64,000 nucleotides of DNA from Aromatoleum aromaticum EbN1. GTDB taxonomy: Bacteria; Pseudomonadota; Gammaproteobacteria; Burkholderiales; Rhodocyclaceae. Below the pieces are notes generated by a model, which was given only the letters and a program-made list of their open reading frames with translations, ran no database searches and had not been told where the DNA came from. The stretch lies in contig NC_006513.1 of assembly GCF_000025965.1 (NCBI RefSeq), positions 3,534,001-3,598,000 on the forward strand, written 5' to 3'. Of the stretch, positions 1-64,000 are shown in pieces; position 1 is the first letter of the stretch, and the number at the start of each line of letters is the position of its first letter. A program made the translations under genes and the position numbers.

Positions 1-1
1 G

Positions 2-145
2 GCAATGCGTTACCGCAGTGTCGCCTCGATCCTCAAGAGCGGGCTCGACCGCGCACCGCTCCCCACTCCCACTGCCGCTAGCCAAACCGAACTGGCGCTC
101 CCCGCCGTGCACGAGAACCTGCGCGGGGCGCGCTACTACCACTGA
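2..145 (+). CDS. istA: IS21-family transposase IstA, C-terminal end only
   Basis: The reading frame entering from the left edge ends at a TGA at 143-145. Its 47 or so visible residues include [15 protein letters not shown] near the start and [11 protein letters not shown] at the end, the typical closing segment of IS21 DDE transposases. IstA catalyses strand transfer and works with the ATPase IstB encoded 22 bases downstream. The DDE core lies outside the window, so activity cannot be assessed. The short visible segment and the istB neighbour together make the assignment good. Confidence 0.8.
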
Positions 146-167
146 TTCCACCCACCGGAGAACATCG

Positions 168-902
168 ATGCTGATGCAACACAGCCTGCAACAACTGCGC
201 ACCCTGCACCTGGAAGGCATGGCCCGCGCCTTCGAGGAGCAGCTCACCCAGCCCGCCATCACCGCGCTCAGCTTCGAGGAGCGCTTGGCGCACCTCATCG
301 ATCGGGAGTGCCTGCTGCGCGACGGCAAACGCATCGATCGGCTGCTCAAGGCCGCCCGCATCAAAGCCGCTGCCGCCTGCCTGGAGGACGTCGACTACCG
401 CGCCGGGCGCGGCCTCGAGCGCAGTCAGATCGCCGCGCTCGGAACCGGCCAGTGGATTCGCCACCACCAGAACTGCCTCATCACGGGCCCCACCGGCAGC
501 GGCAAGACGTGGCTCGCCTGCGCGCTCGCCAACGCGGCGTGCCGGCAGGGCCTCGCGGCCTACTACGTGCGTCTGCCGCGGCTCTTCGAGGAGCTGCGCA
601 TCGCGCATGCCGATGGCAGCTTCAGCCGACGCCTCATGCAGCTCGCGCGCATGGATCTCATCGTCATCGACGATTGGGGCCTGGCCGCGCCGTCGGCGCA
701 GGAGCGAAGCGACCTGCTGGAGCTGCTCGACGACCGCGTCGGCACGCGTTCGACCGTGATCACCAGCCAGCTGCCGATCGAGCACTGGCACACCTACCTG
801 GGCGACCCGACCTTCGCCGATGCGATCCTCGATCGCGTCGTGCACGCCGCGCACAAGCTCGCCCTCAAGGGCGAGTCGATGAGAAGAAAGGAAAAGGCAT
901 GA
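168..902 (+). CDS. istB: IS21-family transposition helper ATPase IstB
   Basis: IstB is the AAA+ ATPase that assembles on target DNA and stimulates the IstA transposase. The protein is 244 residues, normal for the family. It shows a Walker A motif GPTGSGKTW, a Walker B segment LIVIDDWG and a sensor-1-like VITSQLP. The start chosen is the ATG at 168, preceded by GGAG at 157-160; the frame is open further upstream, but that part overlaps istA. It follows istA by 22 bases as in other IS21 elements. No disruption is visible. Confidence 0.92.
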
Positions 903-1185
903 GGCCGTGCGCGCGAGACGCCTTACCCACAGGCGCCCGCCCGCCAGCGTATGAGGCGCGCTGGCGGCCGCCTGTGGATAAGCCTGCGCCGTGCCCCGAA
1001 TTGACCGTGATCGTGACCGACACGGTTAGAATCTGAACACCACGCTTCGCGCGCAGACCCCCCGGTCACGTTCGTCGGTGCAGGCGGTCACGTTCGTCGG
1101 AATGCGCACCGGGGCTGATGGTACGGCCCGATAACCGCATCATGTCGTGGAGCATGGTGCGGCTTTTTATTTTTTGCAGACGAAT

Positions 1186-1284
1186 ATGAAAAAACTGAAA
1201 GTCATGTCCGTGGTCGGCACCCGGCCCGAGATCATCCGCCTGTCGCGCGTGCTGGCCGCGCTCGACCGGGATTGCGAGCGATGA
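1186..1284 (+). pseudogene. UDP-GlcNAc 2-epimerase (WecB-type), N-terminal fragment
   Basis: An ATG at 1186 starts a frame reading MKKLKVMSVVGTRPEIIRLS, the nucleotide-binding N-terminus of non-hydrolysing UDP-N-acetylglucosamine 2-epimerases. After about 28 codons the match stops and a TGA follows at 1282-1284. The full enzyme is about 370 residues, so over 90 percent is missing. It runs directly into the tail of a different glycan gene, which points to a deletion that removed everything between two surface-polysaccharide genes. Confidence 0.6.
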
Positions 1285-1459
1285 GCAGGTGGGCCAAGTG
1301 TGCGAAGACAACCAGGTGGAGAACTTGCTGGGTCTGGCTGAAAAGCTGCTGGCGCAGATCGAGACGGACGCCGGGCTGGCGGAACGGTGTTTGGGGTTGT
1401 TCGAGCAGCGGTTTGCGGTGCGGCAGACGGTGAAGCAGATTGTGGCGGCGCTGGAGTGA
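1270..1459 (+). pseudogene. Glycosyltransferase-like C-terminal fragment
   Basis: From about 1270 another frame reads DEQVGQVCEDNQVENLLGLA and continues to a TGA at 1457-1459. It has the charged helical look of the C-terminus of a family 4-like glycosyltransferase. No start codon or donor-binding core is present. The join with the epimerase fragment lies near 1270-1275, so this is the distal scar of the same deletion. The family assignment is tentative; the truncation is clear because the frame has no usable 5' end. Confidence 0.4.
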
Positions 1460-1474
1460 GTGAAGGTGTAGGTG

Positions 1475-1828
1475 ATGCGTAGCGCGCTGTTTGCGGCTGC
1501 CTGCCTGGCGGTGGCGGTGCTGTCGCTGCTGCCCGGCACGGCGCTGCCGCCGGTGGCCTTCAACGTGTGGGACAAGGCGCAGCACGCGGGCGCCTTTGCC
1601 GCGCTGGCCGTGCTGGGCCTGTGGGCGTTTCCGCGCTGGCCGGTGGCGGTGGTGGGGGCGTTGCTGGTGTATGGCGTGTTCATCGAGCTGGCCCAGGACG
1701 CCACCGGCTGGCGCTATGGCGACTGGCACGATTGGCTGGCCGATGCGGTGGGGGTGACGCTGGGGTTCATGGCGTGGCGGTGCGGAGCGTGGTTCAGCTG
1801 CAGTGCGGGCGCGCCAGCAGTGCGCTAA
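1475..1828 (+). CDS. VanZ-like small membrane protein
   Basis: A 117-residue protein with a hydrophobic N-terminal segment and further membrane segments. It carries VanZ-family signatures: DKAQH after the first hairpin, then GVFIELAQD, a conserved Arg and DWLADAVG near the C-terminus. VanZ-like proteins are multi-membrane-spanning; their biochemical role is unclear outside teicoplanin resistance, and in Gram-negatives they often lie near polysaccharide genes. The ATG at 1475 is preferred; an in-frame GTG lies just before it at 1472. It follows the glycosyltransferase fragment by 15 bases and probably belonged to that locus. Confidence 0.65.
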   Translation: MRSALFAAACLAVAVLSLLPGTALPPVAFNVWDKAQHAGAFAALAVLGLWAFPRWPVAVVGALLVYGVFIELAQDATGWRYGDWHDWLADAVGVTLGFMAWRCGAWFSCSAGAPAVR

Positions 1829-1831
1829 GGA

Positions 1832-3130
1832 CTCGTTAAAAAACAACTTGAACAGTAAGGTCGACGCCGTTATGCTGCGCAAATGGCATCTACCGATGAT
1901 GAGATTGAGCAGCGTTACCAGCTTTTGTCGAGCCGGCTGGATGAGCGACAGCGTCGGCTGTTTGTAGCGACGGAGGCGAAGGTGTTTGGCCGAGGCGGCA
2001 TTTCGGCCGTATCGAGGGCGACGGGGGTATCGCGCGTAACGATCACGGCTGGCCTGGGTGAGCTGGAATCTGACGCGGTTGCGGAGTCCGCCCCTTTGCC
2101 GCCAGGGCGAGTGCGTCGTTTGGGCGGGGGGCGCAAGAAGCTTGCGCAGACCGATCCCACCCTGCTGTCCGACCTTGAAATGCTGATTGACCCGGTGACA
2201 CGGGGTGACCCTGAGTCGCCGCTGCGCTGGACCTGCAAGAGTTTGCGGAAATTGGCCGACGAACTGCGTAGCCAGGGGCATCAAGTGAGCCATGTCGTCG
2301 TGGGGGAACTGCTCAAGGCGCAAGGCTACAGCCTGCAGGCCAATGCCAAGACGCTTGAAGGGGGCGATCATCCGGATCGCGATGCTCAGTTTATCCAGAT
2401 CAATGCCCGCGTCGGAACTGCGCTCGAAGCGGGCGAGCCGGTCATCTCGGTGGACACCAAAAAGAAGGAGCTGGTCGGCGCCTACAAAAATGCCGGTCGG
2501 GAATGGGAGAAGGCCGGCCGGCCGGTCGAAGTCAAGGTGCATGACTTCATTGATCCCGATTTGGGACGTGCCAACCCATACGGCGTCTATGACGTTGGCG
2601 CAGACCAGGGGTGGGTCAGTGTAGGGACCGATCATGACACCGCGGCCTTTGCAGTGGAGTCGATCCGCCGCTGGTGGTTCGCCATGGGCCAAGCCCTATA
2701 CCCCGGAGCCCGCGAATTGACGATCACGGCAGACGGCGGTGGGAGCAACGGCTCTCGAGTGCGTCTGTGGAAGCAGGAATTGCAGACGCTGGCCAACGAT
2801 CTTGGATTCCCGGTTCGGGTTTGCCATTTCCCGCCGGGCACCAGCAAGTGGAACAAGATCGAACACCGGTTATTCTCGTTCATCAGCATGAACTGGCGCG
2901 GTCGCCCGTTGATCAGCCATGAGGTCATCGTCAATCTGATCGGCTCCACAACGACTCGTTCCGGTTTGGCAGTGCGCGCGCAACTCGACACCAACATCTA
3001 TCCCAAGGGAGTCAAGGTCCCTGACGACGCATTCGCCGCTATCAATATCGAACGCGATCCTTTCCATGGCGAATGGAATTATCGAATCAGCCCCAGAGCC
3101 CAATAATTGTTCAGGTTATTTGCGAACAAT
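1832..3130 (+). mobile_element. ISAzo13-family insertion sequence
   Basis: A single transposase gene is bracketed by imperfect inverted repeats of about 23 bases, at roughly 1832-1854 and 3108-3130, with about 16 of 23 positions matching by eye. The inner parts are best conserved (AACTTGAACA on the left; TGTTCAGGTT on the right, which is inverted). The exact outer ends and target duplication were not resolved. The element sits directly downstream of the VanZ-like gene. Confidence 0.75.
1883..3106 (+). CDS. ISAzo13-family DDE transposase
   Basis: The protein is 407 residues, normal for ISAzo13-family transposases. An N-terminal HTH-like region (GGISAVSRATGVSRVTITAG) is followed by the conserved ISVDTKKKELVGAYKNAGRE block, the DVGADQGWVSVG segment, ITADGGGSNGSR and PPGTSKWNKIEHRLFSF; these hold the acidic catalytic residues. 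The start is the ATG at 1883. The frame is intact and both ends of the element are recognisable, so it may be active. The family was named from an Azoarcus-type host, in keeping with the rest of the window. Confidence 0.92.
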   Translation: MASTDDEIEQRYQLLSSRLDERQRRLFVATEAKVFGRGGISAVSRATGVSRVTITAGLGELESDAVAESAPLPPGRVRRLGGGRKKLAQTDPTLLSDLEMLIDPVTRGDPESPLRWTCKSLRKLADELRSQGHQVSHVVVGELLKAQGYSLQANAKTLEGGDHPDRDAQFIQINARVGTALEAGEPVISVDTKKKELVGAYKNAGREWEKAGRPVEVKVHDFIDPDLGRANPYGVYDVGADQGWVSVGTDHDTAAFAVESIRRWWFAMGQALYPGARELTITADGGGSNGSRVRLWKQELQTLANDLGFPVRVCHFPPGTSKWNKIEHRLFSFISMNWRGRPLISHEVIVNLIGSTTTRSGLAVRAQLDTNIYPKGVKVPDDAFAAINIERDPFHGEWNYRISPRAQ

Positions 3131-3335
3131 TCCTAATTGAGGATACAGGACGAAACGAGGTGTTCTGGTTTCCAGCATCAGGTTATCAGCGCGAACAAAG
3201 GGACACCCACTTTGTCCTTGCCCGGTAACCGGGCGGGCAAAAGGGCTGTCTTCTCTCATTACACATAAATACACAACAGGATTGATCGCTGCGCAACATC
3301 TACCGGCAGGCCGGATGGGATTGGAGGTGAGGAAC

Positions 3336-3443
3336 ATGTTGTATCCCGTGTACGTGCATAAGGACGAGGGCCGCGTGCTCACCCCGGCGGCGCTACCTCC
3401 CAAGTTCCGTAGTCAGGTCCTGCACGAGGCGCAAGCAGTATGA
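3336..3443 (+). pseudogene. Chimeric TA remnant: HicB-like start joined to another antitoxin tail
   Basis: The ATG at 3336 follows a good ribosome site (GGAGGTGAGG, 3323-3332) and starts MLYPVYVHKDEG, the typical first strand of HicB antitoxins. After 12 residues the sequence changes to RVLTPAALPPKFRSQVLHEA and stops at 3443. That tail resembles the end of the MNT-type nucleotidyltransferase partner of HepT, and it overlaps the following hepT-like gene by ATGA in the usual way. It appears to be a fusion of two TA genes. The tail assignment rests mainly on context. Confidence 0.45.
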
Positions 3444-3784
3444 ACAAGAAGGCCCTGCGGCTGAACGACTACGTGCACCCCGTGCGCGATGCCGCTGATC
3501 GCATCCAGCGTTACACGTTTGGCAAATCGCAGCTCGATTTCACCGCGGACGAGCAACTGCAGGATGCCGTCGTTCGCAACATCGAGATCATCGGCGAGGC
3601 CGCCCGCAACGTCAGCCTGCATGCGCCGGAATTCGCGCAGCAGAACGTCCAGATCCCTTGGGCAGCACTGTACGCCATGCGAAACCGGGTGAGTCATGGC
3701 TACTGGACCATCGGGGCGATCGGCCCGAGGGGCGCGGCCCCCTCTATCGGCCGGCGGCCGAATCGCCGTGAGCTCAGATCTTGA
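3440..3784 (+). pseudogene. HepT-like RNase toxin, C-terminus replaced
   Basis: The first 90 or so residues match HepT (DUF86, HEPN superfamily) toxins, including the HEPN active-site motif R-X4-H-X-Y in RNRVSHGY. HepT proteins are HEPN-fold toxins neutralised by an MNT nucleotidyltransferase. After HGYW, near base 3705, the expected C-terminal helix is replaced by an unrelated Arg/Pro-rich tail (GAIGPRGAAPSIGRRPNR). The motif is present but the fold is incomplete. Its upstream partner is reduced to a fragment, so the module is probably dead. Confidence 0.6.
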
Positions 3785-4160
3785 TGATCGTATCGCTGTA
3801 ACGCGACACGAGATGGTCATGCGTCATCAACCGCATCGGTTCGACAAGCGCCTGCGCCACCAGAATCCGGTCGAACGGATCCTGGTGGTGTGCAGGCAGG
3901 TCCTCGACCGCCACGACATGTTCGGCTTCGATCGGTAGCAATCGATAGCCCGACTCGCCGAAGTAGCGCGCTGCATCCTGGCTGGAGACGGGCATATCGC
4001 CGCGCCCGAGCGAATGTTTGATGGCAATTTCCCATACGCTTGCAACGCTGACCCAAACCGTGGTTTTGCGCGACGAAATCAGCTCTCTGGCTTTGTGCGG
4101 CAGCTTCGGACTGTCCGTGATTGCCCACAGGGCGACGTGCGTATCCAGAAGCAGATTCAA
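3774..4160 (-). CDS. PIN-domain toxin, VapC type
   Basis: A 128-residue PIN-domain ribonuclease. The N-terminal acidic residue lies in MNLLLDTHVALW, a central Glu in SVWEIAIKHSLG, and the C-terminal acidic cluster in DPFDRILVAQAL and THDHLV; these coordinate the metal in VapC toxins. It overlaps the upstream Phd-type antitoxin by ATGA, so the pair is translationally coupled on the minus strand. Its 3' end overlaps the broken hepT by 11 bases, which suggests that insertion or rearrangement of this module truncated hepT. Confidence 0.85.
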   Translation of the reverse strand: MNLLLDTHVALWAITDSPKLPHKARELISSRKTTVWVSVASVWEIAIKHSLGRGDMPVSSQDAARYFGESGYRLLPIEAEHVVAVEDLPAHHQDPFDRILVAQALVEPMRLMTHDHLVSRYSDTIIKI

Positions 4161-4405
4161 GATTGCTCTCCGCCCATGAACAGCTGCGCCACTTCCTCGT
4201 TGCTGGCGTCGATGTTGTCCGGCACCTCGAATTTGCCTTTCGCAACACCGAGGCGCTGGCCTTCCGGCAGCGTGTCGATCGGCACCAGCTTGGCGACCGG
4301 GCGGCCATTACGGGCGATGACGATCTCGCGTTCCTCCCCTAGCTCGATGGCTTCGACCAAACGGAACAGCGAAGACTTTGCCTGAAGCATATTGACGGAT
4401 TGCAC
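4157..4405 (-). CDS. Phd/YefM-family antitoxin
   Basis: An 82-residue antitoxin. The N-terminal half is the Phd/YefM DNA-binding fold (NMLQAKSSLFRLVEAIE, then IVIARNGRPVAKLVP); the C-terminal tail (DNIDASNEEVAQLFMG) is expected to wrap the VapC toxin. The GTG at 4403-4405 is preferred because AGGAG lies six bases upstream on the minus strand; an ATG lies four codons further in. The promoter region extends into the DNA shared with the second H-NS copy, where the same ribosome-site sequence reappears without the gene. Confidence 0.82.
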   Translation of the reverse strand: MQSVNMLQAKSSLFRLVEAIELGEEREIVIARNGRPVAKLVPIDTLPEGQRLGVAKGKFEVPDNIDASNEEVAQLFMGGEQS

Positions 4406-4910
4406 AGGGTTCTCCTGAAATTCGAGATTAGTCTAGTCTGGCTAACCTGCGAGTGCAACCTGAAGTGCCGTGTGCGAGCCGTCGCAAAACGTGGCCGATC
4501 ACCGATTTTGCCGCGATGTTGGGATATGCTCGCGCCGGTCGGAAAATTCGAGAAACATAAACGGAGTACGCGGAATGAGCACGTATCAGGAAATCCTCGC
4601 GCAGATCGAAGCGCTCAAGCAGCAGGCCGAAGAAATGCGGCAGGCCGAGATCGCCGGGGTGATCGCCGATATCCGGCAGAAGATCAGCGACTACAACCTC
4701 AGCGCGGCCGACCTGGGCTTCGGCGCGCCGGCGCGGGCCGAGAAACCGGCTGCGGGCAAGCGTGGGACGGTGAAGGCGAAATACCGCAACCCGGCCACCG
4801 GCGCGAGCTGGTCCGGCCGCGGCGTGATGCCGAAGTGGCTGAAGGCCGAACTGGATGCGGGCAAGGCGAAGGAGGCGTTCCTGATTGCGGATGAAGGGGC
4901 GCAAGTGTGA
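4405..4910. repeat. Long direct repeat, copy A (H-NS-like gene plus upstream DNA)
   Basis: About 505 bases comprising the upstream region of the minus-strand antitoxin and the complete H-NS-like gene recur at 8662-9168 in the same orientation with scattered substitutions. The similarity starts at the antitoxin ribosome site and ends just after the H-NS stop codon. The 4.2 kb between the copies contains four or five TA modules, so recombination between the copies could delete or duplicate that block. Confidence 0.85.
4575..4910 (+). CDS. H-NS-family nucleoid protein, copy 1
   Basis: A 111-residue H-NS-like DNA-binding protein. The N-terminal 45 residues form a coiled-coil oligomerisation region (ILAQIEALKQQAEEMRQAE). 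A Gly/Ala/Lys linker follows, then the C-terminal AT-hook-like domain YRNPATGASWSGRGVMPKWL, close to the betaproteobacterial H-NS consensus. The start is the ATG at 4575, with CGGAG 12 bases before it. H-NS proteins silence transferred, AT-rich DNA, which suits a position inside a mobile-gene island. A second copy lies at 8831-9169. Confidence 0.88.
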   Translation: MSTYQEILAQIEALKQQAEEMRQAEIAGVIADIRQKISDYNLSAADLGFGAPARAEKPAAGKRGTVKAKYRNPATGASWSGRGVMPKWLKAELDAGKAKEAFLIADEGAQV

Positions 4911-4941
4911 TGAATTGCGTTCGCGACGGGGATCGATTGCG

Positions 4942-5370
4942 ATGAAATCCGGAGCCGGGATTTCGGGGGTGCCCGCCGCGGGCGGGGAACGGGTGTGGAA
5001 AATCGTCGCCCTGGCGGCAGTGGTCGCGCTCTTCACCGGCGGCGGCCACACGCAGGCGGTCGCGGGGCCGTGGGACAAGCTGATGCTTGCGACCACGTTC
5101 AGCGTGCTGGCGCTGTCGCTGGTGCGCGGTTTTTCGCTGCCGCTCGTCCGGGCAGGCGTGGCGGTGGCGTTGTTCGGGGTCACCGACGAGCTGCATCAGA
5201 CCACCTTGCCGGGACGCGATCCCCGAGCGGGGGACAGGGTCTTTGCAATCAAGCGCTCGCCCTCGCGGGCGTTTTGGCGGCGGCTGGGGCCAGTCGGTGT
5301 GCGCCATGGAGGTGAAGAGGCGTCGGGCGGGGCGGAGAGTTCACGCTGCCCTGCGGGGCTGCGCCTATAA
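4942..5370 (+). pseudogene. VanZ-like membrane protein, C-terminus lost
   Basis: The first 100 residues match VanZ-like proteins: a membrane segment (IVALAAVVALFTGG), WDKLMLATTF, two further hydrophobic stretches, and the signature GVTDELHQTTLPGRDPRAGD. The next expected element, the last membrane helix, is missing; the frame continues as a basic, low-complexity sequence (RVFAIKRSPSRAFWRR) to a stop at 5370. The 3' end was probably lost when the downstream TA module arrived. Compare the intact VanZ-like gene at 1475-1828. Confidence 0.5.
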
Positions 5371-5384
5371 TCGGGTTAGCCAAC

Positions 5385-5651
5385 TTGCTCAGGAAGTGTC
5401 GTTATGTCCCAGTCTACGAAGCAAAGACTCGGTTTTCTGAGCTCCTCGCCGCCGTGGAGCATGGCGAGCAGGTGATCATCACGCGGCGCGGGCGGGCGGT
5501 CGCTCGGATCGTCGCCACCGAGGAGCCGCCCGAGTCCACCGAGTCGCGGCGTGCACGGGTGGCAGGTACTTTTGCTCGGCTGCGGGAACTGCGGCAGGGC
5601 TTGACTCTGGACATGGATGTTCGCCAGGCGATCGAAGACGGTAGGGACTGA
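5385..5651 (+). CDS. Phd/VapB-family antitoxin with uncertain start
   Basis: The protein has the Phd/YefM fold start VPVYEAKTRFSELLAAVE, then VIITRRGRAVARIV, and a tail of the VapC-binding type. The only in-frame start is TTG at 5385. The best ribosome site (AGGAAG, 5391-5396) instead points to the ATG at 5404, which is in another frame. Removing one T at 5402-5403 would give an MSYVPVYEAK start, so a one-base insertion may have damaged initiation. Its stop overlaps the next start as TGATG, the usual antitoxin-toxin coupling. Confidence 0.6.
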   Translation: MLRKCRYVPVYEAKTRFSELLAAVEHGEQVIITRRGRAVARIVATEEPPESTESRRARVAGTFARLRELRQGLTLDMDVRQAIEDGRD

Positions 5652-6022
5652 TGCCATTCGTCCTGGATGTTAGCAAAATCGCTAACATCCAGGGCATGAA
5701 CTGGACAGTCAGTTACTTCAACGAGCGCGTGCGGGAGGAAATCACCAAATGGCCAGTCGGCATCTACGCTGACTTCCTGCGCCTCATCTTCCTGATGGAA
5801 GAGCACGGTGCTGACCTGCGCCTGCCGCACTCTCGCGCCATGGGCGATGGCCTCTTCGAGCTGCGCTGCAAGGGTGAGGAAGGAATTGGCCGAGTGTTCT
5901 ACTGCACGTTGGTCGGACGCCAGATCGTCATCCTGCACAGCTTCATCAAAAAGACGCAGGAAACTCCAGACCGGGAGCTGAAGACTGCCCGCAAGCGACT
6001 GAAGGAGGTCAAACATGGATAA
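5651..6022 (+). CDS. HigB-type RelE-fold toxin, behind a VapC N-terminal stub
   Basis: From M at 5696 the protein (MNWTVSYFNERVREEI to KRLKEVKHG, 108 residues) is a phage Gp49-like HigB toxin, a ribosome-dependent mRNA interferase family. The ATG at 5651 overlaps the preceding antitoxin stop and begins MPFVLDVS, which is the start of many VapC toxins. The vapC gene therefore seems to have been replaced after seven or eight codons by higB. Translation may begin at 5651 (good ribosome site, GGTAGGGA) or at 5696. It overlaps higA by 8 bases. Confidence 0.75.
   Translation: MPFVLDVSKIANIQGMNWTVSYFNERVREEITKWPVGIYADFLRLIFLMEEHGADLRLPHSRAMGDGLFELRCKGEEGIGRVFYCTLVGRQIVILHSFIKKTQETPDRELKTARKRLKEVKHG
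5662..5693. promoter_or_regulatory. Perfect inverted repeat in front of higB (probable HigA operator)
   Basis: Two exact 13-base arms, CCTGGATGTTAGC at 5662-5674 and its complement at 5681-5693, flank a six-base AAAATC centre. It lies three bases before the native higB ATG at 5696 and coincides with the codons of the VapC stub. HTH antitoxins of HigA type bind such palindromes to repress their own operon. In RNA it would form a strong hairpin over the start region. The operator role is inference. Confidence 0.65.
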
Positions 6023-6326
6023 AGAGCATTTCAAGCCGGTTCGCCTGGACACCAAGGCCGAACTTGCCCGTGCCATGCAACGGCCGGGATTCAAGGCTGC
6101 GTGGGACGGACTGGAGGAAGAGTACGCGGCACTCAACGAGCTGCTCCAGGCGCGCAAGCAAGCCGGCCTGACGCAGGAAGAAGTCGCTGCGCGCATGGGC
6201 ACGACCAAGAGCGCCGTGTCGCGTCTGGAAGCATCCATTCGTAGCGAAAGCCATTCGCCCTCGTTCGCCACGCTGCGCAAGTACGCACACGCCTGCGGCA
6301 AGCGACTGGTCATCAAGATGGTTTAA
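6015..6326 (+). CDS. HigA-type antitoxin, XRE-family HTH
   Basis: A 103-residue antitoxin. An N-terminal segment of about 40 residues is followed by an XRE helix-turn-helix: LLQARKQAGLTQEEVAARMG then TTKSAVSRLEAS, ending CGKRLVIKMV. It neutralises HigB and represses the operon through the HTH. It overlaps higB by 8 bases, so the toxin-first order is that of higBA systems. A hairpin terminator follows at 6330-6365. A copy of its last ten codons, slightly diverged, survives at 10234-10263. Confidence 0.85.
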   Translation: MDKEHFKPVRLDTKAELARAMQRPGFKAAWDGLEEEYAALNELLQARKQAGLTQEEVAARMGTTKSAVSRLEASIRSESHSPSFATLRKYAHACGKRLVIKMV

Positions 6327-6329
6327 TTG

Positions 6330-6365
6330 AAAAATCGGGGACGGACGGGAAGGATCCCGATTTTT
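6330..6365 (+). terminator. Rho-independent terminator after higA
   Basis: Perfect 10-base arms AAAAATCGGG (6330-6339) and CCCGATTTTT (6356-6365) enclose a 16-base loop, and the right arm ends in five Ts. It begins three bases after the higA stop and fits termination of the higBA transcript. Confidence 0.65.
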
Positions 6366-6367
6366 CG

Positions 6368-6660
6368 GTGATTACCGCTGATACCACGCTCGGCGTGCTG
6401 TGCAGCGAGCATCCCGGCATCGCGGTGCTGACGGAGCCCGAATCGGTCAGCGCGCTGATCGAAGGCATCGAACGCTGCCCGAGTCATTGCTGGCCGAAGT
6501 CCTCGACTTCGCCGAGTTCTTGCGGGCCAGGCATGCCGGGCCCGCATCGGTCGCAGGCGGCCGCGATTTGCGCGATTTGTGCGACGGGCTGGAACACTCG
6601 ACAACTTTCAATGAACCCCCCGAGCTCATCCAGCGGCGGCTGCGCGATGAATGGCGCTAA
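6368..6660 (+). pseudogene. Frameshifted VapB-like (DUF2281-type) antitoxin
   Basis: A GTG at 6368 starts a frame reading VITADTTLGVLCSEHPGIAV and on to ALIEGIE. Near 6475-6480 the homology jumps to another frame reading LPESLLAEVLDFAEFLRARH and ending NEPPELIQRRLRDEWR at a TAA (6658-6660). LPESLLAEVLDF is typical of short DUF2281-like antitoxins paired with PIN toxins. One inserted or deleted base therefore splits the gene. It overlaps the start of the PIN-toxin remnant by 14 bases, as a functional pair would. Confidence 0.55.
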
Positions 6661-6884
6661 GTTCCTGCTGGACACCAATTTCATCCTCGGGATGCTGAAG
6701 TCTTCACCTGCCGTTCTGGAGACGCTGGCTACCAGGCATTTGACTGCGAGCCAGTGTGCGTTCAGCGCAGTTACGCGGATGGAGTTGCTGGGTTTCCCGG
6801 GCACCCGATGAGGAGCGGTTGATTCGGACGACGCTCGAGCAGTTCCGATATCTGGCGATCAGCTTCGAGGTGGAAGAGAAAGCC
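6647..6884 (+). pseudogene. VapC-like PIN toxin, frameshifted and truncated
   Basis: The ATG at 6647 starts MNGAKFLLDTNFILGMLKSS, with the first PIN acidic residue, and runs to SAVTRMELLGFPG with the second. Near 6805 the frame is lost; the homologous continuation PDEERLIRTTLEQFRYLAIS lies in another frame until about EVEEKA near 6884, where similarity ends. The C-terminal acidic pair needed for metal binding is absent. Together with the frameshifted antitoxin it is a dead vapBC module. Confidence 0.65.
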
Positions 6885-6980
6885 AGCACTCCACGCTTGA
6901 CGAAAAAGGACCCCTCCGACCCCAGTGCGAGCGGTGTCCTGTTCAGTCGCGACGAGCACGCTGACCCGATAGTAACTGTA

Positions 6981-7009
6981 ATGACAATGCCTCTACGTCT
7001 TCCTATACT
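6981..7009 (+). promoter_or_regulatory. Sigma-70-type promoter of tacAT
   Basis: ATGACA (6981-6986) and TATACT (7004-7009) are separated by 17 bases, and each matches five of six consensus positions. The site lies 30 bases before the tacA ATG and probably drives the tacA-tacT pair. TacA-type antitoxins usually autorepress at such a site. Confidence 0.6.
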
Positions 7010-7038
7010 GGCAACCTCAAGCAAGAGGAGCGACGATC

Positions 7039-7814
<776 letters not shown>

Positions 7815-7857
7815 CGCAGAACAGTAATGATGAAAGAGCTGCCCCATTTGCCCATTT

Positions 7858-7881
7858 TAACCGTTATGATCATTATGGTTA
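7858..7881. promoter_or_regulatory. Operator-like palindrome before the 7898 antitoxin
   Basis: A 24-base inverted repeat, symmetric at 20 of 24 positions and centred on TGATCA, contains the -10-like TATGAT at 7866-7871. It lies 16 bases before the antitoxin ATG and just before its ribosome site AGAGGAGAG. Position and symmetry fit an autorepression site, which is inference. Confidence 0.5.
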
Positions 7882-7897
7882 GAGAGGAGAGCGGGCA

Positions 7898-8188
7898 ATG
7901 ATTACCCAGACCAGTGCAGTGGCATTCAGGCAGAACCTTGGCGAGATGCTCAATCAGGTGCAGTACCGCCACGACAGCGTGGTGATCAACAAGGACGGGA
8001 AGCCGGTGGCGGCCCTCGTCGATGCGCGCCTGTTCGAGCGTATTCGGCGCATTCAGGGGCGTTTCGAGGCCTTGTGCGAGCGCATCGAAGCGGGATTTGC
8101 TGCTGTGCCCGAAGCGCAGGGCCTGGACGAAATCGACGCGGCAGTTGCGCTCGAGCGTGCGCAGCATCGCTCGTCAACGCCGCGCTGA
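7898..8188 (+). CDS. Phd/YefM-like antitoxin
   Basis: A 96-residue protein with the Phd-fold start QTSAVAFRQNLGEMLNQVQY, then SVVINKDGKPVAALVDARLF and a charged helical C-terminal half. It precedes a PIN-domain protein with stop-start overlap TGATG, so it is the antitoxin of that pair. The N-terminal fold should bind the palindrome at 7858-7881. No disruption is visible. Confidence 0.78.
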   Translation: MITQTSAVAFRQNLGEMLNQVQYRHDSVVINKDGKPVAALVDARLFERIRRIQGRFEALCERIEAGFAAVPEAQGLDEIDAAVALERAQHRSSTPR

Positions 8189-8625
8189 TGGCGTCGCACA
8201 CGCTGCGCGTCGTTCTCGACACGAATGTGCTGCTCTCGGGCATTGCCTACCCGGGTAGCGTGCCGGGCAAGATCATGGCCGCCTGGCGCCACGGCTCCGT
8301 CGATGTCGTGCTGTCGTCCTTCATCCTGGACGAGTTGCGACGGGTTCTCCCTCGACTCGCCAATCGACACGGATTGTCGGCCACCGAGATTGACGACCTG
8401 GTCGACATCCTCTCCATCCTCGCCGTGGTGATCGACCCCTTGCCGGCGGCCGAAGCAGAACTGCGAGATATCAATGACCTCCCGGTGCTGGGCACCTTGC
8501 TTGCCGCACGCGACAACGAGGGCGCCGATTACCTGGTGACCGGCGACAAGGACCTGCTCGTTTTGGCCGAACGTTTTCCGATCGTCACCCCTGCGGAGTT
8601 CTGGAAAAGGCATGGCGGTTTGTGA
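8188..8625 (+). CDS. PIN-domain toxin (COG1569-like)
   Basis: A 145-residue PIN-domain protein of the group usually annotated as putative toxin-antitoxin system toxin. Acidic metal ligands lie in RVVLDTNVLLSG, FILDELRRVL, and the C-terminal NEGADYLVTGDKDLL. This subgroup differs from the VapC at 3774-4160 in having a longer middle part and the TGDKDLL motif. It is coupled to the upstream Phd-like antitoxin. About 37 bases after its stop begins the second H-NS repeat copy. Confidence 0.82.
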   Translation: MASHTLRVVLDTNVLLSGIAYPGSVPGKIMAAWRHGSVDVVLSSFILDELRRVLPRLANRHGLSATEIDDLVDILSILAVVIDPLPAAEAELRDINDLPVLGTLLAARDNEGADYLVTGDKDLLVLAERFPIVTPAEFWKRHGGL

Positions 8626-8661
8626 GGTGGATTCAGCCATCGCTCCGTTTGACCGATCGTG

Positions 8662-9168
8662 CAGGGTTCTCCTGAAATTCGAAATTAGTCTCGTCTGGCT
8701 AACCCGCGCGTGCCCCTGAAGCTTCGTGTGCGAGCCGTCGCAAAACGTCGCCGATCACCGATTTTGCCGCCCTGTTGGGATATGCTCGCGCCGGTCGGAA
8801 AATTCGAGGAACATAAACGGAGTACGCGGAATGAGCACCTATCAGGAAATCCTCGCGCAGATCGAAGCGCTCAAGCAGCAGGCCGAAGAAATGCGGCAGG
8901 CCGAGATTGCCGGCGTGATCGCCGACATCCGGCAGAAGATCAGCGACTACAACCTGAGCGCGGCCGATCTGGGCTTCGGCGCGCCGGCGCGGGGCGAGAA
9001 ACCGGCTGCGGGCAAGCGCGGAACGGTGAAGGCGAAATATCGCAACCCGGCGGCCGGCGCGAGCTGGTCCGGCCGCGGCGTGATGCCGAAGTGGCTGAAG
9101 GCCGAGCTGGAAGCGGGGAAGGCGAAGGAGGCGTTCCTGATTGCGGATGAAGAAGCGCAAGTGCGATG
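8662..9168. repeat. Long direct repeat, copy B
   Basis: The second copy of the segment at 4405-4910, same orientation. It starts exactly at the antitoxin ribosome-site sequence (CAGGGTTCTCCTG) but the antitoxin gene itself is missing here, so this copy has an orphaned promoter region to its left. Differences between copies are scattered substitutions and a few small indels in the non-coding part. Confidence 0.85.
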
Positions 9169-9169
9169 A
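8831..9169 (+). CDS. H-NS-family nucleoid protein, copy 2
   Basis: A 112-residue protein nearly identical to the product of 4575-4910; differences include Ala to Gly near residue 54, Thr to Ala in the DNA-binding motif (YRNPAAGASWSGRGVMPKWL), Asp to Glu near the C-terminus, and one extra Arg at the end. Both copies keep the coiled-coil and DNA-binding motif. Co-expression would give mixed oligomers. The near-identity suggests recent duplication or gene conversion. Confidence 0.88.
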   Translation: MSTYQEILAQIEALKQQAEEMRQAEIAGVIADIRQKISDYNLSAADLGFGAPARGEKPAAGKRGTVKAKYRNPAAGASWSGRGVMPKWLKAELEAGKAKEAFLIADEEAQVR

Positions 9170-9307
9170 ATCGCGTCTTGCTTGCGCGCTGTGAGTGCTT
9201 GACCTTTGCCACTGTCTACGCAGGAGAATCCACGAACAAGGAGACGCACGATGGCCAGACTGTCTTTGCGGCATCGAACAGGGCGGTGACAAGCAGCTTG
9301 TCCAGCT

Positions 9308-9340
9308 CTGAATTGGGCTCTATATTTAGAGCCAATTCAG
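9308..9340. promoter_or_regulatory. Operator-like inverted repeat with embedded -10
   Basis: CTGAATTGGGCTCTA (9308-9322) pairs with TAGAGCCAATTCAG (9327-9340), exact except for one extra G in the left arm. The centre contains a TATATT-like -10 element. It lies 14 bases before the antitoxin ATG at 9355 and directly before its ribosome site AAAGGAG, the usual position for TA autorepression. Confidence 0.55.
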
Positions 9341-9354
9341 AAAGGAGAAATGAA

Positions 9355-9606
9355 ATGGACGCGATCTACGCCGACTTCTCGGTCAGCATGTCCGAGTTCA
9401 AGAAAAACCCGGCCCAAGTGCTGCGCACCGCTGGCGAAAAACCCGTGGCGGTACTCAACCATAATCGCCCGGCCTTCTACATGGTGACACCCAAGCTCTT
9501 CGAGGCGCTGCTCGATGAGTTGGCCGACCGCGACTTGGTGGAACTTGCACGGCAGCGAGTGGCACGCAAGGAAACTGCGGTCGAGGTGGATATTGACACT
9601 CTCTGA
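9355..9606 (+). CDS. Phd/RelB-family antitoxin (StbD-like)
   Basis: An 83-residue antitoxin: FSVSMSEFKKNPAQVLRTAG, then KPVAVLNHNRPAFYMVTPKL, typical of StbD/RelB-type antitoxins of the Phd/YefM fold, and a short C-terminal helix with an acidic tail. The ATG at 9355 has a strong ribosome site. It overlaps the RelE-type toxin reading frame, which has a premature stop, so this antitoxin may now be without an active partner. Confidence 0.8.
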   Translation: MDAIYADFSVSMSEFKKNPAQVLRTAGEKPVAVLNHNRPAFYMVTPKLFEALLDELADRDLVELARQRVARKETAVEVDIDTL

Positions 9607-9922
9607 CTCGTCCTCGACACCCACGCGCTATCGCCTGAAGTTTCTGCCCGAGGCCCTCGCTGAGTGGAACGCGCTGGACGGCAGCGTCAAGGAGGTGCTG
9701 AAGAAGCTCTTGCGGAAGCGACTGGAGTAACCCCGCCTGCCCGGGGCCGAACTTCATGGCGATCTGCGCGACTGCTACAAGATCAAGCTGCTCAAGCAGG
9801 GCTATCGGTTGGTTTACCAAGTCGAAGATGATGTGCTGGTCGTACTCGTCCTGGCAGTGGCCAAACGCGAGGATATGGCGGTTTACCGAACAGCGGTAGA
9901 TCGTTTGCTGTCCCGACAGTAA
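9593..9922 (+). pseudogene. RelE-type toxin interrupted by an in-frame stop
   Basis: In one uninterrupted frame the DNA encodes RYRLKFLPEALAEWNALDGS at the N-terminus and LHGDLRDCYKIKLLKQGYRL, then VLVLAVAKREDMAVY, at the C-terminus. This is a complete RelE/StbE-type ribosome-dependent mRNase of about 110 residues. A TAA at 9728-9730 replaces a codon in the stretch RKRLE-stop-PRLPGAE and cuts it after about 45 residues. TTG at 9593 is a plausible start. A single change of CAA to TAA would explain it. All other features look fresh, so inactivation is recent. Confidence 0.75.
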
Positions 9923-9946
9923 CCCCTCACGCTGCTTTGCCTATGC

Positions 9947-9972
9947 TGCGCATTCCGACGAACGTGACCGCC
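9947..9972 (-). mobile_element. Orphan IS21-type end, inverted relative to 1083-1108
   Basis: These 26 bases are the exact reverse complement of the end of the IS21-family element at 1083-1108, beginning TGCGCATTCC. No istA or istB follows; the flanking DNA holds only fragments. It is either a solo end left by deletion or the remaining left end of a second copy. Confidence 0.7.
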
Positions 9973-10152
9973 TACGCCTGCGAGTTTCTCGACAAAGGAC
10001 CGCATGCTGGAACGGTTTCTGGCGGAGCGCTGAGCGCCTCCGCCCGGCCGACCCGCCCGGCACACCGGACACGCCTACGTGGTGCTCGCGTACCGGCTGC
10101 GAGTGGCGGATTCGATCACGCTGGCCCTGCCCGAAGCGCAGCACGCGCTATC

Positions 10153-10221
10153 GGTCGCCTACGGCGCAACATGCCCGATCCCATGACTTTGATGGCCACC
10201 ATTGCCGATCTGCGCGAGGGG
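10153..10221 (+). pseudogene. Fragment of the GNAT toxin gene with an internal deletion
   Basis: The sequence matches 7534-7564 of the tacT-like gene and then continues as 7772-7814 of the same gene, without the 207 bases between. In the intact gene both breakpoints carry the nine-base repeat CGATCCCAT (7556-7564 and 7763-7771), and only one copy is left here. This is the signature of slippage or microhomology recombination. The encoded remnant [20 protein letters not shown] is not functional. Confidence 0.75.
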
Positions 10222-10233
10222 TGAGGAAGGAAT

Positions 10234-10263
10234 TGCAAGCGCCTGGTCATCAGGAAAGTCTAA
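10234..10263 (+). pseudogene. HigA-like C-terminal scrap
   Basis: In frame the DNA reads CKRLVIRKV followed by TAA, matching the end of HigA at 6015-6326 (CGKRLVIKMV). Only about nine codons remain. It adjoins the GNAT scrap at 10153-10221, so ends of two TA modules are joined here. Confidence 0.5.
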
Positions 10264-10326
10264 TCCCGCTACCTGCGTACCGACGCAGCGCCACCCCCGG
10301 AATCGGCGTGACAGCTTGATGTTGAG

Positions 10327-10353
10327 GTGTACTACTACCCTGTAGTATCACAC
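10327..10353. promoter_or_regulatory. Inverted repeat next to a four-codon stub ORF
   Basis: A 27-base imperfect palindrome, symmetric at about 20 positions (GTGTACTACTAC on the left, GTAGTATCACAC on the right), lies 16 bases before an ATG at 10370 that has a purine-rich site (GGAGAAG) but reaches a stop after MTNE. It looks like the operator and first codons of another TA operon whose coding part is gone. The membrane protein gene starts at 10406. Confidence 0.4.
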
Positions 10354-10405
10354 TATCGGAGAAGCAGACATGACCAACGAATGACGTCTGGAAGGTTGTG
10401 AGCGG

Positions 10406-11956
10406 ATGAATGGTTTGACGATGGACGGGACGGGGCAGCGGTCGATGGGCTGGATGGCGTGGGTCGCGGGGTTGATGCTGGTGTTCGCGCCGCTGGTGCG
10501 CGGGGCGAACCGGCCGCTCGCGTTGCTGGCGCTGGAACTGCTGGCGCTGTTGCTGTTGGCGGGCGCAGTGGCGCGGCCGGTGTTCGTCGAGCGGCTGTCG
10601 CGGCCGTTGCTGCTGGCGCTGGCGATGATGGTCGCGGTGCCGTTGCTGCAGCTCGCGCCGCTGCCGTTCGAACTCGGGGCAACGCTGCCGGGGCACGGGG
10701 CGTATGCCGTCGCGCAGCGGGAAGCGGGCGCTGCGCCGGATTGGCTGGCGCTGTCGACGGTGCCTTATCTCACCGAGCAGGCGCTGTGGGCGCTGCTGCC
10801 GCCGCTGGCGGTGTTCCTGGTTGTGGTCGGGCTCGACGACACGCGGGTGCGGCGGCTGGTGATGGTGTTTGTCGCGGTCGCGGTGTTCCAGGCGGTGATG
10901 GGCCTGATGCAATACGGCGCGGGGCCGGAGTCGGCGCTGCGCTTCGGTTACGAATCGTCCGGCGACAGCGCGATCGGCACCTATGCGAACCGCGGACACC
11001 TCGCGGGCCTGCTGCTGATGGCGCTGCCGATCGGCCTGGCGCTGCTCGCGTCGACGATTTTTTCGCTGGACGAATCGGCGAGCCGTCGCCAGCGGCGGGG
11101 CGGAGCGCTGTACCGGCTGAAAGCGCTCGTCGCCGGCGAGGGCGAGATGAACCGCACGGCGGTGTATGCGGCAGTGTGCATCGCACTCCTGCTCGGCATC
11201 GTGTTCGCGCGCTCGCGCAGCGGGATCGCGCTCGGCATGGTCGGCGTGGTGTTGTCGGCAGTGGTGCTGATGCGCAATTTCGGCGCCGGTTTCGCGACGC
11301 GCATGGTCGGCGCAGTGTCGGCGCTGGGGGTCGCGCTGGCGGTGGCGATCGGGCTCGCCCCGGTGTTCGCGCGCTTTGCGCAGGACGCAACCGCCGATGC
11401 ACGCTGGCCGATCCTCGATGCGACGCTGGAAGCGGCATCGGCGTTCTTCCCGTTCGGCAGCGGCATGGGGACGTTCCCGGCAGTGATCCGGGCGTTCCAT
11501 CCGGCCGAGATCGGCGGCGAGGTGTACATCAACCACGCGCACAACGATTTCGCCGAGTGGTGGATGGAAGGCGGCGTGCCGGTGCTGGTGCTGATGCTGA
11601 CGCTGGCGGCGATCTACCTGCTGCGCTGGCGCGCAGTGTGGGCGGTGCGCAACTGGCGGCCGCTGCACATGATGCAGGTCGGCGCTGGGCTGGGCGTGCT
11701 GCTGATCCTGCTGTTCGGGCTGACCGACTACAACCTGCGCATCCCCGCGAATGCGGTGTACTTCGCGTTCCTCGCCGCAGTGTTCTTCCACCCCGGCGAG
11801 CGGGAACGGGAGCGCCGGCGCCGGGAGGAGCGTCGTCGGCCGGCAGCGGTCGCGGAACCCGTGGCCGCGCAGGCGAGGGCGGAGCCTGTCGTGCCGCCGA
11901 TGACGTGGGCGGGGGAGGCCGGCGCGGGAGCGGGGCGCAATCCGTTTGCGGATTGA
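10406..11956 (+). CDS. O-antigen ligase/polymerase-like membrane protein
   Basis: A 516-residue protein with about ten to twelve membrane segments. The long periplasmic loop contains GSGMGTFPAVIRAFHP and INHAHNDFAEWWMEGG, the signature of the O-antigen ligase/Wzy_C superfamily (WaaL, PglL, exopolysaccharide polymerases). These join or ligate undecaprenyl-linked glycans at the periplasmic face. The C-terminal 60 residues are Arg/Glu/Pro/Ala-rich and likely cytoplasmic. The glycan-gene scars at 1186-1459 suggest it once lay in a larger surface-polysaccharide locus. The substrate cannot be told from sequence. Confidence 0.8.
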   Translation: MNGLTMDGTGQRSMGWMAWVAGLMLVFAPLVRGANRPLALLALELLALLLLAGAVARPVFVERLSRPLLLALAMMVAVPLLQLAPLPFELGATLPGHGAYAVAQREAGAAPDWLALSTVPYLTEQALWALLPPLAVFLVVVGLDDTRVRRLVMVFVAVAVFQAVMGLMQYGAGPESALRFGYESSGDSAIGTYANRGHLAGLLLMALPIGLALLASTIFSLDESASRRQRRGGALYRLKALVAGEGEMNRTAVYAAVCIALLLGIVFARSRSGIALGMVGVVLSAVVLMRNFGAGFATRMVGAVSALGVALAVAIGLAPVFARFAQDATADARWPILDATLEAASAFFPFGSGMGTFPAVIRAFHPAEIGGEVYINHAHNDFAEWWMEGGVPVLVLMLTLAAIYLLRWRAVWAVRNWRPLHMMQVGAGLGVLLILLFGLTDYNLRIPANAVYFAFLAAVFFHPGERERERRRREERRRPAAVAEPVAAQARAEPVVPPMTWAGEAGAGAGRNPFAD

Positions 11957-11983
11957 GTGTGGAGCCGGAGGCACTACGCGGTG

Positions 11984-12008
11984 TGGGATATACTTCCGCC
12001 GTATCCCA
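11984..12008 (+). promoter_or_regulatory. vapBC promoter/operator
   Basis: Perfect seven-base arms TGGGATA (11984-11990) and TATCCCA (12002-12008) flank a region that includes a TATACT -10 candidate at 11989-11994. The site is 21 bases before the vapB ATG at 12030, the position expected for VapBC autoregulation. Confidence 0.55.
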
Positions 12009-12029
12009 TTCCATGAACTGGAGACATCC

Positions 12030-12263
12030 ATGACCACAACCACCGTCTTCACGAACAATCGCAGCCAGGCCGTGCGACTGCCGGCAGACATGCGCTTGCC
12101 CGCGAACGTCAAGCAAGTGGACATCCGCGCTCGCGGGTTGGAGCGAATCATCGCGCCGGTGGGCCATACGTGGGATTCGTTCTTCATCGATGGGCCGCAG
12201 GTTGCCGACGATTTCATGGAAACCCGCGCCAGCCAGGAACAGCAGGAACGCGAAGCCCTCTGA
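12030..12263 (+). CDS. vapB: VapB antitoxin, AbrB/MazE-type
   Basis: A 77-residue antitoxin. The swapped-hairpin AbrB-type N-terminus reads TTVFTNNRSQAVRLPADMRL, and a C-terminal tail (WDSFFIDGPQVADDFM) matches those that enter the VapC active site. It precedes vapC with a one-base stop-start overlap (TGATG). Autorepression through the palindrome at 11984-12008 is likely. The module lies between the O-antigen-ligase-like gene and glnD, at the right edge of the accessory region. Confidence 0.9.
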   Translation: MTTTTVFTNNRSQAVRLPADMRLPANVKQVDIRARGLERIIAPVGHTWDSFFIDGPQVADDFMETRASQEQQEREAL

Positions 12264-12664
12264 TGCTGCGCTATCTGCTCGATACGAACATCGTGATCTA
12301 CGTGATCAAGCGCCGGCCACTGTCGGCATTGGCGCTGTTCAACGTGAACGCGGGACATATGGCGATCTCCTCGATCACCCTCGCGGAGCTGATGCACGGC
12401 GCCGAGAAAAGCAATGCGCCGGCGCGTTCGCTTGCCGCCGTGGAGGATTTTTGCAGCCGCCTCGAGGTGCTGCCATACGGTCCGAAAGCCGCAATGCACT
12501 ATGGCAACATCCGTGCTCGACTCGAGTCTCGCGGTCAGACGATCGGTGTCAATGACCTGCACATCGCAGCCCACGCACGCAGCGAGGGTCTGACGCTCGT
12601 GTCGAACAACTTGCGCGAGTTCGAGCGGGTGGAAGCATTGCAACTGGCGAACTGGGCAATCTGA
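12263..12664 (+). CDS. vapC: VapC PIN-domain toxin
   Basis: A 133-residue VapC of the tRNA(fMet)-specific type: LLDTNIVIYVIKRRP with the first Asp, SSITLAELMHGAEKS with the Glu, GVNDLHIAAHARSEGL with the third acid, and LVSNNLREFERV at the end. In characterised relatives the target is the initiator tRNA anticodon stem-loop; that target is inferred from family. All four acidic positions are present, so the pair appears functional. Confidence 0.9.
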   Translation: MLRYLLDTNIVIYVIKRRPLSALALFNVNAGHMAISSITLAELMHGAEKSNAPARSLAAVEDFCSRLEVLPYGPKAAMHYGNIRARLESRGQTIGVNDLHIAAHARSEGLTLVSNNLREFERVEALQLANWAI

Positions 12665-12670
12665 GAACTG

Positions 12671-12874
12671 TCAATCATCCGCCTGCCGGCAGTGCTGGCC
12701 GAGCAGTTCAGTCAGAAACTGTGCGAGTACGAGGATTCGAAGAAAATGCCGTACGTGACGAGCATAGAGCAGAGCGGAATTGAAAAGGGTATACGGCAGG
12801 GCATGCAACAGGGCAGGCATCAGGGCGAGGCGGCGGTGCTGGTGCGCCAGCTGACCCGGCGTTCGCCCTGTTAA
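12671..12874 (+). pseudogene. Rpn/PD-(D/E)XK-family (DUF4351-type) fragment
   Basis: The frame reads IIRLPAVLAEQFSQKLCEYE, then MPYVTSIEQSGIEKGIRQGM and QQGRHQGEAAVLVRQLTRR. This is the linker and repeat region near the C-terminus of Rpn-family recombination-promoting nucleases and transposase-like PD-(D/E)XK proteins. The nuclease domain is missing and no start is evident. Its TAA (12872-12874) overlaps the glnD stop on the other strand, so the fragment is jammed against the core genes. Confidence 0.55.
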
Positions 12875-15459
12875 ATGTGCAGCCGCTGCAGCAGTTCGCG
12901 TTCGATCTTGACGACCCGGGCATCCTGCGACAGCCCGTTTCCGCTGAGCAGGAACGTATCTTCGACGCGTTCGCCGAGCGTCGCGATCTTCGCGGTGTGC
13001 AGGACGATGCCGTTCTGCGCGAGCACTTCGGCGACCGCGAACAGCAGCCCGCGGCGATCGGCCGCGGTCAGCGACAGGATGTAATGCCTGCCGGACTCGT
13101 CGGGCAGGATGCTGACGCGCGGCGTGATCGGGAAATGCTTCACCTGACGCGACAGCCGGCCCGCGGACGGGCGGTCGGGCGGGGCGGATTTTTTCAGGCG
13201 TTCGGTGAGCTCGTGCTCGATCAACGTGATGACGTCGCGGTAATGCTCGGCGTTGCCCGGGTCCTGCAGCATGAAGCTGTCGAGCGCGTAGCCGTGGCGC
13301 GTGGTGTGCACCTTGGCGTCGAGGATCGAGAAGCCGAGGCGGCCGAAGAAACCGGTCAGGCGCACGAAGAGATCCTTCTGGTCGCGCGTGAACACCATCA
13401 CCTGCACGCCCTGGTCGGCGTCGGAGACGCGCGCCTTGACGACCGGCTCGAGGGCGTCGGGGCGGTAATACAGCGTGCGGCTGTGCCACGCGATCTCTTC
13501 GGCCGAATGGCGCATGAAATACACGGCATCGAGCTGGGCCCACAGCGCGTCTTCGACGCCGGGCCGCAGCCCGTGGTAGCGCAGCAGGGCGCGCGCGTTT
13601 TCCTGGCGGTCGTCGAGCCCGAGCGCCTCCTGCGGCGTCGCGCCGCGCAGCAGGCGCCGGGTGGCGAAGAAGAGATCTTCGAGGAGCTTGCCTTTCCAGC
13701 CGTTCCAGACCTTCGGGCTGGTGCCGCGGATGTCGGCGTGCGTGAGCAGATACAGCGCGGTCAACCGCCGCTCGGTGCCGACAGTGTCGGCGAAGCGCCC
13801 GATGACGGCGGGGTCGGAGGTGTCTTCCTTCTGTGCCACGTGGGACATCGTGAGGTGATGCTCGACGAGCCACACGACGAGATCGGCGTCTTCGCGGGCG
13901 AGGTGGTGATGCTCGCAGAATTCGCGTGCGTCGATCGTGCCGAGCTTCGAATGGTCGCCGCCGCGTCCTTTCGCGATGTCATGGAACAGTGCGGCGACGT
14001 ACAGCAGCCAGTGCCGGTCGAAAGCCATGATGAGCTGCGCCATCAGCGGATATTCGTGCGCGTGCTCGCCCATCGTGAAGCGGCGCATGTTGCGCAGCAC
14101 CATCATGATGTGCTGGTCGACGGTGTAGACGTGGAACAGGTCGTGCTGCATCTGCCCGACGATGCGTCGCCACGAGGGCAGGTAGCCGCTGAGGATGCCG
14201 TACTGGTTCATGCGGCGGAACTCATGCACGATGCCGCGCTTTTGCTGCAGGATCGCGACGAAAAGCTCGCGGTTGTGCGGGTCGGCACGAAACGCGGCGT
14301 TGATGCGCTTGCGGTTGAGCCACAGGGCGCGCAGCGTGCGGGCCGTCATGCCCTTGAGCTCGGAGCGCTGCTGGAGGATCAGGAAACACTCGAGCAGCGC
14401 CGACGGGTGCCGGGCGAAGGTGTCGTCTTCGCGCATGTCGAGCAGCTCGCGCACCGCCTGGAAGCGCTCGTTGATGACGATCGCCGCGCCGGCGCGGCGG
14501 GGAAAGATCTCGACGCCGTAGTTCTGCAGCAGGATGGTGTTGGTCTGCGTGACCTTCTTCGCGTTGACGTAGTAACGCTGCATGAACACTTCGGAGGCGC
14601 GCTTGGCTGCGGTCGCCTCGATGCCGAGGGCGCTGGCGAGCCTTTCCTGGTAGTCGAACAGCAGCCGGTCTTCGCTGCGCCCGGTGAGGTAGTGCAGGCG
14701 GATGCGCACGTGCTGGAGGAAACGCTCGATGCTGCGCAGGTCGCGCGCTTCGGCGCCGGTGATCAGCCGCCGGCGCGCGAGGTCGCGCCAGTTGCGCCCG
14801 AGCCCGGCGGCCCGCGCGATCCAGCCGAGCATCTGCAGGTCGCGCAGGCCGCCGGGGCTCTCCTTGCAGTTGGGTTCGAGCGCGTAAGGGGTGTCGTTGT
14901 AGCGCGCGTAGCGCTTTTCCTGTTCGAGCTGCTTGGCCTTGAAGAACACGCGCACGTCGAGCAGCGCGCGATAGCGCCGGCAGAATTCCTCGAACAGTGG
15001 CCGGTTGCCTTCGAGCAGGCGCGATTCGAGCAGGTTCGTCTGAACCGTGATGTCCTGTTCGGCGGCGTCGATCGCTTCAGCGACGGTGCGGGCGCTGTGG
15101 CCGATCTCGAGCCCGACGTCCCACAGCGCACCGAGCAGCACGGACAGGCGCGCCTGCATCGCGTCGTCGGCGGTGTCGGGCAGCAGCACCATCAGGTCGA
15201 CGTCGGAACACGGGAAGAGCTCGCCGCGGCCGTAGCCGCCGACCGCGAGCAGCGCCACGTCGGCGGGCATCGCGCACGCGCGCCACAGGCGGTGGATGGT
15301 CTCGTCGACGAGGTGCGCGCGGCCCTTGAGGACGGTGGATGTCGCCGGATGGCCCTCGTAGGCCATGCGGATGCGCATGCTGCCATCGGCGAGACGTGCA
15401 CGGGCCTCGGCAATCGCGGCCTGGACCGCCGCGTCCGTGGGGATCGCCGCGGTGCTCAT
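12871..15459 (-). CDS. glnD: Bifunctional PII uridylyltransferase/uridylyl-removing enzyme
   Basis: GlnD senses glutamine and uridylylates or deuridylylates PII, controlling glutamine synthetase and nitrogen genes. At 862 residues it has normal length. The nucleotidyltransferase motif VGGYGRGELFPCSDVDLMVL lies at about 73-92 with Asp86/Asp88 as metal ligands. A central HD domain shows HDIAKGRGGDHS, and two C-terminal ACT repeats occupy roughly 690-860 (VMVFTRDQKDLFVRLTGFFG; YILSLTAADRRGLLFAVAEV). It lies six bases behind map and is probably co-transcribed with it. Confidence 0.95.
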   Translation of the reverse strand: MSTAAIPTDAAVQAAIAEARARLADGSMRIRMAYEGHPATSTVLKGRAHLVDETIHRLWRACAMPADVALLAVGGYGRGELFPCSDVDLMVLLPDTADDAMQARLSVLLGALWDVGLEIGHSARTVAEAIDAAEQDITVQTNLLESRLLEGNRPLFEEFCRRYRALLDVRVFFKAKQLEQEKRYARYNDTPYALEPNCKESPGGLRDLQMLGWIARAAGLGRNWRDLARRRLITGAEARDLRSIERFLQHVRIRLHYLTGRSEDRLLFDYQERLASALGIEATAAKRASEVFMQRYYVNAKKVTQTNTILLQNYGVEIFPRRAGAAIVINERFQAVRELLDMREDDTFARHPSALLECFLILQQRSELKGMTARTLRALWLNRKRINAAFRADPHNRELFVAILQQKRGIVHEFRRMNQYGILSGYLPSWRRIVGQMQHDLFHVYTVDQHIMMVLRNMRRFTMGEHAHEYPLMAQLIMAFDRHWLLYVAALFHDIAKGRGGDHSKLGTIDAREFCEHHHLAREDADLVVWLVEHHLTMSHVAQKEDTSDPAVIGRFADTVGTERRLTALYLLTHADIRGTSPKVWNGWKGKLLEDLFFATRRLLRGATPQEALGLDDRQENARALLRYHGLRPGVEDALWAQLDAVYFMRHSAEEIAWHSRTLYYRPDALEPVVKARVSDADQGVQVMVFTRDQKDLFVRLTGFFGRLGFSILDAKVHTTRHGYALDSFMLQDPGNAEHYRDVITLIEHELTERLKKSAPPDRPSAGRLSRQVKHFPITPRVSILPDESGRHYILSLTAADRRGLLFAVAEVLAQNGIVLHTAKIATLGERVEDTFLLSGNGLSQDARVVKIERELLQRLHI

Positions 15460-15465
15460 CGCGCC

Positions 15466-16287
15466 TCAGGCAAGCGCCGGGAACAGCGGCGCGACGAGCG
15501 CCGGCGGTGGAGGACAGTCCGCCGAGAGCGTCAGCACTTCGACGCCGGTGTCGGTGACGAGCACCATGTGCTCCCACTGCGCGGACAGGCTGCGGTCTTT
15601 CGTGACGATCGTCCAGCCGTCGGGGAGCTCGGAGATCGCCGCCTTGCCGGCGTTGATCATCGGTTCGATCGTGAAAGTCATGCCGGGGCGCAGCTCGATG
15701 CCGGTGCCGGCCTTGCCGTAGTGCAGCACCTGCGGTTCTTCATGGAACTTCAGGCCGATGCCGTGACCGCAGAATTCGCGCACCACCGAGAAGCCGTTGC
15801 TCTCGGCGTGCTTCTGGATGATGTGGCCGATGTCGCCGAGCCGGGCGCCCGGGCGCACGACGGAGATGCCGAGCCACAGGCATTCGAGCGTCACCTGGCA
15901 CAGGCGCTTCGCGAGGATCGACCCGTCGCCGACGATGAACATCCGGCTGGTGTCGCCGTGGTAGCCGTCCTTGATGACGGTGATGTCGAGGTTGACGATG
16001 TCACCTTTCTTCAGCGCCTTGTCGCCCGGCACGCCATGGCAGATCTGGTGATTGACCGACGTGCAGATCGACTTTGGGTAAGGCGGGTAGCCGGGCGGGG
16101 CGTAGTTGAGCGGCGCGGGGACGGTGTGCTGCACGTTGACCATGTAGTTGTGGCACAGGCGGTCGAGCTCTCCTGTCGTCACGCCCGGCTGGACGTAGGG
16201 CGTGATGTAGTCGAGGACTTCCGCGCCGAGCCGGCCGGCGACGCGCATTTTCCCGATTTCTTCCGGCGTCTTTATTGTGATGCTCAT
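15466..16287 (-). CDS. map: Methionine aminopeptidase, type I
   Basis: Map removes the initiator Met from nascent proteins. The 273-residue protein has the pita-bread fold signatures: ICHGVPGDKALKKGDIVNLD with the first metal Asp, DGYHGDTSRMF with the second, CGHGIGLKFHEEP with the His, FTIEPM with the first Glu and AQWEHMVLV with the last. The C-terminal tail (PPPPALVAPLFPALA) is about ten residues longer than in E. coli. It diverges from rpsB and leads the map-glnD unit. Confidence 0.95.
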   Translation of the reverse strand: MSITIKTPEEIGKMRVAGRLGAEVLDYITPYVQPGVTTGELDRLCHNYMVNVQHTVPAPLNYAPPGYPPYPKSICTSVNHQICHGVPGDKALKKGDIVNLDITVIKDGYHGDTSRMFIVGDGSILAKRLCQVTLECLWLGISVVRPGARLGDIGHIIQKHAESNGFSVVREFCGHGIGLKFHEEPQVLHYGKAGTGIELRPGMTFTIEPMINAGKAAISELPDGWTIVTKDRSLSAQWEHMVLVTDTGVEVLTLSADCPPPPALVAPLFPALA

Positions 16288-16656
16288 CGTTTCGTGGGGT
16301 CGCGTGTAAATGAGAAAGGCTAGCGCATGCGCAGGCGCGCGGCAAATTCATGCTGCCCCGCGGGAGGCGTACGGGCGCGGCGAGCGCGAAGCCGCCTTGA
16401 GTGGAGAATGGCATAGCTGCTATTATCTCGGGCTTGTCTGCCGACCGAGGCGGGCAAAATCCACACGCCCGGCATCGTACCGAAAGGGTCCGCCGGATCG
16501 AGGCAAGTGCCTCGTGGCGGTTTTAGGCACTGAAATGAGGTTGCCGAAAGATCGCGGAGAAATCCGCGAGCGTTTGCGAATATCCGACTCTGACGGTATT
16601 TGCGAACGGGCAATCGTGCCGGGCGGCGGTTCAACCCTGAAAATCCGGAGTTTCAA
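16288..16656. promoter_or_regulatory. Divergent map/rpsB control region with rpsB leader
   Basis: No gene is visible in these 369 bases. For rpsB, TTGAGT (16397-16402) and TATTAT (16421-16426) are separated by 18 bases and form a good sigma-70 promoter. A transcript from about 16433 would have a leader of some 220 bases before the rpsB ATG at 16657, long enough for the S2 autoregulatory leader known in other proteobacteria. GGAG at 16647-16650 is the ribosome site. A promoter for map was not identified. Confidence 0.6.
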
Positions 16657-17412
16657 ATGACTGTCACGATGCGTCAGATGCTCGAAGCGGGCGTCCACTT
16701 TGGCCACCAGACCCGATTCTGGAATCCGCGCATGGCCCCGTACATTTTCGGCCAGCGCAACAAGATCCACATCGTCAACCTCGAAAAGACGATGGGCAAG
16801 TACAACGAAGCGATGAACTACGTGCGCAAGCTCGCGGCCAATCGCGGCACGATCCTGCTCGTCGGCACCAAGCGCCAGGCACGCGAGATCGTCTCCGAGG
16901 AAGCCAGCCGTGCCGGCATGCCGTTCGTCGATGAGCGCTGGCTCGGCGGCATGCTGACCAACTTCAAGACGGTCAAGCAGTCGATCAAGCGCCTCAAGGA
17001 AATGGAAGCGATGGTCGAGGATGGCTCGATCGAGCGCCTGTCCAAGAAGGAAGCGCTGATGGCGACGCGCGAAATGGACAAGCTGAAGAAGAGCATCGGC
17101 GGCATCAAGGACATGGGCGGCCTGCCCGATGCGATGTTCGTCATCGACGTCGGCTACCACAAGATCGCGATCACCGAAGCGCAGAAGCTCGGCATCCCCA
17201 TCGTCGCCGTCGTCGATACCAACCATTCGCCCGAGGGAATCGACTACGTGATCCCCGGCAACGACGACTCGTCGCGTGCGATCCGCCTGTACGCTCGCGG
17301 CGTCGCCGACGCGGTGCTCGAAGGCCGCAGCCAGGCGCTGCAGGACGTCGTCGCCGCGGGTTCGGACGAGTTCGTCGAAGTCCAGGAAGACGGCTCGGAC
17401 GAGCAGGCCTGA
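16657..17412 (+). CDS. rpsB: 30S ribosomal protein S2
   Basis: A 251-residue S2. It begins [20 protein letters not shown] and contains [14 protein letters not shown] and [17 protein letters not shown], then [20 protein letters not shown], all diagnostic. The C-terminus is an acidic tail. S2 binds the 30S head late in assembly and is required for initiation. The gene heads the rpsB-tsf-pyrH-frr set, conserved in most bacteria, with tsf 52 bases downstream. Confidence 0.97.
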
Positions 17413-17464
17413 GCCCTGCCGGCCTTTGATCGCGTCGAATTGAATACGGAATACAGGAGTTAGC

Positions 17465-18355
17465 ATGGCGGAAATTACCGCAAGCATGGTCAAGGAACTG
17501 CGCGAGAAAACCGACGCGCCGATGATGGAGTGCAAGAAGGCGCTGACCGAAGCCGCGGGCGACCTGGCCAAGGCCGAGGAAATCCTGCGCGTCAAGCTCG
17601 GCAGCAAGGCGAGCAAGGCAGCGTCCCGCGTGACCGCCGAAGGCATCGTCGCCACTTGGCAGTCGGCCGACGGCAAGCTGGCCGCGCTGGTCGAAGTGAA
17701 CTGCGAGACCGATTTCGTCGCGAAGAACGACGACTTCCTCGCGTTCTCCGCTGCGGTGGCCGAACTGGTCGCGACGCGCAATCCGGCCGATGTTGCCGCG
17801 ATCGGCGCGCTCGACCTCGGCGGCCAGACGGTCGAACAGGTGCGCACCGCGCTCGTCGGCAAGATCGGCGAGAACATCACGATCCGCCGCTTCACGCGGA
17901 TCGACGCGCAGGGCGCGGTGGCGAGCTATATCCACGCCGGCGCCAAGATCGGCGTGCTGGTCGACCTCGTCGGCGGCTCTGAGGCGCTCGGCAAGGATCT
18001 CGCGATGCACATCGCCGCGGCCAAGCCGAAAGCGCTGATGGCGTCCGAGATTCCGGCGGAGCTGATCGACACCGAGCGCCGCATCGCGATCGAGAAGGCG
18101 CGCGAAGCCGGCAAGCCGGAAGCGATGCTCGACAGGATCGCCGACGGCACGGTGCAGAAGTTCCTGAAGGAAGTGACGCTGCTCGGCCAGCCGTTCGTCA
18201 AGGACGACAAGCTGACGATCGAAGCCCTGCTGAAGTCGCGCAACGCGTCGGTGGCGAGCTTCGTGCTGTACATCGTCGGCGAAGGCATCGAGAAGAAAGT
18301 GTCCGACTTCGCCGCCGAAGTGGCTGCGCAAGCCGCCGCCGCGGCACAGAAGTAA
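17465..18355 (+). CDS. tsf: Translation elongation factor Ts
   Basis: EF-Ts catalyses GDP release from EF-Tu. It is 296 residues. The N-terminal UBA-like domain reads [20 protein letters not shown]; the core contains [18 protein letters not shown], whose TDFV motif contacts EF-Tu. Two further core repeats and a C-terminal coiled region follow. The ATG at 17465 is preceded by CAGGAG. It is followed by pyrH after 10 bases. Confidence 0.97.
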
Positions 18356-18365
18356 GGGCCGCCAG

Positions 18366-19082
18366 ATGAGTGTCGCCGCCTACAAGCGCATCATGTTGAA
18401 GCTGTCCGGCGAAGCCCTGATGGGGGACGATTCGTACGGCATCAACGAGGATGTGGTCAGCCGCATCGTCGCCGAGATCGCCGAGGTGAATCGCCTCGGC
18501 GTGCAGGTCGGCGTCGTGATAGGCGGTGGCAACATCTTTCGCGGCATGAAGGGCGCTGCGTCCGGCATGGACCGGGCGACCGCCGACTACATGGGAATGC
18601 TCGCGACGGTGATGAACGCGATGGCGCTCGCCGACGCGTTCCGCCGTGCCCAGGTCGAGGCGCGCGTGCAGTCGGCGCTGCGCATCGACCAGGTCGTCGA
18701 GCCGTACATTCGCGGCCGGGCGATCCGCCACATGGAAGAAGGCCGCGTCGTGATCTTCGCTGCCGGCACCGGCAACCCCTTCTTCACGACCGACACCGCG
18801 GCGGCGCTGCGCGGGTCGGAGATGGCGGCGCAGATCGTGCTGAAGGCAACGAAAGTGGACGGCGTGTATACCGCCGACCCGAAGAAAGACCCGCAGGCGC
18901 AGCGCTACCACCGCATCAGCTTCGACGAGGCGATCGGCCGCAATCTGGCCGTTCTCGACGCGACGGCGTTTGCGTTGTGCCGCGACCAGAAACTGCCGAT
19001 CAACGTGTTCTCGATCTTCAAGCCGGGCGCGCTCAAGCGCGTCGTGCTCGGCGAGGACGAAGGCACGCTGGTCCATTCGTGA
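18366..19082 (+). CDS. pyrH: UMP kinase
   Basis: PyrH phosphorylates UMP to UDP in pyrimidine synthesis; it belongs to the amino-acid-kinase fold and acts as a hexamer. The 238-residue protein has [26 protein letters not shown], the UMP-binding [16 protein letters not shown], and [17 protein letters not shown] near the ATP site. It sits between tsf and frr with 10-base gaps, suggesting one transcript. Confidence 0.97.
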
Positions 19083-19092
19083 GGACTCGACG

Positions 19093-19650
19093 ATGATCCC
19101 CGAACTCAAAAAGACGACCGAGCAGAAGATGCAGAAGTCGATCGACGTGCTGAAGGCGGACCTTGCGAAGGTGCGCACCGGTCGCGCCCACACCGGGCTG
19201 CTCGACCACGTCATGGTCGAGTACTACGGCAGCATGGTGCCGATCAGCCAGGTGTCCAACGTGACGCTGATCGACGCACGGACGATCGGCGTGCAGGTGT
19301 GGGAAAAGCCGATGATGCAGAAGGTCGAGCGGGCGATCCGCGACTCCGACCTCGGCCTCAATCCCGCGAACCAGGGCGACATCATCCGCGTGCCGATGCC
19401 GGCACTGACCGAAGAGCGCCGCCGCGACCTGACGAAAGTCGTCCGCCACGAGGGCGAGGCGGCGAAGGTCGCGATCCGCAACTTGCGTCGCGACGCCAAC
19501 CAGCACCTCAAGGATGCGGTCAAGGACAAGACGATCTCGGAAGACGACGATCGCCGCGCCCAGGAAGACATCCAGAAGCTCACCGACCGGAACATCGCCG
19601 AAATCGACAAGCTGCTCGCGCAAAAAGAGCAGGAACTGATGCAGCTCTGA
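19093..19650 (+). CDS. frr: Ribosome recycling factor
   Basis: RRF splits post-termination ribosomes together with EF-G. The protein is 185 residues with the typical two-domain pattern: helix I with [20 protein letters not shown], domain II with [20 protein letters not shown], and the return helices with [20 protein letters not shown]. The start is the ATG at 19093, ten bases after pyrH. Normal in all respects. Confidence 0.97.
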
Positions 19651-19696
19651 TCCTCCCGGATCATCTCCAATCCGGACGAACCGCGGGAGACGCATC

Positions 19697-20488
19697 ATGA
19701 CGGAATCATCCTTCATCAGTTCGACTCGCGACGTCCCCGCGGTGTCGGGCGTTCCCCGGCACATCGCGATCATCATGGACGGCAATGGCCGCTGGGCGCG
19801 CAAGCGGTTCCTGCCACGCGTCGCCGGCCACAGCCGCGGCGTCGAATCGGTGCGCAGCGTGATCCGCGCGTGCATGGAACGCGGCGTGTCCTACCTCACG
19901 CTGTTCGCGTTCAGCTCCGAGAACTGGCGCCGCCCGGCCGACGAGGTGTCGTTCCTGATGCAGCTGTTCATGCGTTCGCTGCAGAAGGAAGTCGACCGGC
20001 TCCACGACAACGGCATCCGTTTTCGCGTCATCGGCGACCTGTCGCGCTTCGACCCGAAGCTCGTCGACATGATCCGTCGTGCCGAGGCGCGCACCGCCGC
20101 CAATGAAAAGCTGACCCTGACGATCGCCGCGAACTACGGCGGCCGCTGGGACATCCTGCAGGCGATGACGCGGATGCTGGCGAAGCACCCCGAGCGGCGC
20201 GAAGGGTTCACTGAAGAGGACCTGTCCGGTGAGCTGTCGCTGAACTACGGCCCGGAACCGGACCTCTTCATCCGCACCGGTGGCGAACAGCGGATCAGCA
20301 ACTTCCTGCTGTGGCAGCTCGCCTATTCCGAGCTTTATTTCACCGATACGTTGTGGCCCGATTTCGACGTCGCGGCGCTGGACGAGGCGATCCGCTCGTA
20401 CCAGGCGCGGGAGCGCCGTTTCGGGCGGACCAGCGAGCAGCTTCGTCAGGCCGAAGGCGCGGTCTCTCCGTCCAGCGGCCATGCTTAG
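19697..20488 (+). CDS. uppS: Undecaprenyl diphosphate synthase
   Basis: This cis-prenyltransferase makes the C55 lipid carrier for peptidoglycan and O-antigen. In its 263 residues the catalytic loop [15 protein letters not shown] contains the essential Asp and Gly-Asn-Gly. [11 protein letters not shown] is the second conserved block and [21 protein letters not shown] the diphosphate-binding block. The gene overlaps cdsA by 8 bases. Confidence 0.96.
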
Positions 20489-21308
20489 GACGCGCATCAT
20501 CACGGCGCTGGTATTGCTGGGGGGCCTGCTGGCGGGGATCTTCCTGCTGCCGCCGTGGGGCTGGCTCGCGTTCGCCGCGACCATCTGCGCGGCAGCAGCG
20601 TGGGAGTGGGGCGGCCTCGGCGGCTTTCCCGCTGGCCGGCGCAGCGCGTTCGCGGCGCTGATGGGCGTCGCCTGCCTGCTGACCGGCGCGATGAGCGGGC
20701 TCGCGAGCGACGTCGCCTCTCCACCGGCCGGGCTCGCGGCGCTGTACCTCGCGAGCGGCGTGTTCTGGGTTGCCGTCGTGCCGCTGTGGCTGGCGAGAAA
20801 ATGGCGCATCACCGGCGCGGCCGGCACTGTGATCGTCGGCCTCGTCGTGCTGCTGCCGCCGGCGCTCGCGCTGGCGCACCTGCGGATGCTCGGTCCGTGG
20901 CTGCTCCTCGCGGTGATGGCGGCGACGTTCGTGTCGGACATCGCGGCGTATTTCACCGGGCGCGCGTTCGGTCGCCACAAGCTGGCGCCGGCCATCAGCC
21001 CGGGCAAGACCTGGGAGGGCGCTGGCGGCGCGGTTGCCGGCGTGCTCGTGTTCGCGCTGATCGTTCTGGCTGCGAGCGCGCCGTCGATGCTCGACGGGCG
21101 CACCATATTGCTGGTGGTTCCGCTGCTCGCCGCATTCACGGCCGTCGGCGTCCTCGGCGACCTTTTCGAGTCGCTTCTCAAACGTCAGGCCGGCGTCAAG
21201 GACAGCGGCAGCCTGCTGCCCGGGCACGGCGGCATCCTCGACCGCATCGACAGCCTGACCTCAACTCTTCCGCTGGCCGGTCTGGCGGCTTTATGGCTGG
21301 CCCTCTGA
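20481..21308 (+). CDS. cdsA: Phosphatidate cytidylyltransferase
   Basis: CdsA makes CDP-diacylglycerol from phosphatidic acid and CTP in the inner membrane. A 275-residue protein with about seven or eight membrane segments. The C-terminal signature [20 protein letters not shown] is complete, preceded by [20 protein letters not shown] with ISPGKTWEG. The ATG at 20481 lies inside the uppS end (8-base overlap), pointing to translational coupling. dxr starts three bases after its stop. Confidence 0.95.
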
Positions 21309-21311
21309 TCG

Positions 21312-22523
21312 ATGTCTGACCCGACTCCCCCACGTCTGCAACGCGTCACAGTGCTCGGCGCGACCGGTTCCATCGGCATGAGTACGCTCGATGTACTCGC
21401 CCGGCATCCGGACCGCTTCGAGGCGTTCGCGCTCACCGCGCAGATCCAGGTCGAGCGCCTGTTCGAGCTGTGCCTGCGCTTTTCGCCGCGCTTCGCGGTG
21501 CTCGTCGATTCGGCCGCGGCGTCCGATCTCCGCCAGCGCCTGAAAGCCGCCGGTTCGGCGACGGAAGTGCTCGCCGGCCCCGGAGCGCTCGTCGATGTCG
21601 CGGCGCATCCCGACAGCGACGCGGTGATGGCGGCGATCGTCGGCGCCGCGGGCCTTGCGCCGGCGCTCGCCGCGGCGCGCGCCGGCAAGCGCGTGCTGCT
21701 CGCGAACAAGGAGGCGCTGGTGCTGTCCGGGCGGCTCTTCATGCAGGCGGTGGTCGAGAGCGGCGCCGAGCTGCTGCCGATCGACAGCGAGCACAACGCC
21801 GTCTTCCAGGCGCTGCCGCAGGGTTACGCGCGCGATCCACAGCGCTGCGGCGTGCGGCGCGTCCTGCTGACGGCATCCGGCGGTCCGTTTCGCGAGCGCT
21901 CGATCGAGAGCCTCGCGGACGTCACGCCGGACGAAGCGTGCGCCCATCCGAACTGGGTCATGGGGCGAAAGATCTCGGTCGACTCGGCGACGATGATGAA
22001 CAAGGGGCTCGAAGTCATCGAGGCCCACTGGCTGTTCGCGGTGCCGCCGGAGGCGATCGAAGTTGTCGTGCATCCGCAGAGCGTCATCCATTCGATGGTC
22101 GAATATGCCGACGGCTCGGTGCTCGCGCAGCTCGGCAACCCGGACATGCGCACGCCGATCGCGCACGCGCTCGCCTATCCCGAACGCATCGACGCCGGCG
22201 TGCGCCCGCTCGATCTGTTCGAGATCGGCCGGCTGAACTTCGAGCGCCCGGACTTCGTCCGGTTTCCGTGCCTGGCGCTCGCGTACGACGCGTTGCGCGA
22301 AGGCGGGGCGGCGGCGGCCGTGCTCAACGCCGCGAACGAGGAAGCCGTCGCCGCGTTCCTCGAGCGGCGCGTGGGATTCACGCGCATCCCCGACATCATC
22401 GCGGCGACGCTCGAACGCGCGCGCGATCTGTCGGTCGATTGCATCGAGGCAATCCTCGATGCCGATGCGCGCGCACGTGAAGTCGCGCGAAGTGAAATCC
22501 TCGCCCGACAGACGACTCCATGA
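21312..22523 (+). CDS. dxr: 1-deoxy-D-xylulose 5-phosphate reductoisomerase
   Basis: Dxr converts DXP to MEP in the non-mevalonate isoprenoid pathway, feeding uppS in the same cluster. The 403-residue protein begins with an NADPH-binding segment [33 protein letters not shown] carries metal ligands, then [10 protein letters not shown] and [20 protein letters not shown] with the substrate-binding residues. Its stop overlaps the rseP start (ATGA). Confidence 0.96.
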
Positions 22524-23884
22524 ACATTCTCGAATACCTGATCCCGTTCGTTCTCGCGCTCGGCCTGCTGATCCTCGCTCACGAGCTGGGCCATTACCTG
22601 ATCGCGCGCGCGTGCGGCGTGAAAGTGCTGCGTTTCTCGATCGGCTTCGGGCGCCCGCTGCTGCGCTGGACGGCCGGCGCCGACCGGACCGAATGGGTGA
22701 TCGCGGTGTTCCCGCTCGGCGGCTACGTCAAGATGCTCGACGAGCGCGAAGGCGAAGTCCCGCCGGCCGAGCTGCACCGCTCGTTCAACCGGCAGTCGGT
22801 ATGGCGGCGCTTCGCGATCGTCGCAGCCGGGCCGCTCGCCAACTTCCTGCTTGCGATCGTGCTGTACTGGGGCCTGTTCGCGACCGGCACCGAGGAGCTC
22901 AAGCCGCGGCTCGCGCTGACCGACGGACCGAGCATCGCCGCGTCGGCCGGCGTGCGCGAGGGCGATCTCGTCGCCGCGGTCGATGACGAACCGGTGCGCA
23001 GCTGGCCCGAGCTGCGCTGGGTGTTGTTGCGCCACGCGCTCGACGCGCGCGAGGTGACGTTGCAGGTCCGCACTGCCGAAGGCGGTGACGCGCTGCGCAC
23101 GCTCGACCTGTCCGGCGTCGAGGTCGACGACGGCGAGAGCGACCTGATCGCGGAAATCGGCCTGCGCCCGTGGCGCCCGCTGATTCCGCCGGTGGTGGGC
23201 CGGATCATCCCGGACGGCGCTGCGGCGGCGGCAGGCATCAGGGAAGGCGACCGTTTCGTGTCGCTTGCCGGCGAGCCAATCACGTCGTGGGTGGACTTCG
23301 TCGAGCGGGTGCGCAGCTCGCCCGGCGAATCGCTGCCGGTGCGGCTGATGCGCGGCGACACACTGGTCGAGACGACGCTCGTGCCCGAAGTGTCGGAGGA
23401 CAGAGGCGAACGCGTCGGAAAAATCGGTGTCGCGGTGGCCGAACCGCCGGGCGGACGCGAGGAGATGTTCGCAGTCGTGCGCTACGGCCTGGTCGACGGA
23501 TTGTCGAAGGCGATTGCCCAAACCTGGGAAACCAGCGTATTGAGCCTCAAGATGATGGGCCGCATGCTGACCGGCGAAGTGTCATGGAAAAACCTCTCGG
23601 GACCGGTGACGATAGCGGACTATGCCGGGCAGTCGGCGAAGCTTGGATGGAACCATTACCTGAAGTTCATCGCGCTGATCAGCATCAGCCTGGGGGTGCT
23701 GAACCTGCTGCCCATCCCGGTGCTGGATGGGGGGCATTTGCTGTATTATGTGATCGAAATTATCAAGGGCGGCCCAATTCCCGAGCGCGTGATGGAGATC
23801 GGCCAGCAAATCGGCCTGGTTGCGCTTGCAATGCTGATGGCATTCGCCTTTTACAACGACATAACTCGTCTCATTTCTGGCTGA
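22520..23884 (+). CDS. rseP: Intramembrane zinc metalloprotease RseP
   Basis: A site-2 protease that cleaves anti-sigma-E after DegS and removes signal-peptide remnants. Of 454 residues, the first membrane helix carries the zinc motif [12 protein letters not shown]. Two periplasmic PDZ domains occupy about 115-370 ([40 protein letters not shown]). The C-terminal helices hold [16 protein letters not shown] with the third metal ligand Asp. It starts inside dxr (ATGA) and ends seven bases before bamA. Confidence 0.95.
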
Positions 23885-23891
23885 ATCCCTA

Positions 23892-26192
23892 ATGAAACAC
23901 AAGCTTCTCACCGGGCTGCTGACGGCCCTGTTCGCCGTCGCGCCGGTGCATGCGTTCGAGCCTTTCGTCGTCAAGGACATCCGGGTCGAAGGCATCCAGC
24001 GAACCGAAGCCGGAACGGTATTCAACTACCTTCCCGTGCGGGTCGGAGAGACCTTCACGGAGGCGCAGGCCGCCGAGGCGATTCGCGGCCTGTTCGCCAC
24101 CGGGTTTTTCAAGGACGTGCGGATCGAGGTCGAAGGGGACGTGCTGGTGGTGCTCGTCGACGAGCGTCCGGCGATCGCCCAGATCGACTTCGTCGGGGTC
24201 AAGGAGTTCGACAAGGAAGCACTGAAGAAGGGGCTGCGCGAAGTCGGTCTCGCCGAATCGCGGATCTTCGACCGGTCGTTGCTCGAACGCGCCGAGCAGG
24301 AGCTCAAGCGGCAGTACCTGAGCCGCGGCAAATATGCCGCCGTGATCGAGACGACGGTCACGCCGCTCGAACGCAACCGCGTCGGGCTGAACTTCAAGGT
24401 CGATGAGGGCGAAGTGGCGAAAATCCGCCAGATCGAGATCATCGGCAACAAGGCGTTCAAGGATTCCGAGGTGCTCGGCCTTTTCCAGCTGACCACCCCG
24501 GGGTGGCTCACCTGGTACACGAAGAACGACCAGTATTCGCGCCAGAAGCTTGCTGCCGACCTCGAGAACTTGCGTTCGTATTATCTCAATCGCGGCTATC
24601 TCGACTTCAACATCGATTCCACCCAGGTTTCGATCACGCCCGACAAGAAGGACATCTACATCTCGGTGAGCGTCACCGAAGGCGAGCGCTACACCGTCTC
24701 GGCAGTGCGCTTCGCCGGCGACCTGATCCTGCCCGAAGAGGAATACCGCAAGCTGGCGGCGATCAAGCCGGGCGAGATCTTCTCGCGCGAAAAGCTGACG
24801 GAGACGACGAAGGCGGTCGCGGACCGCCTCGGCAACGAAGGCTACGCTTTCGCCAACGTCAATGCGTCGCCGGAAGTCGACAAGGAAAAGCGCGAAGTCG
24901 CGTTCACGATCTTTGTCGACCCGGGCCGCCGCGTGTATGTCCGTCGCATCAACGTCGGCGGCAACACGAAGACCCGCGACGAGGTGGTGCGGCGCGAGAT
25001 GCGCCAGATGGAAGGCGCCTGGTACGACGCTGAAGAGATCAACCGTTCGCGCACCCGCATCGACCGCCTCGGGCATTTCGAGGAGGTGACTGTCGAGACG
25101 CCGGCGGTAACCGGCACCACCGACCAGGTCGACGTGAATTTCAACGTCAAGGAGCGCCCGACCGGCAACCTGACGCTCGGCGTCGGCTTCTCGAGCTCGG
25201 AAAACGTCGTGCTCTCCGCGTCGGTGTCGCAGCAGAACCTGTTCGGCAGCGGCAACGCGCTGACGCTCGCGCTCAATACCAGCGAGTCGAGCCGCACCTA
25301 TGCGCTGTCCTTCACGAACCCGTATTTCACGCAGGACGGCCTGAGCCTCGGCTGGGACGCCTATCACCGCACCTACGATCCGTCGGAATCGCTGTCGGTG
25401 GCGCCATACAAGACCGTGTCGTCGGGCGCGGGCCTGCGCATGGGCTATCCGATCGCGGAAGACGACGCGATCAACTTCGGCCTCGCCGTCGATCGCACCG
25501 TCATCACGACGTTCGACGAGAGCCCGCAGCAGTACCTCGACTTCTGCGACCCGGACAAGGACGACTTCGACTGCGACTCGGTGACCAGCCTGGTCGCCAC
25601 GGCCGGCTGGTCCCGCGACACGCGCGACAGCACGTTCTATCCGCGCATGGGCAGTTACCAGCGCGTCTTCGGCGAGCTGAGCATCCCGCCCGGCGCGCTC
25701 CGTTACTACAAGCTCAATTACCAGTACCAGCACTGGTTCCCGTTCGGTCGCGACTACGCGCTGATGCTCAACACCGATCTGGGCTGGGGCAAAGGGTACG
25801 GCGGCAAGCCGCTGCCGTTCTACAAGAATTTCTACGCCGGCGGCATCGGCTCGGTGCGCGGCTTCGACCAGAGCTCGATCGGGCCGAAGGATCCGATCAG
25901 CGAAGACGCTCTGGGCGGCAACCGGCGCGTGATCGGCAACGCGGAATTCTATTTCCCGCTGCCGGGCACCGGCAGGGACCGCTCGTTCCGCATGTCGGCT
26001 TTCTTCGACGTCGGTTCGGTGTGGAGCGAGGGCGACAAGGTGAAGGCCGGCGACCTGCGCTACAGTACGGGACTGGCGTTCTCGTGGAGTTCGCCGATCG
26101 GCCCGCTCAAGTTCAGTTTCGGTCTTCCGCTGAAGAAGAAGGAAACGGACGAACTGCAGAAATTCCAGTTCCAGTTGGGCTCGGTCTTCTGA
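23892..26192 (+). CDS. bamA: Outer-membrane protein assembly factor BamA
   Basis: BamA is the central Omp85 subunit that folds beta-barrel proteins into the outer membrane. The 766-residue precursor has a signal peptide (first 21 residues, ending PVHA), five POTRA domains over about 22-420 and a C-terminal barrel. The L6-loop motif is visible in GGIGSVRGFDQSSIGP, and the protein ends in an aromatic residue (QLGSVF) as barrels do. It is seven bases downstream of rseP; skp follows after a hairpin. Confidence 0.96.
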   Translation: MKHKLLTGLLTALFAVAPVHAFEPFVVKDIRVEGIQRTEAGTVFNYLPVRVGETFTEAQAAEAIRGLFATGFFKDVRIEVEGDVLVVLVDERPAIAQIDFVGVKEFDKEALKKGLREVGLAESRIFDRSLLERAEQELKRQYLSRGKYAAVIETTVTPLERNRVGLNFKVDEGEVAKIRQIEIIGNKAFKDSEVLGLFQLTTPGWLTWYTKNDQYSRQKLAADLENLRSYYLNRGYLDFNIDSTQVSITPDKKDIYISVSVTEGERYTVSAVRFAGDLILPEEEYRKLAAIKPGEIFSREKLTETTKAVADRLGNEGYAFANVNASPEVDKEKREVAFTIFVDPGRRVYVRRINVGGNTKTRDEVVRREMRQMEGAWYDAEEINRSRTRIDRLGHFEEVTVETPAVTGTTDQVDVNFNVKERPTGNLTLGVGFSSSENVVLSASVSQQNLFGSGNALTLALNTSESSRTYALSFTNPYFTQDGLSLGWDAYHRTYDPSESLSVAPYKTVSSGAGLRMGYPIAEDDAINFGLAVDRTVITTFDESPQQYLDFCDPDKDDFDCDSVTSLVATAGWSRDTRDSTFYPRMGSYQRVFGELSIPPGALRYYKLNYQYQHWFPFGRDYALMLNTDLGWGKGYGGKPLPFYKNFYAGGIGSVRGFDQSSIGPKDPISEDALGGNRRVIGNAEFYFPLPGTGRDRSFRMSAFFDVGSVWSEGDKVKAGDLRYSTGLAFSWSSPIGPLKFSFGLPLKKKETDELQKFQFQLGSVF

Positions 26193-26203
26193 GCGCCCCC
26201 GGG

Positions 26204-26219
26204 AAACGGCTTGCCGTTT
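26204..26219 (+). terminator. Small hairpin between bamA and skp
   Basis: AAACGGC (26204-26210) and GCCGTTT (26213-26219) are exact complements separated by two bases, 12 bases after the bamA stop. There is no clean T-run, so it is more likely an attenuator or processing site than a full terminator; skp lies about 85 bases further. Confidence 0.3.
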
Positions 26220-26304
26220 TCGCCCCCAAGGGGACAGGAAAACCCGGGGCGGCCCGGCGTTTTCTCGAGAGAAACCGATCTACCGGATTGCGTTGGAGAA
26301 AGAT

Positions 26305-26808
26305 GTGAAAGTTACGACCCTGACCGTTCTTGCCGCTGCGCTGCTGAGCGTTGCCGCGCCCGCCGCCCTGGCCGAGTCCAGGCTCGGCTTCGTCAATTCC
26401 GACCGGGTGATGCGCGAGGCCGCGCCGGCCGTGCGGGCGCAGCAGCGTCTCGAGAAGGAGTTCGAGAAGCGTGACCAGGAGCTTCAACGCCTCGGCAAGG
26501 AACTGCAGGCGCTGCAGGAAGATCTCGAACGCAACGGCGTGACGATGGCCGAGGCCGACCGGCGCAACAAGGAACGATCGTTCAACGACCTGAACCGGGA
26601 CTTCCAGCGCAAGCAGCGCGAGTTCCGCGAAGACCTGAATCAGCGCCGCAACGAGGAGCTCGCGTCGGTGCTCGACCGCGCCAATCGCGCCGTCAAGCAG
26701 ATCGCCGAAGCGGAGAAATACGACGTGATCCTGCAGGAAGCCGTGTACGCGAGCCCGCGCATCGACATCACCGACAAGGTGATCAAGGCGCTGGCGGACA
26801 GCAAGTAA
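26305..26808 (+). CDS. skp: Periplasmic chaperone Skp (OmpH)
   Basis: Skp holds unfolded outer-membrane proteins in the periplasm on their way to BamA. The 167-residue precursor starts with a signal peptide ending at ALAESR. A beta strand follows (RLGFVNSDRVM), then a long charged coiled-coil (LEKEFEKRDQELQRLGKELQ and RRNKERSFNDLNRDFQRKQR) that forms the tentacles. GTG at 26305 is preferred because GGAGA lies five bases upstream; a TTG at 26293 is also in frame. The bamA-skp-lpxD order is standard. Confidence 0.92.
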   Translation: MKVTTLTVLAAALLSVAAPAALAESRLGFVNSDRVMREAAPAVRAQQRLEKEFEKRDQELQRLGKELQALQEDLERNGVTMAEADRRNKERSFNDLNRDFQRKQREFREDLNQRRNEELASVLDRANRAVKQIAEAEKYDVILQEAVYASPRIDITDKVIKALADSK

Positions 26809-26820
26809 GCGCAGCGTTCC

Positions 26821-27831
26821 ATGTTCCGCCTGGATGAACTCGTCGAGCGCCTCGGCGGTGAACTGCTGGGGGACCCGGCAACTGCGGTGCGCCGCGTAGC
26901 GACGCTGGAGCAGGCCGGCGAAGGCGATCTCGCTTTCCTCGCGAATCCGAAGTACCAGTCGCGCCTCGCCGCGTGTGGCGCGTCAGCGGTCATCCTTGCC
27001 CCCGCTGCGCGCGACCTGACAGGCCTGCCGCGCATCGTCACCGCCGATCCGTACATCTATTTCGCGCGCGTCGCGCAGCTGTTCAACCCGCCCGAAGCGT
27101 TCGTGCCGGGCGTGCATCCCGCGGCGAGCGTCGCGAGCCCTGTTCCGGCTTCGGTGACCATCGCGGCCGGGGCGTCGATCGACGTCGACGTCGAGCTCGG
27201 CGAACACGTCGTCATCGGCCCGGGCTGCCGCATCGGGCGCGGCGCCCGCATCGGCGCGGGCTCGCGGCTCAATGCCAATGTCACGATCTATCACGACTGC
27301 GTGCTCGGGCGCGACTGCATCGTGCATGCCGGCGCAGTGATCGGTGCGGACGGGTTCGGCTTCGCGCGCGAGCGCGACGGCAGCTGGGTCAAGATCCCGC
27401 AGGTCGGCCGCGTCGTCATTGGCGATGACGTCGAGATCGGCGCGAACACGACGATAGACCGCGGCGCGCTCGACGACACCGTCATCAGCGGCGGTGTCAA
27501 GCTCGACAACCAGATCCAGATCGGTCATAACGTGCGCATCGGCGCGCACACCGCGATCGCGGGCTGCGTCGGCATCGCCGGCAGCACCACGATCGGCGCG
27601 CGCTGCATGATCGGCGGCCAGGCCGGCATCATCGGGCACCTCGAGATCGTCGATGACGTCGTGGTGTCCGCGGGCACGCTGGTGACCAAGTCCATTCGTC
27701 GGCCCGGCGTCTACACCGCGAACCTGCCGGTGCAGGGCCACGCCGAATGGGTGAAAAACTTCGCCCACCTGCGCCATCTGGATGCGCTGGTCGATAGAAT
27801 ACGCGCCCTCGAAGAACGCAAAGCCCGGTGA
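26821..27831 (+). CDS. lpxD: UDP-3-O-(3-hydroxyacyl)glucosamine N-acyltransferase
   Basis: The third lipid A step, adding the N-linked hydroxyacyl chain. A 336-residue protein: an N-terminal uridine-binding domain (1-100) ending with [13 protein letters not shown], then a left-handed beta-helix of hexapeptide repeats ([20 protein letters not shown]), including the catalytic His region [12 protein letters not shown]. The C-terminus is helical. It is 12 bases after skp and 4 bases before fabZ. Confidence 0.96.
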
Positions 27832-27835
27832 TCGC

Positions 27836-28273
27836 ATGGATATCAACGAAATTCTCCAGTACCTTCCGCACCGCTATCCCTTTCTGCTCGTGGATCGCGT
27901 GCTGGAGATCGAAGAAGGCAAGCGCATCCTCGCGCTGAAGAACGTGACGATGAACGAGCCGTTCTTTCCCGGCCACTTCCCGCATCACCCGGTGATGCCG
28001 GGCGTGCTGATCGTCGAGGCGATGGCGCAGGCCGCCGCGCTGCTGTCGTTCAAGAGCATGGGCGTCAAGCCCGACGAGAACTCGGTGGTGTATTTTGCCG
28101 GCATCGACAACGTGCGCTTCAAGCGCCCGGTGGTTCCCGGCGACCAGCTGCTGTTCGACGTCGTCATCACGCAGAGCAAGCGCAACATCTACAAGTACAA
28201 GGGGGTCGCCCGCGTCGACGGCGAGCTCGCGACCGAAGCCGAGCTGACCTGCGCGCTCAAGACGCTGTCATGA
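27836..28273 (+). CDS. fabZ: 3-hydroxyacyl-ACP dehydratase FabZ
   Basis: FabZ dehydrates 3-hydroxyacyl-ACP in fatty-acid elongation and competes with LpxA/LpxD for the same substrate pool. A 145-residue hot-dog fold protein. [13 protein letters not shown] opens it; the active-site His lies in [11 protein letters not shown] and the Glu in [12 protein letters not shown]. The ATG at 27836 is chosen by the family N-terminus. Its end overlaps lpxA by four bases (ATGA). Confidence 0.97.
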
Positions 28274-29040
28274 TCCACCCGACCGCCATCGTCCACCCGG
28301 GCGCTGCGCTCGGAGCAAACGTCGTCATCGGCCCGTATTCGATCATCGGCGAGCACGTCGAGATCGGCGACAACACGCGCATCGGGCCGCACGTCGTCGT
28401 CGAAGGCCGCACCCGGATCGGGTGCGACAACGAGATCTTCCAGTTCTGCTCGATCGGCGCGGCGCCGCAGGACAAGAAATACGACGACGAGCCGACGCGG
28501 CTCGAGATCGGCGATCGCAACACGATCCGCGAGTTCTGTACGTTCAACGTCGGCACCAGCCAGGACGCCGGCGTGACGCGCGTCGGCAGCGACAACTGGA
28601 TCATGGCGTACGTGCATATTGCGCACGACTGCGCGGTCGGCGACCACACGATCTTCGCCAACAACGCGACGCTCGCCGGGCATGTGCACGTCGGCGACTG
28701 GGCGATACTCGGCGGCTTCACCGGCGTGCATCAGTTCGTGCGCGTCGGCGCGCACAGTTTCTGCGGCGTCGGCACCGTGCTGCTGCAGGATCTGCCGCCG
28801 TTCGTGACCGTCGCCGGCAATCCGGCCAAGCCGCACGGCATCAACAGCGAAGGCCTGCGGCGGCGCGGTTTTTCCGCCGAGGGCATCGCGGCGATCAAGC
28901 GCGCGTACCGCGCCCTTTACCGCTCCGGGTTGAGCTTCGACGAAGCCCGCACCCGCGTCGGCGAGATCGCTGCAGACCACTCCGAAGTCGCTCCGTTCGG
29001 GGCCTTCCTTTCGGCTTCCCCGCGCGGCGTCGTGCGCTGA
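28270..29040 (+). CDS. lpxA: UDP-N-acetylglucosamine acyltransferase
   Basis: The first lipid A step, O-acylation of UDP-GlcNAc. Of 256 residues, most form hexapeptide repeats ([20 protein letters not shown]). The catalytic His lies in [14 protein letters not shown], and [13 protein letters not shown] matches the C-terminal edge of the helix. The rest is an alpha-helical domain ([20 protein letters not shown]). It is translationally coupled to fabZ and followed by lpxB after four bases. Confidence 0.96.
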
Positions 29041-29044
29041 ACCG

Positions 29045-30220
29045 ATGGCGACGCGCATCGCGATGGTCGCGGGCGAGGCCTCCGGAGATCTGCTCGCGAG
29101 CCACCTGATCCGCGCGATCCGCCAGCAAGTCCCCGAGGCGGAGTTCTACGGCATCGGCGGGCCGAAAATGCAGGCCGAGGGCTTCGACGCGCTGTGGCCG
29201 TGCGAGCGGCTCGCGGTGCACGGCTATGTCGATGCGCTGAAGCGCTATCGCGAGCTGTCCGGCATCCGCAAGGCGCTGCTGCGGCGCGTGCAGGCGGACC
29301 GGCCGGACGCGTTCATCGGCGTCGATGCGCCCGACTTCAACCTGTGGCTCGAAGGCAGGATCCGCTCGTCCGGCATTCCGGCGATCCATTTCGTCAGCCC
29401 GTCGATCTGGGCGTGGCGTGGCGGGCGTATCAAGGGCATCGCGCGCTCGGTGTCGCACATGCTGTGCCTGTTTCCGTTCGAGCCGGCGCTGTACGAGAAA
29501 GCCGGCATCCCGGTGAGCTACGTCGGTCATCCGCTCGCCGACGTGTTCCCGCTCGTGCCGGACCGCGCCGCGGCGCGCGAACTCCTGAGCCTCCCCACCG
29601 ACTGCAGGATCGTCGCGCTGCTGCCGGGAAGCCGCCAGTCCGAAGTGCGCAGTCTCGCGGCGACCTACATCGAGACGGCGCGTCTCCTCGCCGAGCGCCA
29701 CCCGGACATCGGCTTCGTCGTTCCGCTGGCGACACGCGAGACGCGCGCGCTGTTCGAGCAGGCGCTGCACGCGGCCGACGCCGACGAGCTGCCGATCCGC
29801 CTGCTGTTCGGCCATGCGGTCGAGGCGATGACGGCGGCCGATGTCGTGCTCGTCGCGAGCGGCACCGCGAGCCTTGAAGCGGCGCTGCTGAAGCGGCCGA
29901 TGGTGATCAGCTACCGCATCGGCAAGTGGCAGTACCGGCTGATGAAACGCATGGCCTACCTGCCGTGGGTCGGCTTGCCCAACATCCTGTGCAACGACAG
30001 CGTCGTACCCGAGCTGCTGCAGGACGACGCGACGCCGCAGGCGCTGGCCGACGCGCTCGACCGCTGGCTCAACGACGCCGACGCGTGTGCCGAGCTCGCG
30101 CTGCGCTTCGACGCGCTGCACCGCGAGTTGCGCCAGGACACCGCCGGGCGTGCGGCGGCCGCGATCCTTCCCTACCTGAACCGGAGCCCCGAATGGAAGC
30201 CATCCCGGCAATCGGCCTGA
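29045..30220 (+). CDS. lpxB: Lipid-A-disaccharide synthase
   Basis: A GT19 glycosyltransferase that condenses UDP-diacylglucosamine with lipid X. The 391-residue protein begins [18 protein letters not shown]. It has [48 protein letters not shown] and [19 protein letters not shown], all family blocks. Its end overlaps rnhB by 28 bases. Confidence 0.96.
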
Positions 30221-30807
30221 TCTGCGGCGTCGACGAGGCCGGGCGCGGACCGCTCGCCGGTTCGGTCGTCGCCGCCGCGGTGATCCTCGACCCGGCCCGC
30301 CCGATCGACGGCCTGAACGACTCGAAGAAGCTCACCGAGCGGGCGCGCGAACGCCTCGCGCCGCTGATCCGCGAGCGGGCGATCGCGTGGGCGGTCGCCG
30401 AAGCGAGCGTCGAGGAGATCGACCGCCTGAACATCCTGCACGCGACGATGCTGGCGATGCAGCGCGCGGTCGCCGCGCTCGGCTGCGTGCCGGACCTCGT
30501 GCGCGTCGACGGCAACCGCTGCCCGCCGCTCGCAGTGCCGGCCGAAGCGGTCGTCAGGGGCGACGCGACGGTGCCGGCGATCGCCGCGGCGTCGATCCTC
30601 GCAAAGACGGTGCGCGACGCACAGATGATCGCGCTCGACGGCGAGTATCCCGCGTACGGTTTCGCGAGCCACAAAGGTTACCCGACGCCCGAACATTTCA
30701 TCGCGCTGCGCCGCCACGGCGTCGTCGCGTGCCACCGCCGCAGCTTCGCGCCGGTGCGCGAGCTGCTCGACAATCCCGAACTCTGGCCTGCGGGGACGCT
30801 GACATGA
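30193..30807 (+). CDS. rnhB: Ribonuclease HII
   Basis: RNase HII removes single ribonucleotides and RNA primers from DNA. The 204-residue protein has [17 protein letters not shown] with the first Asp-Glu pair, [12 protein letters not shown], the third Asp in DLVRVDGNR and the fourth in [25 protein letters not shown] completes the signature. The ATG at 30193 lies within the lpxB end, and the stop overlaps the next start (ATGA). Confidence 0.95.
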
Positions 30808-31259
30808 CTTTTTCTCACCTTATGCTGTTCCTGCACCTCGTCGGCGTCGTCGTGTGGGTCGGCGGCATGGCGTTCGCGTACCTGTGCCTGCGCCCCGCGG
30901 CGACCGCGCTGCCTCCGGCGCAGCGGCTGCCGCTGTGGGCCGCGGTGTTCGCGCGCTTTTTCCCGCTGGTGTGGGCGAGCGTCGCGCTGATTGCCGCGAG
31001 CGGCGTCGTGAGGCTGGTCGACACCGGTTTCGCGCGGGCGCCGGTCGCGTGGCACCTGATGCTCGTCACCGGCTTCGTGATGATCGCAGTGTTCGTGTGG
31101 ATCTGGGCAGGGCCATGGCGCGCGCTGCAGTCGGCGGTGGCGGGCGAGAACTGGGCGGGCGGCGCGGTCGCGCTGAACCGCATCCGCCAGCGCGTGGCGT
31201 TCAATCTCGCGCTCGGCTTCGTCACGATCGCGATCGCGACGCTGGGGCTCGCCCTGTAA
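30804..31259 (+). CDS. CopD-like four-helix membrane protein
   Basis: A 151-residue protein with four membrane segments ([79 protein letters not shown]). The [11 protein letters not shown] motif and the later conserved His in WHLML are those of small CopD-family proteins, some of which bind haem or copper. The function is not established. It is coupled to rnhB by ATGA and is probably part of the same transcript. Confidence 0.6.
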
Positions 31260-31280
31260 GAGTCAGGCGGGCCGTTCGCC

Positions 31281-32066
31281 GTGAAAACGATCACTTCCCG
31301 CGACAACCCGGCCGTCAAGCGCCTTCACGCGCTCGCGCATTCGGCGCGCGACCGGCGCAGCGAAGGCCGCACGCTGCTCGACGGCGCGCATCTCGTGCGG
31401 GCGGCGCTCGACGCCGGCTGGCCGCTGCGCGAGCTCGTCGCGAGCGACCAGGGGCTCGGCCGCGCCGAGATTGCGGACCTGCTCGAACGCTGCACGGGCG
31501 TGCCGGCGATCCACCTTACTGATGCGCTGTTCGCACACGTCAGCCCGGTCGACACGCCGTCGGGCCTGCTCGCCGTCATCGACCTGCCGGTGCCGCCGCC
31601 GACCCGCGCATTCGCCGAATCGCTGCTGGTGCTCGACGGCGTGCAGGATGCCGGCAACCTCGGCACGATCCTGCGTACTGCGGCGGCCGCCGGCATGCGC
31701 GACGTGCTGCTGACGCCGGGCTGCGCGCAAGCGTGGTCGCCGCGCGTGCTGCGGGCCGGCATGGGCGGGCACTTCTGCCTGCGGCTCTACGAGCATGCGG
31801 ACGTCGCGGTGCTGCTGCAGGGCTACCCGGGACAGATTCTCGCGACGGGACTCGGCGCCGGCGCGCGCGGGCTGTACGAAATGGACTTGCGCGGCACGGT
31901 CGCGTGGCTGTTCGGCGCGGAAGGCCGGGGGCTGTCCATGGCCGTCGCGGCGCTTGCGACCGACACGGTCGTCATTCCGATGCCGGGCGCGGTCGAGTCG
32001 CTGAACGTCGCGGCGGCCGCGGCGGTGTGCCTGTTCGAGCAGGTGCGCCAGCGCCGCGTGGCATAG
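31281..32066 (+). CDS. SpoU/TrmH-family RNA 2'-O-methyltransferase
   Basis: A 261-residue SPOUT methyltransferase. The N-terminal substrate-binding domain begins ITSRDNPAVKRLHALA. The catalytic knot shows VLDGVQDAGNLGTILRTAAA (motif 1 with Asn and Arg), WLFGAEGRGLS (motif 2) and VIPMPGAVESLNVAAAAAVC (motif 3), which together form the S-adenosylmethionine site. Whether rRNA or tRNA is the target cannot be read from sequence. It lies 21 bases after the CopD-like gene and converges on the biotin operon. Confidence 0.88.
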   Translation: MKTITSRDNPAVKRLHALAHSARDRRSEGRTLLDGAHLVRAALDAGWPLRELVASDQGLGRAEIADLLERCTGVPAIHLTDALFAHVSPVDTPSGLLAVIDLPVPPPTRAFAESLLVLDGVQDAGNLGTILRTAAAAGMRDVLLTPGCAQAWSPRVLRAGMGGHFCLRLYEHADVAVLLQGYPGQILATGLGAGARGLYEMDLRGTVAWLFGAEGRGLSMAVAALATDTVVIPMPGAVESLNVAAAAAVCLFEQVRQRRVA

Positions 32067-32082
32067 CGCGACGCCGGGGCGG

Positions 32083-32760
32083 TCAACCCGGCAGTCGCAG
32101 CGACGCGGCGACTTGCGCCGGGTCGGCGCCGGCGACGTGGGGGACCACGCCGAGCAGCGGAGCGTCGATGCGCCGCCGCAGCGCTTCGAGATTCTCGTCC
32201 GCGCGCAGCATCGCCGGATCGATGCGGTTCGCGATCCAGCCGGCGAGCGTCAGGCCGCGCGCCGCGATCGCCTCGACGGTCAGCAGCGCGTGGCTGATGC
32301 AGCCCAGCCGCATGCCGACGACGAGGATCACCGGCAGCCCGAGCTCGCGTGCCAGGTCCGCCGTGTCGTAACGGTCGCCGAGCGGCACGCGGAACCCGCC
32401 GACGCCTTCGACGATGACGACATCCGCCTGCGCCCGCAGGCTCTCGAACGCTGCGCGGATGCGCGCAGGATCGATTTCGACGCCTTCCTCGGCGGCGGCG
32501 ATGTGCGGCGCGACGGGCGTCTTCAGGCAGTAGGGGTTCAGCCGGTCGAGGCCAGGGTCGAAGCTGGAGGCCGCGCGCAGCTGCGCGGCGTCCTCGTTGA
32601 GCCATTCGCCGGCGATCCATTCGGCGCCGGCGGCGACCGGCTTCATGCCGAGCGCGCTGCGACCGTCCCGCCGCGCCGCATGCAGCAGCGCGCAGGCGAC
32701 GAAAGTCTTGCCGATCTCGGTGTCGGTTCCGGCGAGGAACCAGGCGCGGGGTTCAGTCAT
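32083..32760 (-). CDS. bioD: Dethiobiotin synthetase
   Basis: BioD closes the ureido ring of dethiobiotin from DAPA, CO2 and ATP. The 225-residue protein has the P-loop [19 protein letters not shown] (here with Glu in the variable loop), [10 protein letters not shown], and [14 protein letters not shown]. The ATG at 32760 is chosen because it starts the family N-terminus MTEPRAWF and overlaps bioC by 8 bases. Last gene of the bioAFHCD unit. Confidence 0.95.
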
Positions 32761-33619
32761 CTGTCGTTCCTTCAGGGGCCGCCGCGCTGCCCGCGCCGCC
32801 ACTCGCCGCTTGCGCGGGTTTTTTCAGCGCAAGCAGGATCAGGTCGTAGGTCGCAGGTAGCAGGCCGTCGTCGCGGCGATGCGTCTCGTAGCGGGTTTCG
32901 AGCACTTTCCAGGCGGCGCGGCCGAGCGGCTCGCGCCGCCGCTGCGCGCCGAGGCTGTGCGCGCCGATCGACTTGATGTCGCGCAGCAGCTGGCGCAGGT
33001 CGGGGGCGACGGCGAAGACGGGAAAATTGTCGGCGGCGACCGGCTCGAAGCCGGCCGCGACAGCTTCCGCGATCCAGCGTTCGTGCGGGTGAAAGCGGAT
33101 CGCGTGTTCGGCGTCGTCGACGGCGGTGAAAGCGTCGCGCAGTTCCCACAGCGTGCGCGGCCCGAGCGTCGCGATCCACGCTTCGCCGCCGGGGCGCAGG
33201 ACGCGCGCAAACTCGCCAAGCGCGAGCGCCGGCTCGCACCATTGCAGCGCGAGGCTCGACCAGACGGCGTCGATCGAACCGCCGGCGAGCGGCAGCGCTT
33301 CGAGGTCGGCGCAAAGCGGCACCGGCTGCGCGTGGCCCGGCCCGGCAGTAGCGAGCCGGGCGAGCATCGCCGGTGCGAAGTCGAGCGCGATCAGCCTCGC
33401 TTGCGGGCAGAGGCGCGCGAGGAGATCGAGGCCGTAGCCGGTGCCGCATCCGGCATCGATGATGCGCTCCAGCGGCGGTGCCGACGCCAGCCGCAGTGCG
33501 ACGAATGCTGCGAGCCGGTCGCAGATCTCGCGCTGCACCGCGGCTGAGCTGTCATAAGTCGCCGCGGCGCGATCGAACGCGCGCCGCACGACGTGTTTCG
33601 GCACCGTGCGGTTAACCAC
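32753..33619 (-). CDS. bioC: Malonyl-ACP O-methyltransferase
   Basis: BioC methylates malonyl-ACP so that fatty-acid synthesis can build the pimelate chain. The 288-residue protein has the SAM-binding motif [26 protein letters not shown] and [20 protein letters not shown], typical of BioC. GTG at 33619 is the preferred start; it overlaps the bioH stop by 8 bases. The Ala/Gly-rich C-terminal tail is unusual but short. Confidence 0.93.
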
Positions 33620-34364
33620 GGACGACGTCCTCGATGAGCACGGCACAGTCTTCCGGATGCGACAGGAAAGGCGCGTGGCCGCAGTCGTCGAATCGTGCGA
33701 GGCGGGCGTCGGGCAGTCGCGTCGCGAGCCATTCGGCGGCGGCGAGCGGCATCAGCGCGTCGCCGGCACCGTGAATCAGCTGCACGGGCTGGCGAACGTC
33801 GTCGAGCGCGGCACGCCAGTCGGTGTCCGCGAGCAGTTCGAGGCCTGCGCCCAAGGCCGCGGGACGACACTGTTCGAGATTCGCGAGCGCCGCATTCAAC
33901 GCGTTCGACACGGTACGCCGGCGCGCGTCGCCGAGTGCCTGCAGGGCGACGAAGCGTCGCAGCGTCGCAGCCGGATCGTGCGCAAAATCGTCAATGAAGC
34001 CGGTGACGGTCGAGGCGGCGAGCCCGTACGGCCACGGTGCGGCGGCGTTTTCGGGGCGGGTGACGAAGCACGGCGACGTGCCGATCAGCACCAGCCGCGC
34101 GACTTTGTGCGGGTGACGCCGCGCGAGGTCGAGCGCGACGAGGCCGCCGAGCGACCAGCCGCATACGACTGCGTCGTCCGGCAGTTCGGGCAGCAGCGCG
34201 TCGCTCCAGGCTTCGAGAGTCGGGCCGCGCGCGGGGGTGCCGCCGTGACCGGGCAGCGCCGGCGTGCGGACGCGGAGCCCGGCCGGCAGATACGGCGTCA
34301 GCGCGCTCCACACTTGCGGCCCGAGTCCCCAGCCATGCAGCAGGACGAGATCCGGTCGGTTCAT
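33612..34364 (-). CDS. bioH: Pimeloyl-ACP methyl ester esterase
   Basis: BioH removes the methyl group added by BioC, ending pimelate assembly. A 250-residue alpha/beta hydrolase: oxyanion HGWGLGPQVW, nucleophile elbow CGWSLGGLVALDLA (Ser), acid in LIHGAGDALMP and His in DDCGHAPFLSHP. Translation starts at the ATG at 34364, overlapping bioF by four bases. Its presence next to bioC indicates the E. coli-type BioC-BioH route. Confidence 0.94.
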   Translation of the reverse strand: MNRPDLVLLHGWGLGPQVWSALTPYLPAGLRVRTPALPGHGGTPARGPTLEAWSDALLPELPDDAVVCGWSLGGLVALDLARRHPHKVARLVLIGTSPCFVTRPENAAAPWPYGLAASTVTGFIDDFAHDPAATLRRFVALQALGDARRRTVSNALNAALANLEQCRPAALGAGLELLADTDWRAALDDVRQPVQLIHGAGDALMPLAAAEWLATRLPDARLARFDDCGHAPFLSHPEDCAVLIEDVVRG

Positions 34365-35521
34365 CGCTGCGCTTCGAGACGGTTTAGCGCCTGTGCGAGG
34401 CGGCGGACGTCGTCGGCGCAATGCGCAGCGGTCAGCGAGATGCGCAGGCGCGCAGTGCCGTGCGGTACGGTCGGCGGACGGATCGCCGGCACCCACAGAC
34501 CTTCGTCCCACAGCGCGCGGGCGACGGCGAGCGCTTCGGCGTTGTCGCCGATCAGCACCGGCTGGATCGGCGTGCGCGACGGCAGCAGCTGCCAGCGGGC
34601 GAGGGTGAGTTCGCGCCGCAGCAGCGCAACGAGTCCGACGAGGTGTTCCCGGCGCTCGTCGCCCCGCTCGATCAGTTCGAGGCTCGCCAGCAGCGTTTCG
34701 GCGAGCGCGGGCGGCGCGCCGGTCGTGAAGATGTAGGTGCGGGCTTTTTGCATCAGCCACTCGACGACGTCGGCATGGCCGGCGACGAACGCGCCGGACA
34801 CCCCGGCAGCCTTGCCGAGCGTGCCGACGTAGATCAGCCGCCACGAGGCGAGACCGGCTTCGGCAACCGCGCCGCGCCCGCCCGGACCGAGCACGCCGAA
34901 ACCGTGCGCGTCGTCGACCATCAGCCACGCGTCGAAGCGCTCGGCCAACTCCAGCAAGGTCGCGAGCGGCGCGACGTCGCCATCCATGCTGAAGACTGCG
35001 TCCGTGACGATCAGCTTGCGCCTGGCCGAACTCGCTGCCAGCGCACGCTCCAGCGCCGCCGGGTCGCCGTGCGCGTAGCGGTGCAGTTCGGCGCGCGACA
35101 GCAGCGCGCCGTCCACGAGCGACGCGTGGTTCAGGCGGTCGGCGAAGATCGCGTCGCCGCGTCCGACGAGCGCCGGAATCGTCCCCGTGTTCGCCATGTA
35201 GCCGGTCGAGAAATACAGTGCGCGTTCGCAGTCGACGAACGCCGCAAGCCGCGCTTCGAGCTCGTCGTGGACGGCGTAGTGGCCGCTGACGAGGTGCGAC
35301 GCGCCGCAGCCCGCGCCCCAGTGCACCGCGCCGGTCTGCAGCGCGCGCGTGAGGGCCGGGTTGGCGGCAAGTCCCAGATAGTCGTTGCTGCAGAACGCCA
35401 GCATGTCGCGTCCGTCGACGCGGGCGTGCGGCGCGCACGGGGTCGCGAGGCTGCGGCGCGTGCGCCTGAGCGCGCGGGTGTCGAGTTCGGCGAGATCGGC
35501 CTTGAGGCGGTCGAGCAGCAT
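34361..35521 (-). CDS. bioF: 8-amino-7-oxononanoate synthase
   Basis: A PLP-dependent enzyme that condenses pimeloyl-ACP with alanine. 386 residues. Visible are FCSNDYLGLAANPAL, the glycine-rich ASHLVSGHYAVHDELEARLA, VTDAVFSMDGDVAPL, DDAHGFGVLGPGGRG and the PLP lysine region YVGTLGKAAGVSGAFVAG. The ATG at 35521 is the family start. Only five bases separate it from bioA upstream. Confidence 0.95.
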   Translation of the reverse strand: MLLDRLKADLAELDTRALRRTRRSLATPCAPHARVDGRDMLAFCSNDYLGLAANPALTRALQTGAVHWGAGCGASHLVSGHYAVHDELEARLAAFVDCERALYFSTGYMANTGTIPALVGRGDAIFADRLNHASLVDGALLSRAELHRYAHGDPAALERALAASSARRKLIVTDAVFSMDGDVAPLATLLELAERFDAWLMVDDAHGFGVLGPGGRGAVAEAGLASWRLIYVGTLGKAAGVSGAFVAGHADVVEWLMQKARTYIFTTGAPPALAETLLASLELIERGDERREHLVGLVALLRRELTLARWQLLPSRTPIQPVLIGDNAEALAVARALWDEGLWVPAIRPPTVPHGTARLRISLTAAHCADDVRRLAQALNRLEAQR

Positions 35522-35526
35522 CGCGG

Positions 35527-36858
35527 TCAGCCCGGCGCCGGTTCGAGGGCTTCGGCGAGCGCCGCGGCAGCGCCGTCGACGAGATGCGCGACGTGAGCCG
35601 CGTCGAGGATGTACGGCGGCATGAAATAGACGGTGTTGCCGATCGGGCGCAGCAGCACGCCATGATCGAGCCCCGCGCGGAAGAAGTTGCGCGCGAAGTC
35701 GGGTCGCTCGGTCGCGACGTCGAACGCGAGGATCATGCCGCGCTGGCGCAGCTGCCGCACCGCGGGATGCGCGCCGAAACGCGCCCGGACGGCGTCCCCG
35801 AGCTGCCGGGCGAGCACGCGGTTCGCAGCCAGCACGCCGTCCTGTTCGAAGATGTCCAGCGTCGCCAGCGCGGCGCGGCACGCGAGCGGGTTGCCGGTGT
35901 ACGAGTGCGAATGCAGGAACGCGCGGGTTGCGGAGTCGGCGTAGAACGCCGCATAGACGGTATTGGTCGCGAGCACCAGCGACAGCGGCAGGTAACCGCC
36001 CGAAATGCCTTTCGACAGGCACAGGAAATCGGGCCAGATGCCGGCCTGCTCGCACGCGAAAAAAGTGCCGGTGCGCCCGCACCCGACCGCGATCTCGTCG
36101 GCGATGAGATGCACCCGGTAGCGGTCGCACAACGCGCGGGCGAGGCGCAGGTATTCCGGGTCGTACATGACCATGCCGGAGGCGCCCTGCACGAGCGGCT
36201 CGACGATCAGCGCGGCGGTCTGGGCGTGGTGCTCGGCGAGATGCGCTTCGAGCGCGGCGGCGGCGCGGCGCGCAACGTCGGCGGCCGATTCACCGGGCAG
36301 GGCAAGGCGGGCGTCGGGCGTCGGCACCGTCGTGCCGGCGCGCACCAGCGGCGCGTAGGCGTCGCGGAAGATCGCGACGTCGGTGACCGCCAGCGCGCCG
36401 ACGGTTTCGCCGTGATAGCTGCCGGCGAGGCTGACGAAGCGGGATTTTTCCGCAAGGCCGAGGTTGCGCCAGTAATGTGCGCTCATCTTCAGCGCGATCT
36501 CGGTCGCGGATGCGCCGTCCGAAGCGTAGAACGCATGTCCGAGGCGATGGCCGGTCAGCGCCGCGAGCCGTTCGGAGAGCTCGACCACCGGCTCGTGCGT
36601 GAAGCCCGCGAGCATGACATGTTCGAGCGTGTCGAGCTGCGCGCGCAGCGCGGCGTTGATGCGCGGGTTGCAGTGGCCAAAGAGGTTCACCCACCACGAG
36701 CTGATGCCGTCGAGCAGCCGCCGCCCTTCGGCATCGATGAGCCACGGGCCTTCGCCGCGCACGATCGGCACCAGCGGCAGCGCTTCGTGCTGCTTCATCT
36801 GCGTGCAGGGGTGCCAGACGCTCCTGAGGGATCGTTCGAGCAGTGACGGGGCGTGCAT
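35527..36858 (-). CDS. bioA: Adenosylmethionine-8-amino-7-oxononanoate transaminase
   Basis: BioA converts KAPA to DAPA using S-adenosylmethionine as amino donor. 443 residues, class III aminotransferase. It opens with VWHPCTQMKQHEALPLVPIV and shows DGISSWWVNLFGHCNPRIN, YHGETVGALAVTDV, LIADEIAVGCGRTGTFFACE and LSKGISGGYLPLSLVLATN with the PLP lysine. It is the first gene of the biotin operon. Confidence 0.96.
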   Translation of the reverse strand: MHAPSLLERSLRSVWHPCTQMKQHEALPLVPIVRGEGPWLIDAEGRRLLDGISSWWVNLFGHCNPRINAALRAQLDTLEHVMLAGFTHEPVVELSERLAALTGHRLGHAFYASDGASATEIALKMSAHYWRNLGLAEKSRFVSLAGSYHGETVGALAVTDVAIFRDAYAPLVRAGTTVPTPDARLALPGESAADVARRAAAALEAHLAEHHAQTAALIVEPLVQGASGMVMYDPEYLRLARALCDRYRVHLIADEIAVGCGRTGTFFACEQAGIWPDFLCLSKGISGGYLPLSLVLATNTVYAAFYADSATRAFLHSHSYTGNPLACRAALATLDIFEQDGVLAANRVLARQLGDAVRARFGAHPAVRQLRQRGMILAFDVATERPDFARNFFRAGLDHGVLLRPIGNTVYFMPPYILDAAHVAHLVDGAAAALAEALEPAPG

Positions 36859-37000
36859 CGGGGCTTCCGGCCGGGTGGGACCGGGGAATGTCGCGCAATC
36901 GGGCTGCCCGTGTCAAACGCTGCGTCTCAGTCCCCGCGCGCCGTGAGGCATGGCGTTTTGCTACCATGCGTCGGCCCGGCAACGACAACAAGCACAATCC
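36859..37000. promoter_or_regulatory. Divergent bioA/yaaA promoter region
   Basis: On the minus strand a perfect TTGACA (36916-36911) is followed after 17 bases by CGACAT (36893-36888), a weak -10, 30 bases before the bioA start. On the plus strand TGCTACCAT around 36959-36967 is an extended -10-like candidate for yaaA. A BirA operator was not recognised. Confidence 0.4.
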
Positions 37001-37786
37001 ATGATTTTCGTGATCTCTCCGGCCAAGGCGCTGGATTTTGAAACCCCGCCGGTCACCGCTGCGGCCACCCAGCCGGATTATCTGCGCGAAGCCGAGGAAC
37101 TGATCGGCATCCTGCGGCAGAAGACCCCTGCGGAGGTCGCGGAGCTGATGCACCTGTCGGACCCGCTCGCCGCGCTGAACGTCGCACGCTACGAGCGCTG
37201 GCATCGGCCGTTCACCCCCGACAACGCGAAACAGGCGCTGCTCGCATTCAACGGCGACGTCTACGGCGGGCTCGACGCGCCGAGCCTGTCGGAAGACGAC
37301 TTCGCCTGGGCGCAGCAGCACCTGCGCATCCTGTCCGGGCTGTACGGCATGTTGCGCCCGCTCGACCTGATGCAGCCGTACCGCCTGGAAATGGGCACCC
37401 GGCTCGGGAATCCGCGCGGGGCGAACCTCTACGCGTACTGGGGCGACACGCTCGCCGAAGCGCTGAACCGGCTGCTCGCCGCCGAGCGCGACGCCGGCGG
37501 CAGCGCGGTGCTGGTGAACCTCGCGTCGCAGGAGTACTTCAAGGCCGCCGCGCGGGCGAAGCTCACCGCGCAGGTGATCACGCCGGTGTTCGAGGACTGG
37601 AAAGGCGGGCGCTACAGGATCATCACTTTCTACGCCAAGCGCGCGCGCGGCCTGATGAGCCGCTACGCGATCCGCAACCGCGTCGAGGACGTCGAAGGGC
37701 TCAAGGGCTTCGACGCCGAAGGCTACGGCTTCGCGCCGGACGTTTCGGATGCGGAAACGCTCGTATTCCGCCGCCGTGCCGACTGA
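37001..37786 (+). CDS. yaaA: YaaA family peroxide-stress protein
   Basis: A 261-residue YaaA/DUF328 protein. In E. coli YaaA lowers free iron under hydrogen-peroxide stress; the fold binds [20 protein letters not shown] is the family N-terminus, and [19 protein letters not shown] and [12 protein letters not shown] are conserved blocks. The start is the ATG at 37001; an in-frame start upstream (36950) adds only 17 unlikely residues. It diverges from bioA. Confidence 0.93.
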
Positions 37787-37815
37787 CGCTCATTACCGCG
37801 ATCCGTGAGGGAAGC

Positions 37816-38940
37816 ATGAAAATCAGCCACAACTTCGATGCCGGCGCGATCGAGGTCGTCAGCATCGCCGACCCGCAGGACATCCGCCTGCGGCTGCGCC
37901 CCGATAATGCCGCGGACCTGCACCAGTGGTTCTATTTCCGCCTGCACGGCGCCGCCGGCCGGCCGCTTCGCATGACGTTCGAGAACGCCGCCAGCGCGGC
38001 ATTCGCCGAAGGCTGGCCGGGCTATCGCTGCGTCGCGTCGTACGACCGGCGCAACTGGTTCCGCGTCGCGAGTACGGCGTACGAGAACGGCCAGCTGATC
38101 GTCGAGCACACGCCCGAGCGCAACAGCATCTACTATGCGTACTTCGAACCGTATTCGCACGAACGCCACCTGGATCTGCTCGGCTGGGCCGAGATGTCCG
38201 CGTTCGCGCAGGTCGATACGCTCGGCACGACGGTCGAAGGGCGCGACATCGACCGCGTCGTCGTCGGGCGCCCGAGCCCGGGGCACAGGCCGGTGTGGAT
38301 CATCGCGCGGCAGCATCCGGGCGAGACGATGGCCGAATGGTTCGTCGAAGGCCTGCTCGAACGCCTGCTCGACGCCGCCGACCCGGTCGCGCGCAAGATC
38401 CGCGAACAGGCCGTGCTGCACATCGTGCCCAACATGAATCCCGACGGCGCCGTTCACGGCAACCTGCGTACCAACGCCGCCGGGCGCAACCTGAACCGCG
38501 AATGGCGCGCGCCCGACCCGGTTGCGAGTCCCGAAGTGTTCTGCGTGCGCGAAGCGATGGAGGCGAGCGGTTGCGACCTGTTCCTCGACATCCACGGCGA
38601 CGAGTCGCTGCCGTACGTGTTCTTCTCGACCGCCGAGGAAGTGCCCGGCTTCACCGCCGAGATGGCGCAGCAGCAGGCGCGCCTCGTTGCCGCCCTGGCC
38701 GCGGCGAGCCCGGATTTCCAGACGCGGCACGGCTACAAGTCCGGCCGGTTCGGCGACGAACTGTTGACGCTCGCAAGCAAGTGGGCTGCATACCGCTTCG
38801 GTTGCGTGTCGCTGACGCTGGAGATGCCGTTCAAGGACAACGCCAACCTCCCCGATGGCCTGGCCGGCTGGAGCGGCGCGCGCAGCAAGCGGCTGGGCGG
38901 CGCGATGCTGAATGCGATCCTCGCGCACCTGGAGGGCTGA
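37816..38940 (+). CDS. M14-family zinc carboxypeptidase, cytosolic type
   Basis: A 374-residue protein without a signal peptide. An N-terminal beta domain (about 1-110, with LHQWFYFRLHG) precedes an M14 catalytic domain. His167 and Glu170 in ARQHPGETMAEW and His260 in LFLDIHGDE are the zinc ligands; Glu336 in VSLTLEMPFKD is the catalytic base. NMNPDGAVHGNLRTN carries the substrate-binding Asn/Arg. It resembles the bacterial relatives of eukaryotic cytosolic carboxypeptidases. The substrate is unknown. Confidence 0.85.
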   Translation: MKISHNFDAGAIEVVSIADPQDIRLRLRPDNAADLHQWFYFRLHGAAGRPLRMTFENAASAAFAEGWPGYRCVASYDRRNWFRVASTAYENGQLIVEHTPERNSIYYAYFEPYSHERHLDLLGWAEMSAFAQVDTLGTTVEGRDIDRVVVGRPSPGHRPVWIIARQHPGETMAEWFVEGLLERLLDAADPVARKIREQAVLHIVPNMNPDGAVHGNLRTNAAGRNLNREWRAPDPVASPEVFCVREAMEASGCDLFLDIHGDESLPYVFFSTAEEVPGFTAEMAQQQARLVAALAAASPDFQTRHGYKSGRFGDELLTLASKWAAYRFGCVSLTLEMPFKDNANLPDGLAGWSGARSKRLGGAMLNAILAHLEG

Positions 38941-39047
38941 CCGAGGTGATCGAATCCCTCGCGATCAAGGTTTTGTCGTTCTCATGAACGGTTCTTGAAA
39001 TGCTATTTTTGAACTACCCTGACATCGGGTTTCGAGAGGAGTGGACC

Positions 39048-39278
39048 ATGGGATAGCTTGATCGGATCAGCCAGGAGCCCGGGGTGATGGGCGGCAAAGC
39101 GTGCATCCGGGGCATGCGTGTCACGGTCGGCATGGTCGTGGGACAGATCGGTGCAGGGCATAGCATCGACGAGATCCTTGCCGACTACCCCTATCTTGAA
39201 CGTGAGGACATCATGCAGGCGCTTCGCTACGCTGCATGGCGGGCCGAAGAGCGCGAGGTGGTGCTGGTCTCCGCATGA
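39048..39278 (+). pseudogene. DUF433 antitoxin with a stop at codon 3
   Basis: An ATG at 39048 with an excellent ribosome site (GAGAGGAG) begins M-G-stop, then LDRISQEPGVMGGKACIRGM and on through MVVGQIGAGHSIDEILADYP. LDRI...GGKACIRG is the normal N-terminus of DUF433 antitoxins, so the TAG at 39054-39056 interrupts the native frame, probably from TGG. Reinitiation at ATG 39084 would make a 64-residue protein lacking the first strand. It is coupled to the DUF5615 gene by ATGA. Confidence 0.65.
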
Positions 39279-39622
39279 AGCTGCTCGTCGATATGAATCT
39301 GTCGCCGCGCTGGATCGGGGTGCTGGGCGATGCAGGATTCGAAGCGGTGCACTGGACTTCGCTGGGGGCGAAGAACGCCCCAGACTCGGAAATCATGGCC
39401 TACGCCAAAGCCGCCGATTACGTGGTGCTCACCCACGATCTGGATTTCGGCGCGATCCTCGCCGCTACGCACGGCGAGAAGCCGAGTGTCGTGCAAATCC
39501 GCGCGGAGGATGTCAGCCCGGACGCAATAGGCGAGCAGATTATCGTCGCCCTGCGACAGATGACCTCCGAGCTGCGGAGACGCCGTGGCTTTTCCGCCCT
39601 ACGCTCGCTGCGCCGGCACTGA
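39275..39622 (+). CDS. DUF5615 PIN-like toxin
   Basis: A 115-residue PIN-like protein. MKLLVDMNLSPRWIGVL with an Asp at residue 6, KNAPDSEIMAYAKAADYVVL with a middle acid and THDLDFGAILA with the last acid match DUF5615, which pairs with DUF433 in TA loci. It overlaps the antitoxin frame by four bases. Since the antitoxin has a nonsense codon, either the toxin is weakly expressed through lost coupling, or the module relies on reinitiation. Confidence 0.8.
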   Translation: MKLLVDMNLSPRWIGVLGDAGFEAVHWTSLGAKNAPDSEIMAYAKAADYVVLTHDLDFGAILAATHGEKPSVVQIRAEDVSPDAIGEQIIVALRQMTSELRRRRGFSALRSLRRH

Positions 39623-39771
39623 GGGGCTTGCGTTCATAAATAGGACGCCCTAAAAATTTGTAAGGAACTGTATTGTTGGGTGAAGTGAGCTTGATGTAAA
39701 GTGCATATATTCACGCTGACGGGTTGCGCCCCGTCATTTAGGCGGTCCACTTATAGTTAGCCCTTTTCATC
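39623..39771. other. Left junction of the cassette cluster
   Basis: AT-rich DNA with no gene. GTTGGGT (39675-39681) and GTTAGCC (39756-39762) match the 3' core of integron recombination sites, and a hairpin TGACGGG...CCCGTCA (39717-39736) precedes the second. A matching left-hand core is not visible, so this may be a degraded attC, an attI-like site, or half a site. The first cassette gene starts at 39772. Confidence 0.4.
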
Positions 39772-40236
39772 ATGTCCGAATATCAGCTCACCGAACGACT
39801 CATTGCTCTAAGCGTTGGCGACACATGGGATGAGGCGAAACTCGAATGGGGCCTTGAGGATGTCTGGCGTGACGACGAACCCGACACCTGCCTTTGCGGG
39901 CATTTTCCCATAATCGAAATCTGTCTCCTCAGAAATGCAAGGAACCGCAACACCGGAATTGTCGGAAACTGCTGCGTCAAGAAATTCACCAACCTTCCTT
40001 CCGACCTCATCTTCCAGGCCGTTAAGCGAATCGAAAGCGACGTTGAGCGCGCCATCAACGTCGAGACAATTCATCATGCCCATGAAAAAGGGTGGATCAA
40101 CGATTGGGAGAGAAAGTTCTACATAGACACTTGGCGAAAACGAAAACTGTCGGGTGCCCAGCATACGAGGCGCGTGCAGATCAATCAGAAGGTGTTGGCC
40201 AACATCGTGAGGGCGCGTAATCGTGCAAAGGGCTAA
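39772..40236 (+). CDS. Cassette protein 1, Cys-containing, unknown function
   Basis: A 154-residue protein of a family I do not recognise by name. The central DTCLCGHFPIIEICLLRN, then GIVGNCCVKKF, contains a Cys-x-Cys-Gly-His and a Cys-Cys pair that could bind zinc in a knuckle-like fold. The C-terminal half is basic and helical (GWINDWERKFYIDTWRKRK; VLANIVRARNRAKG). The gene is lower in GC than the core genes. It ends inside the left arm of the attC-like site at 40231, as integron cassette genes often do. Confidence 0.65.
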   Translation: MSEYQLTERLIALSVGDTWDEAKLEWGLEDVWRDDEPDTCLCGHFPIIEICLLRNARNRNTGIVGNCCVKKFTNLPSDLIFQAVKRIESDVERAINVETIHHAHEKGWINDWERKFYIDTWRKRKLSGAQHTRRVQINQKVLANIVRARNRAKG

Positions 40237-40296
40237 CACAACGTTCGAGGGGACCTGCGCGAAAAGCCGCGCAGGCCCCTCAACTTCACGTTAGCG
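40231..40296 (+). repeat. attC-like site A
   Basis: A 66-base element starting GGCTAAC and ending GTTAGCG, complementary cores. Between them GGGG-A-CCTGCGCG pairs with CGCGCAGG-CCCC, leaving one unpaired A, the extra-helical base typical of attC. The loop is about five bases. It follows cassette gene 1. Confidence 0.75.
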
Positions 40297-40312
40297 CGAA
40301 AGGAGACAGGCG

Positions 40313-40786
40313 TTGTTTGCATCTATATCGTGCTGGTGGGGGAGCTTGGATTCCACAGCCATAGGAAACCTCATTGCCACATTCGCTGCGGTGGTGGCTA
40401 TTGGCAGCCTGGCCTATCAGTCGCGATCCACCCGGAAGCAAATAAAGCTACAAAACTTCATTGAATATACGAAGCGGTATCAAGAGATTATTCTTCACTT
40501 CCCAGAGAGGATAAACAGAAGCGATTTTGTCCTCACCGAGCTATCCGCGGAAGAGTACGAACGGACCATGCGATATATGCGCGCGTACATGGATCTATGC
40601 TTTGAAGAGCACCTGCTACACGAAAAAGGGTTCATCGATGATGACCTTTGGTCTATATGGGAAGGCGGCATGAAGACCGCCTTTTCCAAGAAGGCGTTCC
40701 AAGACGCATGGGCTGCCATCAAGCAGGACACGGAATATGGCGAGAAATTCACGGCTTTTGCTGACAAATTTGGGCTCAATCGCTAA
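40313..40786 (+). CDS. Cassette protein 2, membrane-anchored, unknown function
   Basis: A 157-residue protein starting at TTG 40313, six bases after AGGAGA. Residues 16-35 form one membrane segment (AIGNLIATFAAVVAIGSLAY), followed by a cytoplasmic helical part: SRSTRKQIKLQNFIEYTKRY, then YMRAYMDLCFEEHLLHEKGF and IDDDLWSIWEGGMKTAF. This layout recurs in small proteins of defence and integron contexts, but no family name is certain. GC content is well below the core. The stop overlaps the next attC-like site. Confidence 0.65.
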   Translation: MFASISCWWGSLDSTAIGNLIATFAAVVAIGSLAYQSRSTRKQIKLQNFIEYTKRYQEIILHFPERINRSDFVLTELSAEEYERTMRYMRAYMDLCFEEHLLHEKGFIDDDLWSIWEGGMKTAFSKKAFQDAWAAIKQDTEYGEKFTAFADKFGLNR

Positions 40787-40852
40787 CAAGCGCTTGGAGC
40801 CGACCGTCACACTGCTGCGCAGTTTGCCGTCGGCTGAAGCTTCACGTTGGGT
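40781..40852 (+). repeat. attC-like site B
   Basis: A 72-base element starting CGCTAAC and ending GTTGGGT. AGCCGAC and GTCGGCT form the main stem and ACTGC/GCAGT an inner stem. Spacing and cores fit attC; it closes cassette 2. Confidence 0.7.
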
Positions 40853-40865
40853 ATCTTGATTGGCC

Positions 40866-41723
40866 ATGAAGAAGTACCTTCTGTACATCGACATCCTCGG
40901 TTTCAAAGACCTTGTTTCCCAGAAACCTCGCAAGATCGAGATGCTTTACGGCATCATCGACTCACTCAACGTTCACGCTCATCACGCATTCAGAACGATT
41001 GTGTTCTCAGACACGATCCTTGTTTACAACTCGGCAGACCCTGTAACCGAAGCCGATCGCGACTATTTCGTGATGTATGCATGTGAGTTTGCGCAAGATC
41101 TTCAGCACCGACTGGTTGGCCAAGATATCTACTTCAGGGCAGTGTTGGTACTGGGCGACTTCGATCATTACCTTCTGAAGAACATCGAGTGCTTCTACGG
41201 CGCGGCTCTAATCAAGGCTTACGTCAAAGAGAAGGACATTCCCGCCATCGGTCTGTTTATTGATGATGCATCAAACAGTCACAACAATATTTTCCCAACG
41301 GTACGATTCGATCCTGATCTCAGCTTTGTATTTCTCAATCAATCTCTCGAACGATTACAGAGGGACACCGAGGGAGACCTTCCAATAGACTCTTTTTATC
41401 TCGCCGAGACAGGTGAGTATTGTGAGATTCTTTGGGATATCCGGTTTCTGAACGATATTTTTAGCAATACGCAGCGGCAAAATAGTTCGCGCATAAGAAC
41501 CAAGTACCTCACTACTTGGCATCTTTTTCGGCGGCGCTATCCGAAAATTCTAGACGCGCTAGAATCCCGTGCCTTTTCGCCAAAGGCAATCTGTGAGCAC
41601 TTTGACTGGACGCAAAGCATCGAGAATTTCAAAGAGTCCTTGGTGCACTTTCGCAGCATCGGAGCCGATGCCCAACCCATCATTCCATCGGGCCTTGCGC
41701 ATAAAGCCGCGCAAGGCCGGTGA
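40866..41723 (+). CDS. Cassette protein 3, class III cyclase-like, unknown function
   Basis: A 285-residue protein starting MKKYLLYIDILGFKDLV. The N-terminal 120 residues follow the layout of a class III nucleotide cyclase: Asp9 in YIDILGF, Asp49 in TIVFSDTILVY about 40 residues later (the spacing of the two metal Asp residues), then YFRAVLVLGDF and FYGAALIKAYVKEKD, which resemble the strand and helix after the catalytic loop. The C-terminal 150 residues match nothing I know. The cyclase reading is by pattern, not search. No convincing ribosome site precedes the ATG at 40866. Confidence 0.5.
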   Translation: MKKYLLYIDILGFKDLVSQKPRKIEMLYGIIDSLNVHAHHAFRTIVFSDTILVYNSADPVTEADRDYFVMYACEFAQDLQHRLVGQDIYFRAVLVLGDFDHYLLKNIECFYGAALIKAYVKEKDIPAIGLFIDDASNSHNNIFPTVRFDPDLSFVFLNQSLERLQRDTEGDLPIDSFYLAETGEYCEILWDIRFLNDIFSNTQRQNSSRIRTKYLTTWHLFRRRYPKILDALESRAFSPKAICEHFDWTQSIENFKESLVHFRSIGADAQPIIPSGLAHKAAQGR

Positions 41724-41738
41724 ATTCAAACGTTGGGC
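41670..41738 (+). repeat. attC-like site C
   Basis: A 69-base element starting GCCCAAC and ending GTTGGGC, exact complementary cores. GGCCTTGCGC pairs exactly with GCGCAAGGCC. The last codons of cassette gene 3 lie inside it. This is the clearest attC of the set. Confidence 0.8.
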
Positions 41739-41770
41739 GGCTCAAAATTCAACTCCCCTGCAAGTTACAT

Positions 41771-42145
41771 ATGGCCAAAATAGTTTTCAATTCGTTTGAG
41801 TCCTTTCTTTCGAGGCATCCTGAGTCATTCAGTTTCACTGCCACCATCACCTCTGCTGAACCAAAGGGGCTGAGCACCGACAAGAGTGACAAGAAATTGC
41901 CAACGCCATATAAACTTTTCCATGAGTGGGCGTCACTCTCGCTTGCAGGTGAGTGGGTTACAACAAAGTACAAAGGTGGGTTCATCATTTGCGTTTCAGA
42001 CCTGAAAGACGCAACCCTTATTTCTCAAAAATTTGGAACAACGGGCACACCGAGAAAAGCTTTTACAACGGAACGCAATGTAGCACTTGGATACAAAGAC
42101 GATGACTACAGTCAGCTAGCAAGGGAGCTTGGGTATGATATTTGA
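41771..42145 (+). CDS. Cassette protein 4, unknown function
   Basis: A 124-residue protein, MAKIVFNSFESFLSRHPESF to SQLARELGYDI. It has no membrane segment or recognisable motif; the middle (PYKLFHEWASLSLAGEWVTT; GGFIICVSDLKDATLISQKF) looks like a compact alpha/beta fold with an aromatic core. The ATG at 41771 is preferred over an upstream in-frame start at 41720 that lies inside attC site C. The gene is the least GC-rich of the cassettes. A half attC follows 9 bases later. Confidence 0.6.
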   Translation: MAKIVFNSFESFLSRHPESFSFTATITSAEPKGLSTDKSDKKLPTPYKLFHEWASLSLAGEWVTTKYKGGFIICVSDLKDATLISQKFGTTGTPRKAFTTERNVALGYKDDDYSQLARELGYDI

Positions 42146-42366
42146 GTCATTTTGTCCAACCTATCATTCCACCGGATCTGCGCGACATCGAGGCACTGAT
42201 TATCGGTCTTGGTGGTGAAGTCCATGAACGAAAAGGCTCTCGCGTCAAGATCCTTCTCAATGGTGAGCAGTGGCGTTGCCATCGCCCTCACCCTGGCAAA
42301 GAGGCCAAGCGTTACCAAGTCGAAGAGGCCCGAGAATTGCTGGAACGAGTAGGAGTAAAACCATGA
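42142..42366 (+). CDS. HicA-type toxin, N-terminus replaced by attC-derived codons
   Basis: From about residue 13 the protein (RDIEALIIGLGGEVHERKGS, then WRCHRPHPGKEAKRYQVEEA) is a HicA mRNA interferase with the dsRBD-like fold. The first 20 or so residues of normal HicA (before the RDIEAL helix) are missing. The open frame instead begins at TTG 42142 and runs through the half attC site (SHFVQPIIPP). Whether it is translated or active is uncertain. It overlaps hicB by ATGA. Confidence 0.6.
   Translation: MSHFVQPIIPPDLRDIEALIIGLGGEVHERKGSRVKILLNGEQWRCHRPHPGKEAKRYQVEEARELLERVGVKP
42154..42184 (+). repeat. Left half of an attC-like site (D)
   Basis: GTCCAACCTATCATTCCACC and the following bases match the first 30 positions of attC site C with a few changes, but the right half is absent. 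Instead the sequence passes directly into a hicA reading frame near 42173-42184. Confidence 0.6.
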
Positions 42367-42698
42367 ACACCATGACCCACAAAGGCTATACAGCCCGCAT
42401 CGAGTTCGACGAACGCGACAACATTTTTGTCGGTCGCGTACTTGGCCTGCGCGTCATGATCAGCTTCCATGGTGAAACTGTGGCTGAACTGCATGAGGCA
42501 TTCGCTGGCGCCATCGAGGACTTTCTTTCCGATTGCAAGGAACAAGGGGTCAAGCCAGAAAAGCCTGCCTCCGGCAAGCTCATGCTGCGCGTTCCGCCAG
42601 AAGTCCATGGTGCGGCACTCGTCGCTGCTCAAGCTTCGGGCAAGAGCCTGAATCAGTGGGCAACGGAGGTTATTCAGCGCGCATCCCGTGCGTATTGA
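42363..42698 (+). CDS. hicB: HicB antitoxin
   Basis: A 111-residue HicB: a partial RNase H-fold N-terminus (YTARIEFDERDNIFVGRVLG, then VAELHEAFAGAIEDFLSDCK) and a ribbon-helix-helix DNA-binding C-terminus (SGKLMLRVPPEVHGAALVAA, SLNQWATEVIQRA). It inhibits HicA and represses the operon. Complete. It starts within the hicA end. A GTCTAAC at 42711-42717 downstream may be the left core of yet another attC site. Confidence 0.88.
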   Translation: MNTMTHKGYTARIEFDERDNIFVGRVLGLRVMISFHGETVAELHEAFAGAIEDFLSDCKEQGVKPEKPASGKLMLRVPPEVHGAALVAAQASGKSLNQWATEVIQRASRAY

Positions 42699-42798
42699 AA
42701 TGCCGCCGCCGTCTAACCGTGCGTTGCGCGCGGGCGCTAACCCGTACCGGGTGGTTGCCCTCTGCCTTCGGCTCCGGCGCCGGTGAAGCCTGCGCGCC
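42699..42798. other. Right junction of the cassette cluster
   Basis: One hundred bases between hicB and the serB stop on the other strand. GTCTAAC (42711-42717) fits the left core of an attC, and GCGCTAAC occurs just after, but no GTTRRRY partner with a proper stem follows. The core genome resumes at serB. Confidence 0.3.
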
Positions 42799-43629
42799 CT
42801 ACGTGAAGAGGTTCAGCAGCCCGTCCAGCCCGACGTGGTCGAGGCGGCAGTCGGCTACGGTGCGCAGCACGGGCTTCGCCCGGTAGGCGACGGCGAAGCC
42901 GGCTTCGGTCAGCATCGGGATGTCGTTGGCGCCGTCGCCGGCGGCGATCACCTGGTCGGACTTCAGGCCCAGGCGCTCGCGCGCGTGACGCAGATGGGCG
43001 GCTTTCGCGGCGCCGTCGACGATCGCGCCCCGCACCCGGCCGGTGAGGCGCCCGTGGTGCGTTTCGAGTTCATTCGCGTGAGCTTCGTCGAAGCCGAGCC
43101 GCGCCTTGAGGCGCTCGGTGAAATACGTGAAACCGCCTGACACCAGCACGGTGTGGAGACCCGCCCCCTTCAGTCCGCGCATCAGGCGTTCGGCGCCCGG
43201 GTTCACCTGCAGCCGCTGCTCGTAGACCTCGGCGAGCGCCGCTTCGGGCAGGCCGGCGAGGAGGCTCACGCGGCGCGTCAGGGATTCACGGAAGTCGATT
43301 TCCCCGCGCATCGCCGCTTCGGTGATCGCTGCGACTTGGGGCTTCAGGCCCTGCATGTCGGCGATTTCGTCGATGCACTCGATGTTGATCAGCGTCGAGT
43401 CCATGTCGGTGACGAACAGGCCGAAGTCGGCGAGCTTGCGTCCGGCGGGCACCCACGCCCAGTCGAGCCCGGCTTCGGCGCACAGAGTGTCGACGCCTTC
43501 GCGGTCGTGCCCGGCCACGAGCCGGAAAGCCTGCGCAGTGATCTGCTCGATGGCGCTCGCGCCGGTGAGTTTGGCGAGATTCTTCAGGGCGACCGAATCG
43601 ACATCCTCGCCCTGCACGACAAGATTCAT
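42799..43629 (-). CDS. serB: Phosphoserine phosphatase
   Basis: SerB performs the last step of serine synthesis. A 276-residue HAD phosphatase with an N-terminal ACT-like region. Motif I is FVTDMDSTLI (nucleophile Asp), then EAAMRGEIDFRESLTRRV, motif II VLVSGGFTYF and motif IV AAGDGANDIPML. The ATG at 43629 is used because it overlaps aroG by ATGA; the frame is open upstream only inside aroG. Normal in length. Confidence 0.94.
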   Translation of the reverse strand: MNLVVQGEDVDSVALKNLAKLTGASAIEQITAQAFRLVAGHDREGVDTLCAEAGLDWAWVPAGRKLADFGLFVTDMDSTLINIECIDEIADMQGLKPQVAAITEAAMRGEIDFRESLTRRVSLLAGLPEAALAEVYEQRLQVNPGAERLMRGLKGAGLHTVLVSGGFTYFTERLKARLGFDEAHANELETHHGRLTGRVRGAIVDGAAKAAHLRHARERLGLKSDQVIAAGDGANDIPMLTEAGFAVAYRAKPVLRTVADCRLDHVGLDGLLNLFT

Positions 43630-44705
43630 GCGCGCTCGCTCCGGCGCTGCAGCGCTTCGCGCAGCACGCTGTCGGCCTTGCGGATGGTGTCCTCGGTGCT
43701 GGCCCAGTCGATGCAGGCGTCGGTGACCGAGCAGCCGTACTTCAGTTGCGACAGATCGGCCGGAATCGGCTGGTTGCCGGCTTCGAGGAAGCTCTCCATC
43801 ATCAGCCCGACCACCGAGCGGTTGCCCTCGCGGATCTGGTGCACCACGTCCTTCATGACCAGCGGCTGCAGCTCGGGTTTTTTCCACGAGTTCGCGTGCG
43901 AGCAGTCGACGACGATGTTCAGCGGCAGCTTCGCCTTCGCCAGCGCCTGTTCGGCGAGCGAGATCGACACCGTGTCGTAGTTCGGCCGTCCGCCGCCGCC
44001 GCGCAGCACGACGTGGCCGTAGCGGTTGCCGCGCGTGCGCAGGATCGCGGACTGGCCCTTGCCGTTGATGCCGAGGAAGCTGTGCGGATGCGACGCGGAA
44101 ACGATCGCGTTGATCGCGACGTCGAGGTCGCCGTCAGTGGCGTTCTTGAAGCCGACCGGCGTCGACAGGCCCGACGACATCTCACGATGCGTCTGCGACT
44201 CCGACGTGCGCGCGCCGATCGCCGTCCACGCGATCAGGTCGCCGTAGTACTGCGGGGCGATCGGGTCGAGGGCTTCGGTCGCCGCCGGCAGGCCGAGTTC
44301 GTTCACGTCGAGCAGGAAGCGCCGGGCTTTCTCCATGCCTTCCTCGATGTGGAACGAATCGTCCATGTGCGGATCGTTGATGAAGCCTTTCCAGCCGGTG
44401 GAGGTGCGCGGCTTCTCGAAATACACGCGCATCACCAGCACCATCGTCTCGGCCACGTCGTCGGCCAGCGCCTTCAGGCGCTTCGCATAATCGAGGCCGG
44501 CGATCGGATCGTGGATCGAGCACGGGCCGACGACGATGAAGAGGCGCCTGTCCTTGCGGTCGAGAATGTCGTGGAGCGCGCGGCGGCCGGCGACGACGGA
44601 CGCAGCGGCGCGCTCGGTAAGCGGCACGCGGGCCTTGATCTCCTCGGGCGAGGGCATCGGGTCGACGGCGACGATATTGAGGTTTTCGGTTTTGGCCAGG
44701 GGCAT
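43626..44705 (-). CDS. aroG: 3-deoxy-7-phosphoheptulonate synthase (AroG type)
   Basis: Condenses phosphoenolpyruvate and erythrose 4-phosphate, the entry to aromatic amino-acid synthesis. 359 residues, class I alpha. LFIVVGPCSIHDPIAGLDYA, MRVYFEKPRTSTGWKGFIND and GARTSESQTHREMSSGLSTP are diagnostic; RGGGGRPNYD and VDCSHANSWKKP carry substrate and metal ligands. Start ATG at 44705. Which aromatic amino acid inhibits it cannot be read safely. Confidence 0.94.
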   Translation of the reverse strand: MPLAKTENLNIVAVDPMPSPEEIKARVPLTERAAASVVAGRRALHDILDRKDRRLFIVVGPCSIHDPIAGLDYAKRLKALADDVAETMVLVMRVYFEKPRTSTGWKGFINDPHMDDSFHIEEGMEKARRFLLDVNELGLPAATEALDPIAPQYYGDLIAWTAIGARTSESQTHREMSSGLSTPVGFKNATDGDLDVAINAIVSASHPHSFLGINGKGQSAILRTRGNRYGHVVLRGGGGRPNYDTVSISLAEQALAKAKLPLNIVVDCSHANSWKKPELQPLVMKDVVHQIREGNRSVVGLMMESFLEAGNQPIPADLSQLKYGCSVTDACIDWASTEDTIRKADSVLREALQRRSERA

Positions 44706-44848
44706 TACGCGCTTCTCCGCAGTGCAGCAGGGAGGGCGCATTGTAACGCTGCGCGCCGCGGGCGGGTGAGCGCTTCCAGCGTCCTCCAAGAGGGTGGGCA
44801 GGAGGCCGCGGCGAGGCGGAAACGCCGCCGCCGCAGCCCTTTCGAGGG

Positions 44849-46009
44849 TCAGTCGAGTGTTGCGGGCGCGCGGCCGGCGAGCATCTGCTTGCGCGCTGTT
44901 GCGCTGCCGAGCAGGACGAAGCCGAGGAGTTTTTCGTTTGCGTCGAGATACTGCGCTTCGATGCCGCCGCCGGCCTCGTCGCTGGCGACGACCTGCCAGC
45001 TGCCCTGCGCGTTAATCGCCGGGGGGCAGACGACCGCGGGGCATGCCGGGGTCTTCACGACGACCGGCATCGCGGGATAGTTGACCGCAGTCGGCGTGCC
45101 GGCGAGCGTCGCTGCGAGCGCGCGCGCCTGGTGCATGATCGGCATCACGTACGGCAGCGTCAGGCCTTCGACTTCAACGCAGTCGCCGAGCGCGTGGATA
45201 TGCGGATCGGAACTCGCCAGCCGACGGTCCGTCAGCACGCCGCGATTGACGGCGAGGCCCGCGGCGGCGGCGAGCGCAGTGCGCGGTCGCAGGCCGACTG
45301 CCGACAGCACGACGTCGGCGTCGAGCGTCGAGCCGTCGCTGAGCGCGAGCCGGTAGCCGCCGGCGTGGCGCGACACCGACGCTGCGGAGACGCCGAGGCG
45401 AAAGCTCACGCCAGCCGCTTCGAGCCGCTGCCGGAACCACTGTCCGGCGTCTTCCGGCAACAGCCTGCCGAGCGGCCAGCGAGCGATGTCGATGACCGTC
45501 GGGGTGATGCCGCGGGCGAGCAGGTCGTTGGCGAATTCGCAGCCGATCAGCCCGCCGCCGAGCACTGCGACGCGCTTCGCGCCGTCGAGCCGTGCGGCGA
45601 AGCGGGCGAAGTCGTCGAGGTCATTGACCGACAGGACGTCCGCCGCGGCATCCCCGCCGAGCGGCAGGCGGATCGGGTCGGCGCCGGGTGCGAGCACGAG
45701 GTTGCGATAGGGGATTTCTTCGCCACCGGCGAGTTCGACGATGCGTCGGGCAGGGTGGAGCGCGGCGACCTCGACGTGGGAGCGGATCGTCGCGGCGAGT
45801 TCGGCGGCCATTTTTTCCGCCGGTTTCATCACCAGGCTCGCTGCGCTGCGGTTGGCTGAAAACGCGTTCGACAGCATCGGCTTCGAATAGAAGCCGGCCG
45901 CGTCGCGGCTCAGGATGACGAGTGGCGTGTCGCGGTCGAGCTTGCGGAATTCACGTGCCAGCGTGTAGCCGGCGAGACCGCTGCCGATGATGACGATGGG
46001 TGGAGTCAT
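44849..46009 (-). CDS. FAD-dependent rubredoxin reductase
   Basis: A 386-residue pyridine-nucleotide-disulfide-type oxidoreductase. The FAD-binding segment IVIIGSGLAGYTLAREF is at the N-terminus, the NAD(P)H-binding VAVLGGGLIGCEFANDLL in the middle, and SSDPHIHALGDCVEV is the second FAD motif. The C-terminal region fits rubredoxin/flavorubredoxin reductases (NorW, AlkT type). Placed after rubrerythrin and rubredoxin genes, it likely passes NADH electrons to rubredoxin and on to rubrerythrin. A strong hairpin separates it from rubredoxin. Confidence 0.82.
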   Translation of the reverse strand: MTPPIVIIGSGLAGYTLAREFRKLDRDTPLVILSRDAAGFYSKPMLSNAFSANRSAASLVMKPAEKMAAELAATIRSHVEVAALHPARRIVELAGGEEIPYRNLVLAPGADPIRLPLGGDAAADVLSVNDLDDFARFAARLDGAKRVAVLGGGLIGCEFANDLLARGITPTVIDIARWPLGRLLPEDAGQWFRQRLEAAGVSFRLGVSAASVSRHAGGYRLALSDGSTLDADVVLSAVGLRPRTALAAAAGLAVNRGVLTDRRLASSDPHIHALGDCVEVEGLTLPYVMPIMHQARALAATLAGTPTAVNYPAMPVVVKTPACPAVVCPPAINAQGSWQVVASDEAGGGIEAQYLDANEKLLGFVLLGSATARKQMLAGRAPATLD

Positions 46010-46083
46010 GTGTTTGCCTCTATGTTGTTCGTCTTGTCGGCCAGGCGCCGGGGCGCGGGTGAGGCACGATCAGGCAGCGGGCA

Positions 46084-46111
46084 GCCTGCTCCCGGGGGGC
46101 AGGGAGCAGGC
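46084..46111 (-). terminator. Hairpin between rubredoxin and its reductase
   Basis: Exact 10-base arms GCCTGCTCCC (46084-46093) and GGGAGCAGGC (46102-46111) with an eight-base loop. There is no T-run on either strand. It may reduce transcription into the reductase, or stabilise the upstream rbr-rubredoxin mRNA. Confidence 0.45.
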
Positions 46112-46120
46112 GATGCCGCG

Positions 46121-46285
46121 TCAGACCGTGACCATCTCGAAGTCGGCTTTCGCGACGCCGCAGTCGGGGCAGGACCAGTCGTCCGGAATGTCTTCCCAGC
46201 GCGTGCCGGGAGCGATGCCGTCGTCCGGCATTCCGGCCGCTTCGTCATAGATGAAACCGCATACAACACATTGCCAAGTCTTCAT
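46121..46285 (-). CDS. Rubredoxin
   Basis: A 54-residue rubredoxin, too short for most ORF finders. It begins [20 protein letters not shown] and ends [18 protein letters not shown]; the two Cys-x-x-Cys-Gly motifs bind one iron. It contains the typical [11 protein letters not shown]. It lies between rubrerythrin (47 bases upstream) and the reductase, and should carry electrons between them. Confidence 0.95.
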
Positions 46286-46332
46286 GATGTTCTTCCTTTC
46301 AAGCTTGATTCGTCGATTCGGCGCAGCCCGGT

Positions 46333-46818
46333 TCAGGCGGAGATCCGGTCAAGCGCTTCCTGATAGTGGTTGGCGTGACGCTCTTCGACCTTGGCGAGCG
46401 CCGCGAAGCGCTTCGCAGCGCGTTCGAGCACCGCCTTGAACTGTTCGGCGTGTTCCTTCGACTCGACGATCTGCTCGTCGATCTCCTTGACCGCGTCGGC
46501 ATGGCCTTCCTCGACGGCCGCGTGGCGGAAGCCCGGGTACATTTCGGTGTATTCGTAGGTCTCGCCTTCGATCGCGAACTGCAGCGCGCGCGCCGGGGTC
46601 ATCTTCGCTTTCGGGTAGAGCAGGTCGAGGTGGCCGAACGCGTGCATCACTTCCTGGTCGGCGGTCGCCTCGAAAACCTTTGCGGTTTCCTCGTCGCCCA
46701 TTTCGCGGCACAGCTTCGCGAAGTAGCGGTACTTGATGTGCGCCATCGACTCGCCGGCGAAGGCGGCCTCGAGGTTCTGGATGGTGACCGATTGCGGGTT
46801 GTGGAAGGGATTTGTCAT
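46333..46818 (-). CDS. Rubrerythrin, short form without rubredoxin domain
   Basis: A diiron peroxidase that reduces hydrogen peroxide with electrons from rubredoxin. The 161-residue four-helix protein shows [37 protein letters not shown] with Exx[21 protein letters not shown] and [15 protein letters not shown] with the second ExxH. The usual C-terminal rubredoxin domain is missing; instead a separate rubredoxin gene follows, which supports one electron chain. An OxyR-like site lies upstream. Confidence 0.93.
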
Positions 46819-46905
46819 CTTCTTTCTCCTTTCTTCGCTGGTTGCGTTGAAATCATCTTACGCAGTGCGTGACGATTGGAGAAATTGAATGTGAGAATGT
46901 AATCG

Positions 46906-46920
46906 ATAGGTTTGTTCTAT
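46906..46920. promoter_or_regulatory. OxyR-like binding motif upstream of rubrerythrin
   Basis: ATAGGTTTGTTCTAT fits the OxyR half-site ATAG-N7-CTAT, followed closely by another ATAG (46923-46926). It lies 88 bases before the rubrerythrin start. A peroxide regulator here fits the rubrerythrin function. This is pattern matching only. Confidence 0.45.
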
Positions 46921-46973
46921 TGATAGGCCTGGCTCGAGCCGATGTAATTCGCCTCAGGTGCGCCGTTCTCCGA

Positions 46974-47010
46974 AAACATCACGGCCGCATCCTGTGCGGC
47001 CGTGATGTTT
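46974..47010 (-). terminator. Strong terminator after dodecin
   Basis: A perfect 16-base stem (AAACATCACGGCCGCA, 46974-46989, and its complement, 46995-47010) with a five-base loop. On the minus strand it is followed by TTTT, so it ends the dodecin transcript, whose stop is 50 bases upstream. Confidence 0.85.
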
Positions 47011-47060
47011 CCGGAATGAACCGGGATCGCCAAGCCGCACCTGGCGCGGCCGTTTGCGGT

Positions 47061-47276
47061 TCAGGATTCGAAGCGGAACCCGACTTTCAGCTTGACCTGG
47101 TAGTGTGCGATCTTGCCGTCGGCGATGTGCCCCCGGATCTCGGTGGTTTCGAACCAGTCGAGGTGCCGCAACGACTGGCTCGCCTGCTCGATCGCGTTGC
47201 GGATCGCATCATCCACGCCGACGGGCGATGTGCCGACGAGTTCAACGAGTTTGTAGACGTGGTTCTGATCTGGCAT
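47061..47276 (-). CDS. Dodecin family flavin-binding protein
   Basis: A 71-residue protein (MPDQNHVYKLVELVGTSPVG, RHLDWFETTEIRGHIADGKI) with the dodecin signature: KLVELVGTS, a central helix and the Trp that stacks on flavin. Dodecins form dodecamers storing FMN/riboflavin. It is monocistronic, between its terminator and the GGDEF-EAL gene, with a GGAGGAG ribosome site. Confidence 0.92.
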   Translation of the reverse strand: MPDQNHVYKLVELVGTSPVGVDDAIRNAIEQASQSLRHLDWFETTEIRGHIADGKIAHYQVKLKVGFRFES

Positions 47277-47387
47277 CGTCTTCTCCTCCTGGAATGAATG
47301 GGCAGGCTTTCCAGTATAGGAGCATGTCGCGGAGTTGCCCGGCGAACCGCGACGCAGGGTGCCTTGGCGGGTCCGGCAGCCCGAGTG

Positions 47388-50150
47388 TCAGGAATGTGCT
47401 TCCTGAGTCCGCGCTTCGCGCAGGAAAGCGCCGAGCGCGGCCGGATCGAGCGGGCGGGAGAAATAATGGCCCTGCGCGAAATCGCATCCGATCCGGCGCA
47501 GGAAATCGACTTGCCCGGCGTGCTCGACGCCTTCGGCGACGACCGACAGCCCGAGGCTTTTGGCGACGGCGACGACGGCGCGCGTGAGCGAGCGGTCATT
47601 GCGGTCGCCGGGCAGGCCGCTGACGAACGAGCGGTCGATCTTGAGGCTGTGGACGGGAAAACGCTTGAGATAGGCGAGCGAAGAGTAGCCGGTGCCGAAA
47701 TCGTCGATGCTGATGCTCACTCCGGCTGCGACGAGTTCGGTTAGGACGACGACCGCGCGCTCGGGATGTTCCATGATCATCCCTTCCGTGACCTCGAGTT
47801 CGAGATCACGGGGCGCGAGGCCGGCTTCGTCGAGCACCACGAGCAGACGGCTCGCGAGATCGCTGCGGCGGAACTGCCGCGGCGACAGGTTCACCGCGAC
47901 CCTGCCGGCGAAGATTCCCGCGTTCTTCCACTCGCGCACGCGGCGCGCCGCTTCCCGCAGCACCCATTCGCCGATCGGCTCGATGAGCCCGGACTCTTCG
48001 GCGAGCGAGATGAAGCGCGACGGCAGGATCGTCCCTTTTTGCGGATGCTCCCAGCGCACCAGCGCTTCGACACCGGCGACTTCGAGTGTCGCGAAGTCCA
48101 TGCAGGGCTGGAACACCAGCCTGAGCTCGTCGCGGTCGAGCGCCGCGCGCAGGCTGTTCGCCATGAACAGCCGTTCGCTCGCCTGGGCGTTGATTTCGGG
48201 TGCGAAGAAGCGGTAACGATTCTTGCCTTCCTGTTTGGCGCGGTACATCGCCATGTCGGCTTGGCGCAGCAGCGTTTCCGCGTCGAGGCTGTCGGACGGA
48301 TAACAGCCGATGCCGATGCTCGCCGAGATGTACTGGCACTGAGGTTGCCCGGCCAGGATGTAGGGCCGCTCAAGGGTATCGAGGATGTTGCGGGCGATGA
48401 TGCCGGCCTCCTCGGGGGAGCGCAGCTCGTCGAGCAGGACGGCGAATTCGTCGCCACCGAGCCGGGCTGTCGTGTCGCTCGCGCGCACGCAGCCGCCGAG
48501 GCGTTCCGCGACGCGTCGCAAAAGTTCGTCTCCGGCCGCGTGCCCGAGGGTGTCGTTGATCGGCTTGAAGCCGTCGAGGTCGATGAACAGCAGCGCGAGC
48601 ATGTTCCCGTGTCGCTCGGCGCGGACCAGCATGTCGGCGAGGCGCTCGCGAAACAGCAGGCGGTTCGGCAGTTCCGTGAGCGCATCGTAATGAGCGAGGT
48701 GCTGAAGGCGGGCCTCGTACTGCTTCGCCGCCGAGATGTCGGAGAAAACACAGACGAGGATCATCTCGTCCGACCCGTACGCGGCCCTGCTGATGCTGCT
48801 CCACGCCGGATACATCTCGCCGTTTTTCCGCCGGCCGTGGACTTCGCCCTGCCACTGCCCAGTTTCGCACATCGCGCGGCGCCGGTCGTTGCGGTGCGTC
48901 TTTTCGGCTTCCGCGAGGAGTATCGCGAGCGGCTGGCCGATCACTTCCGCCGACCGATACCCGGTGATCGACGTGAACGCGCGATTCACGGTCGCAATTC
49001 GCCCGCCGCGCGCGATCACCACGCCCTCCACCGCGGAGTCGAGCGCCGTCGCGGCGAGGGCGAGCTTCTCCTCCGCTTGCGCGCGGTCCGCTTCGCGTTG
49101 GTGCAGCAGTTCCTGCGCCTGGGCCAGCGCGCGGCCCACTTCGTCGGCTTCTTCGAGTGCGAGCGGCGGGAGCGAAACCGGCTCGCCCCTGCCGATCGCC
49201 AGCGCCGGGGCGACGAGGGCCTGCACGGGGCGGGCTATCCTGCGGCCGAGGAGGCCCGCGAGCGCGAGCCCGCCGAGCAGCAGCGCCAGTGCGCCGACGG
49301 CATACTGGCGCAGTGATTCCGCGAGCCCCGCGGTCAGCGCGCTCTGCGGAACGCCGACCGCCGCCGTCCACCCGTAGGGGGCGGAACGCGAGAAGAAGCT
49401 CACGAAAGGTATGCCCTGCAGCGAGACGCTCTCGATCGCGCCTTCCGTTTCGCGCTGGGTTGCCTCGAGCAAGGCGGGGAACGTCTTCTGCCCCATCAGT
49501 GTCTCGTCCATGGGGTTTCGCGCGAGCCGCCGGCCTTCGCTGTCGAGGAGCACTGCGACCCGCCCGGGCAGCAGCCCCTGCTGCTGCAGAAGCTCACCGA
49601 GGTGTTTCAGCTGGATGCGCAGGCCCAGGCTGTAGAGGACCTTTTCATCGCGGATGACCGGGACTTCCAGGCTCACGACATGAGTTCGCGACACCCTGCT
49701 GATATAGACGCCCGACACCACGGGCAGGCCGGTTTCGAAGACGCGGCGCAGCAATGCCGGATTGGCATGCTGCGGCAACGGCGAACCCAGAGGCTGCAGG
49801 AGGTTCAGGAGCTGCCGTCCCGAAGCGTCCGTCAGCACGATCGTGAACCCGGCGGTGTGGCGAAGAACTTCCTTTGCCTGGCGGTAGAACTCGGTGTGGT
49901 CGCTGCGGTCGATGTCCTCGGACGCCGCGAGGGTTTCCAGGGCAGCCTGGTTTGCCGCGATGTCCCGTTCGACGAGCCGCAGCAGGGTGTGGGTGGCCTC
50001 GCGCGTCTGGTCGAGAACGGCTGCCCGTTCCCGTTCGTAGGACAGGTAGATGACGATGGCAGCGAGCAGCCAGGCGGGCAGGATGCAGGCGACGACGAGG
50101 AGTACGACCGTCGAACGGATCGTGCGGCGGCGCGGAGCCTGAGGGCGCAT
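47388..50150 (-). CDS. Membrane sensor GGDEF-EAL protein with Cache and PAS domains
   Basis: A 920-residue c-di-GMP enzyme. Membrane helices at about 13-36 and 283-302 enclose a periplasmic Cache-like sensor; a HAMP-like linker and a PAS domain (360-475) follow. The GGDEF motif is intact at 565-569 (RLGGDEFAVLL) with an inhibitory RxxD site at 556-559. The EAL motif is at 695-697 (GVEALVRWEHP), with VTEGMIMEH, DDFGTGYSSLAYLKRF and KIDRSFVSG present. It may thus both make and degrade c-di-GMP. Downstream genes are on other transcripts. Confidence 0.92.
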   Translation of the reverse strand: MRPQAPRRRTIRSTVVLLVVACILPAWLLAAIVIYLSYERERAAVLDQTREATHTLLRLVERDIAANQAALETLAASEDIDRSDHTEFYRQAKEVLRHTAGFTIVLTDASGRQLLNLLQPLGSPLPQHANPALLRRVFETGLPVVSGVYISRVSRTHVVSLEVPVIRDEKVLYSLGLRIQLKHLGELLQQQGLLPGRVAVLLDSEGRRLARNPMDETLMGQKTFPALLEATQRETEGAIESVSLQGIPFVSFFSRSAPYGWTAAVGVPQSALTAGLAESLRQYAVGALALLLGGLALAGLLGRRIARPVQALVAPALAIGRGEPVSLPPLALEEADEVGRALAQAQELLHQREADRAQAEEKLALAATALDSAVEGVVIARGGRIATVNRAFTSITGYRSAEVIGQPLAILLAEAEKTHRNDRRRAMCETGQWQGEVHGRRKNGEMYPAWSSISRAAYGSDEMILVCVFSDISAAKQYEARLQHLAHYDALTELPNRLLFRERLADMLVRAERHGNMLALLFIDLDGFKPINDTLGHAAGDELLRRVAERLGGCVRASDTTARLGGDEFAVLLDELRSPEEAGIIARNILDTLERPYILAGQPQCQYISASIGIGCYPSDSLDAETLLRQADMAMYRAKQEGKNRYRFFAPEINAQASERLFMANSLRAALDRDELRLVFQPCMDFATLEVAGVEALVRWEHPQKGTILPSRFISLAEESGLIEPIGEWVLREAARRVREWKNAGIFAGRVAVNLSPRQFRRSDLASRLLVVLDEAGLAPRDLELEVTEGMIMEHPERAVVVLTELVAAGVSISIDDFGTGYSSLAYLKRFPVHSLKIDRSFVSGLPGDRNDRSLTRAVVAVAKSLGLSVVAEGVEHAGQVDFLRRIGCDFAQGHYFSRPLDPAALGAFLREARTQEAHS

Positions 50151-50465
50151 CTCGTAACCTCCACGACACGACTGCGACAGAGCGGGCAGACGTCGTCATC
50201 ACTGTAGTCCGGGGGCGCCAAGCCGGCAGAAACCATACGACTAAAGTGGTAGGTGCCCCGACCGCGCACTGTATGCCAAACCTGCCGTGTTCGCCAATCC
50301 CGAGAGCGGCGAATGCGCATGGGAAGGTGCTGCTCGGTCCGGCTGGAACACGCGACGTTCTGGCCCGCAGCGATCCCGTTTAGAATCGCCCCCTCCCGGC
50401 GACCCCCCGCGTGGTCGTCCCGGCCCCTTCGCCGACCCGTTACAACCTGGACACTGGATTCCCCG
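50151..50465. promoter_or_regulatory. Divergent control region, GGDEF-EAL gene and FAD oxidoreductase
   Basis: No gene is visible in 315 bases. TAGAAT (50381-50386), with a weak TTCTGG 17 bases upstream, could serve the oxidoreductase gene at 50466. No clear promoter was found for the minus-strand sensor gene. Confidence 0.3.
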
Positions 50466-52079
50466 ATGCTGCGACTCACCGAACTCAGGCTGCCGCTCGA
50501 TCATCCGCCCGAGGCGCTGGGCGCTGCGATCGTCGAGCGGCTCGGCATCGCCGCCGGCGACCTCGGCGAAGTCATCGTCTTCAGGCGCAGCTACGATGCG
50601 CGCAAGGTCGCAATGATGACGATGATCTACACCGTGGATGTCGTCGTGCGCGACGAGGCCGCGCTGCTGCGCCGGTTCGCCGGCGACCGCCACGTCGGGC
50701 CGACGCCCGACACGAACTACCGCTTCGTCGGTCGCGCGCCGGAAGGCTTCGCGAACCGTCCGGTCGTCGTCGGCTTCGGCCCGTGCGGCATCTTCGCCGG
50801 GCTGATCCTCGCGCAGATGGGTTTGCGGCCGATCATCCTCGAACGCGGCAAGGCGGTGCGCGAACGCACGAAGGACACGTGGGGGCTGTGGCGCAACAAC
50901 GTGCTGAATCCCGAATCGAACGTCCAGTTCGGCGAGGGCGGCGCCGGGACGTTCTCGGACGGCAAGCTCTACAGCCAGATCAAGGACCCGAAGCATTACG
51001 GCCGCAAGGTGCTGACCGAGTTCGTCAAGGCCGGCGCGCCGGAAGAGATCCTGTACGTTGCGAAGCCGCATATCGGCACATTTCGCCTCGTCGGCATGGT
51101 CGAGGCGATGCGCCATGACATCGAGGCGCTCGGCGGCGAGATCCGCTTCCAGCAGCGCGTTGCCGACGTGCTGATCGAGGACGGCCACGTGCGCGGGCTG
51201 ACGCTCGCGTCCGGCGAGGAGATCCGCTGCGACCACGTCGTGCTCGCGCTCGGCCACAGCGCGCGCGACACGTTCGGGATGCTGCATGCGCGCGGCGTGT
51301 TCATGGAACCGAAGCCGTTCTCGATCGGCTTCCGCATCGAGCATCCGCAGTCGCTGATTGACAAAGCCCGCTTCGGCCCGAACGCGGGCCATCCGCTGCT
51401 CGGCGCCGCCGACTACAAGCTCGTGCATCACGCGAAGAACGGCCGCTCCGTTTACAGCTTCTGCATGTGCCCGGGCGGCACGGTCGTCGCGGCGACCTCC
51501 GAGCCGGAGCGCGTCGTCACCAACGGCATGAGCCAGTATTCGCGCAACGAGCGCAACGCGAACGCCGGCATCGTCGTCGGCATCACGCCCGCCGACTATC
51601 CGGGCGGGCCGCTCGCCGGCGTCGAGTTCCAGCGGCGCTGGGAAACGCGCGCGTTCGAGCTCGGCGGCGGCGGCTACGTCGCGCCGGCGCAGCTCGTCGG
51701 CGACTTCATCGCCGGCCAGCCGTCGGCGGTGCTCGGCTCGGTCGAGCCGTCGTACAAGCCGGGCGTCAAGCTCGGCGACCTCGCGACCAGCCTGCCGGAC
51801 TATGCGATCGGCGCCGTGCGCGAAGCGCTGCCGGCGTTCGAGCGCCAGATCAGGGGCTTCTCGATGCGCGACGCGGTGCTGACCGGCGTCGAGACGCGCA
51901 CTTCGTCGCCGCTGCGCATCACGCGCGGCGCCGACTGCCAGAGCCTGAACGTGAAAGGTCTTTATCCGGCGGGCGAGGGCGCGGGCTACGCGGGCGGCAT
52001 CCTGTCGGCGGGCGTCGACGGGATTCGCGTCGCCGAAGCGCTCGCCAGCGCGCTGCTCGGGGAGCATGTCAATGCATGA
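50466..52079 (+). CDS. FAD-dependent oxidoreductase, COG2509 type
   Basis: A 537-residue flavoprotein of the uncharacterised group often annotated FAD-dependent dehydrogenase. The N-terminal 90 residues form a small RNA-binding-like domain (LGEVIVFRRSYDARKVAMMT). The FAD site is VVVGFGPCGIFAGLILAQMG with ILERGKAV. FGEGGAGTFSDGKLY and CPGGTVVAATSEPERVVTNG are family blocks, and GEGAGYAGGILSAGVDG is the C-terminal FAD contact. The substrate is unknown. The ATG at 50466 is chosen by homology of the first strand. Confidence 0.82.
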   Translation: MLRLTELRLPLDHPPEALGAAIVERLGIAAGDLGEVIVFRRSYDARKVAMMTMIYTVDVVVRDEAALLRRFAGDRHVGPTPDTNYRFVGRAPEGFANRPVVVGFGPCGIFAGLILAQMGLRPIILERGKAVRERTKDTWGLWRNNVLNPESNVQFGEGGAGTFSDGKLYSQIKDPKHYGRKVLTEFVKAGAPEEILYVAKPHIGTFRLVGMVEAMRHDIEALGGEIRFQQRVADVLIEDGHVRGLTLASGEEIRCDHVVLALGHSARDTFGMLHARGVFMEPKPFSIGFRIEHPQSLIDKARFGPNAGHPLLGAADYKLVHHAKNGRSVYSFCMCPGGTVVAATSEPERVVTNGMSQYSRNERNANAGIVVGITPADYPGGPLAGVEFQRRWETRAFELGGGGYVAPAQLVGDFIAGQPSAVLGSVEPSYKPGVKLGDLATSLPDYAIGAVREALPAFERQIRGFSMRDAVLTGVETRTSSPLRITRGADCQSLNVKGLYPAGEGAGYAGGILSAGVDGIRVAEALASALLGEHVNA

Positions 52080-52098
52080 CGGCGACGAGGGGAAAGAG

Positions 52099-52302
52099 AT
52101 GGACGAACGCCTGACGAAGATCGAGACGAAGATCGCGCTGTCCGAGGATCTGCTCGAGGAGCTGAACCTGGCCGTGTACCGGCAGCAGCAGCAGCTCGAC
52201 CGCCTCCAGCAGCAGGTTCTCGAACTGGCGCGGCAGCTAGCGGGGGGTTCTCCGGCCGATCGTCCGCGCGACCTGCGGGACGAGATCCCGCCGCATTACT
52301 GA
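52099..52302 (+). CDS. slyX: SlyX family protein
   Basis: A 67-residue SlyX homologue: MDERLTKIETKIALSEDLLE, a predicted coiled coil, and the family ending EIPPHY. SlyX has no established function. The start at 52099 fits the family and has AGGGGAAA upstream; in-frame ATGs at 52066 and 52072 would overlap the oxidoreductase gene. Short distance implies co-transcription with that gene. Confidence 0.85.
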   Translation: MDERLTKIETKIALSEDLLEELNLAVYRQQQQLDRLQQQVLELARQLAGGSPADRPRDLRDEIPPHY

Positions 52303-52681
52303 AGCCATTCGCCGGCACTCCGTCGGGGCGGAGCTGTCGATCTTGTGCGAAGCGCAGGACGGTGCGGGGCCGACATCGGTGATGATGGCATGACCGGTGA
52401 CGCGAAGGATTTGTGCGTGAAACTCGTGGCCGGGGAATATTTCCGGGCCGGTGCTGCACGAGTAAATACAGCCGTTGAGTGACGTACGCCACAAGGGTGG
52501 CTGGGCCTTGGATGATATCATCAAGTCAAGTTCTTCCTGCCATCTGTATCGGTCGTTTCGTCCGTAATGACCCCAAGGAATGGTGCCATTTCGGATCCTC
52601 CGTTCGCCCCGGTCCGTGAGGTGCGTCCCGAGGGCCGGTTCCGGGCGGCAAACCGGCTCCGATTCCTTTGATTCAGCCCTG
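52303..52681. promoter_or_regulatory. Upstream region of the hybrid kinase
   Basis: About 380 bases without a convincing gene. A perfect 12-base palindrome, GATGATATCATC, lies at 52511-52522. An in-frame ATG at 52580 for the kinase is possible, but the ribosome-site spacing is poor. No clear sigma-70 promoter was identified. Confidence 0.35.
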
Positions 52682-55600
52682 ATGACTGCGATCGCCGACA
52701 TACCGGCAGAACAAACCGCCTCCGCCAGTACCGTGGGGCCTGTGGCCCTCTCGTCGAGGATCGTTGTGCTTGCTGCGATGTATATCGCGGTTGGCCTGTT
52801 CGCGCGCGCACTGACACAGTCGTCCGGCTATTCGTCACCCGTGTGGCCCGCGGCCGGTTTCGCTCTGGCGGCCTTGCTGGTGTGGGGCGCGCGTTGTTGG
52901 CCCGGCGTCTGGCTCGGCGCCTTCGTGATCGTTCTTCTACCGGATCGCACGACTAGCGGCGCGCTGGTTGCCGCGCTCGGTGCCAGCGGCATGACGCTTC
53001 AGGCGCTGCTCGGCGTCTGCCTCGCGAGACGCTGCCTGCGTTCGTCATCGTTTCCGGCACGCAACCGGGATATCGCACGCCTCGTCCTGCTGACCGGGCC
53101 GCTGGCCTCGCTGGTGGCGTCCAGCATTGCCGTCGCCGCGCTGCTCGCCTTCGAACGCATTGCCCCGGCGGCCGGGCCGAGCGAGTGGCTGACATGGTGG
53201 GCGGGGGATACGCTGGGCGTGTTGCTGTTCGCACCGCTGGTGCTGCTGGCGTGGCCGGGGCCGCTGCGCGGTTGGATACGCCGGAGCGGGGGCGGGAGGA
53301 TTTCGATCCTGCTGGTTCTCGCGGCCGCACTCTTCTCCGCCGGCAGCTTCACGGTCGATCGGCTGTGGAAGGAACGCGAACGCACCGAGATCGCCCAGCG
53401 GATGGACGAGGTGTTCGAAATCGGTTTTCTTCTGCTGCCTGAGGTCATCGCCTCGCTCGAAGGCGTCGAACGCTTCGTGAGCGCCAGTTCGGCTGTGACG
53501 AGGGACGAATTCGAGACTTTCACGGTCTGGATCACGCGGCATCCGGCGGTGGTGTCGATCGATTGGGCGCCCCGCGTACTAGCGGAAGAGCGCGAGAGTT
53601 TCGAACGGGCGGTCCGCGCCGAGGGGGGGCGTGATTTCCGTATTTTCGAGCCCGGCGACGACGGCAACACGCGGCCCGCCACAGGGCGACCGGAATACTT
53701 CCCCGTTCTGTACAGCGCGCCGAGGGAAGCGGGGCGGAGCATCCTGGGACTCGACCACGGCTACGATCCGCATCGACGTGTCGCGATGGAGCAGGCGCGG
53801 CAAAGCCGCGAGGCTCACACGGTCCGCGGAGTGCCGCTGCTGCGGACGAAGCGCCTGTCGCTGCTCGTTTTTCAGCCGGTGCACGATGTGGCGCGCGCTT
53901 CATGGGACGCTGCGGCGCGGGCCGGGCCCCGCGATCTGCTGGGCCATGTCGTGGGTGTCTTCGACGTCGAAAAGCTGTTCATCCCGCTCGCCGAGGCCGC
54001 GCATACGCGCAGCATCGGTTTTCGTGTATCGGATGTGACGTCCGGCGAACCTGCGCAGATCTTGCTCGATGAAATGCCGGCGGGGGTCGCCCCGACTTTG
54101 CGCAAGGAAATCGGGTTTGGCGGACGGACGTGGAGTCTGGAATTGGCGGCTAAAGCGCCGACCGGATACGTCGATACTCACGGCGAGGAGGAGATCTATC
54201 TTGCATTTTCGGTTCTGGCGGCCGTCCTCGTGGCTTATATCGCGCTGAGCAACGCGGGACACACGGCGGCGATCCAGAGGGAGGTGGCGGAGCAGACCGC
54301 CGAGCTCACGCGGGCCCTCGACGCTCGTCTGGCCGCGGAAGACGAGCGCGACCGCATTTTCGAACAGTCTGTCGATCTGCTCGGTATCGTGGGTATCGAT
54401 GGTTACTTCAAGCGTGTGAATCCGGCTTTCGCCCGGACGCTCGGGTGGAGCAATGAGGAATTCCTGTCGCGGCCCTATCTCGATTTCGTCCATCCGGACG
54501 ATGTGGAGGGGACGCGCGCCGATGCCGCAAGGGTCGCCGCAGGGCATACGACAGTCGGTTTCGAGAATCGCTATCGCTGCAAGGACGGAAACTGGCGCTG
54601 GCTGGAATGGAAGGCAGTGCCCCGAACAGGCGGGTTGATGTTCGTGACCGCGATCGACACGACGCAGCGACGCGAGAACGCTCGGCACCTGCGCACGCTC
54701 AACGCTGAACTTGTGCATCGCGTCGACGAACGCGAAGCGGCACTGGAAGCCCTCGGTGCCAAGAAGGACGAGATTCGAGCGGTGCTCGACAATCTGATCG
54801 AATGTGTCGTGACCATCAATGCGCAAGGGATCGTCCAAGGGGCGAATGCAGCGGTCGAAGCGGTGTTCGGATACCCGCTCGGCGAGGTCATCGGACGCAA
54901 TGTCTCGCTGCTGATGCCTTCTCCGGAGCGGGAGCGGCATGACGATTACCTGGCGCGCTACCTCGATACCGGTGCAAGACACGTCATCGGAAGCACTCGC
55001 GAGGTGGAGGGGCAGCACAAGCTCGGACACCGGATCCCGATGGAGCTGAGTGTCGCCGAGTACCGCGTGCGCGACGAGCAGTTCTTCGTCGGCACGTTGC
55101 GGGACATCAGCGAGCGCAAGGCATTTATCGCGGCACTGACGCGGGCGCGGGAAGACGCGGAGCAGGCAAGTCGGGCGAAATCCGCTTTCCTGGCGGCGAT
55201 GAGCCACGAGATCCGCACCCCGATGAACGGCGTGATGGGGCTGATCGAAGTGTTGGCGCGCACCTCGCTGTCGGAGCATCAGGCCGATCTCGTCGCAACG
55301 ATCTGCGGATCGTCATCCACGCTGTTGCGCATCATCGACGACATCCTCGACTTCTCGAAGATCGAGGCCGGTCGACTGAAACTCGACGTCCGGCCAGTAT
55401 CGATCGGAGATCTCGTCGAAAGCCTGGCCGGTTCGCTTCTTCCGCTGGCGGCCCGGCTCGACGTCGATCTGTCGGTATTCGTCTCGCCGGAGGTCCCCGA
55501 GCGCGTGGAGGCCGACGAGGTGCGGCTACGGCAGGTTCTATACAACCTCGTGGGCAACGCGGTGAAATTCTCCGCCGGTCGTCAGAATGTGCGGGGCCGA

Positions 55601-57142
55601 GTGGCGGTCCGCGTCGCGGTCGCGGACGTCGTGCCCTTGCAGCTCGCCGTCTCGATCGTGGACAACGGCATCGGCATCGATCCGGAAAAGGTGGAGGAAC
55701 TGTTCAACCCCTTCACGCAGGCGGAAGCCTCGACGACTCGCCGTTTCGGTGGAACCGGTCTCGGACTTGCGATCTGCAGGCGGCTCGTCGATCTGATGGA
55801 GGGAGGAATCAAGGTTCGCAGCGAACCCGGACAGGGATCGACATTCACCGTCACCATCCCGTTCGTGCTGTCCGACGAACAGCCGGCGCCGATTCTGCCC
55901 GAAGTCCGCGGAATAAATTGCGTCGTGATCGACAGCCCGGAAATCAACAGCGAAGACCTTCGCGTATATCTCGAGGATGCGGGGGCAAGCGTGTTCCGGG
56001 TGGATGACGAGGCGGCAGCCGGCGTGAAGGCAGCGAGCCTCGCCGCCCCGGTGGTCCTGATCGACTTTGCCCGAGAAGGGAAGAACACGGAAACCGACGG
56101 GACGGTGCCTGCGAGCGGCGCAGCCCGCGTGCGGATCACGCGTGGCAGGCGCCGGCGTCCGCGGATCAAGGATCGCCAGGTCGTCATGCTCAACGGCAAT
56201 GCGCTGCGGCGGCAGTCCCTGCTGCGCGCCGTCGCGGTTGCCGCCGGGCGGGCGTCGCCCGAGATCATCCACGCTGGAACTGCCGAACGCGCCGTGCTGC
56301 CGTCGACGACCGCGCCGACCATCGACGAGGCACGCGAGCACGGGCGCCTGATCCTCGTCGCCGAGGATGATCCGATCAACAAGAAAGTGATCCTCGAACA
56401 ACTCGCGCTGCTCGGCCACGCCGCCGAGATCGCCGGCGATGGGGCCGAAGCGCTGGAGATGTGGCGGCGTGGGACCTATGCGCTGATCCTGACCGACCTG
56501 CATATGCCGAAGATGGACGGTTATCGCCTCACGGAGGCGATCCGGCAGGCGGAAGGGGAGGCGGCGCGCATTCCGATCGTGGCGCTTACGGCAAACGCGC
56601 TGCAGTCCGAATCGCGGAGAGCGCGTGAAGCGGGGATGGACGAGTATCTGACCAAACCCGTCAGGCTCGAGGTGCTCGGCGCGCATCTCGACCGATGGCT
56701 GCCGCGACAGGAGACAGCGCTTGCTGAAACGGCGCAGGTCCCGCCCGATGCTGCGCCGGACGCCGTCGCATGCACGTTGCCAATCCTCGATGTGTCGGTG
56801 CTGAACGGACTGATCGGGGATGATCCGCAAGTCATTCGCGAGTTCCTGGGCGACTATCTCGCATCCACAAGGAGCCTGGCCGCCGAGACCCGGACGGCGT
56901 TTTCCGACGGTGACCGCGGCGCGGTTGCAGCCAGCTCCCACAAGCTCAAGTCTTCGTCGCGCGCCGTCGGTGCGCTGGCCCTCGGGGATCTGTGCAACCG
57001 CATCGAAAGCGCGGTGATCACTGGCGACCGGGTCGCGTTCGAGCAGGAGATGAGCCGGTATGACGATGTGGTCCGCACGACGGAAACTCATGTGATCAAG
57101 CTGTTGAACGAACCGATTTCCGCAGCCGGGGGTACGCAATGA
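52682..57142 (+). CDS. Hybrid sensor histidine kinase (MASE1-CHASE-PAS-PAS-HisKA-REC-HPt)
   Basis: A 1486-residue signalling protein. An N-terminal MASE1-like membrane domain (residues 20-250) and a CHASE-like extracytoplasmic domain (about 270-500, with SIDWAPRVL) are followed by two PAS domains. The kinase core has phospho-acceptor His842 in [14 protein letters not shown], then LVGNAVKF (N box), DNGIGI and [10 protein letters not shown] (G boxes). A receiver domain carries Asp1272 ([11 protein letters not shown]), and an HPt domain holds His1420 (SSHKLKSSS). The full phosphorelay is present. A degenerate pseudo-receiver may precede the REC. Its stop overlaps the REC-EAL gene. Confidence 0.93.
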
Positions 57143-58338
57143 ACATACTCGTGATCGATGATGAACCGTTCGCGCGAAAGCTCCTCATGCACCAGCTCGG
57201 ACGTCTGGGATTCGAACGCGTGCAGCCCTGCGCGAGCGCGCAGGAGGCGTTGTCGATGATGGGGACGCCGGGTGAAAGTCCCGATTTGATCTTCTGCGAT
57301 CTCCAGATGCCTGAAATGGACGGGGTCGAATTCGTCCGTCACCTGGTGCGCGTCGGTTATACGGGTGGTCTGGTCCTGATCAGCGGCGAGGACGAGCGGG
57401 TCGTGCAGACCGCGGCGAAGCTTGCCAGCGCCCACAGGCTGACGGTACTCGGCGCACTGAACAAACCGGTGTTGATCGACAGGCTGAAGGAGGTCCTCGC
57501 TGGCGGCGTGGCGCAGAGCCCTGCGCTGGCGCGCGCCGAGCGCAAGATTTACTCCGAGGAGCGGCTGCGGCGGGCGATTGCCGACGGCGAGCTGGTCAAC
57601 CACTACCAGCCCAAGGTCGACCTCGCATCGGGAGCCGTCGCCGGGTTCGAGACCCTGGTGCGCTGGCGGCATCCCGAGGACGGGCTGATTTTTCCCGATC
57701 AGTTCATTCCGCTCGCCGAAGAGAGTTCACTGATCAACGATCTCACGCGCTCGGTGCTGCGCGCCGCCTTGTGCCACGCGCGGAAATGGCGCGACGACGG
57801 GTTCCCGCTGCAGGTTGCGGTCAACGTGTCGATGGACAATCTGGTCTCGCTGGACTTCCCCGACTTCGTCGAGTGCGCGCTGGACGAAGCGGGCATCCCG
57901 GCCAGTGGCCTGTTGCTGGAGGTTACGGAAAGCCGCCTGATGAAGAATCGGCTGGCGCCGCTGGAAGTGCTCGCGCGCCTGCGGCTCAAGCGCATCGGAT
58001 TGTCGATCGACGACTTCGGCACGGGGCACTCCTCGCTTGCCCAGCTGCGTGACATTCCGTTCAGCGAACTGAAGGTCGACCGCGGCTTCGTGCATGGCGC
58101 CTGGCGCAACGCCTCGCTGCGGGCGATCGTGGAGGCGAGCCTGCGGATGGCACGCCAGCTCGGCATGAAGACGGTCGCCGAAGGGGTCGAGGACAGGGAG
58201 GACTGGGACTTCCTGCGCAATAGTGGCTGTGAACTGGCGCAAGGCTGGTTCATCTCGAAGGCTCTGCCGCCCGAGCAGATTCCGGACTGGCTCGCCGCCT
58301 GGGAAGTGCGGCGGTCGACATTCCTGGACTTCGGGTGA
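57139..58338 (+). CDS. Response regulator with EAL phosphodiesterase domain
   Basis: A 399-residue protein with an N-terminal receiver (Asp54 in IFCDLQMPEMDG) and an EAL domain over about 140-390. The signature reads ETL instead of EAL (FETLVRWRHP, residues 171-173), a variant tolerated in active enzymes; EVTESRLM, SIDDFGTGHSSLAQL, KVDRGFVHG and VAEGVED keep the metal and catalytic residues. ATGA overlap with the kinase gene makes it the likely final target of that phosphorelay, linking the signal to c-di-GMP breakdown. Confidence 0.92.
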   Translation: MNILVIDDEPFARKLLMHQLGRLGFERVQPCASAQEALSMMGTPGESPDLIFCDLQMPEMDGVEFVRHLVRVGYTGGLVLISGEDERVVQTAAKLASAHRLTVLGALNKPVLIDRLKEVLAGGVAQSPALARAERKIYSEERLRRAIADGELVNHYQPKVDLASGAVAGFETLVRWRHPEDGLIFPDQFIPLAEESSLINDLTRSVLRAALCHARKWRDDGFPLQVAVNVSMDNLVSLDFPDFVECALDEAGIPASGLLLEVTESRLMKNRLAPLEVLARLRLKRIGLSIDDFGTGHSSLAQLRDIPFSELKVDRGFVHGAWRNASLRAIVEASLRMARQLGMKTVAEGVEDREDWDFLRNSGCELAQGWFISKALPPEQIPDWLAAWEVRRSTFLDFG

Positions 58339-58461
58339 TGAATGGTCGCGCGCGGATTCTCGTTGCAACGGACGTTGCCGCCGAGGCGGTCGAGCCGCTG
58401 ATGCTGTGGATCGACTCGATCGAGGACGAATTCGCCCCACAGCTCGAAGCTGCCCGCGCGC
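58338..58461 (+). other. Possible DEAD-box helicase scrap
   Basis: Directly after the REC-EAL stop a frame reads NGRARILVATDVAAEAVEPL. RILVATDVAA resembles motif V of RhlE-type DEAD-box helicases, but nothing else of such a gene is present and the rest of the frame overlaps the minus-strand gene at 58462. This may be chance or a remnant. No other feature was seen here. Confidence 0.2.
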
Positions 58462-58677
58462 TCAACGTTCCGACGATTCGAGCGCGCTCCACATCACCCA
58501 CTGGCCGCAGGCATTGCGCGGGCCGCGCAGCGAGCCGTGCCACGGCCCTTCGATGCACGGCCCCTTGTCGTCGTTCTCGTCATATTCGACGCTGCCGGGT
58601 TCGCTCCCGGGATGGCGCTTGCCGCCCCAGCGCTTGCAGGACAGGCAGCGCTTGCGGTCGAGCGGCTGGCTGGTCAT
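58462..58677 (-). CDS. Small Cys-containing protein, unknown function
   Basis: A 71-residue protein: MTSQPLDRKRCLSCKRWGGK, DENDDKGPCIEGPWHGSLRG, and RNACGQWVMW. Four Cys residues (a Cys-x-x-Cys, then two single) could bind one zinc or iron. I do not know the family. It lies 19 bases after the thioredoxin-like gene on the same strand, so co-transcription is likely. Confidence 0.55.
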   Translation of the reverse strand: MTSQPLDRKRCLSCKRWGGKRHPGSEPGSVEYDENDDKGPCIEGPWHGSLRGPRNACGQWVMWSALESSER

Positions 58678-58696
58678 CGGTTCGCTGCGCTGCGCA

Positions 58697-59095
58697 TCAC
58701 GCATCGTGCCCAGCGCTGCGGCGCTGCAGCGCTGCGCGGAAGTTGCAGTCGCGCTGCCACGCGCGGCGCTCTTCGTTCGCGAACGCATAGGTGCGCGCTT
58801 CTTCGTCGTCGAAGGCGGCGAAGGTTTCGAGGGTGCGCTGCAGGAACACGTGCTGCGGCAGCAGCGTGCCGAAGAAGAGCACCAGCTCGCCGCGCTGGAT
58901 CAGCAGCGTCGGGAAGTTCTCGACGTCCAGGTCGCCGAGCCAGTCGGCGTCGTCCTCGATGTCGACCCAGTGGAACCCGGCGTGCGGCCACACGCGGGCG
59001 AGAGCTTCGAAGCCGGTGCGATAGTCGCGGCAGGTGCCGCACCAGTCGGCACACAGGCAGGCGACGAGGAGTTCGGGAAGCGGTTGGTCGTCCAT
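58697..59095 (-). CDS. Thioredoxin-like protein
   Basis: A 132-residue cytoplasmic thioredoxin-fold protein with the active-site segment CADWCGTCRDYRTGF (Cys-Gly-Thr-Cys) and cis-Pro in VENFPTLLIQRG. The region FHWVDIEDDADWLGDLDVEN matches the usual strand-helix pattern. The dithiol CGTC differs from CGPC of TrxA. It starts at the ATG at 59095. A reductase or chaperone role is likely; the substrate is unknown. Confidence 0.85.
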   Translation of the reverse strand: MDDQPLPELLVACLCADWCGTCRDYRTGFEALARVWPHAGFHWVDIEDDADWLGDLDVENFPTLLIQRGELVLFFGTLLPQHVFLQRTLETFAAFDDEEARTYAFANEERRAWQRDCNFRAALQRRSAGHDA

Positions 59096-59286
59096 CGGGA
59101 AGGCTGTCAGTCGGTCATCGCGCGTGAGCGCGTACCGGCTGAGGCTAGCATATTCCGCGCGCGACGGCCGCCTGCCGCGGCCATCTCGCAGACGTCGCGG
59201 ATGGGCTTGCACTCGATCCGTCGTTACCGCAGAGTTTCAGGAGTATCCCCAGCCCGCGACAGCGGGCCGCACCGAGGAAGAGCGCG

Positions 59287-60054
59287 ATGAAAATCCAGAT
59301 CCTGTCCGACCTGCATCTGAACGTTGCCGAGATGGAGCCTGCGCTCACCGATGCCGACATCGTGGTCCTCGCAGGCGACATCGCACGCCCGGAGCGGGCG
59401 ATCGCGTGGGCGCGGCAGTTTCCGCAGCCGGTCGTCTATATCCCGGGCAACCACGAGTACTACGGCGGCAGCCTGGCGGGCGTCGGGCAAAGGCTGCGTG
59501 CCGCGGCCGAAGGGAGCAACGTCCGCATCCTCGACTGCGGCGCCGCGGTGTTCGGCCGGGTGCGCATTCTCGGCTGCACGCTGTGGAGCGATTTCCGGCT
59601 GTTCGCGGAAGCCGAACGCCAGCAGCAGTCGAGAGCGGAGGCGACGCGGCTGATGTACGATTTTTCGCGCGTCCGCATCGATGACGACGCGCCCGAGCTG
59701 TTCACGCCGGCGCTGTCCGCCGAACTGTTCGATCGCGCCTCCGCATGGCTGCGCACCGCGCTGCAGGCGCCCCACGACGGAACGACGGTCGTCGTCACCC
59801 ATCACGCGCCGTGTACGCACAGCGTGCATCCCAAATACGCCGATTCGCCGATCACGCCGGCGTTCGTCTCCGACCTCGACGAACTCGTCGCCGCGTCGGG
59901 CGCGGCGCTGTGGATCCACGGTCATGTCCATGATTCGCACGACTACCGCATCGGTGCGACGCGCGTGCTGTGCAACCCGCGTGGCTATGGCAAGGACGGC
60001 GTGAACGAGAACCCGCGGTTCGACCCGGCGCTGACGGTGATCGTCCCGGAGTAA
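59287..60054 (+). CDS. Calcineurin-like metallophosphoesterase
   Basis: A 255-residue metallophosphoesterase: ILSDLHLN (Asp-x-His), VVLAGDIARP, YIPGNHEYYGG (Gly-Asn-His-Glu), VVVTHHAPCTHS and WIHGHVHDSHDY give the complete dimetal site. The substrate is not predictable. The ATG at 59287 has AGGAAGAG upstream. It is divergent from the thioredoxin gene and convergent with the cytochrome gene. Confidence 0.88.
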   Translation: MKIQILSDLHLNVAEMEPALTDADIVVLAGDIARPERAIAWARQFPQPVVYIPGNHEYYGGSLAGVGQRLRAAAEGSNVRILDCGAAVFGRVRILGCTLWSDFRLFAEAERQQQSRAEATRLMYDFSRVRIDDDAPELFTPALSAELFDRASAWLRTALQAPHDGTTVVVTHHAPCTHSVHPKYADSPITPAFVSDLDELVAASGAALWIHGHVHDSHDYRIGATRVLCNPRGYGKDGVNENPRFDPALTVIVPE

Positions 60055-60096
60055 GCCTGCCCACCGTTCAACGGTCCGGGTTCGGCAGGGATTCCG

Positions 60097-60492
60097 TCAC
60101 GGATTTTCCGGGCAGGCCGTGCCGGGGCGCGAGGTCTCGCGCAGCCATTCGATGAGCGCGGCGCGCTCGGCCGGATCGGGGATGCCTGCGTAGCCCATCG
60201 TCGTGCCGGGTACGACCCGGGTCGGCGCCGCGAGAAATCGGTCGAGCGTTGCCGCGTCCCAGACGATGCCGGACTCCCGCATCGCATCCGAATATCCGTA
60301 GTCGGGAAGGCTGCCCGCTCGCCGGCCGAACAGTCCGCAATGGCGCGGGCCGGTGCGGTTGTAGGCGAGCGCGTGGCAGGCGAGGCAGCGTGCATAGATT
60401 TCCTCGCCGCGCAGCGCCGTGCCTGCCGCCCCGGACGATGAGGCGGATGCCAGCACAACCAGCACGCTCATCCAGCACGACGGCCGCAGCAT
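60097..60492 (-). CDS. Periplasmic c-type cytochrome
   Basis: A 131-residue class I cytochrome c. Signal peptide first (cleavage after about residue 20, ASASSSGA), then haem motif CLACH in EIYARCLACHALAYNRTGP and a distal Met in VVPGTTMGYAGIPDP. It is the third gene after the ECF sigma factor and the ferritin-like protein, 12 bases downstream of the latter. Electron transfer in the periplasm is the likely role. Confidence 0.88.
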   Translation of the reverse strand: MLRPSCWMSVLVVLASASSSGAAGTALRGEEIYARCLACHALAYNRTGPRHCGLFGRRAGSLPDYGYSDAMRESGIVWDAATLDRFLAAPTRVVPGTTMGYAGIPDPAERAALIEWLRETSRPGTACPENP

Positions 60493-60504
60493 CGTCGTGA
60501 CCGT

Positions 60505-61083
60505 TCAGGACACGAACGCCGACGGCACCGGGTCTTCGCCGAGCGCCTGGCGCAGGATCGCCCAGTGCATCGCTTCATCGCCGAGGATGCTGGCAGCGGC
60601 CTTCGCGAGATCGGGGTTGGCGAACAGCGGCACGGCGCCGAGGTAGGCGCTTACCGCTCCCTGTTCGAGTCCGGAGGCGAAACGCAGTACATCCGCCTCG
60701 GCTTTCAGGGTGGCGACCGGAAAATCGTACTTCTGCCTGCTTTCGGCCGGCTTGCCGCCGAGCTTCGTGACCGTCTGCGCAAGGAGGTCGACGTGGGCTT
60801 TGTGATGACCCTGGAACTGCAGCGCCAGGTCCCGCATCGGCGCACGCAGCAGCCCGCTGCCGGCGCCGAGCTGGTACGCGGCGATCGCTTCGTGCTCCGC
60901 GGCGAGCGCCGTGTTCAGGATGCGCGCGTCCGCGGCGGGATCGCCTTGGCGCGTGTCCGCCTGGGCGGCGAGGGCAGGACGGCCGGCGAGCAGCGCGACC
61001 GCTGCGGCCGACAGGGTCGCGCTACCGTGCAGGAAACGACGGCGGCTCGGGACGATCAGCAGGGAAGGGTGGTCGATTTTCAT
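60505..61083 (-). CDS. Tat-exported ferritin-like protein
   Basis: A 192-residue protein with a twin-arginine leader (PSRRRFLHGSATLSAAAVAL) followed by a ferritin-like four-helix domain: ALAAEHEAIAAYQLGAGSGL, LALQFQGHHKAHVDLLAQTV, ASGLEQGAVSAYLGAVP and ILGDEAMHWAILRQALG. Glu and His at spaced positions could form a diiron or other metal site. The start is the ATG at 61083. It lies between the ECF sigma factor and a cytochrome c gene; function unknown, perhaps metal or peroxide handling in the periplasm. Confidence 0.75.
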   Translation of the reverse strand: MKIDHPSLLIVPSRRRFLHGSATLSAAAVALLAGRPALAAQADTRQGDPAADARILNTALAAEHEAIAAYQLGAGSGLLRAPMRDLALQFQGHHKAHVDLLAQTVTKLGGKPAESRQKYDFPVATLKAEADVLRFASGLEQGAVSAYLGAVPLFANPDLAKAAASILGDEAMHWAILRQALGEDPVPSAFVS

Positions 61084-61277
61084 GATGGGCTCCGTTTCTT
61101 GAGGTCGAACGATCGCTCGATGCGTCGGGCGACGCATCAGCGGGGAAGGAAAAGGAAATCCGGACGGGGTTCGAGGCGGCGGCTCGCAGGCTTCGTCCAG
61201 CTTCCCGGAATCCGAATCCGCGCAGGAACCGGAAAGCGGACGATGTGCCGATGCTGCCGGTGCGCGGCCGCGACGGG

Positions 61278-61973
61278 TCAGCCGGGCGGCGGTGCCTGCT
61301 CGAAGGCGAGTTCCAGGCGCCGGTGCACTGCGGCGACGAGGCGGTCGCAGCGGGCGCCGTCGAACGAGAAGAATTCGTCGATCGTCGGGCCGATCTCGCG
61401 GCCGATCGTGTCGCGCAGCAGATGACGTGCGCGGAACAGCGCGGTCTTGACGGCCCCTTCCGACATCCCGAGGCTCGCGGCCGTTTCGGTGACGCTCAAT
61501 TCCTCGACCGCGCGCAGCATGAACACCGCGCGGCAGCCGTCGGGCAGACGGTCGATCGAGCTTTCGATCACGCGTCGCAGTTCGCGCCGCATCGCCATCG
61601 CTTCCGGTGTTTCCGCCGGTGCGGTTTGCCTCTCGTCATATGCGGCGGAGTCCTCCGCGAGTCCACCCGAACGCGACCTGGACCGCAGCCGCTCGAGCGA
61701 TTTGTTCACGACGATGCGCGTCAGCCAGGTCGACAGGCTCGACTCGCCCTTGAAGTCGGCGAGCGCCCGGTAGGCGCTGACGTAGGCCTCCTGGACCGCG
61801 TCCTCGGCGTCGGCATCGTCGCGCAGAATGCCGCGGGCAGTGCGGAACAAGCGGCGATTGTTCGCGCGCATCATCCGTTCGAGCGCGCCCGGCTCGCCGT
61901 GCAGAACGTGTGCGACCAGTTCGGAATCCCGGGCGGCCGGAAGCGGAGACGGGGCGGTGACGACATCGGTCAT
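61278..61973 (-). CDS. ECF-type RNA polymerase sigma factor
   Basis: A 231-residue sigma-70-family factor of ECF type. Region 2: LFRTARGILRDDADAEDAVQ, AYVSAYRALADFKGESSLST and WLTRIVVNKSLERLRS. Region 4: LPDGCRAVFMLRAVEELSVT then ETAASLGMSEGAVKTALFRA. A C-terminal extension of about 40 residues (TIDEFFSFDGARCDRLVAAV) is longer than in classical ECFs. No anti-sigma gene is adjacent. Downstream ferritin-like and cytochrome genes are probable members of its own transcript or regulon. Confidence 0.9.
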   Translation of the reverse strand: MTDVVTAPSPLPAARDSELVAHVLHGEPGALERMMRANNRRLFRTARGILRDDADAEDAVQEAYVSAYRALADFKGESSLSTWLTRIVVNKSLERLRSRSRSGGLAEDSAAYDERQTAPAETPEAMAMRRELRRVIESSIDRLPDGCRAVFMLRAVEELSVTETAASLGMSEGAVKTALFRARHLLRDTIGREIGPTIDEFFSFDGARCDRLVAAVHRRLELAFEQAPPPG

Positions 61974-62027
61974 GATCGGGACTCCATCGATTCATCCGAC
62001 CATTGGATGATGCCGCCCCCCGAAAGG

Positions 62028-62642
62028 TTACGCGGATGGATGATGGATGCGGAACACTTCCGGATCATTGCCGTGATCGAGCAGGATGCGGCGCACGCGG
62101 TCCTGCCACAACGCGCCGAACTGCCGCTGCTCGTCCGCGTCGGCTTCGCCCATCAGGCAGCGCGCCATCAGCGACGGCATCGCCGGGTCGGCCGGAATCG
62201 TCGAGAGGTCCGCTTCGGCGTCGACCGCCACGCCAGTGTCGAGGCGCGTGAAACGCAGCGCCAGCGGCAGGTCGACGGCGAACTGCTGCAGCCCGCGACG
62301 CACGTGGCGTCCGGCGAGGCCCTTGAAGCCGCCGTCCTGCGCCGCACCGCTCAGCAGCGTCACGACGCTCGCAATCACGCCGGTGACGCCGTCCTCGAAG
62401 CGGTTGCGGAACTCGACGCGCACTCCGCCGCGTTGGGGCAATTCATCGGGGTACAGCGCGGTCAGCGCATGGCAGGTGAGAAGATAGGCCGAGCCGACCG
62501 TTGGGCACGAATGCCCGGCGAGCTTCACGGCGTCCTCGTAGCCGTATTCGATAACGCCGTCTTCGGCAGCGCCGAGGAAAGCGGCCAGCGCGTCGCGCAC
62601 CTTGAGTCGCGGCACTGCGCGGTAAAAATCGGGAAATTGCAT
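62028..62642 (-). CDS. FmdE-like domain protein
   Basis: A 204-residue protein with the FmdE-type N-terminus: KLAGHSCPTVGSAYLLTCHA, in which His and Cys are the expected metal ligands. The rest (GVRVEFRNRFEDGVTGVIAS; LPLALRFTRLDTGVAV) fits stand-alone FmdE-like proteins found beside redox genes in bacteria; the enzymatic role is unknown, but the family is named from formylmethanofuran dehydrogenase. The start is the ATG at 62642. It is 77 bases downstream of the cupin gene. Confidence 0.7.
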   Translation of the reverse strand: MQFPDFYRAVPRLKVRDALAAFLGAAEDGVIEYGYEDAVKLAGHSCPTVGSAYLLTCHALTALYPDELPQRGGVRVEFRNRFEDGVTGVIASVVTLLSGAAQDGGFKGLAGRHVRRGLQQFAVDLPLALRFTRLDTGVAVDAEADLSTIPADPAMPSLMARCLMGEADADEQRQFGALWQDRVRRILLDHGNDPEVFRIHHPSA

Positions 62643-62719
62643 TGCTGCTCCATGGAATCGTGGGTTCGGGAAAAATGGCATCGGCGGCACGGCCCGGCCG
62701 GCCGCCGAGGGGTGGCGTG

Positions 62720-63052
62720 TCACGCGCGGTGCAGCAGCATCGTGATCAGCAGCGAGGCATCTTCGAGCGCGGTCACCGCGTGGGGCTCGGCATCGGCGAG
62801 ATAGACCAGCGTGCCGGGGGTGAGCGTCTGCGCCTGGCCGTGCGAGTCGAGTTCGACGACGCCTTCGAGGCACTGGATCGTGATCAGGCCGGCGGCGCGG
62901 TGTTCCTGCGTGGACTTGCCGGCCGGCAGCACCAGCCGGAAGACCTCGAAGTGCTCGGCCCTGATGAGCGTCGACGACACCGTGTCGCGGACGCGTTCGC
63001 CGAGCGGCGTGATGTCGATCAGTTCGCCGGAAGCGGCGTGCGAAATGGCCAT
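62720..63052 (-). CDS. Cupin-domain protein
   Basis: A 110-residue single-domain cupin: FRLVLPAGKSTQEHRAAGLI holds the first metal His, LTPGTLVYLADAEPHAVTAL the second motif. Metal binding is likely. It lies eight bases after the SDR gene and is translated from ATG 63052. Many such small cupins act as regulators or isomerases; nothing here tells which. Confidence 0.82.
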   Translation of the reverse strand: MAISHAASGELIDITPLGERVRDTVSSTLIRAEHFEVFRLVLPAGKSTQEHRAAGLITIQCLEGVVELDSHGQAQTLTPGTLVYLADAEPHAVTALEDASLLITMLLHRA

Positions 63053-63060
63053 GATGTCTC

Positions 63061-63813
63061 CTAACCGATGGTATAGCCGCCGTCGACGACGATGTCCTGG
63101 CCGTAGATGTTCTTCGCGCCGTCCGACGCGAGGAACACCGAGGTCTCGGCAATGTCTTCTGGCTTGCCGAACTCGCCCGTCATCAGTCGTGAGTTGATCT
63201 GCCCGGCGACTGCGCCGAGCACGTCCGGCGGCAGGCCGACGGTGCCCCACAGCGGCGTGGCGATCGGCCCCGGCGCGATCGAGTTGACGCGTATTCCTCT
63301 CGGCGCGAGCTCCGCCGCGAGCGTCTGCGCGAACGATTTCAGCGCCGCCTTGCTGGCGCTGTAGATCGCGAGGCCGGGGAAACCGACCTGCGTCAGGAAA
63401 GTGGTGATGAACTGCACCGAGCCGCCGCGGCGGATATGCGGCAGGAACAGGCGCACCGTCTCGGCCGCGGCGAAGAGGTTCACCGAGAACTGCGTCTCGA
63501 AAGCTTCGCGCGTGCTGTCCTCGAACGACACGACCCGGGCGATACCGGCGTTCGGCACGACGATATCGACCCCGCCGAACGCCTTGAGCGTCTCGTCGAC
63601 GAGGCGCTGCAGGTCTTCGGCGCACGTGGCGTCGCCCTTGACCGTGACGACTTTCCCGGCGTGTGCAGCCGCGAGCGCGTCGAGCGCCTCGGTGTTGCGG
63701 CCGAACGCGGCGACTTTCGCCCCTTCGGCGACGTAGCGCTCGACGATCGCGCGGCCGATGCCGCTGCTCGCCCCGGTCACGACCGCGACCTTGTCTTCCA
63801 GACGTCCTTTCAT
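63061..63813 (-). CDS. Short-chain dehydrogenase/reductase
   Basis: A 250-residue classical SDR. The cofactor motif is VTGASSGIGRAIVERY, with Arg in AAFGRNTEALD suggesting NADP; PNAGIARVV, then catalytic Ser/Thr region FITTFLTQVG and YSASKAALKSFAQTL (Tyr-x3-Lys). The position usually taken by Ser reads Thr-Thr, which may alter activity. It is the first gene of an SDR-cupin-FmdE unit with a perfect FNR-type site 70 bases upstream. Substrate unknown. Confidence 0.88.
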   Translation of the reverse strand: MKGRLEDKVAVVTGASSGIGRAIVERYVAEGAKVAAFGRNTEALDALAAAHAGKVVTVKGDATCAEDLQRLVDETLKAFGGVDIVVPNAGIARVVSFEDSTREAFETQFSVNLFAAAETVRLFLPHIRRGGSVQFITTFLTQVGFPGLAIYSASKAALKSFAQTLAAELAPRGIRVNSIAPGPIATPLWGTVGLPPDVLGAVAGQINSRLMTGEFGKPEDIAETSVFLASDGAKNIYGQDIVVDGGYTIG

Positions 63814-63882
63814 GTTCGGATCCTCACCGGTTTTCTGTCGTTACGGAGTGGGCAAGCATCACTGTCCGCGCCGCGGCCCTCA

Positions 63883-63896
63883 TTGATATGCATCAA
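63883..63896. promoter_or_regulatory. FNR/CRP-family binding site (anaerobox)
   Basis: TTGATATGCATCAA is an exact match to the FNR consensus TTGAT-N4-ATCAA, with a symmetric centre. It lies 70 bases before the SDR start, a usual position for class II activation depending on the transcription start. Low-oxygen control of the SDR-cupin-FmdE operon is inferred. It may also act on a gene to the right. Confidence 0.7.
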
Positions 63897-64000
63897 TCGT
63901 CGGCATCCGACTGTTGCTTCGATCAAATAACATGACCAGTGCGCGCCCCTCGCGTTCCCGCTGCCGCGGCGATGGAACCGTCGCGCATGGAATGGTTTCT
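63897..64000 (+). other. Right edge of the window, no confident gene
   Basis: An ATG at 63931 opens a frame (MTSARPSRSRCRGDGTVAHG) that runs off the window, but Arg/Ser-rich composition and no clear ribosome site make it doubtful. Confidence 0.15.

Follow-up and report, generated by a model that had tools for sequence, protein, structure and literature searches.

An integron without its own integrase gene in the chromosome of Aromatoleum aromaticum EbN1

Gene cassettes and attC sites between a carboxypeptidase gene and serB

We analyzed a window of 64,000 nt (G000:C1:3534001-3598000) of the Aromatoleum aromaticum EbN1 genome (G000; 4,727,255 bases in three contigs); other G numbers denote comparison genomes and L numbers single loci compared. 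Between an M14 carboxypeptidase gene and serB, this window carries an array of gene cassettes on the plus strand with a GC content of 0.493, compared with 0.698 to its left and 0.685 to its right. Cassette A (39757-40290) contains a gene (39772-40236) encoding a 154 amino acid protein of no named family, and cassette B (40291-40846) an ORF (40313-40786) encoding 157 amino acids from a TTG start. Cassette C (40847-41732) contains a gene (40866-41723) for a 285 amino acid protein, and the 3'-truncated cassette D (41733-42184) a gene (41771-42145) for one of 124 amino acids. A preliminary description of this DNA had reported four cassette genes of lower GC content than their flanks, which agrees with cassettes A to D; the hicAB genes must be added as a fifth, 5'-truncated cassette (E, 42183-42717), with hicA (42142-42366; Pfam HicA_toxin), whose N-terminus has been replaced, and hicB (42363-42698; Pfam HicB). 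Cassette E ends at the R'' sequence GTCTAAC (42711-42717), and no complete attC follows it. As in mobile cassettes, a TTRRRY-type start is matched by a RYYYAA-type end, with the two ends of one cassette agreeing over 7 of 7 bases in A and B and with one difference in C and D.

The attC sites were scored with a covariance model (R1) that served as a substitute for IntegronFinder's own attC model. R1 was trained on 22 attC sites located beside intact integrases in 11 genomes from other genera of the family, with the window excluded; the sites were hand-picked among the matches listed in a hairpin scan, leaving out long sites and same-genus sites, and were aligned on their bottom strands, where 13 of the 19 consensus pairs show at least one double change. 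On the bottom strand of the window, R1 matched exactly the three complete plus-strand sites of the preliminary description: site A (40231-40296; 71.3 bits, E = 1.5e-16), site C (41670-41738; 75.7 bits, E = 1.1e-17), and site B (40781-40852; 20.0 bits, E = 0.005 in the window). Searched over the whole genome, R1 gave B an E value of 0.38. Sites A and C are therefore attC sites beyond reasonable doubt, while B is marginal by score and, because of its genome-wide E value, rests on its position and on the cassette ends more than on the score. With a cut-off of E = 10, R1 returned three other matches across the 64 kb: site A on its top strand (E = 0.079) and the segments 53465-53493 (E = 1.8) and 42711-42729 (E = 2.4). 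At gathering scores, Rfam found nothing in the window. The half site at 42154-42184 (plus strand) corresponds to the left half of a fourth attC, that of cassette D, whose right half was removed by a deletion, as indicated by the comparison with G156 and G100 and by the cassette-end match.

Folding of the bottom strands as DNA gave z-scores of -6.6 for site A, -4.0 for C and -2.3 for B (5 of 200 shuffles of B were equally good). For A and C, the top strand gave comparable values (z = -7.3 and -4.0), so that the strand cannot be chosen from fold energy alone. An unpaired base on one arm, pointed out earlier as an attC feature, is present in the R1 consensus (column 58), whereas the claim of complementary 7-base cores holds fully only for site C (7 of 7 bases; 6 of 7 in A and 4 of 7 in B); imperfect complementarity in A and B is expected, since R' belongs to the next cassette. 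Hairpin scans proved unsuitable as attC detectors, yielding many false sites such as 42711-42817, whose bottom-strand fold (z = -0.5) is no better than shuffles. R1 was also run on 14 genomes of the order that belong to other families, and matched at E ≤ 0.01 in eight and in none of the other six; the four genomes with an over-cut-off IntI were all among the eight, and 4 of the 10 without one also had a match.

Invariant cysteines mark the unnamed family of the cassette A protein (alignment of 33 sequences), and homologues occur at 43 loci in several phyla and in 80 plasmid records. An attC match lies at most 100 bases from the homologue at nine of these 43 loci (by eye; eight of them at E ≤ 0.04), and matching cassette ends were also found at nine of 43 with a looser pattern (shuffled mean 1.87; none of 5000 shuffles reached nine). 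This pattern was loosened after the strict result had been seen (1 of 43 loci; control mean 0.07), which is low because GTTAGCC, the core that cassette A itself has in the window, falls outside the strict consensus. Given these matching ends and nearby attC sites, other genomes also carry cassette A as a cassette. At a Sideroxydans locus (L138:5850-6480), the first gene after an attI-like junction is a 75% identical copy of that of cassette A, and its cassette has the start GTTAGCC and the end GGCTAAC found in the window.

Cassettes B and D have one distant plasmid relative each; cassette C has none on plasmids and matches only itself among 379 genomes of the order. NCBIfam returned no match for the proteins of cassettes A to D, and PADLOC returned weak matches for B (E = 0.015 and 0.019) and none for A, C and D, while the PHROGs matches were weak and to uncharacterised families (A, E = 0.009; C, E = 8e-6). 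The predicted structure of the cassette A protein (pLDDT 92.7) had no PDB match at E ≤ 0.001, and the search for solved relatives by sequence gave one chance-level match for A (E = 0.94) and none for C. A structure of the cassette C protein predicted from its single sequence (pLDDT 41.5) was not used.

The attI region and the remnant of the integrase gene

To the left of cassette A, the minus strand from 39637 to 39611 encodes MNASPSVPA, the first nine codons of an intI gene, and then leaves the integrase at a junction to unrelated DNA. The same junction is present in G156, where the nine codons read MNAGPSVPT, and both sequences continue with QRA and a stop. In G100 the stub continues differently from both, at a different intI junction. 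Together, these readings indicate that intI was deleted here and was lost differently in relatives. The integron has lost its integrase in cis. None of the 41 integrase-model matches of the genome falls in the window, in line with the earlier statement that it contains no tyrosine recombinase.

The stub borders a putative attI region (39638-39756, plus strand), assigned by homology to attI beside intI and by its position, with a predicted crossover between G39756 and T39757, where the similarity to G156 ends after GTT. The segment 39612-39768 matches 11 of 346 family genomes, including its own, at E ≤ 0.01; long matches to the attI region are found in G156 (at the same locus), in G100 and G155 (at other loci) and in G310, which belongs to another genus. 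In G155 and G310 (L108 and L118), the attI element and a decayed intI start at the same point and run in opposite directions. A profile built from five copies of attI was searched over 21 loci with intI, and matched in the divergent position beside an intact intI in L091 (E = 1.4e-4) and L095 (E = 9e-4), with the match ends 114 and 128 bases away from the start of intI; in the window, 119 bases separate the start codon (39637) from the crossover (39756). The portion that matches beside these intact genes is the 3' part of attI. Weaker matches were obtained in L099 (E = 0.07), L088 (E = 1.8) and L098 (E = 0.15, at 282 bases), along with three weak ones elsewhere. In 16 of the 21 loci there was no match at the expected place, so that only a minority of the intI loci show a recognisable attI of this type.

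For the promoter Pc that would drive the cassettes, a consensus scan detected no plus-strand promoter-like site in attI; over 39500-42800 it returned a single promoter-like site, on the minus strand, where shuffled sequences gave 2.1 on average. At the intI scar (39585-39611) there is a short repeat ending ...GGCTTTTCCGCCCTACGCTCGCTG, which also lies, by eye, near the junctions at L073:4120-4260, L072:4970-5100 and L075:4420-4560, and may have been the cause of the intI deletion. The DNA left of the array (39050-39622) contains DUF433 and DUF5615 genes; the DUF433 frame, compared by eye with an open copy in G155 (L075), has a stop at the third codon, and a later start leaves 64 amino acids.

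Deletion joints, probable origin of the array and possible cassette exchange

Comparison with G156, whose flanks are 93-94% identical to those of the window, revealed the borders of the array. The similarity runs through attI and breaks exactly after GTT, beyond which cassette A stands opposite another cassette; a single attC-sized match follows, and the similarity resumes at 42183, inside hicA. In G156, hicAB is preceded by an attC of 46 bits at GTTAGAC, and hicA has a one-base gap of its own; in G100, HicA has 24 extra N-terminal residues. The window lacks both the start of hicAB that is present in relatives and the right half of attC D, which identifies the half site as a deletion joint. 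The preliminary description had named, as evidence against an array, conserved order of the four genes in related genomes that lack these sites; when 32 loci from relatives and from this genome were searched with the cassette A to D proteins, none matched at E ≤ 1e-3. The carboxypeptidase gene and serB adjoin in 6 of 11 congener loci (L077-L082), four close relatives (L072-L075) have other DNA between them, and L076 has no serB match.

An IntI integrase joins attI to a folded bottom-strand attC, thereby adding cassettes behind attI. The attC sites, attI, the intI stub, the cassette borders between G and TT and the two deletion joints are all legible in the DNA; we infer that IntI was the recombining agent and that events took the following order. 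A platform of intI, attI and cassettes would once have sat between the carboxypeptidase gene and serB, and its integrase would have inserted cassettes behind attI by recombining it with folded bottom-strand attC hairpins. The intI gene would then have been deleted from about codon 10 onward, leaving attI and the array, and a later deletion in this lineage would have joined attC D to an internal position of hicA. This stretch is a real integron that has kept its landing site and captured cassettes and whose own integrase gene is reduced to its first nine codons. The preliminary description had proposed a cluster of attC sites lacking integrase (CALIN), which fits the close attC sites (A, C and, at its window E value, B), the cassettes, and the integrase match nearest to the array, a remnant about 28 kb away, but is incomplete, having missed attI and the intI stub (39611-39756). 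Since these two lie at its left end, the array is a degraded integron and not a free-standing set of attC sites.

A degraded chromosomal integron is, on these sequence comparisons, very probably the best explanation. That the array consists of ordinary genes with chance inverted repeats is next to inconceivable: the core-motif pattern alone is useless as an attC detector, giving 19 forward versus 74 reversed-control matches in the genome, but E values of the order of 1e-17 and 1.5e-16 were reached with an independent model, and the window and G156 differ by exact cassette exchange at the borders. Cassettes could also have been inserted singly at a secondary site that never had an integrase in cis, as the trans insertion of cassettes at non-attI sites has been described (PMC12444791); the left end, with its intI stub and its homology to attI, and the position of attI beside decayed intI in L108 and L118 make such an ectopic CALIN highly improbable. 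It is likewise very unlikely that an inversion brought the array here as a fragment of the neighbouring integron, whose intI remnant lies at C1:3604632. That integron does lie about 28 kb away in the opposite orientation, but the attI of the window has a single match in the genome and none in L014, the attI of the neighbour resembles the G044/G137 type (by eye), and the window array has an intI stub of its own.

The degraded integron of G000 and that of G156 share the intI junction (nine codons, QRA, stop) but have no common cassette between attI and hicAB, and in each the first cassette is joined to attI exactly after GTT. Such a complete cassette difference between two species sharing an intI scar suggests exchange in trans. 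If the deletion came first, a trans-acting IntI would have exchanged the cassettes afterwards, for example the full-length IntI of the prophage-like region described below. Continued use of the orphan attI once its integrase gene had gone is a tentative proposal, and rather doubtful on the present sequences. Chief among the alternatives, homologous recombination may have exchanged the left flank with its scar between lineages, or IntI may have acted before a scar gained by that route. With the full-length IntI encoded at another locus, the cassettes may still be movable in trans; CALINs have been described as mobilisable in trans by a functional IntI (PMC12444791).

CALINs, degraded integrons and intI loss are already known (PMC9024848; PMC12444791), and one survey counted similar numbers of CALINs (2961) and complete integrons (2760; PMC9024848). 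The window resembles the CALINs of that survey in its at least two attC sites, its cassettes in one direction and the lack of a nearby integrase, but still has a recognisable attI and nine intI codons; the software that detects CALINs ignores attI outside class 1 (PMC9024848). Xanthomonas integrons with an inactivated or deleted intI have likewise kept their cassettes, and CALINs also lie away from the main integron locus there (PMC12444791); unlike them, the window belongs to another family, and its first cassettes differ between species with a common deletion junction. An integron integrase of Azoarcus sp. EbN1 appears as a taxon in the trees of PMC3108266, and our searches of an open-access library returned no prior description of this array or its attI. 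The array is a well-resolved example of a known element type; its one potentially new point, cassette turnover behind an attI already without integrase, is at present rather doubtful. The origin of attC clusters without integrase is mostly inferred, whereas here the cause is readable because the landing site and nine integrase codons remain and the junction is common to one relative. Homology to attI can separate degraded integrons from other attC clusters, and the array provides a natural test of cassette movement after integrase loss.

Other integron sequences in the genome and the genus

The preliminary description had called such a cluster unusual for an Azoarcus-like chromosome, which our survey contradicts: IntI was found at E ≤ 1e-60 in 93 of 150 family genomes, and attC matches at E ≤ 0.01 in all 17 genus genomes (own genome included in both). 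Elsewhere in the genome, where it had suggested looking for intI or more attC sites, there are a full-length IntI, the intI remnant about 28 kb away and nine further attC matches. The full-length IntI (C1:10796-11803; 335 amino acids; integron integrase model 461.6 bits) shares 61% identity with the intact G044 IntI, and attC matches lie beside it at 9082, 9635 and 10005 (L013); cassettes pointing in the same direction as intI were ruled out there by the strand of the R1 matches. A phage-type integrase, adjacent to tRNA-Arg, is 143 bases away, and a CI-like repressor is found at a distance of 10 kb (L013:9082-13295, G000:C1:9082-13295). L013 holds an integron in a prophage-like element and is a possible trans source of IntI; integrons in phages have been described (PMC9892861).

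To the right of the window, L014:2430-6995 (G000:C1:3600430-3604995) contains a second degraded integron, in which the intI remnant at C1:3604632 is accompanied by attC matches at 3600430 and 3603782, on the other strand from the window array. By eye, its attI is like that of G044 and G137, and an ORF between the two attC matches was named an IS-like transposase. An intI-like fragment at 3194122 (44.7 bits), located 150 bases from an attC match at 3193894 (L015, G000:C1:3193894-3194241), is possibly a further integron remnant. The remaining attC matches are at 268844, 269416, 280820 and 1706251. Three of the matches fall within 12 kb (G000:C1:268844-280883, L016 in part), close to one of three identical recombinase sets, located at C1:281-284 kb and, twice, on C3. 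These sets are probably the RIT elements reported for EbN1, which has three identical copies, with RITs on plasmid 2 (PMC3414803).

No over-cut-off IntI was found in the four closest relatives tested (G100, G154, G155 and G156), while G044 and G137 have one. Within 1.5 kb of the 3' end of mfd, which was identified by DNA alignment and whose reading frame NCBIfam names mfd, 3 of 17 genomes carry intI sequence: fragments in G100 (L182) and G156 (L183), and a decayed intI with a window-type attI in G155 (L179). No intI sequence was found within that distance in G000 and G154. The 3' side of mfd looks like an older integron site in the genus. In G310, which belongs to another genus, an mfd-like sequence was seen by eye beside the decayed intI.
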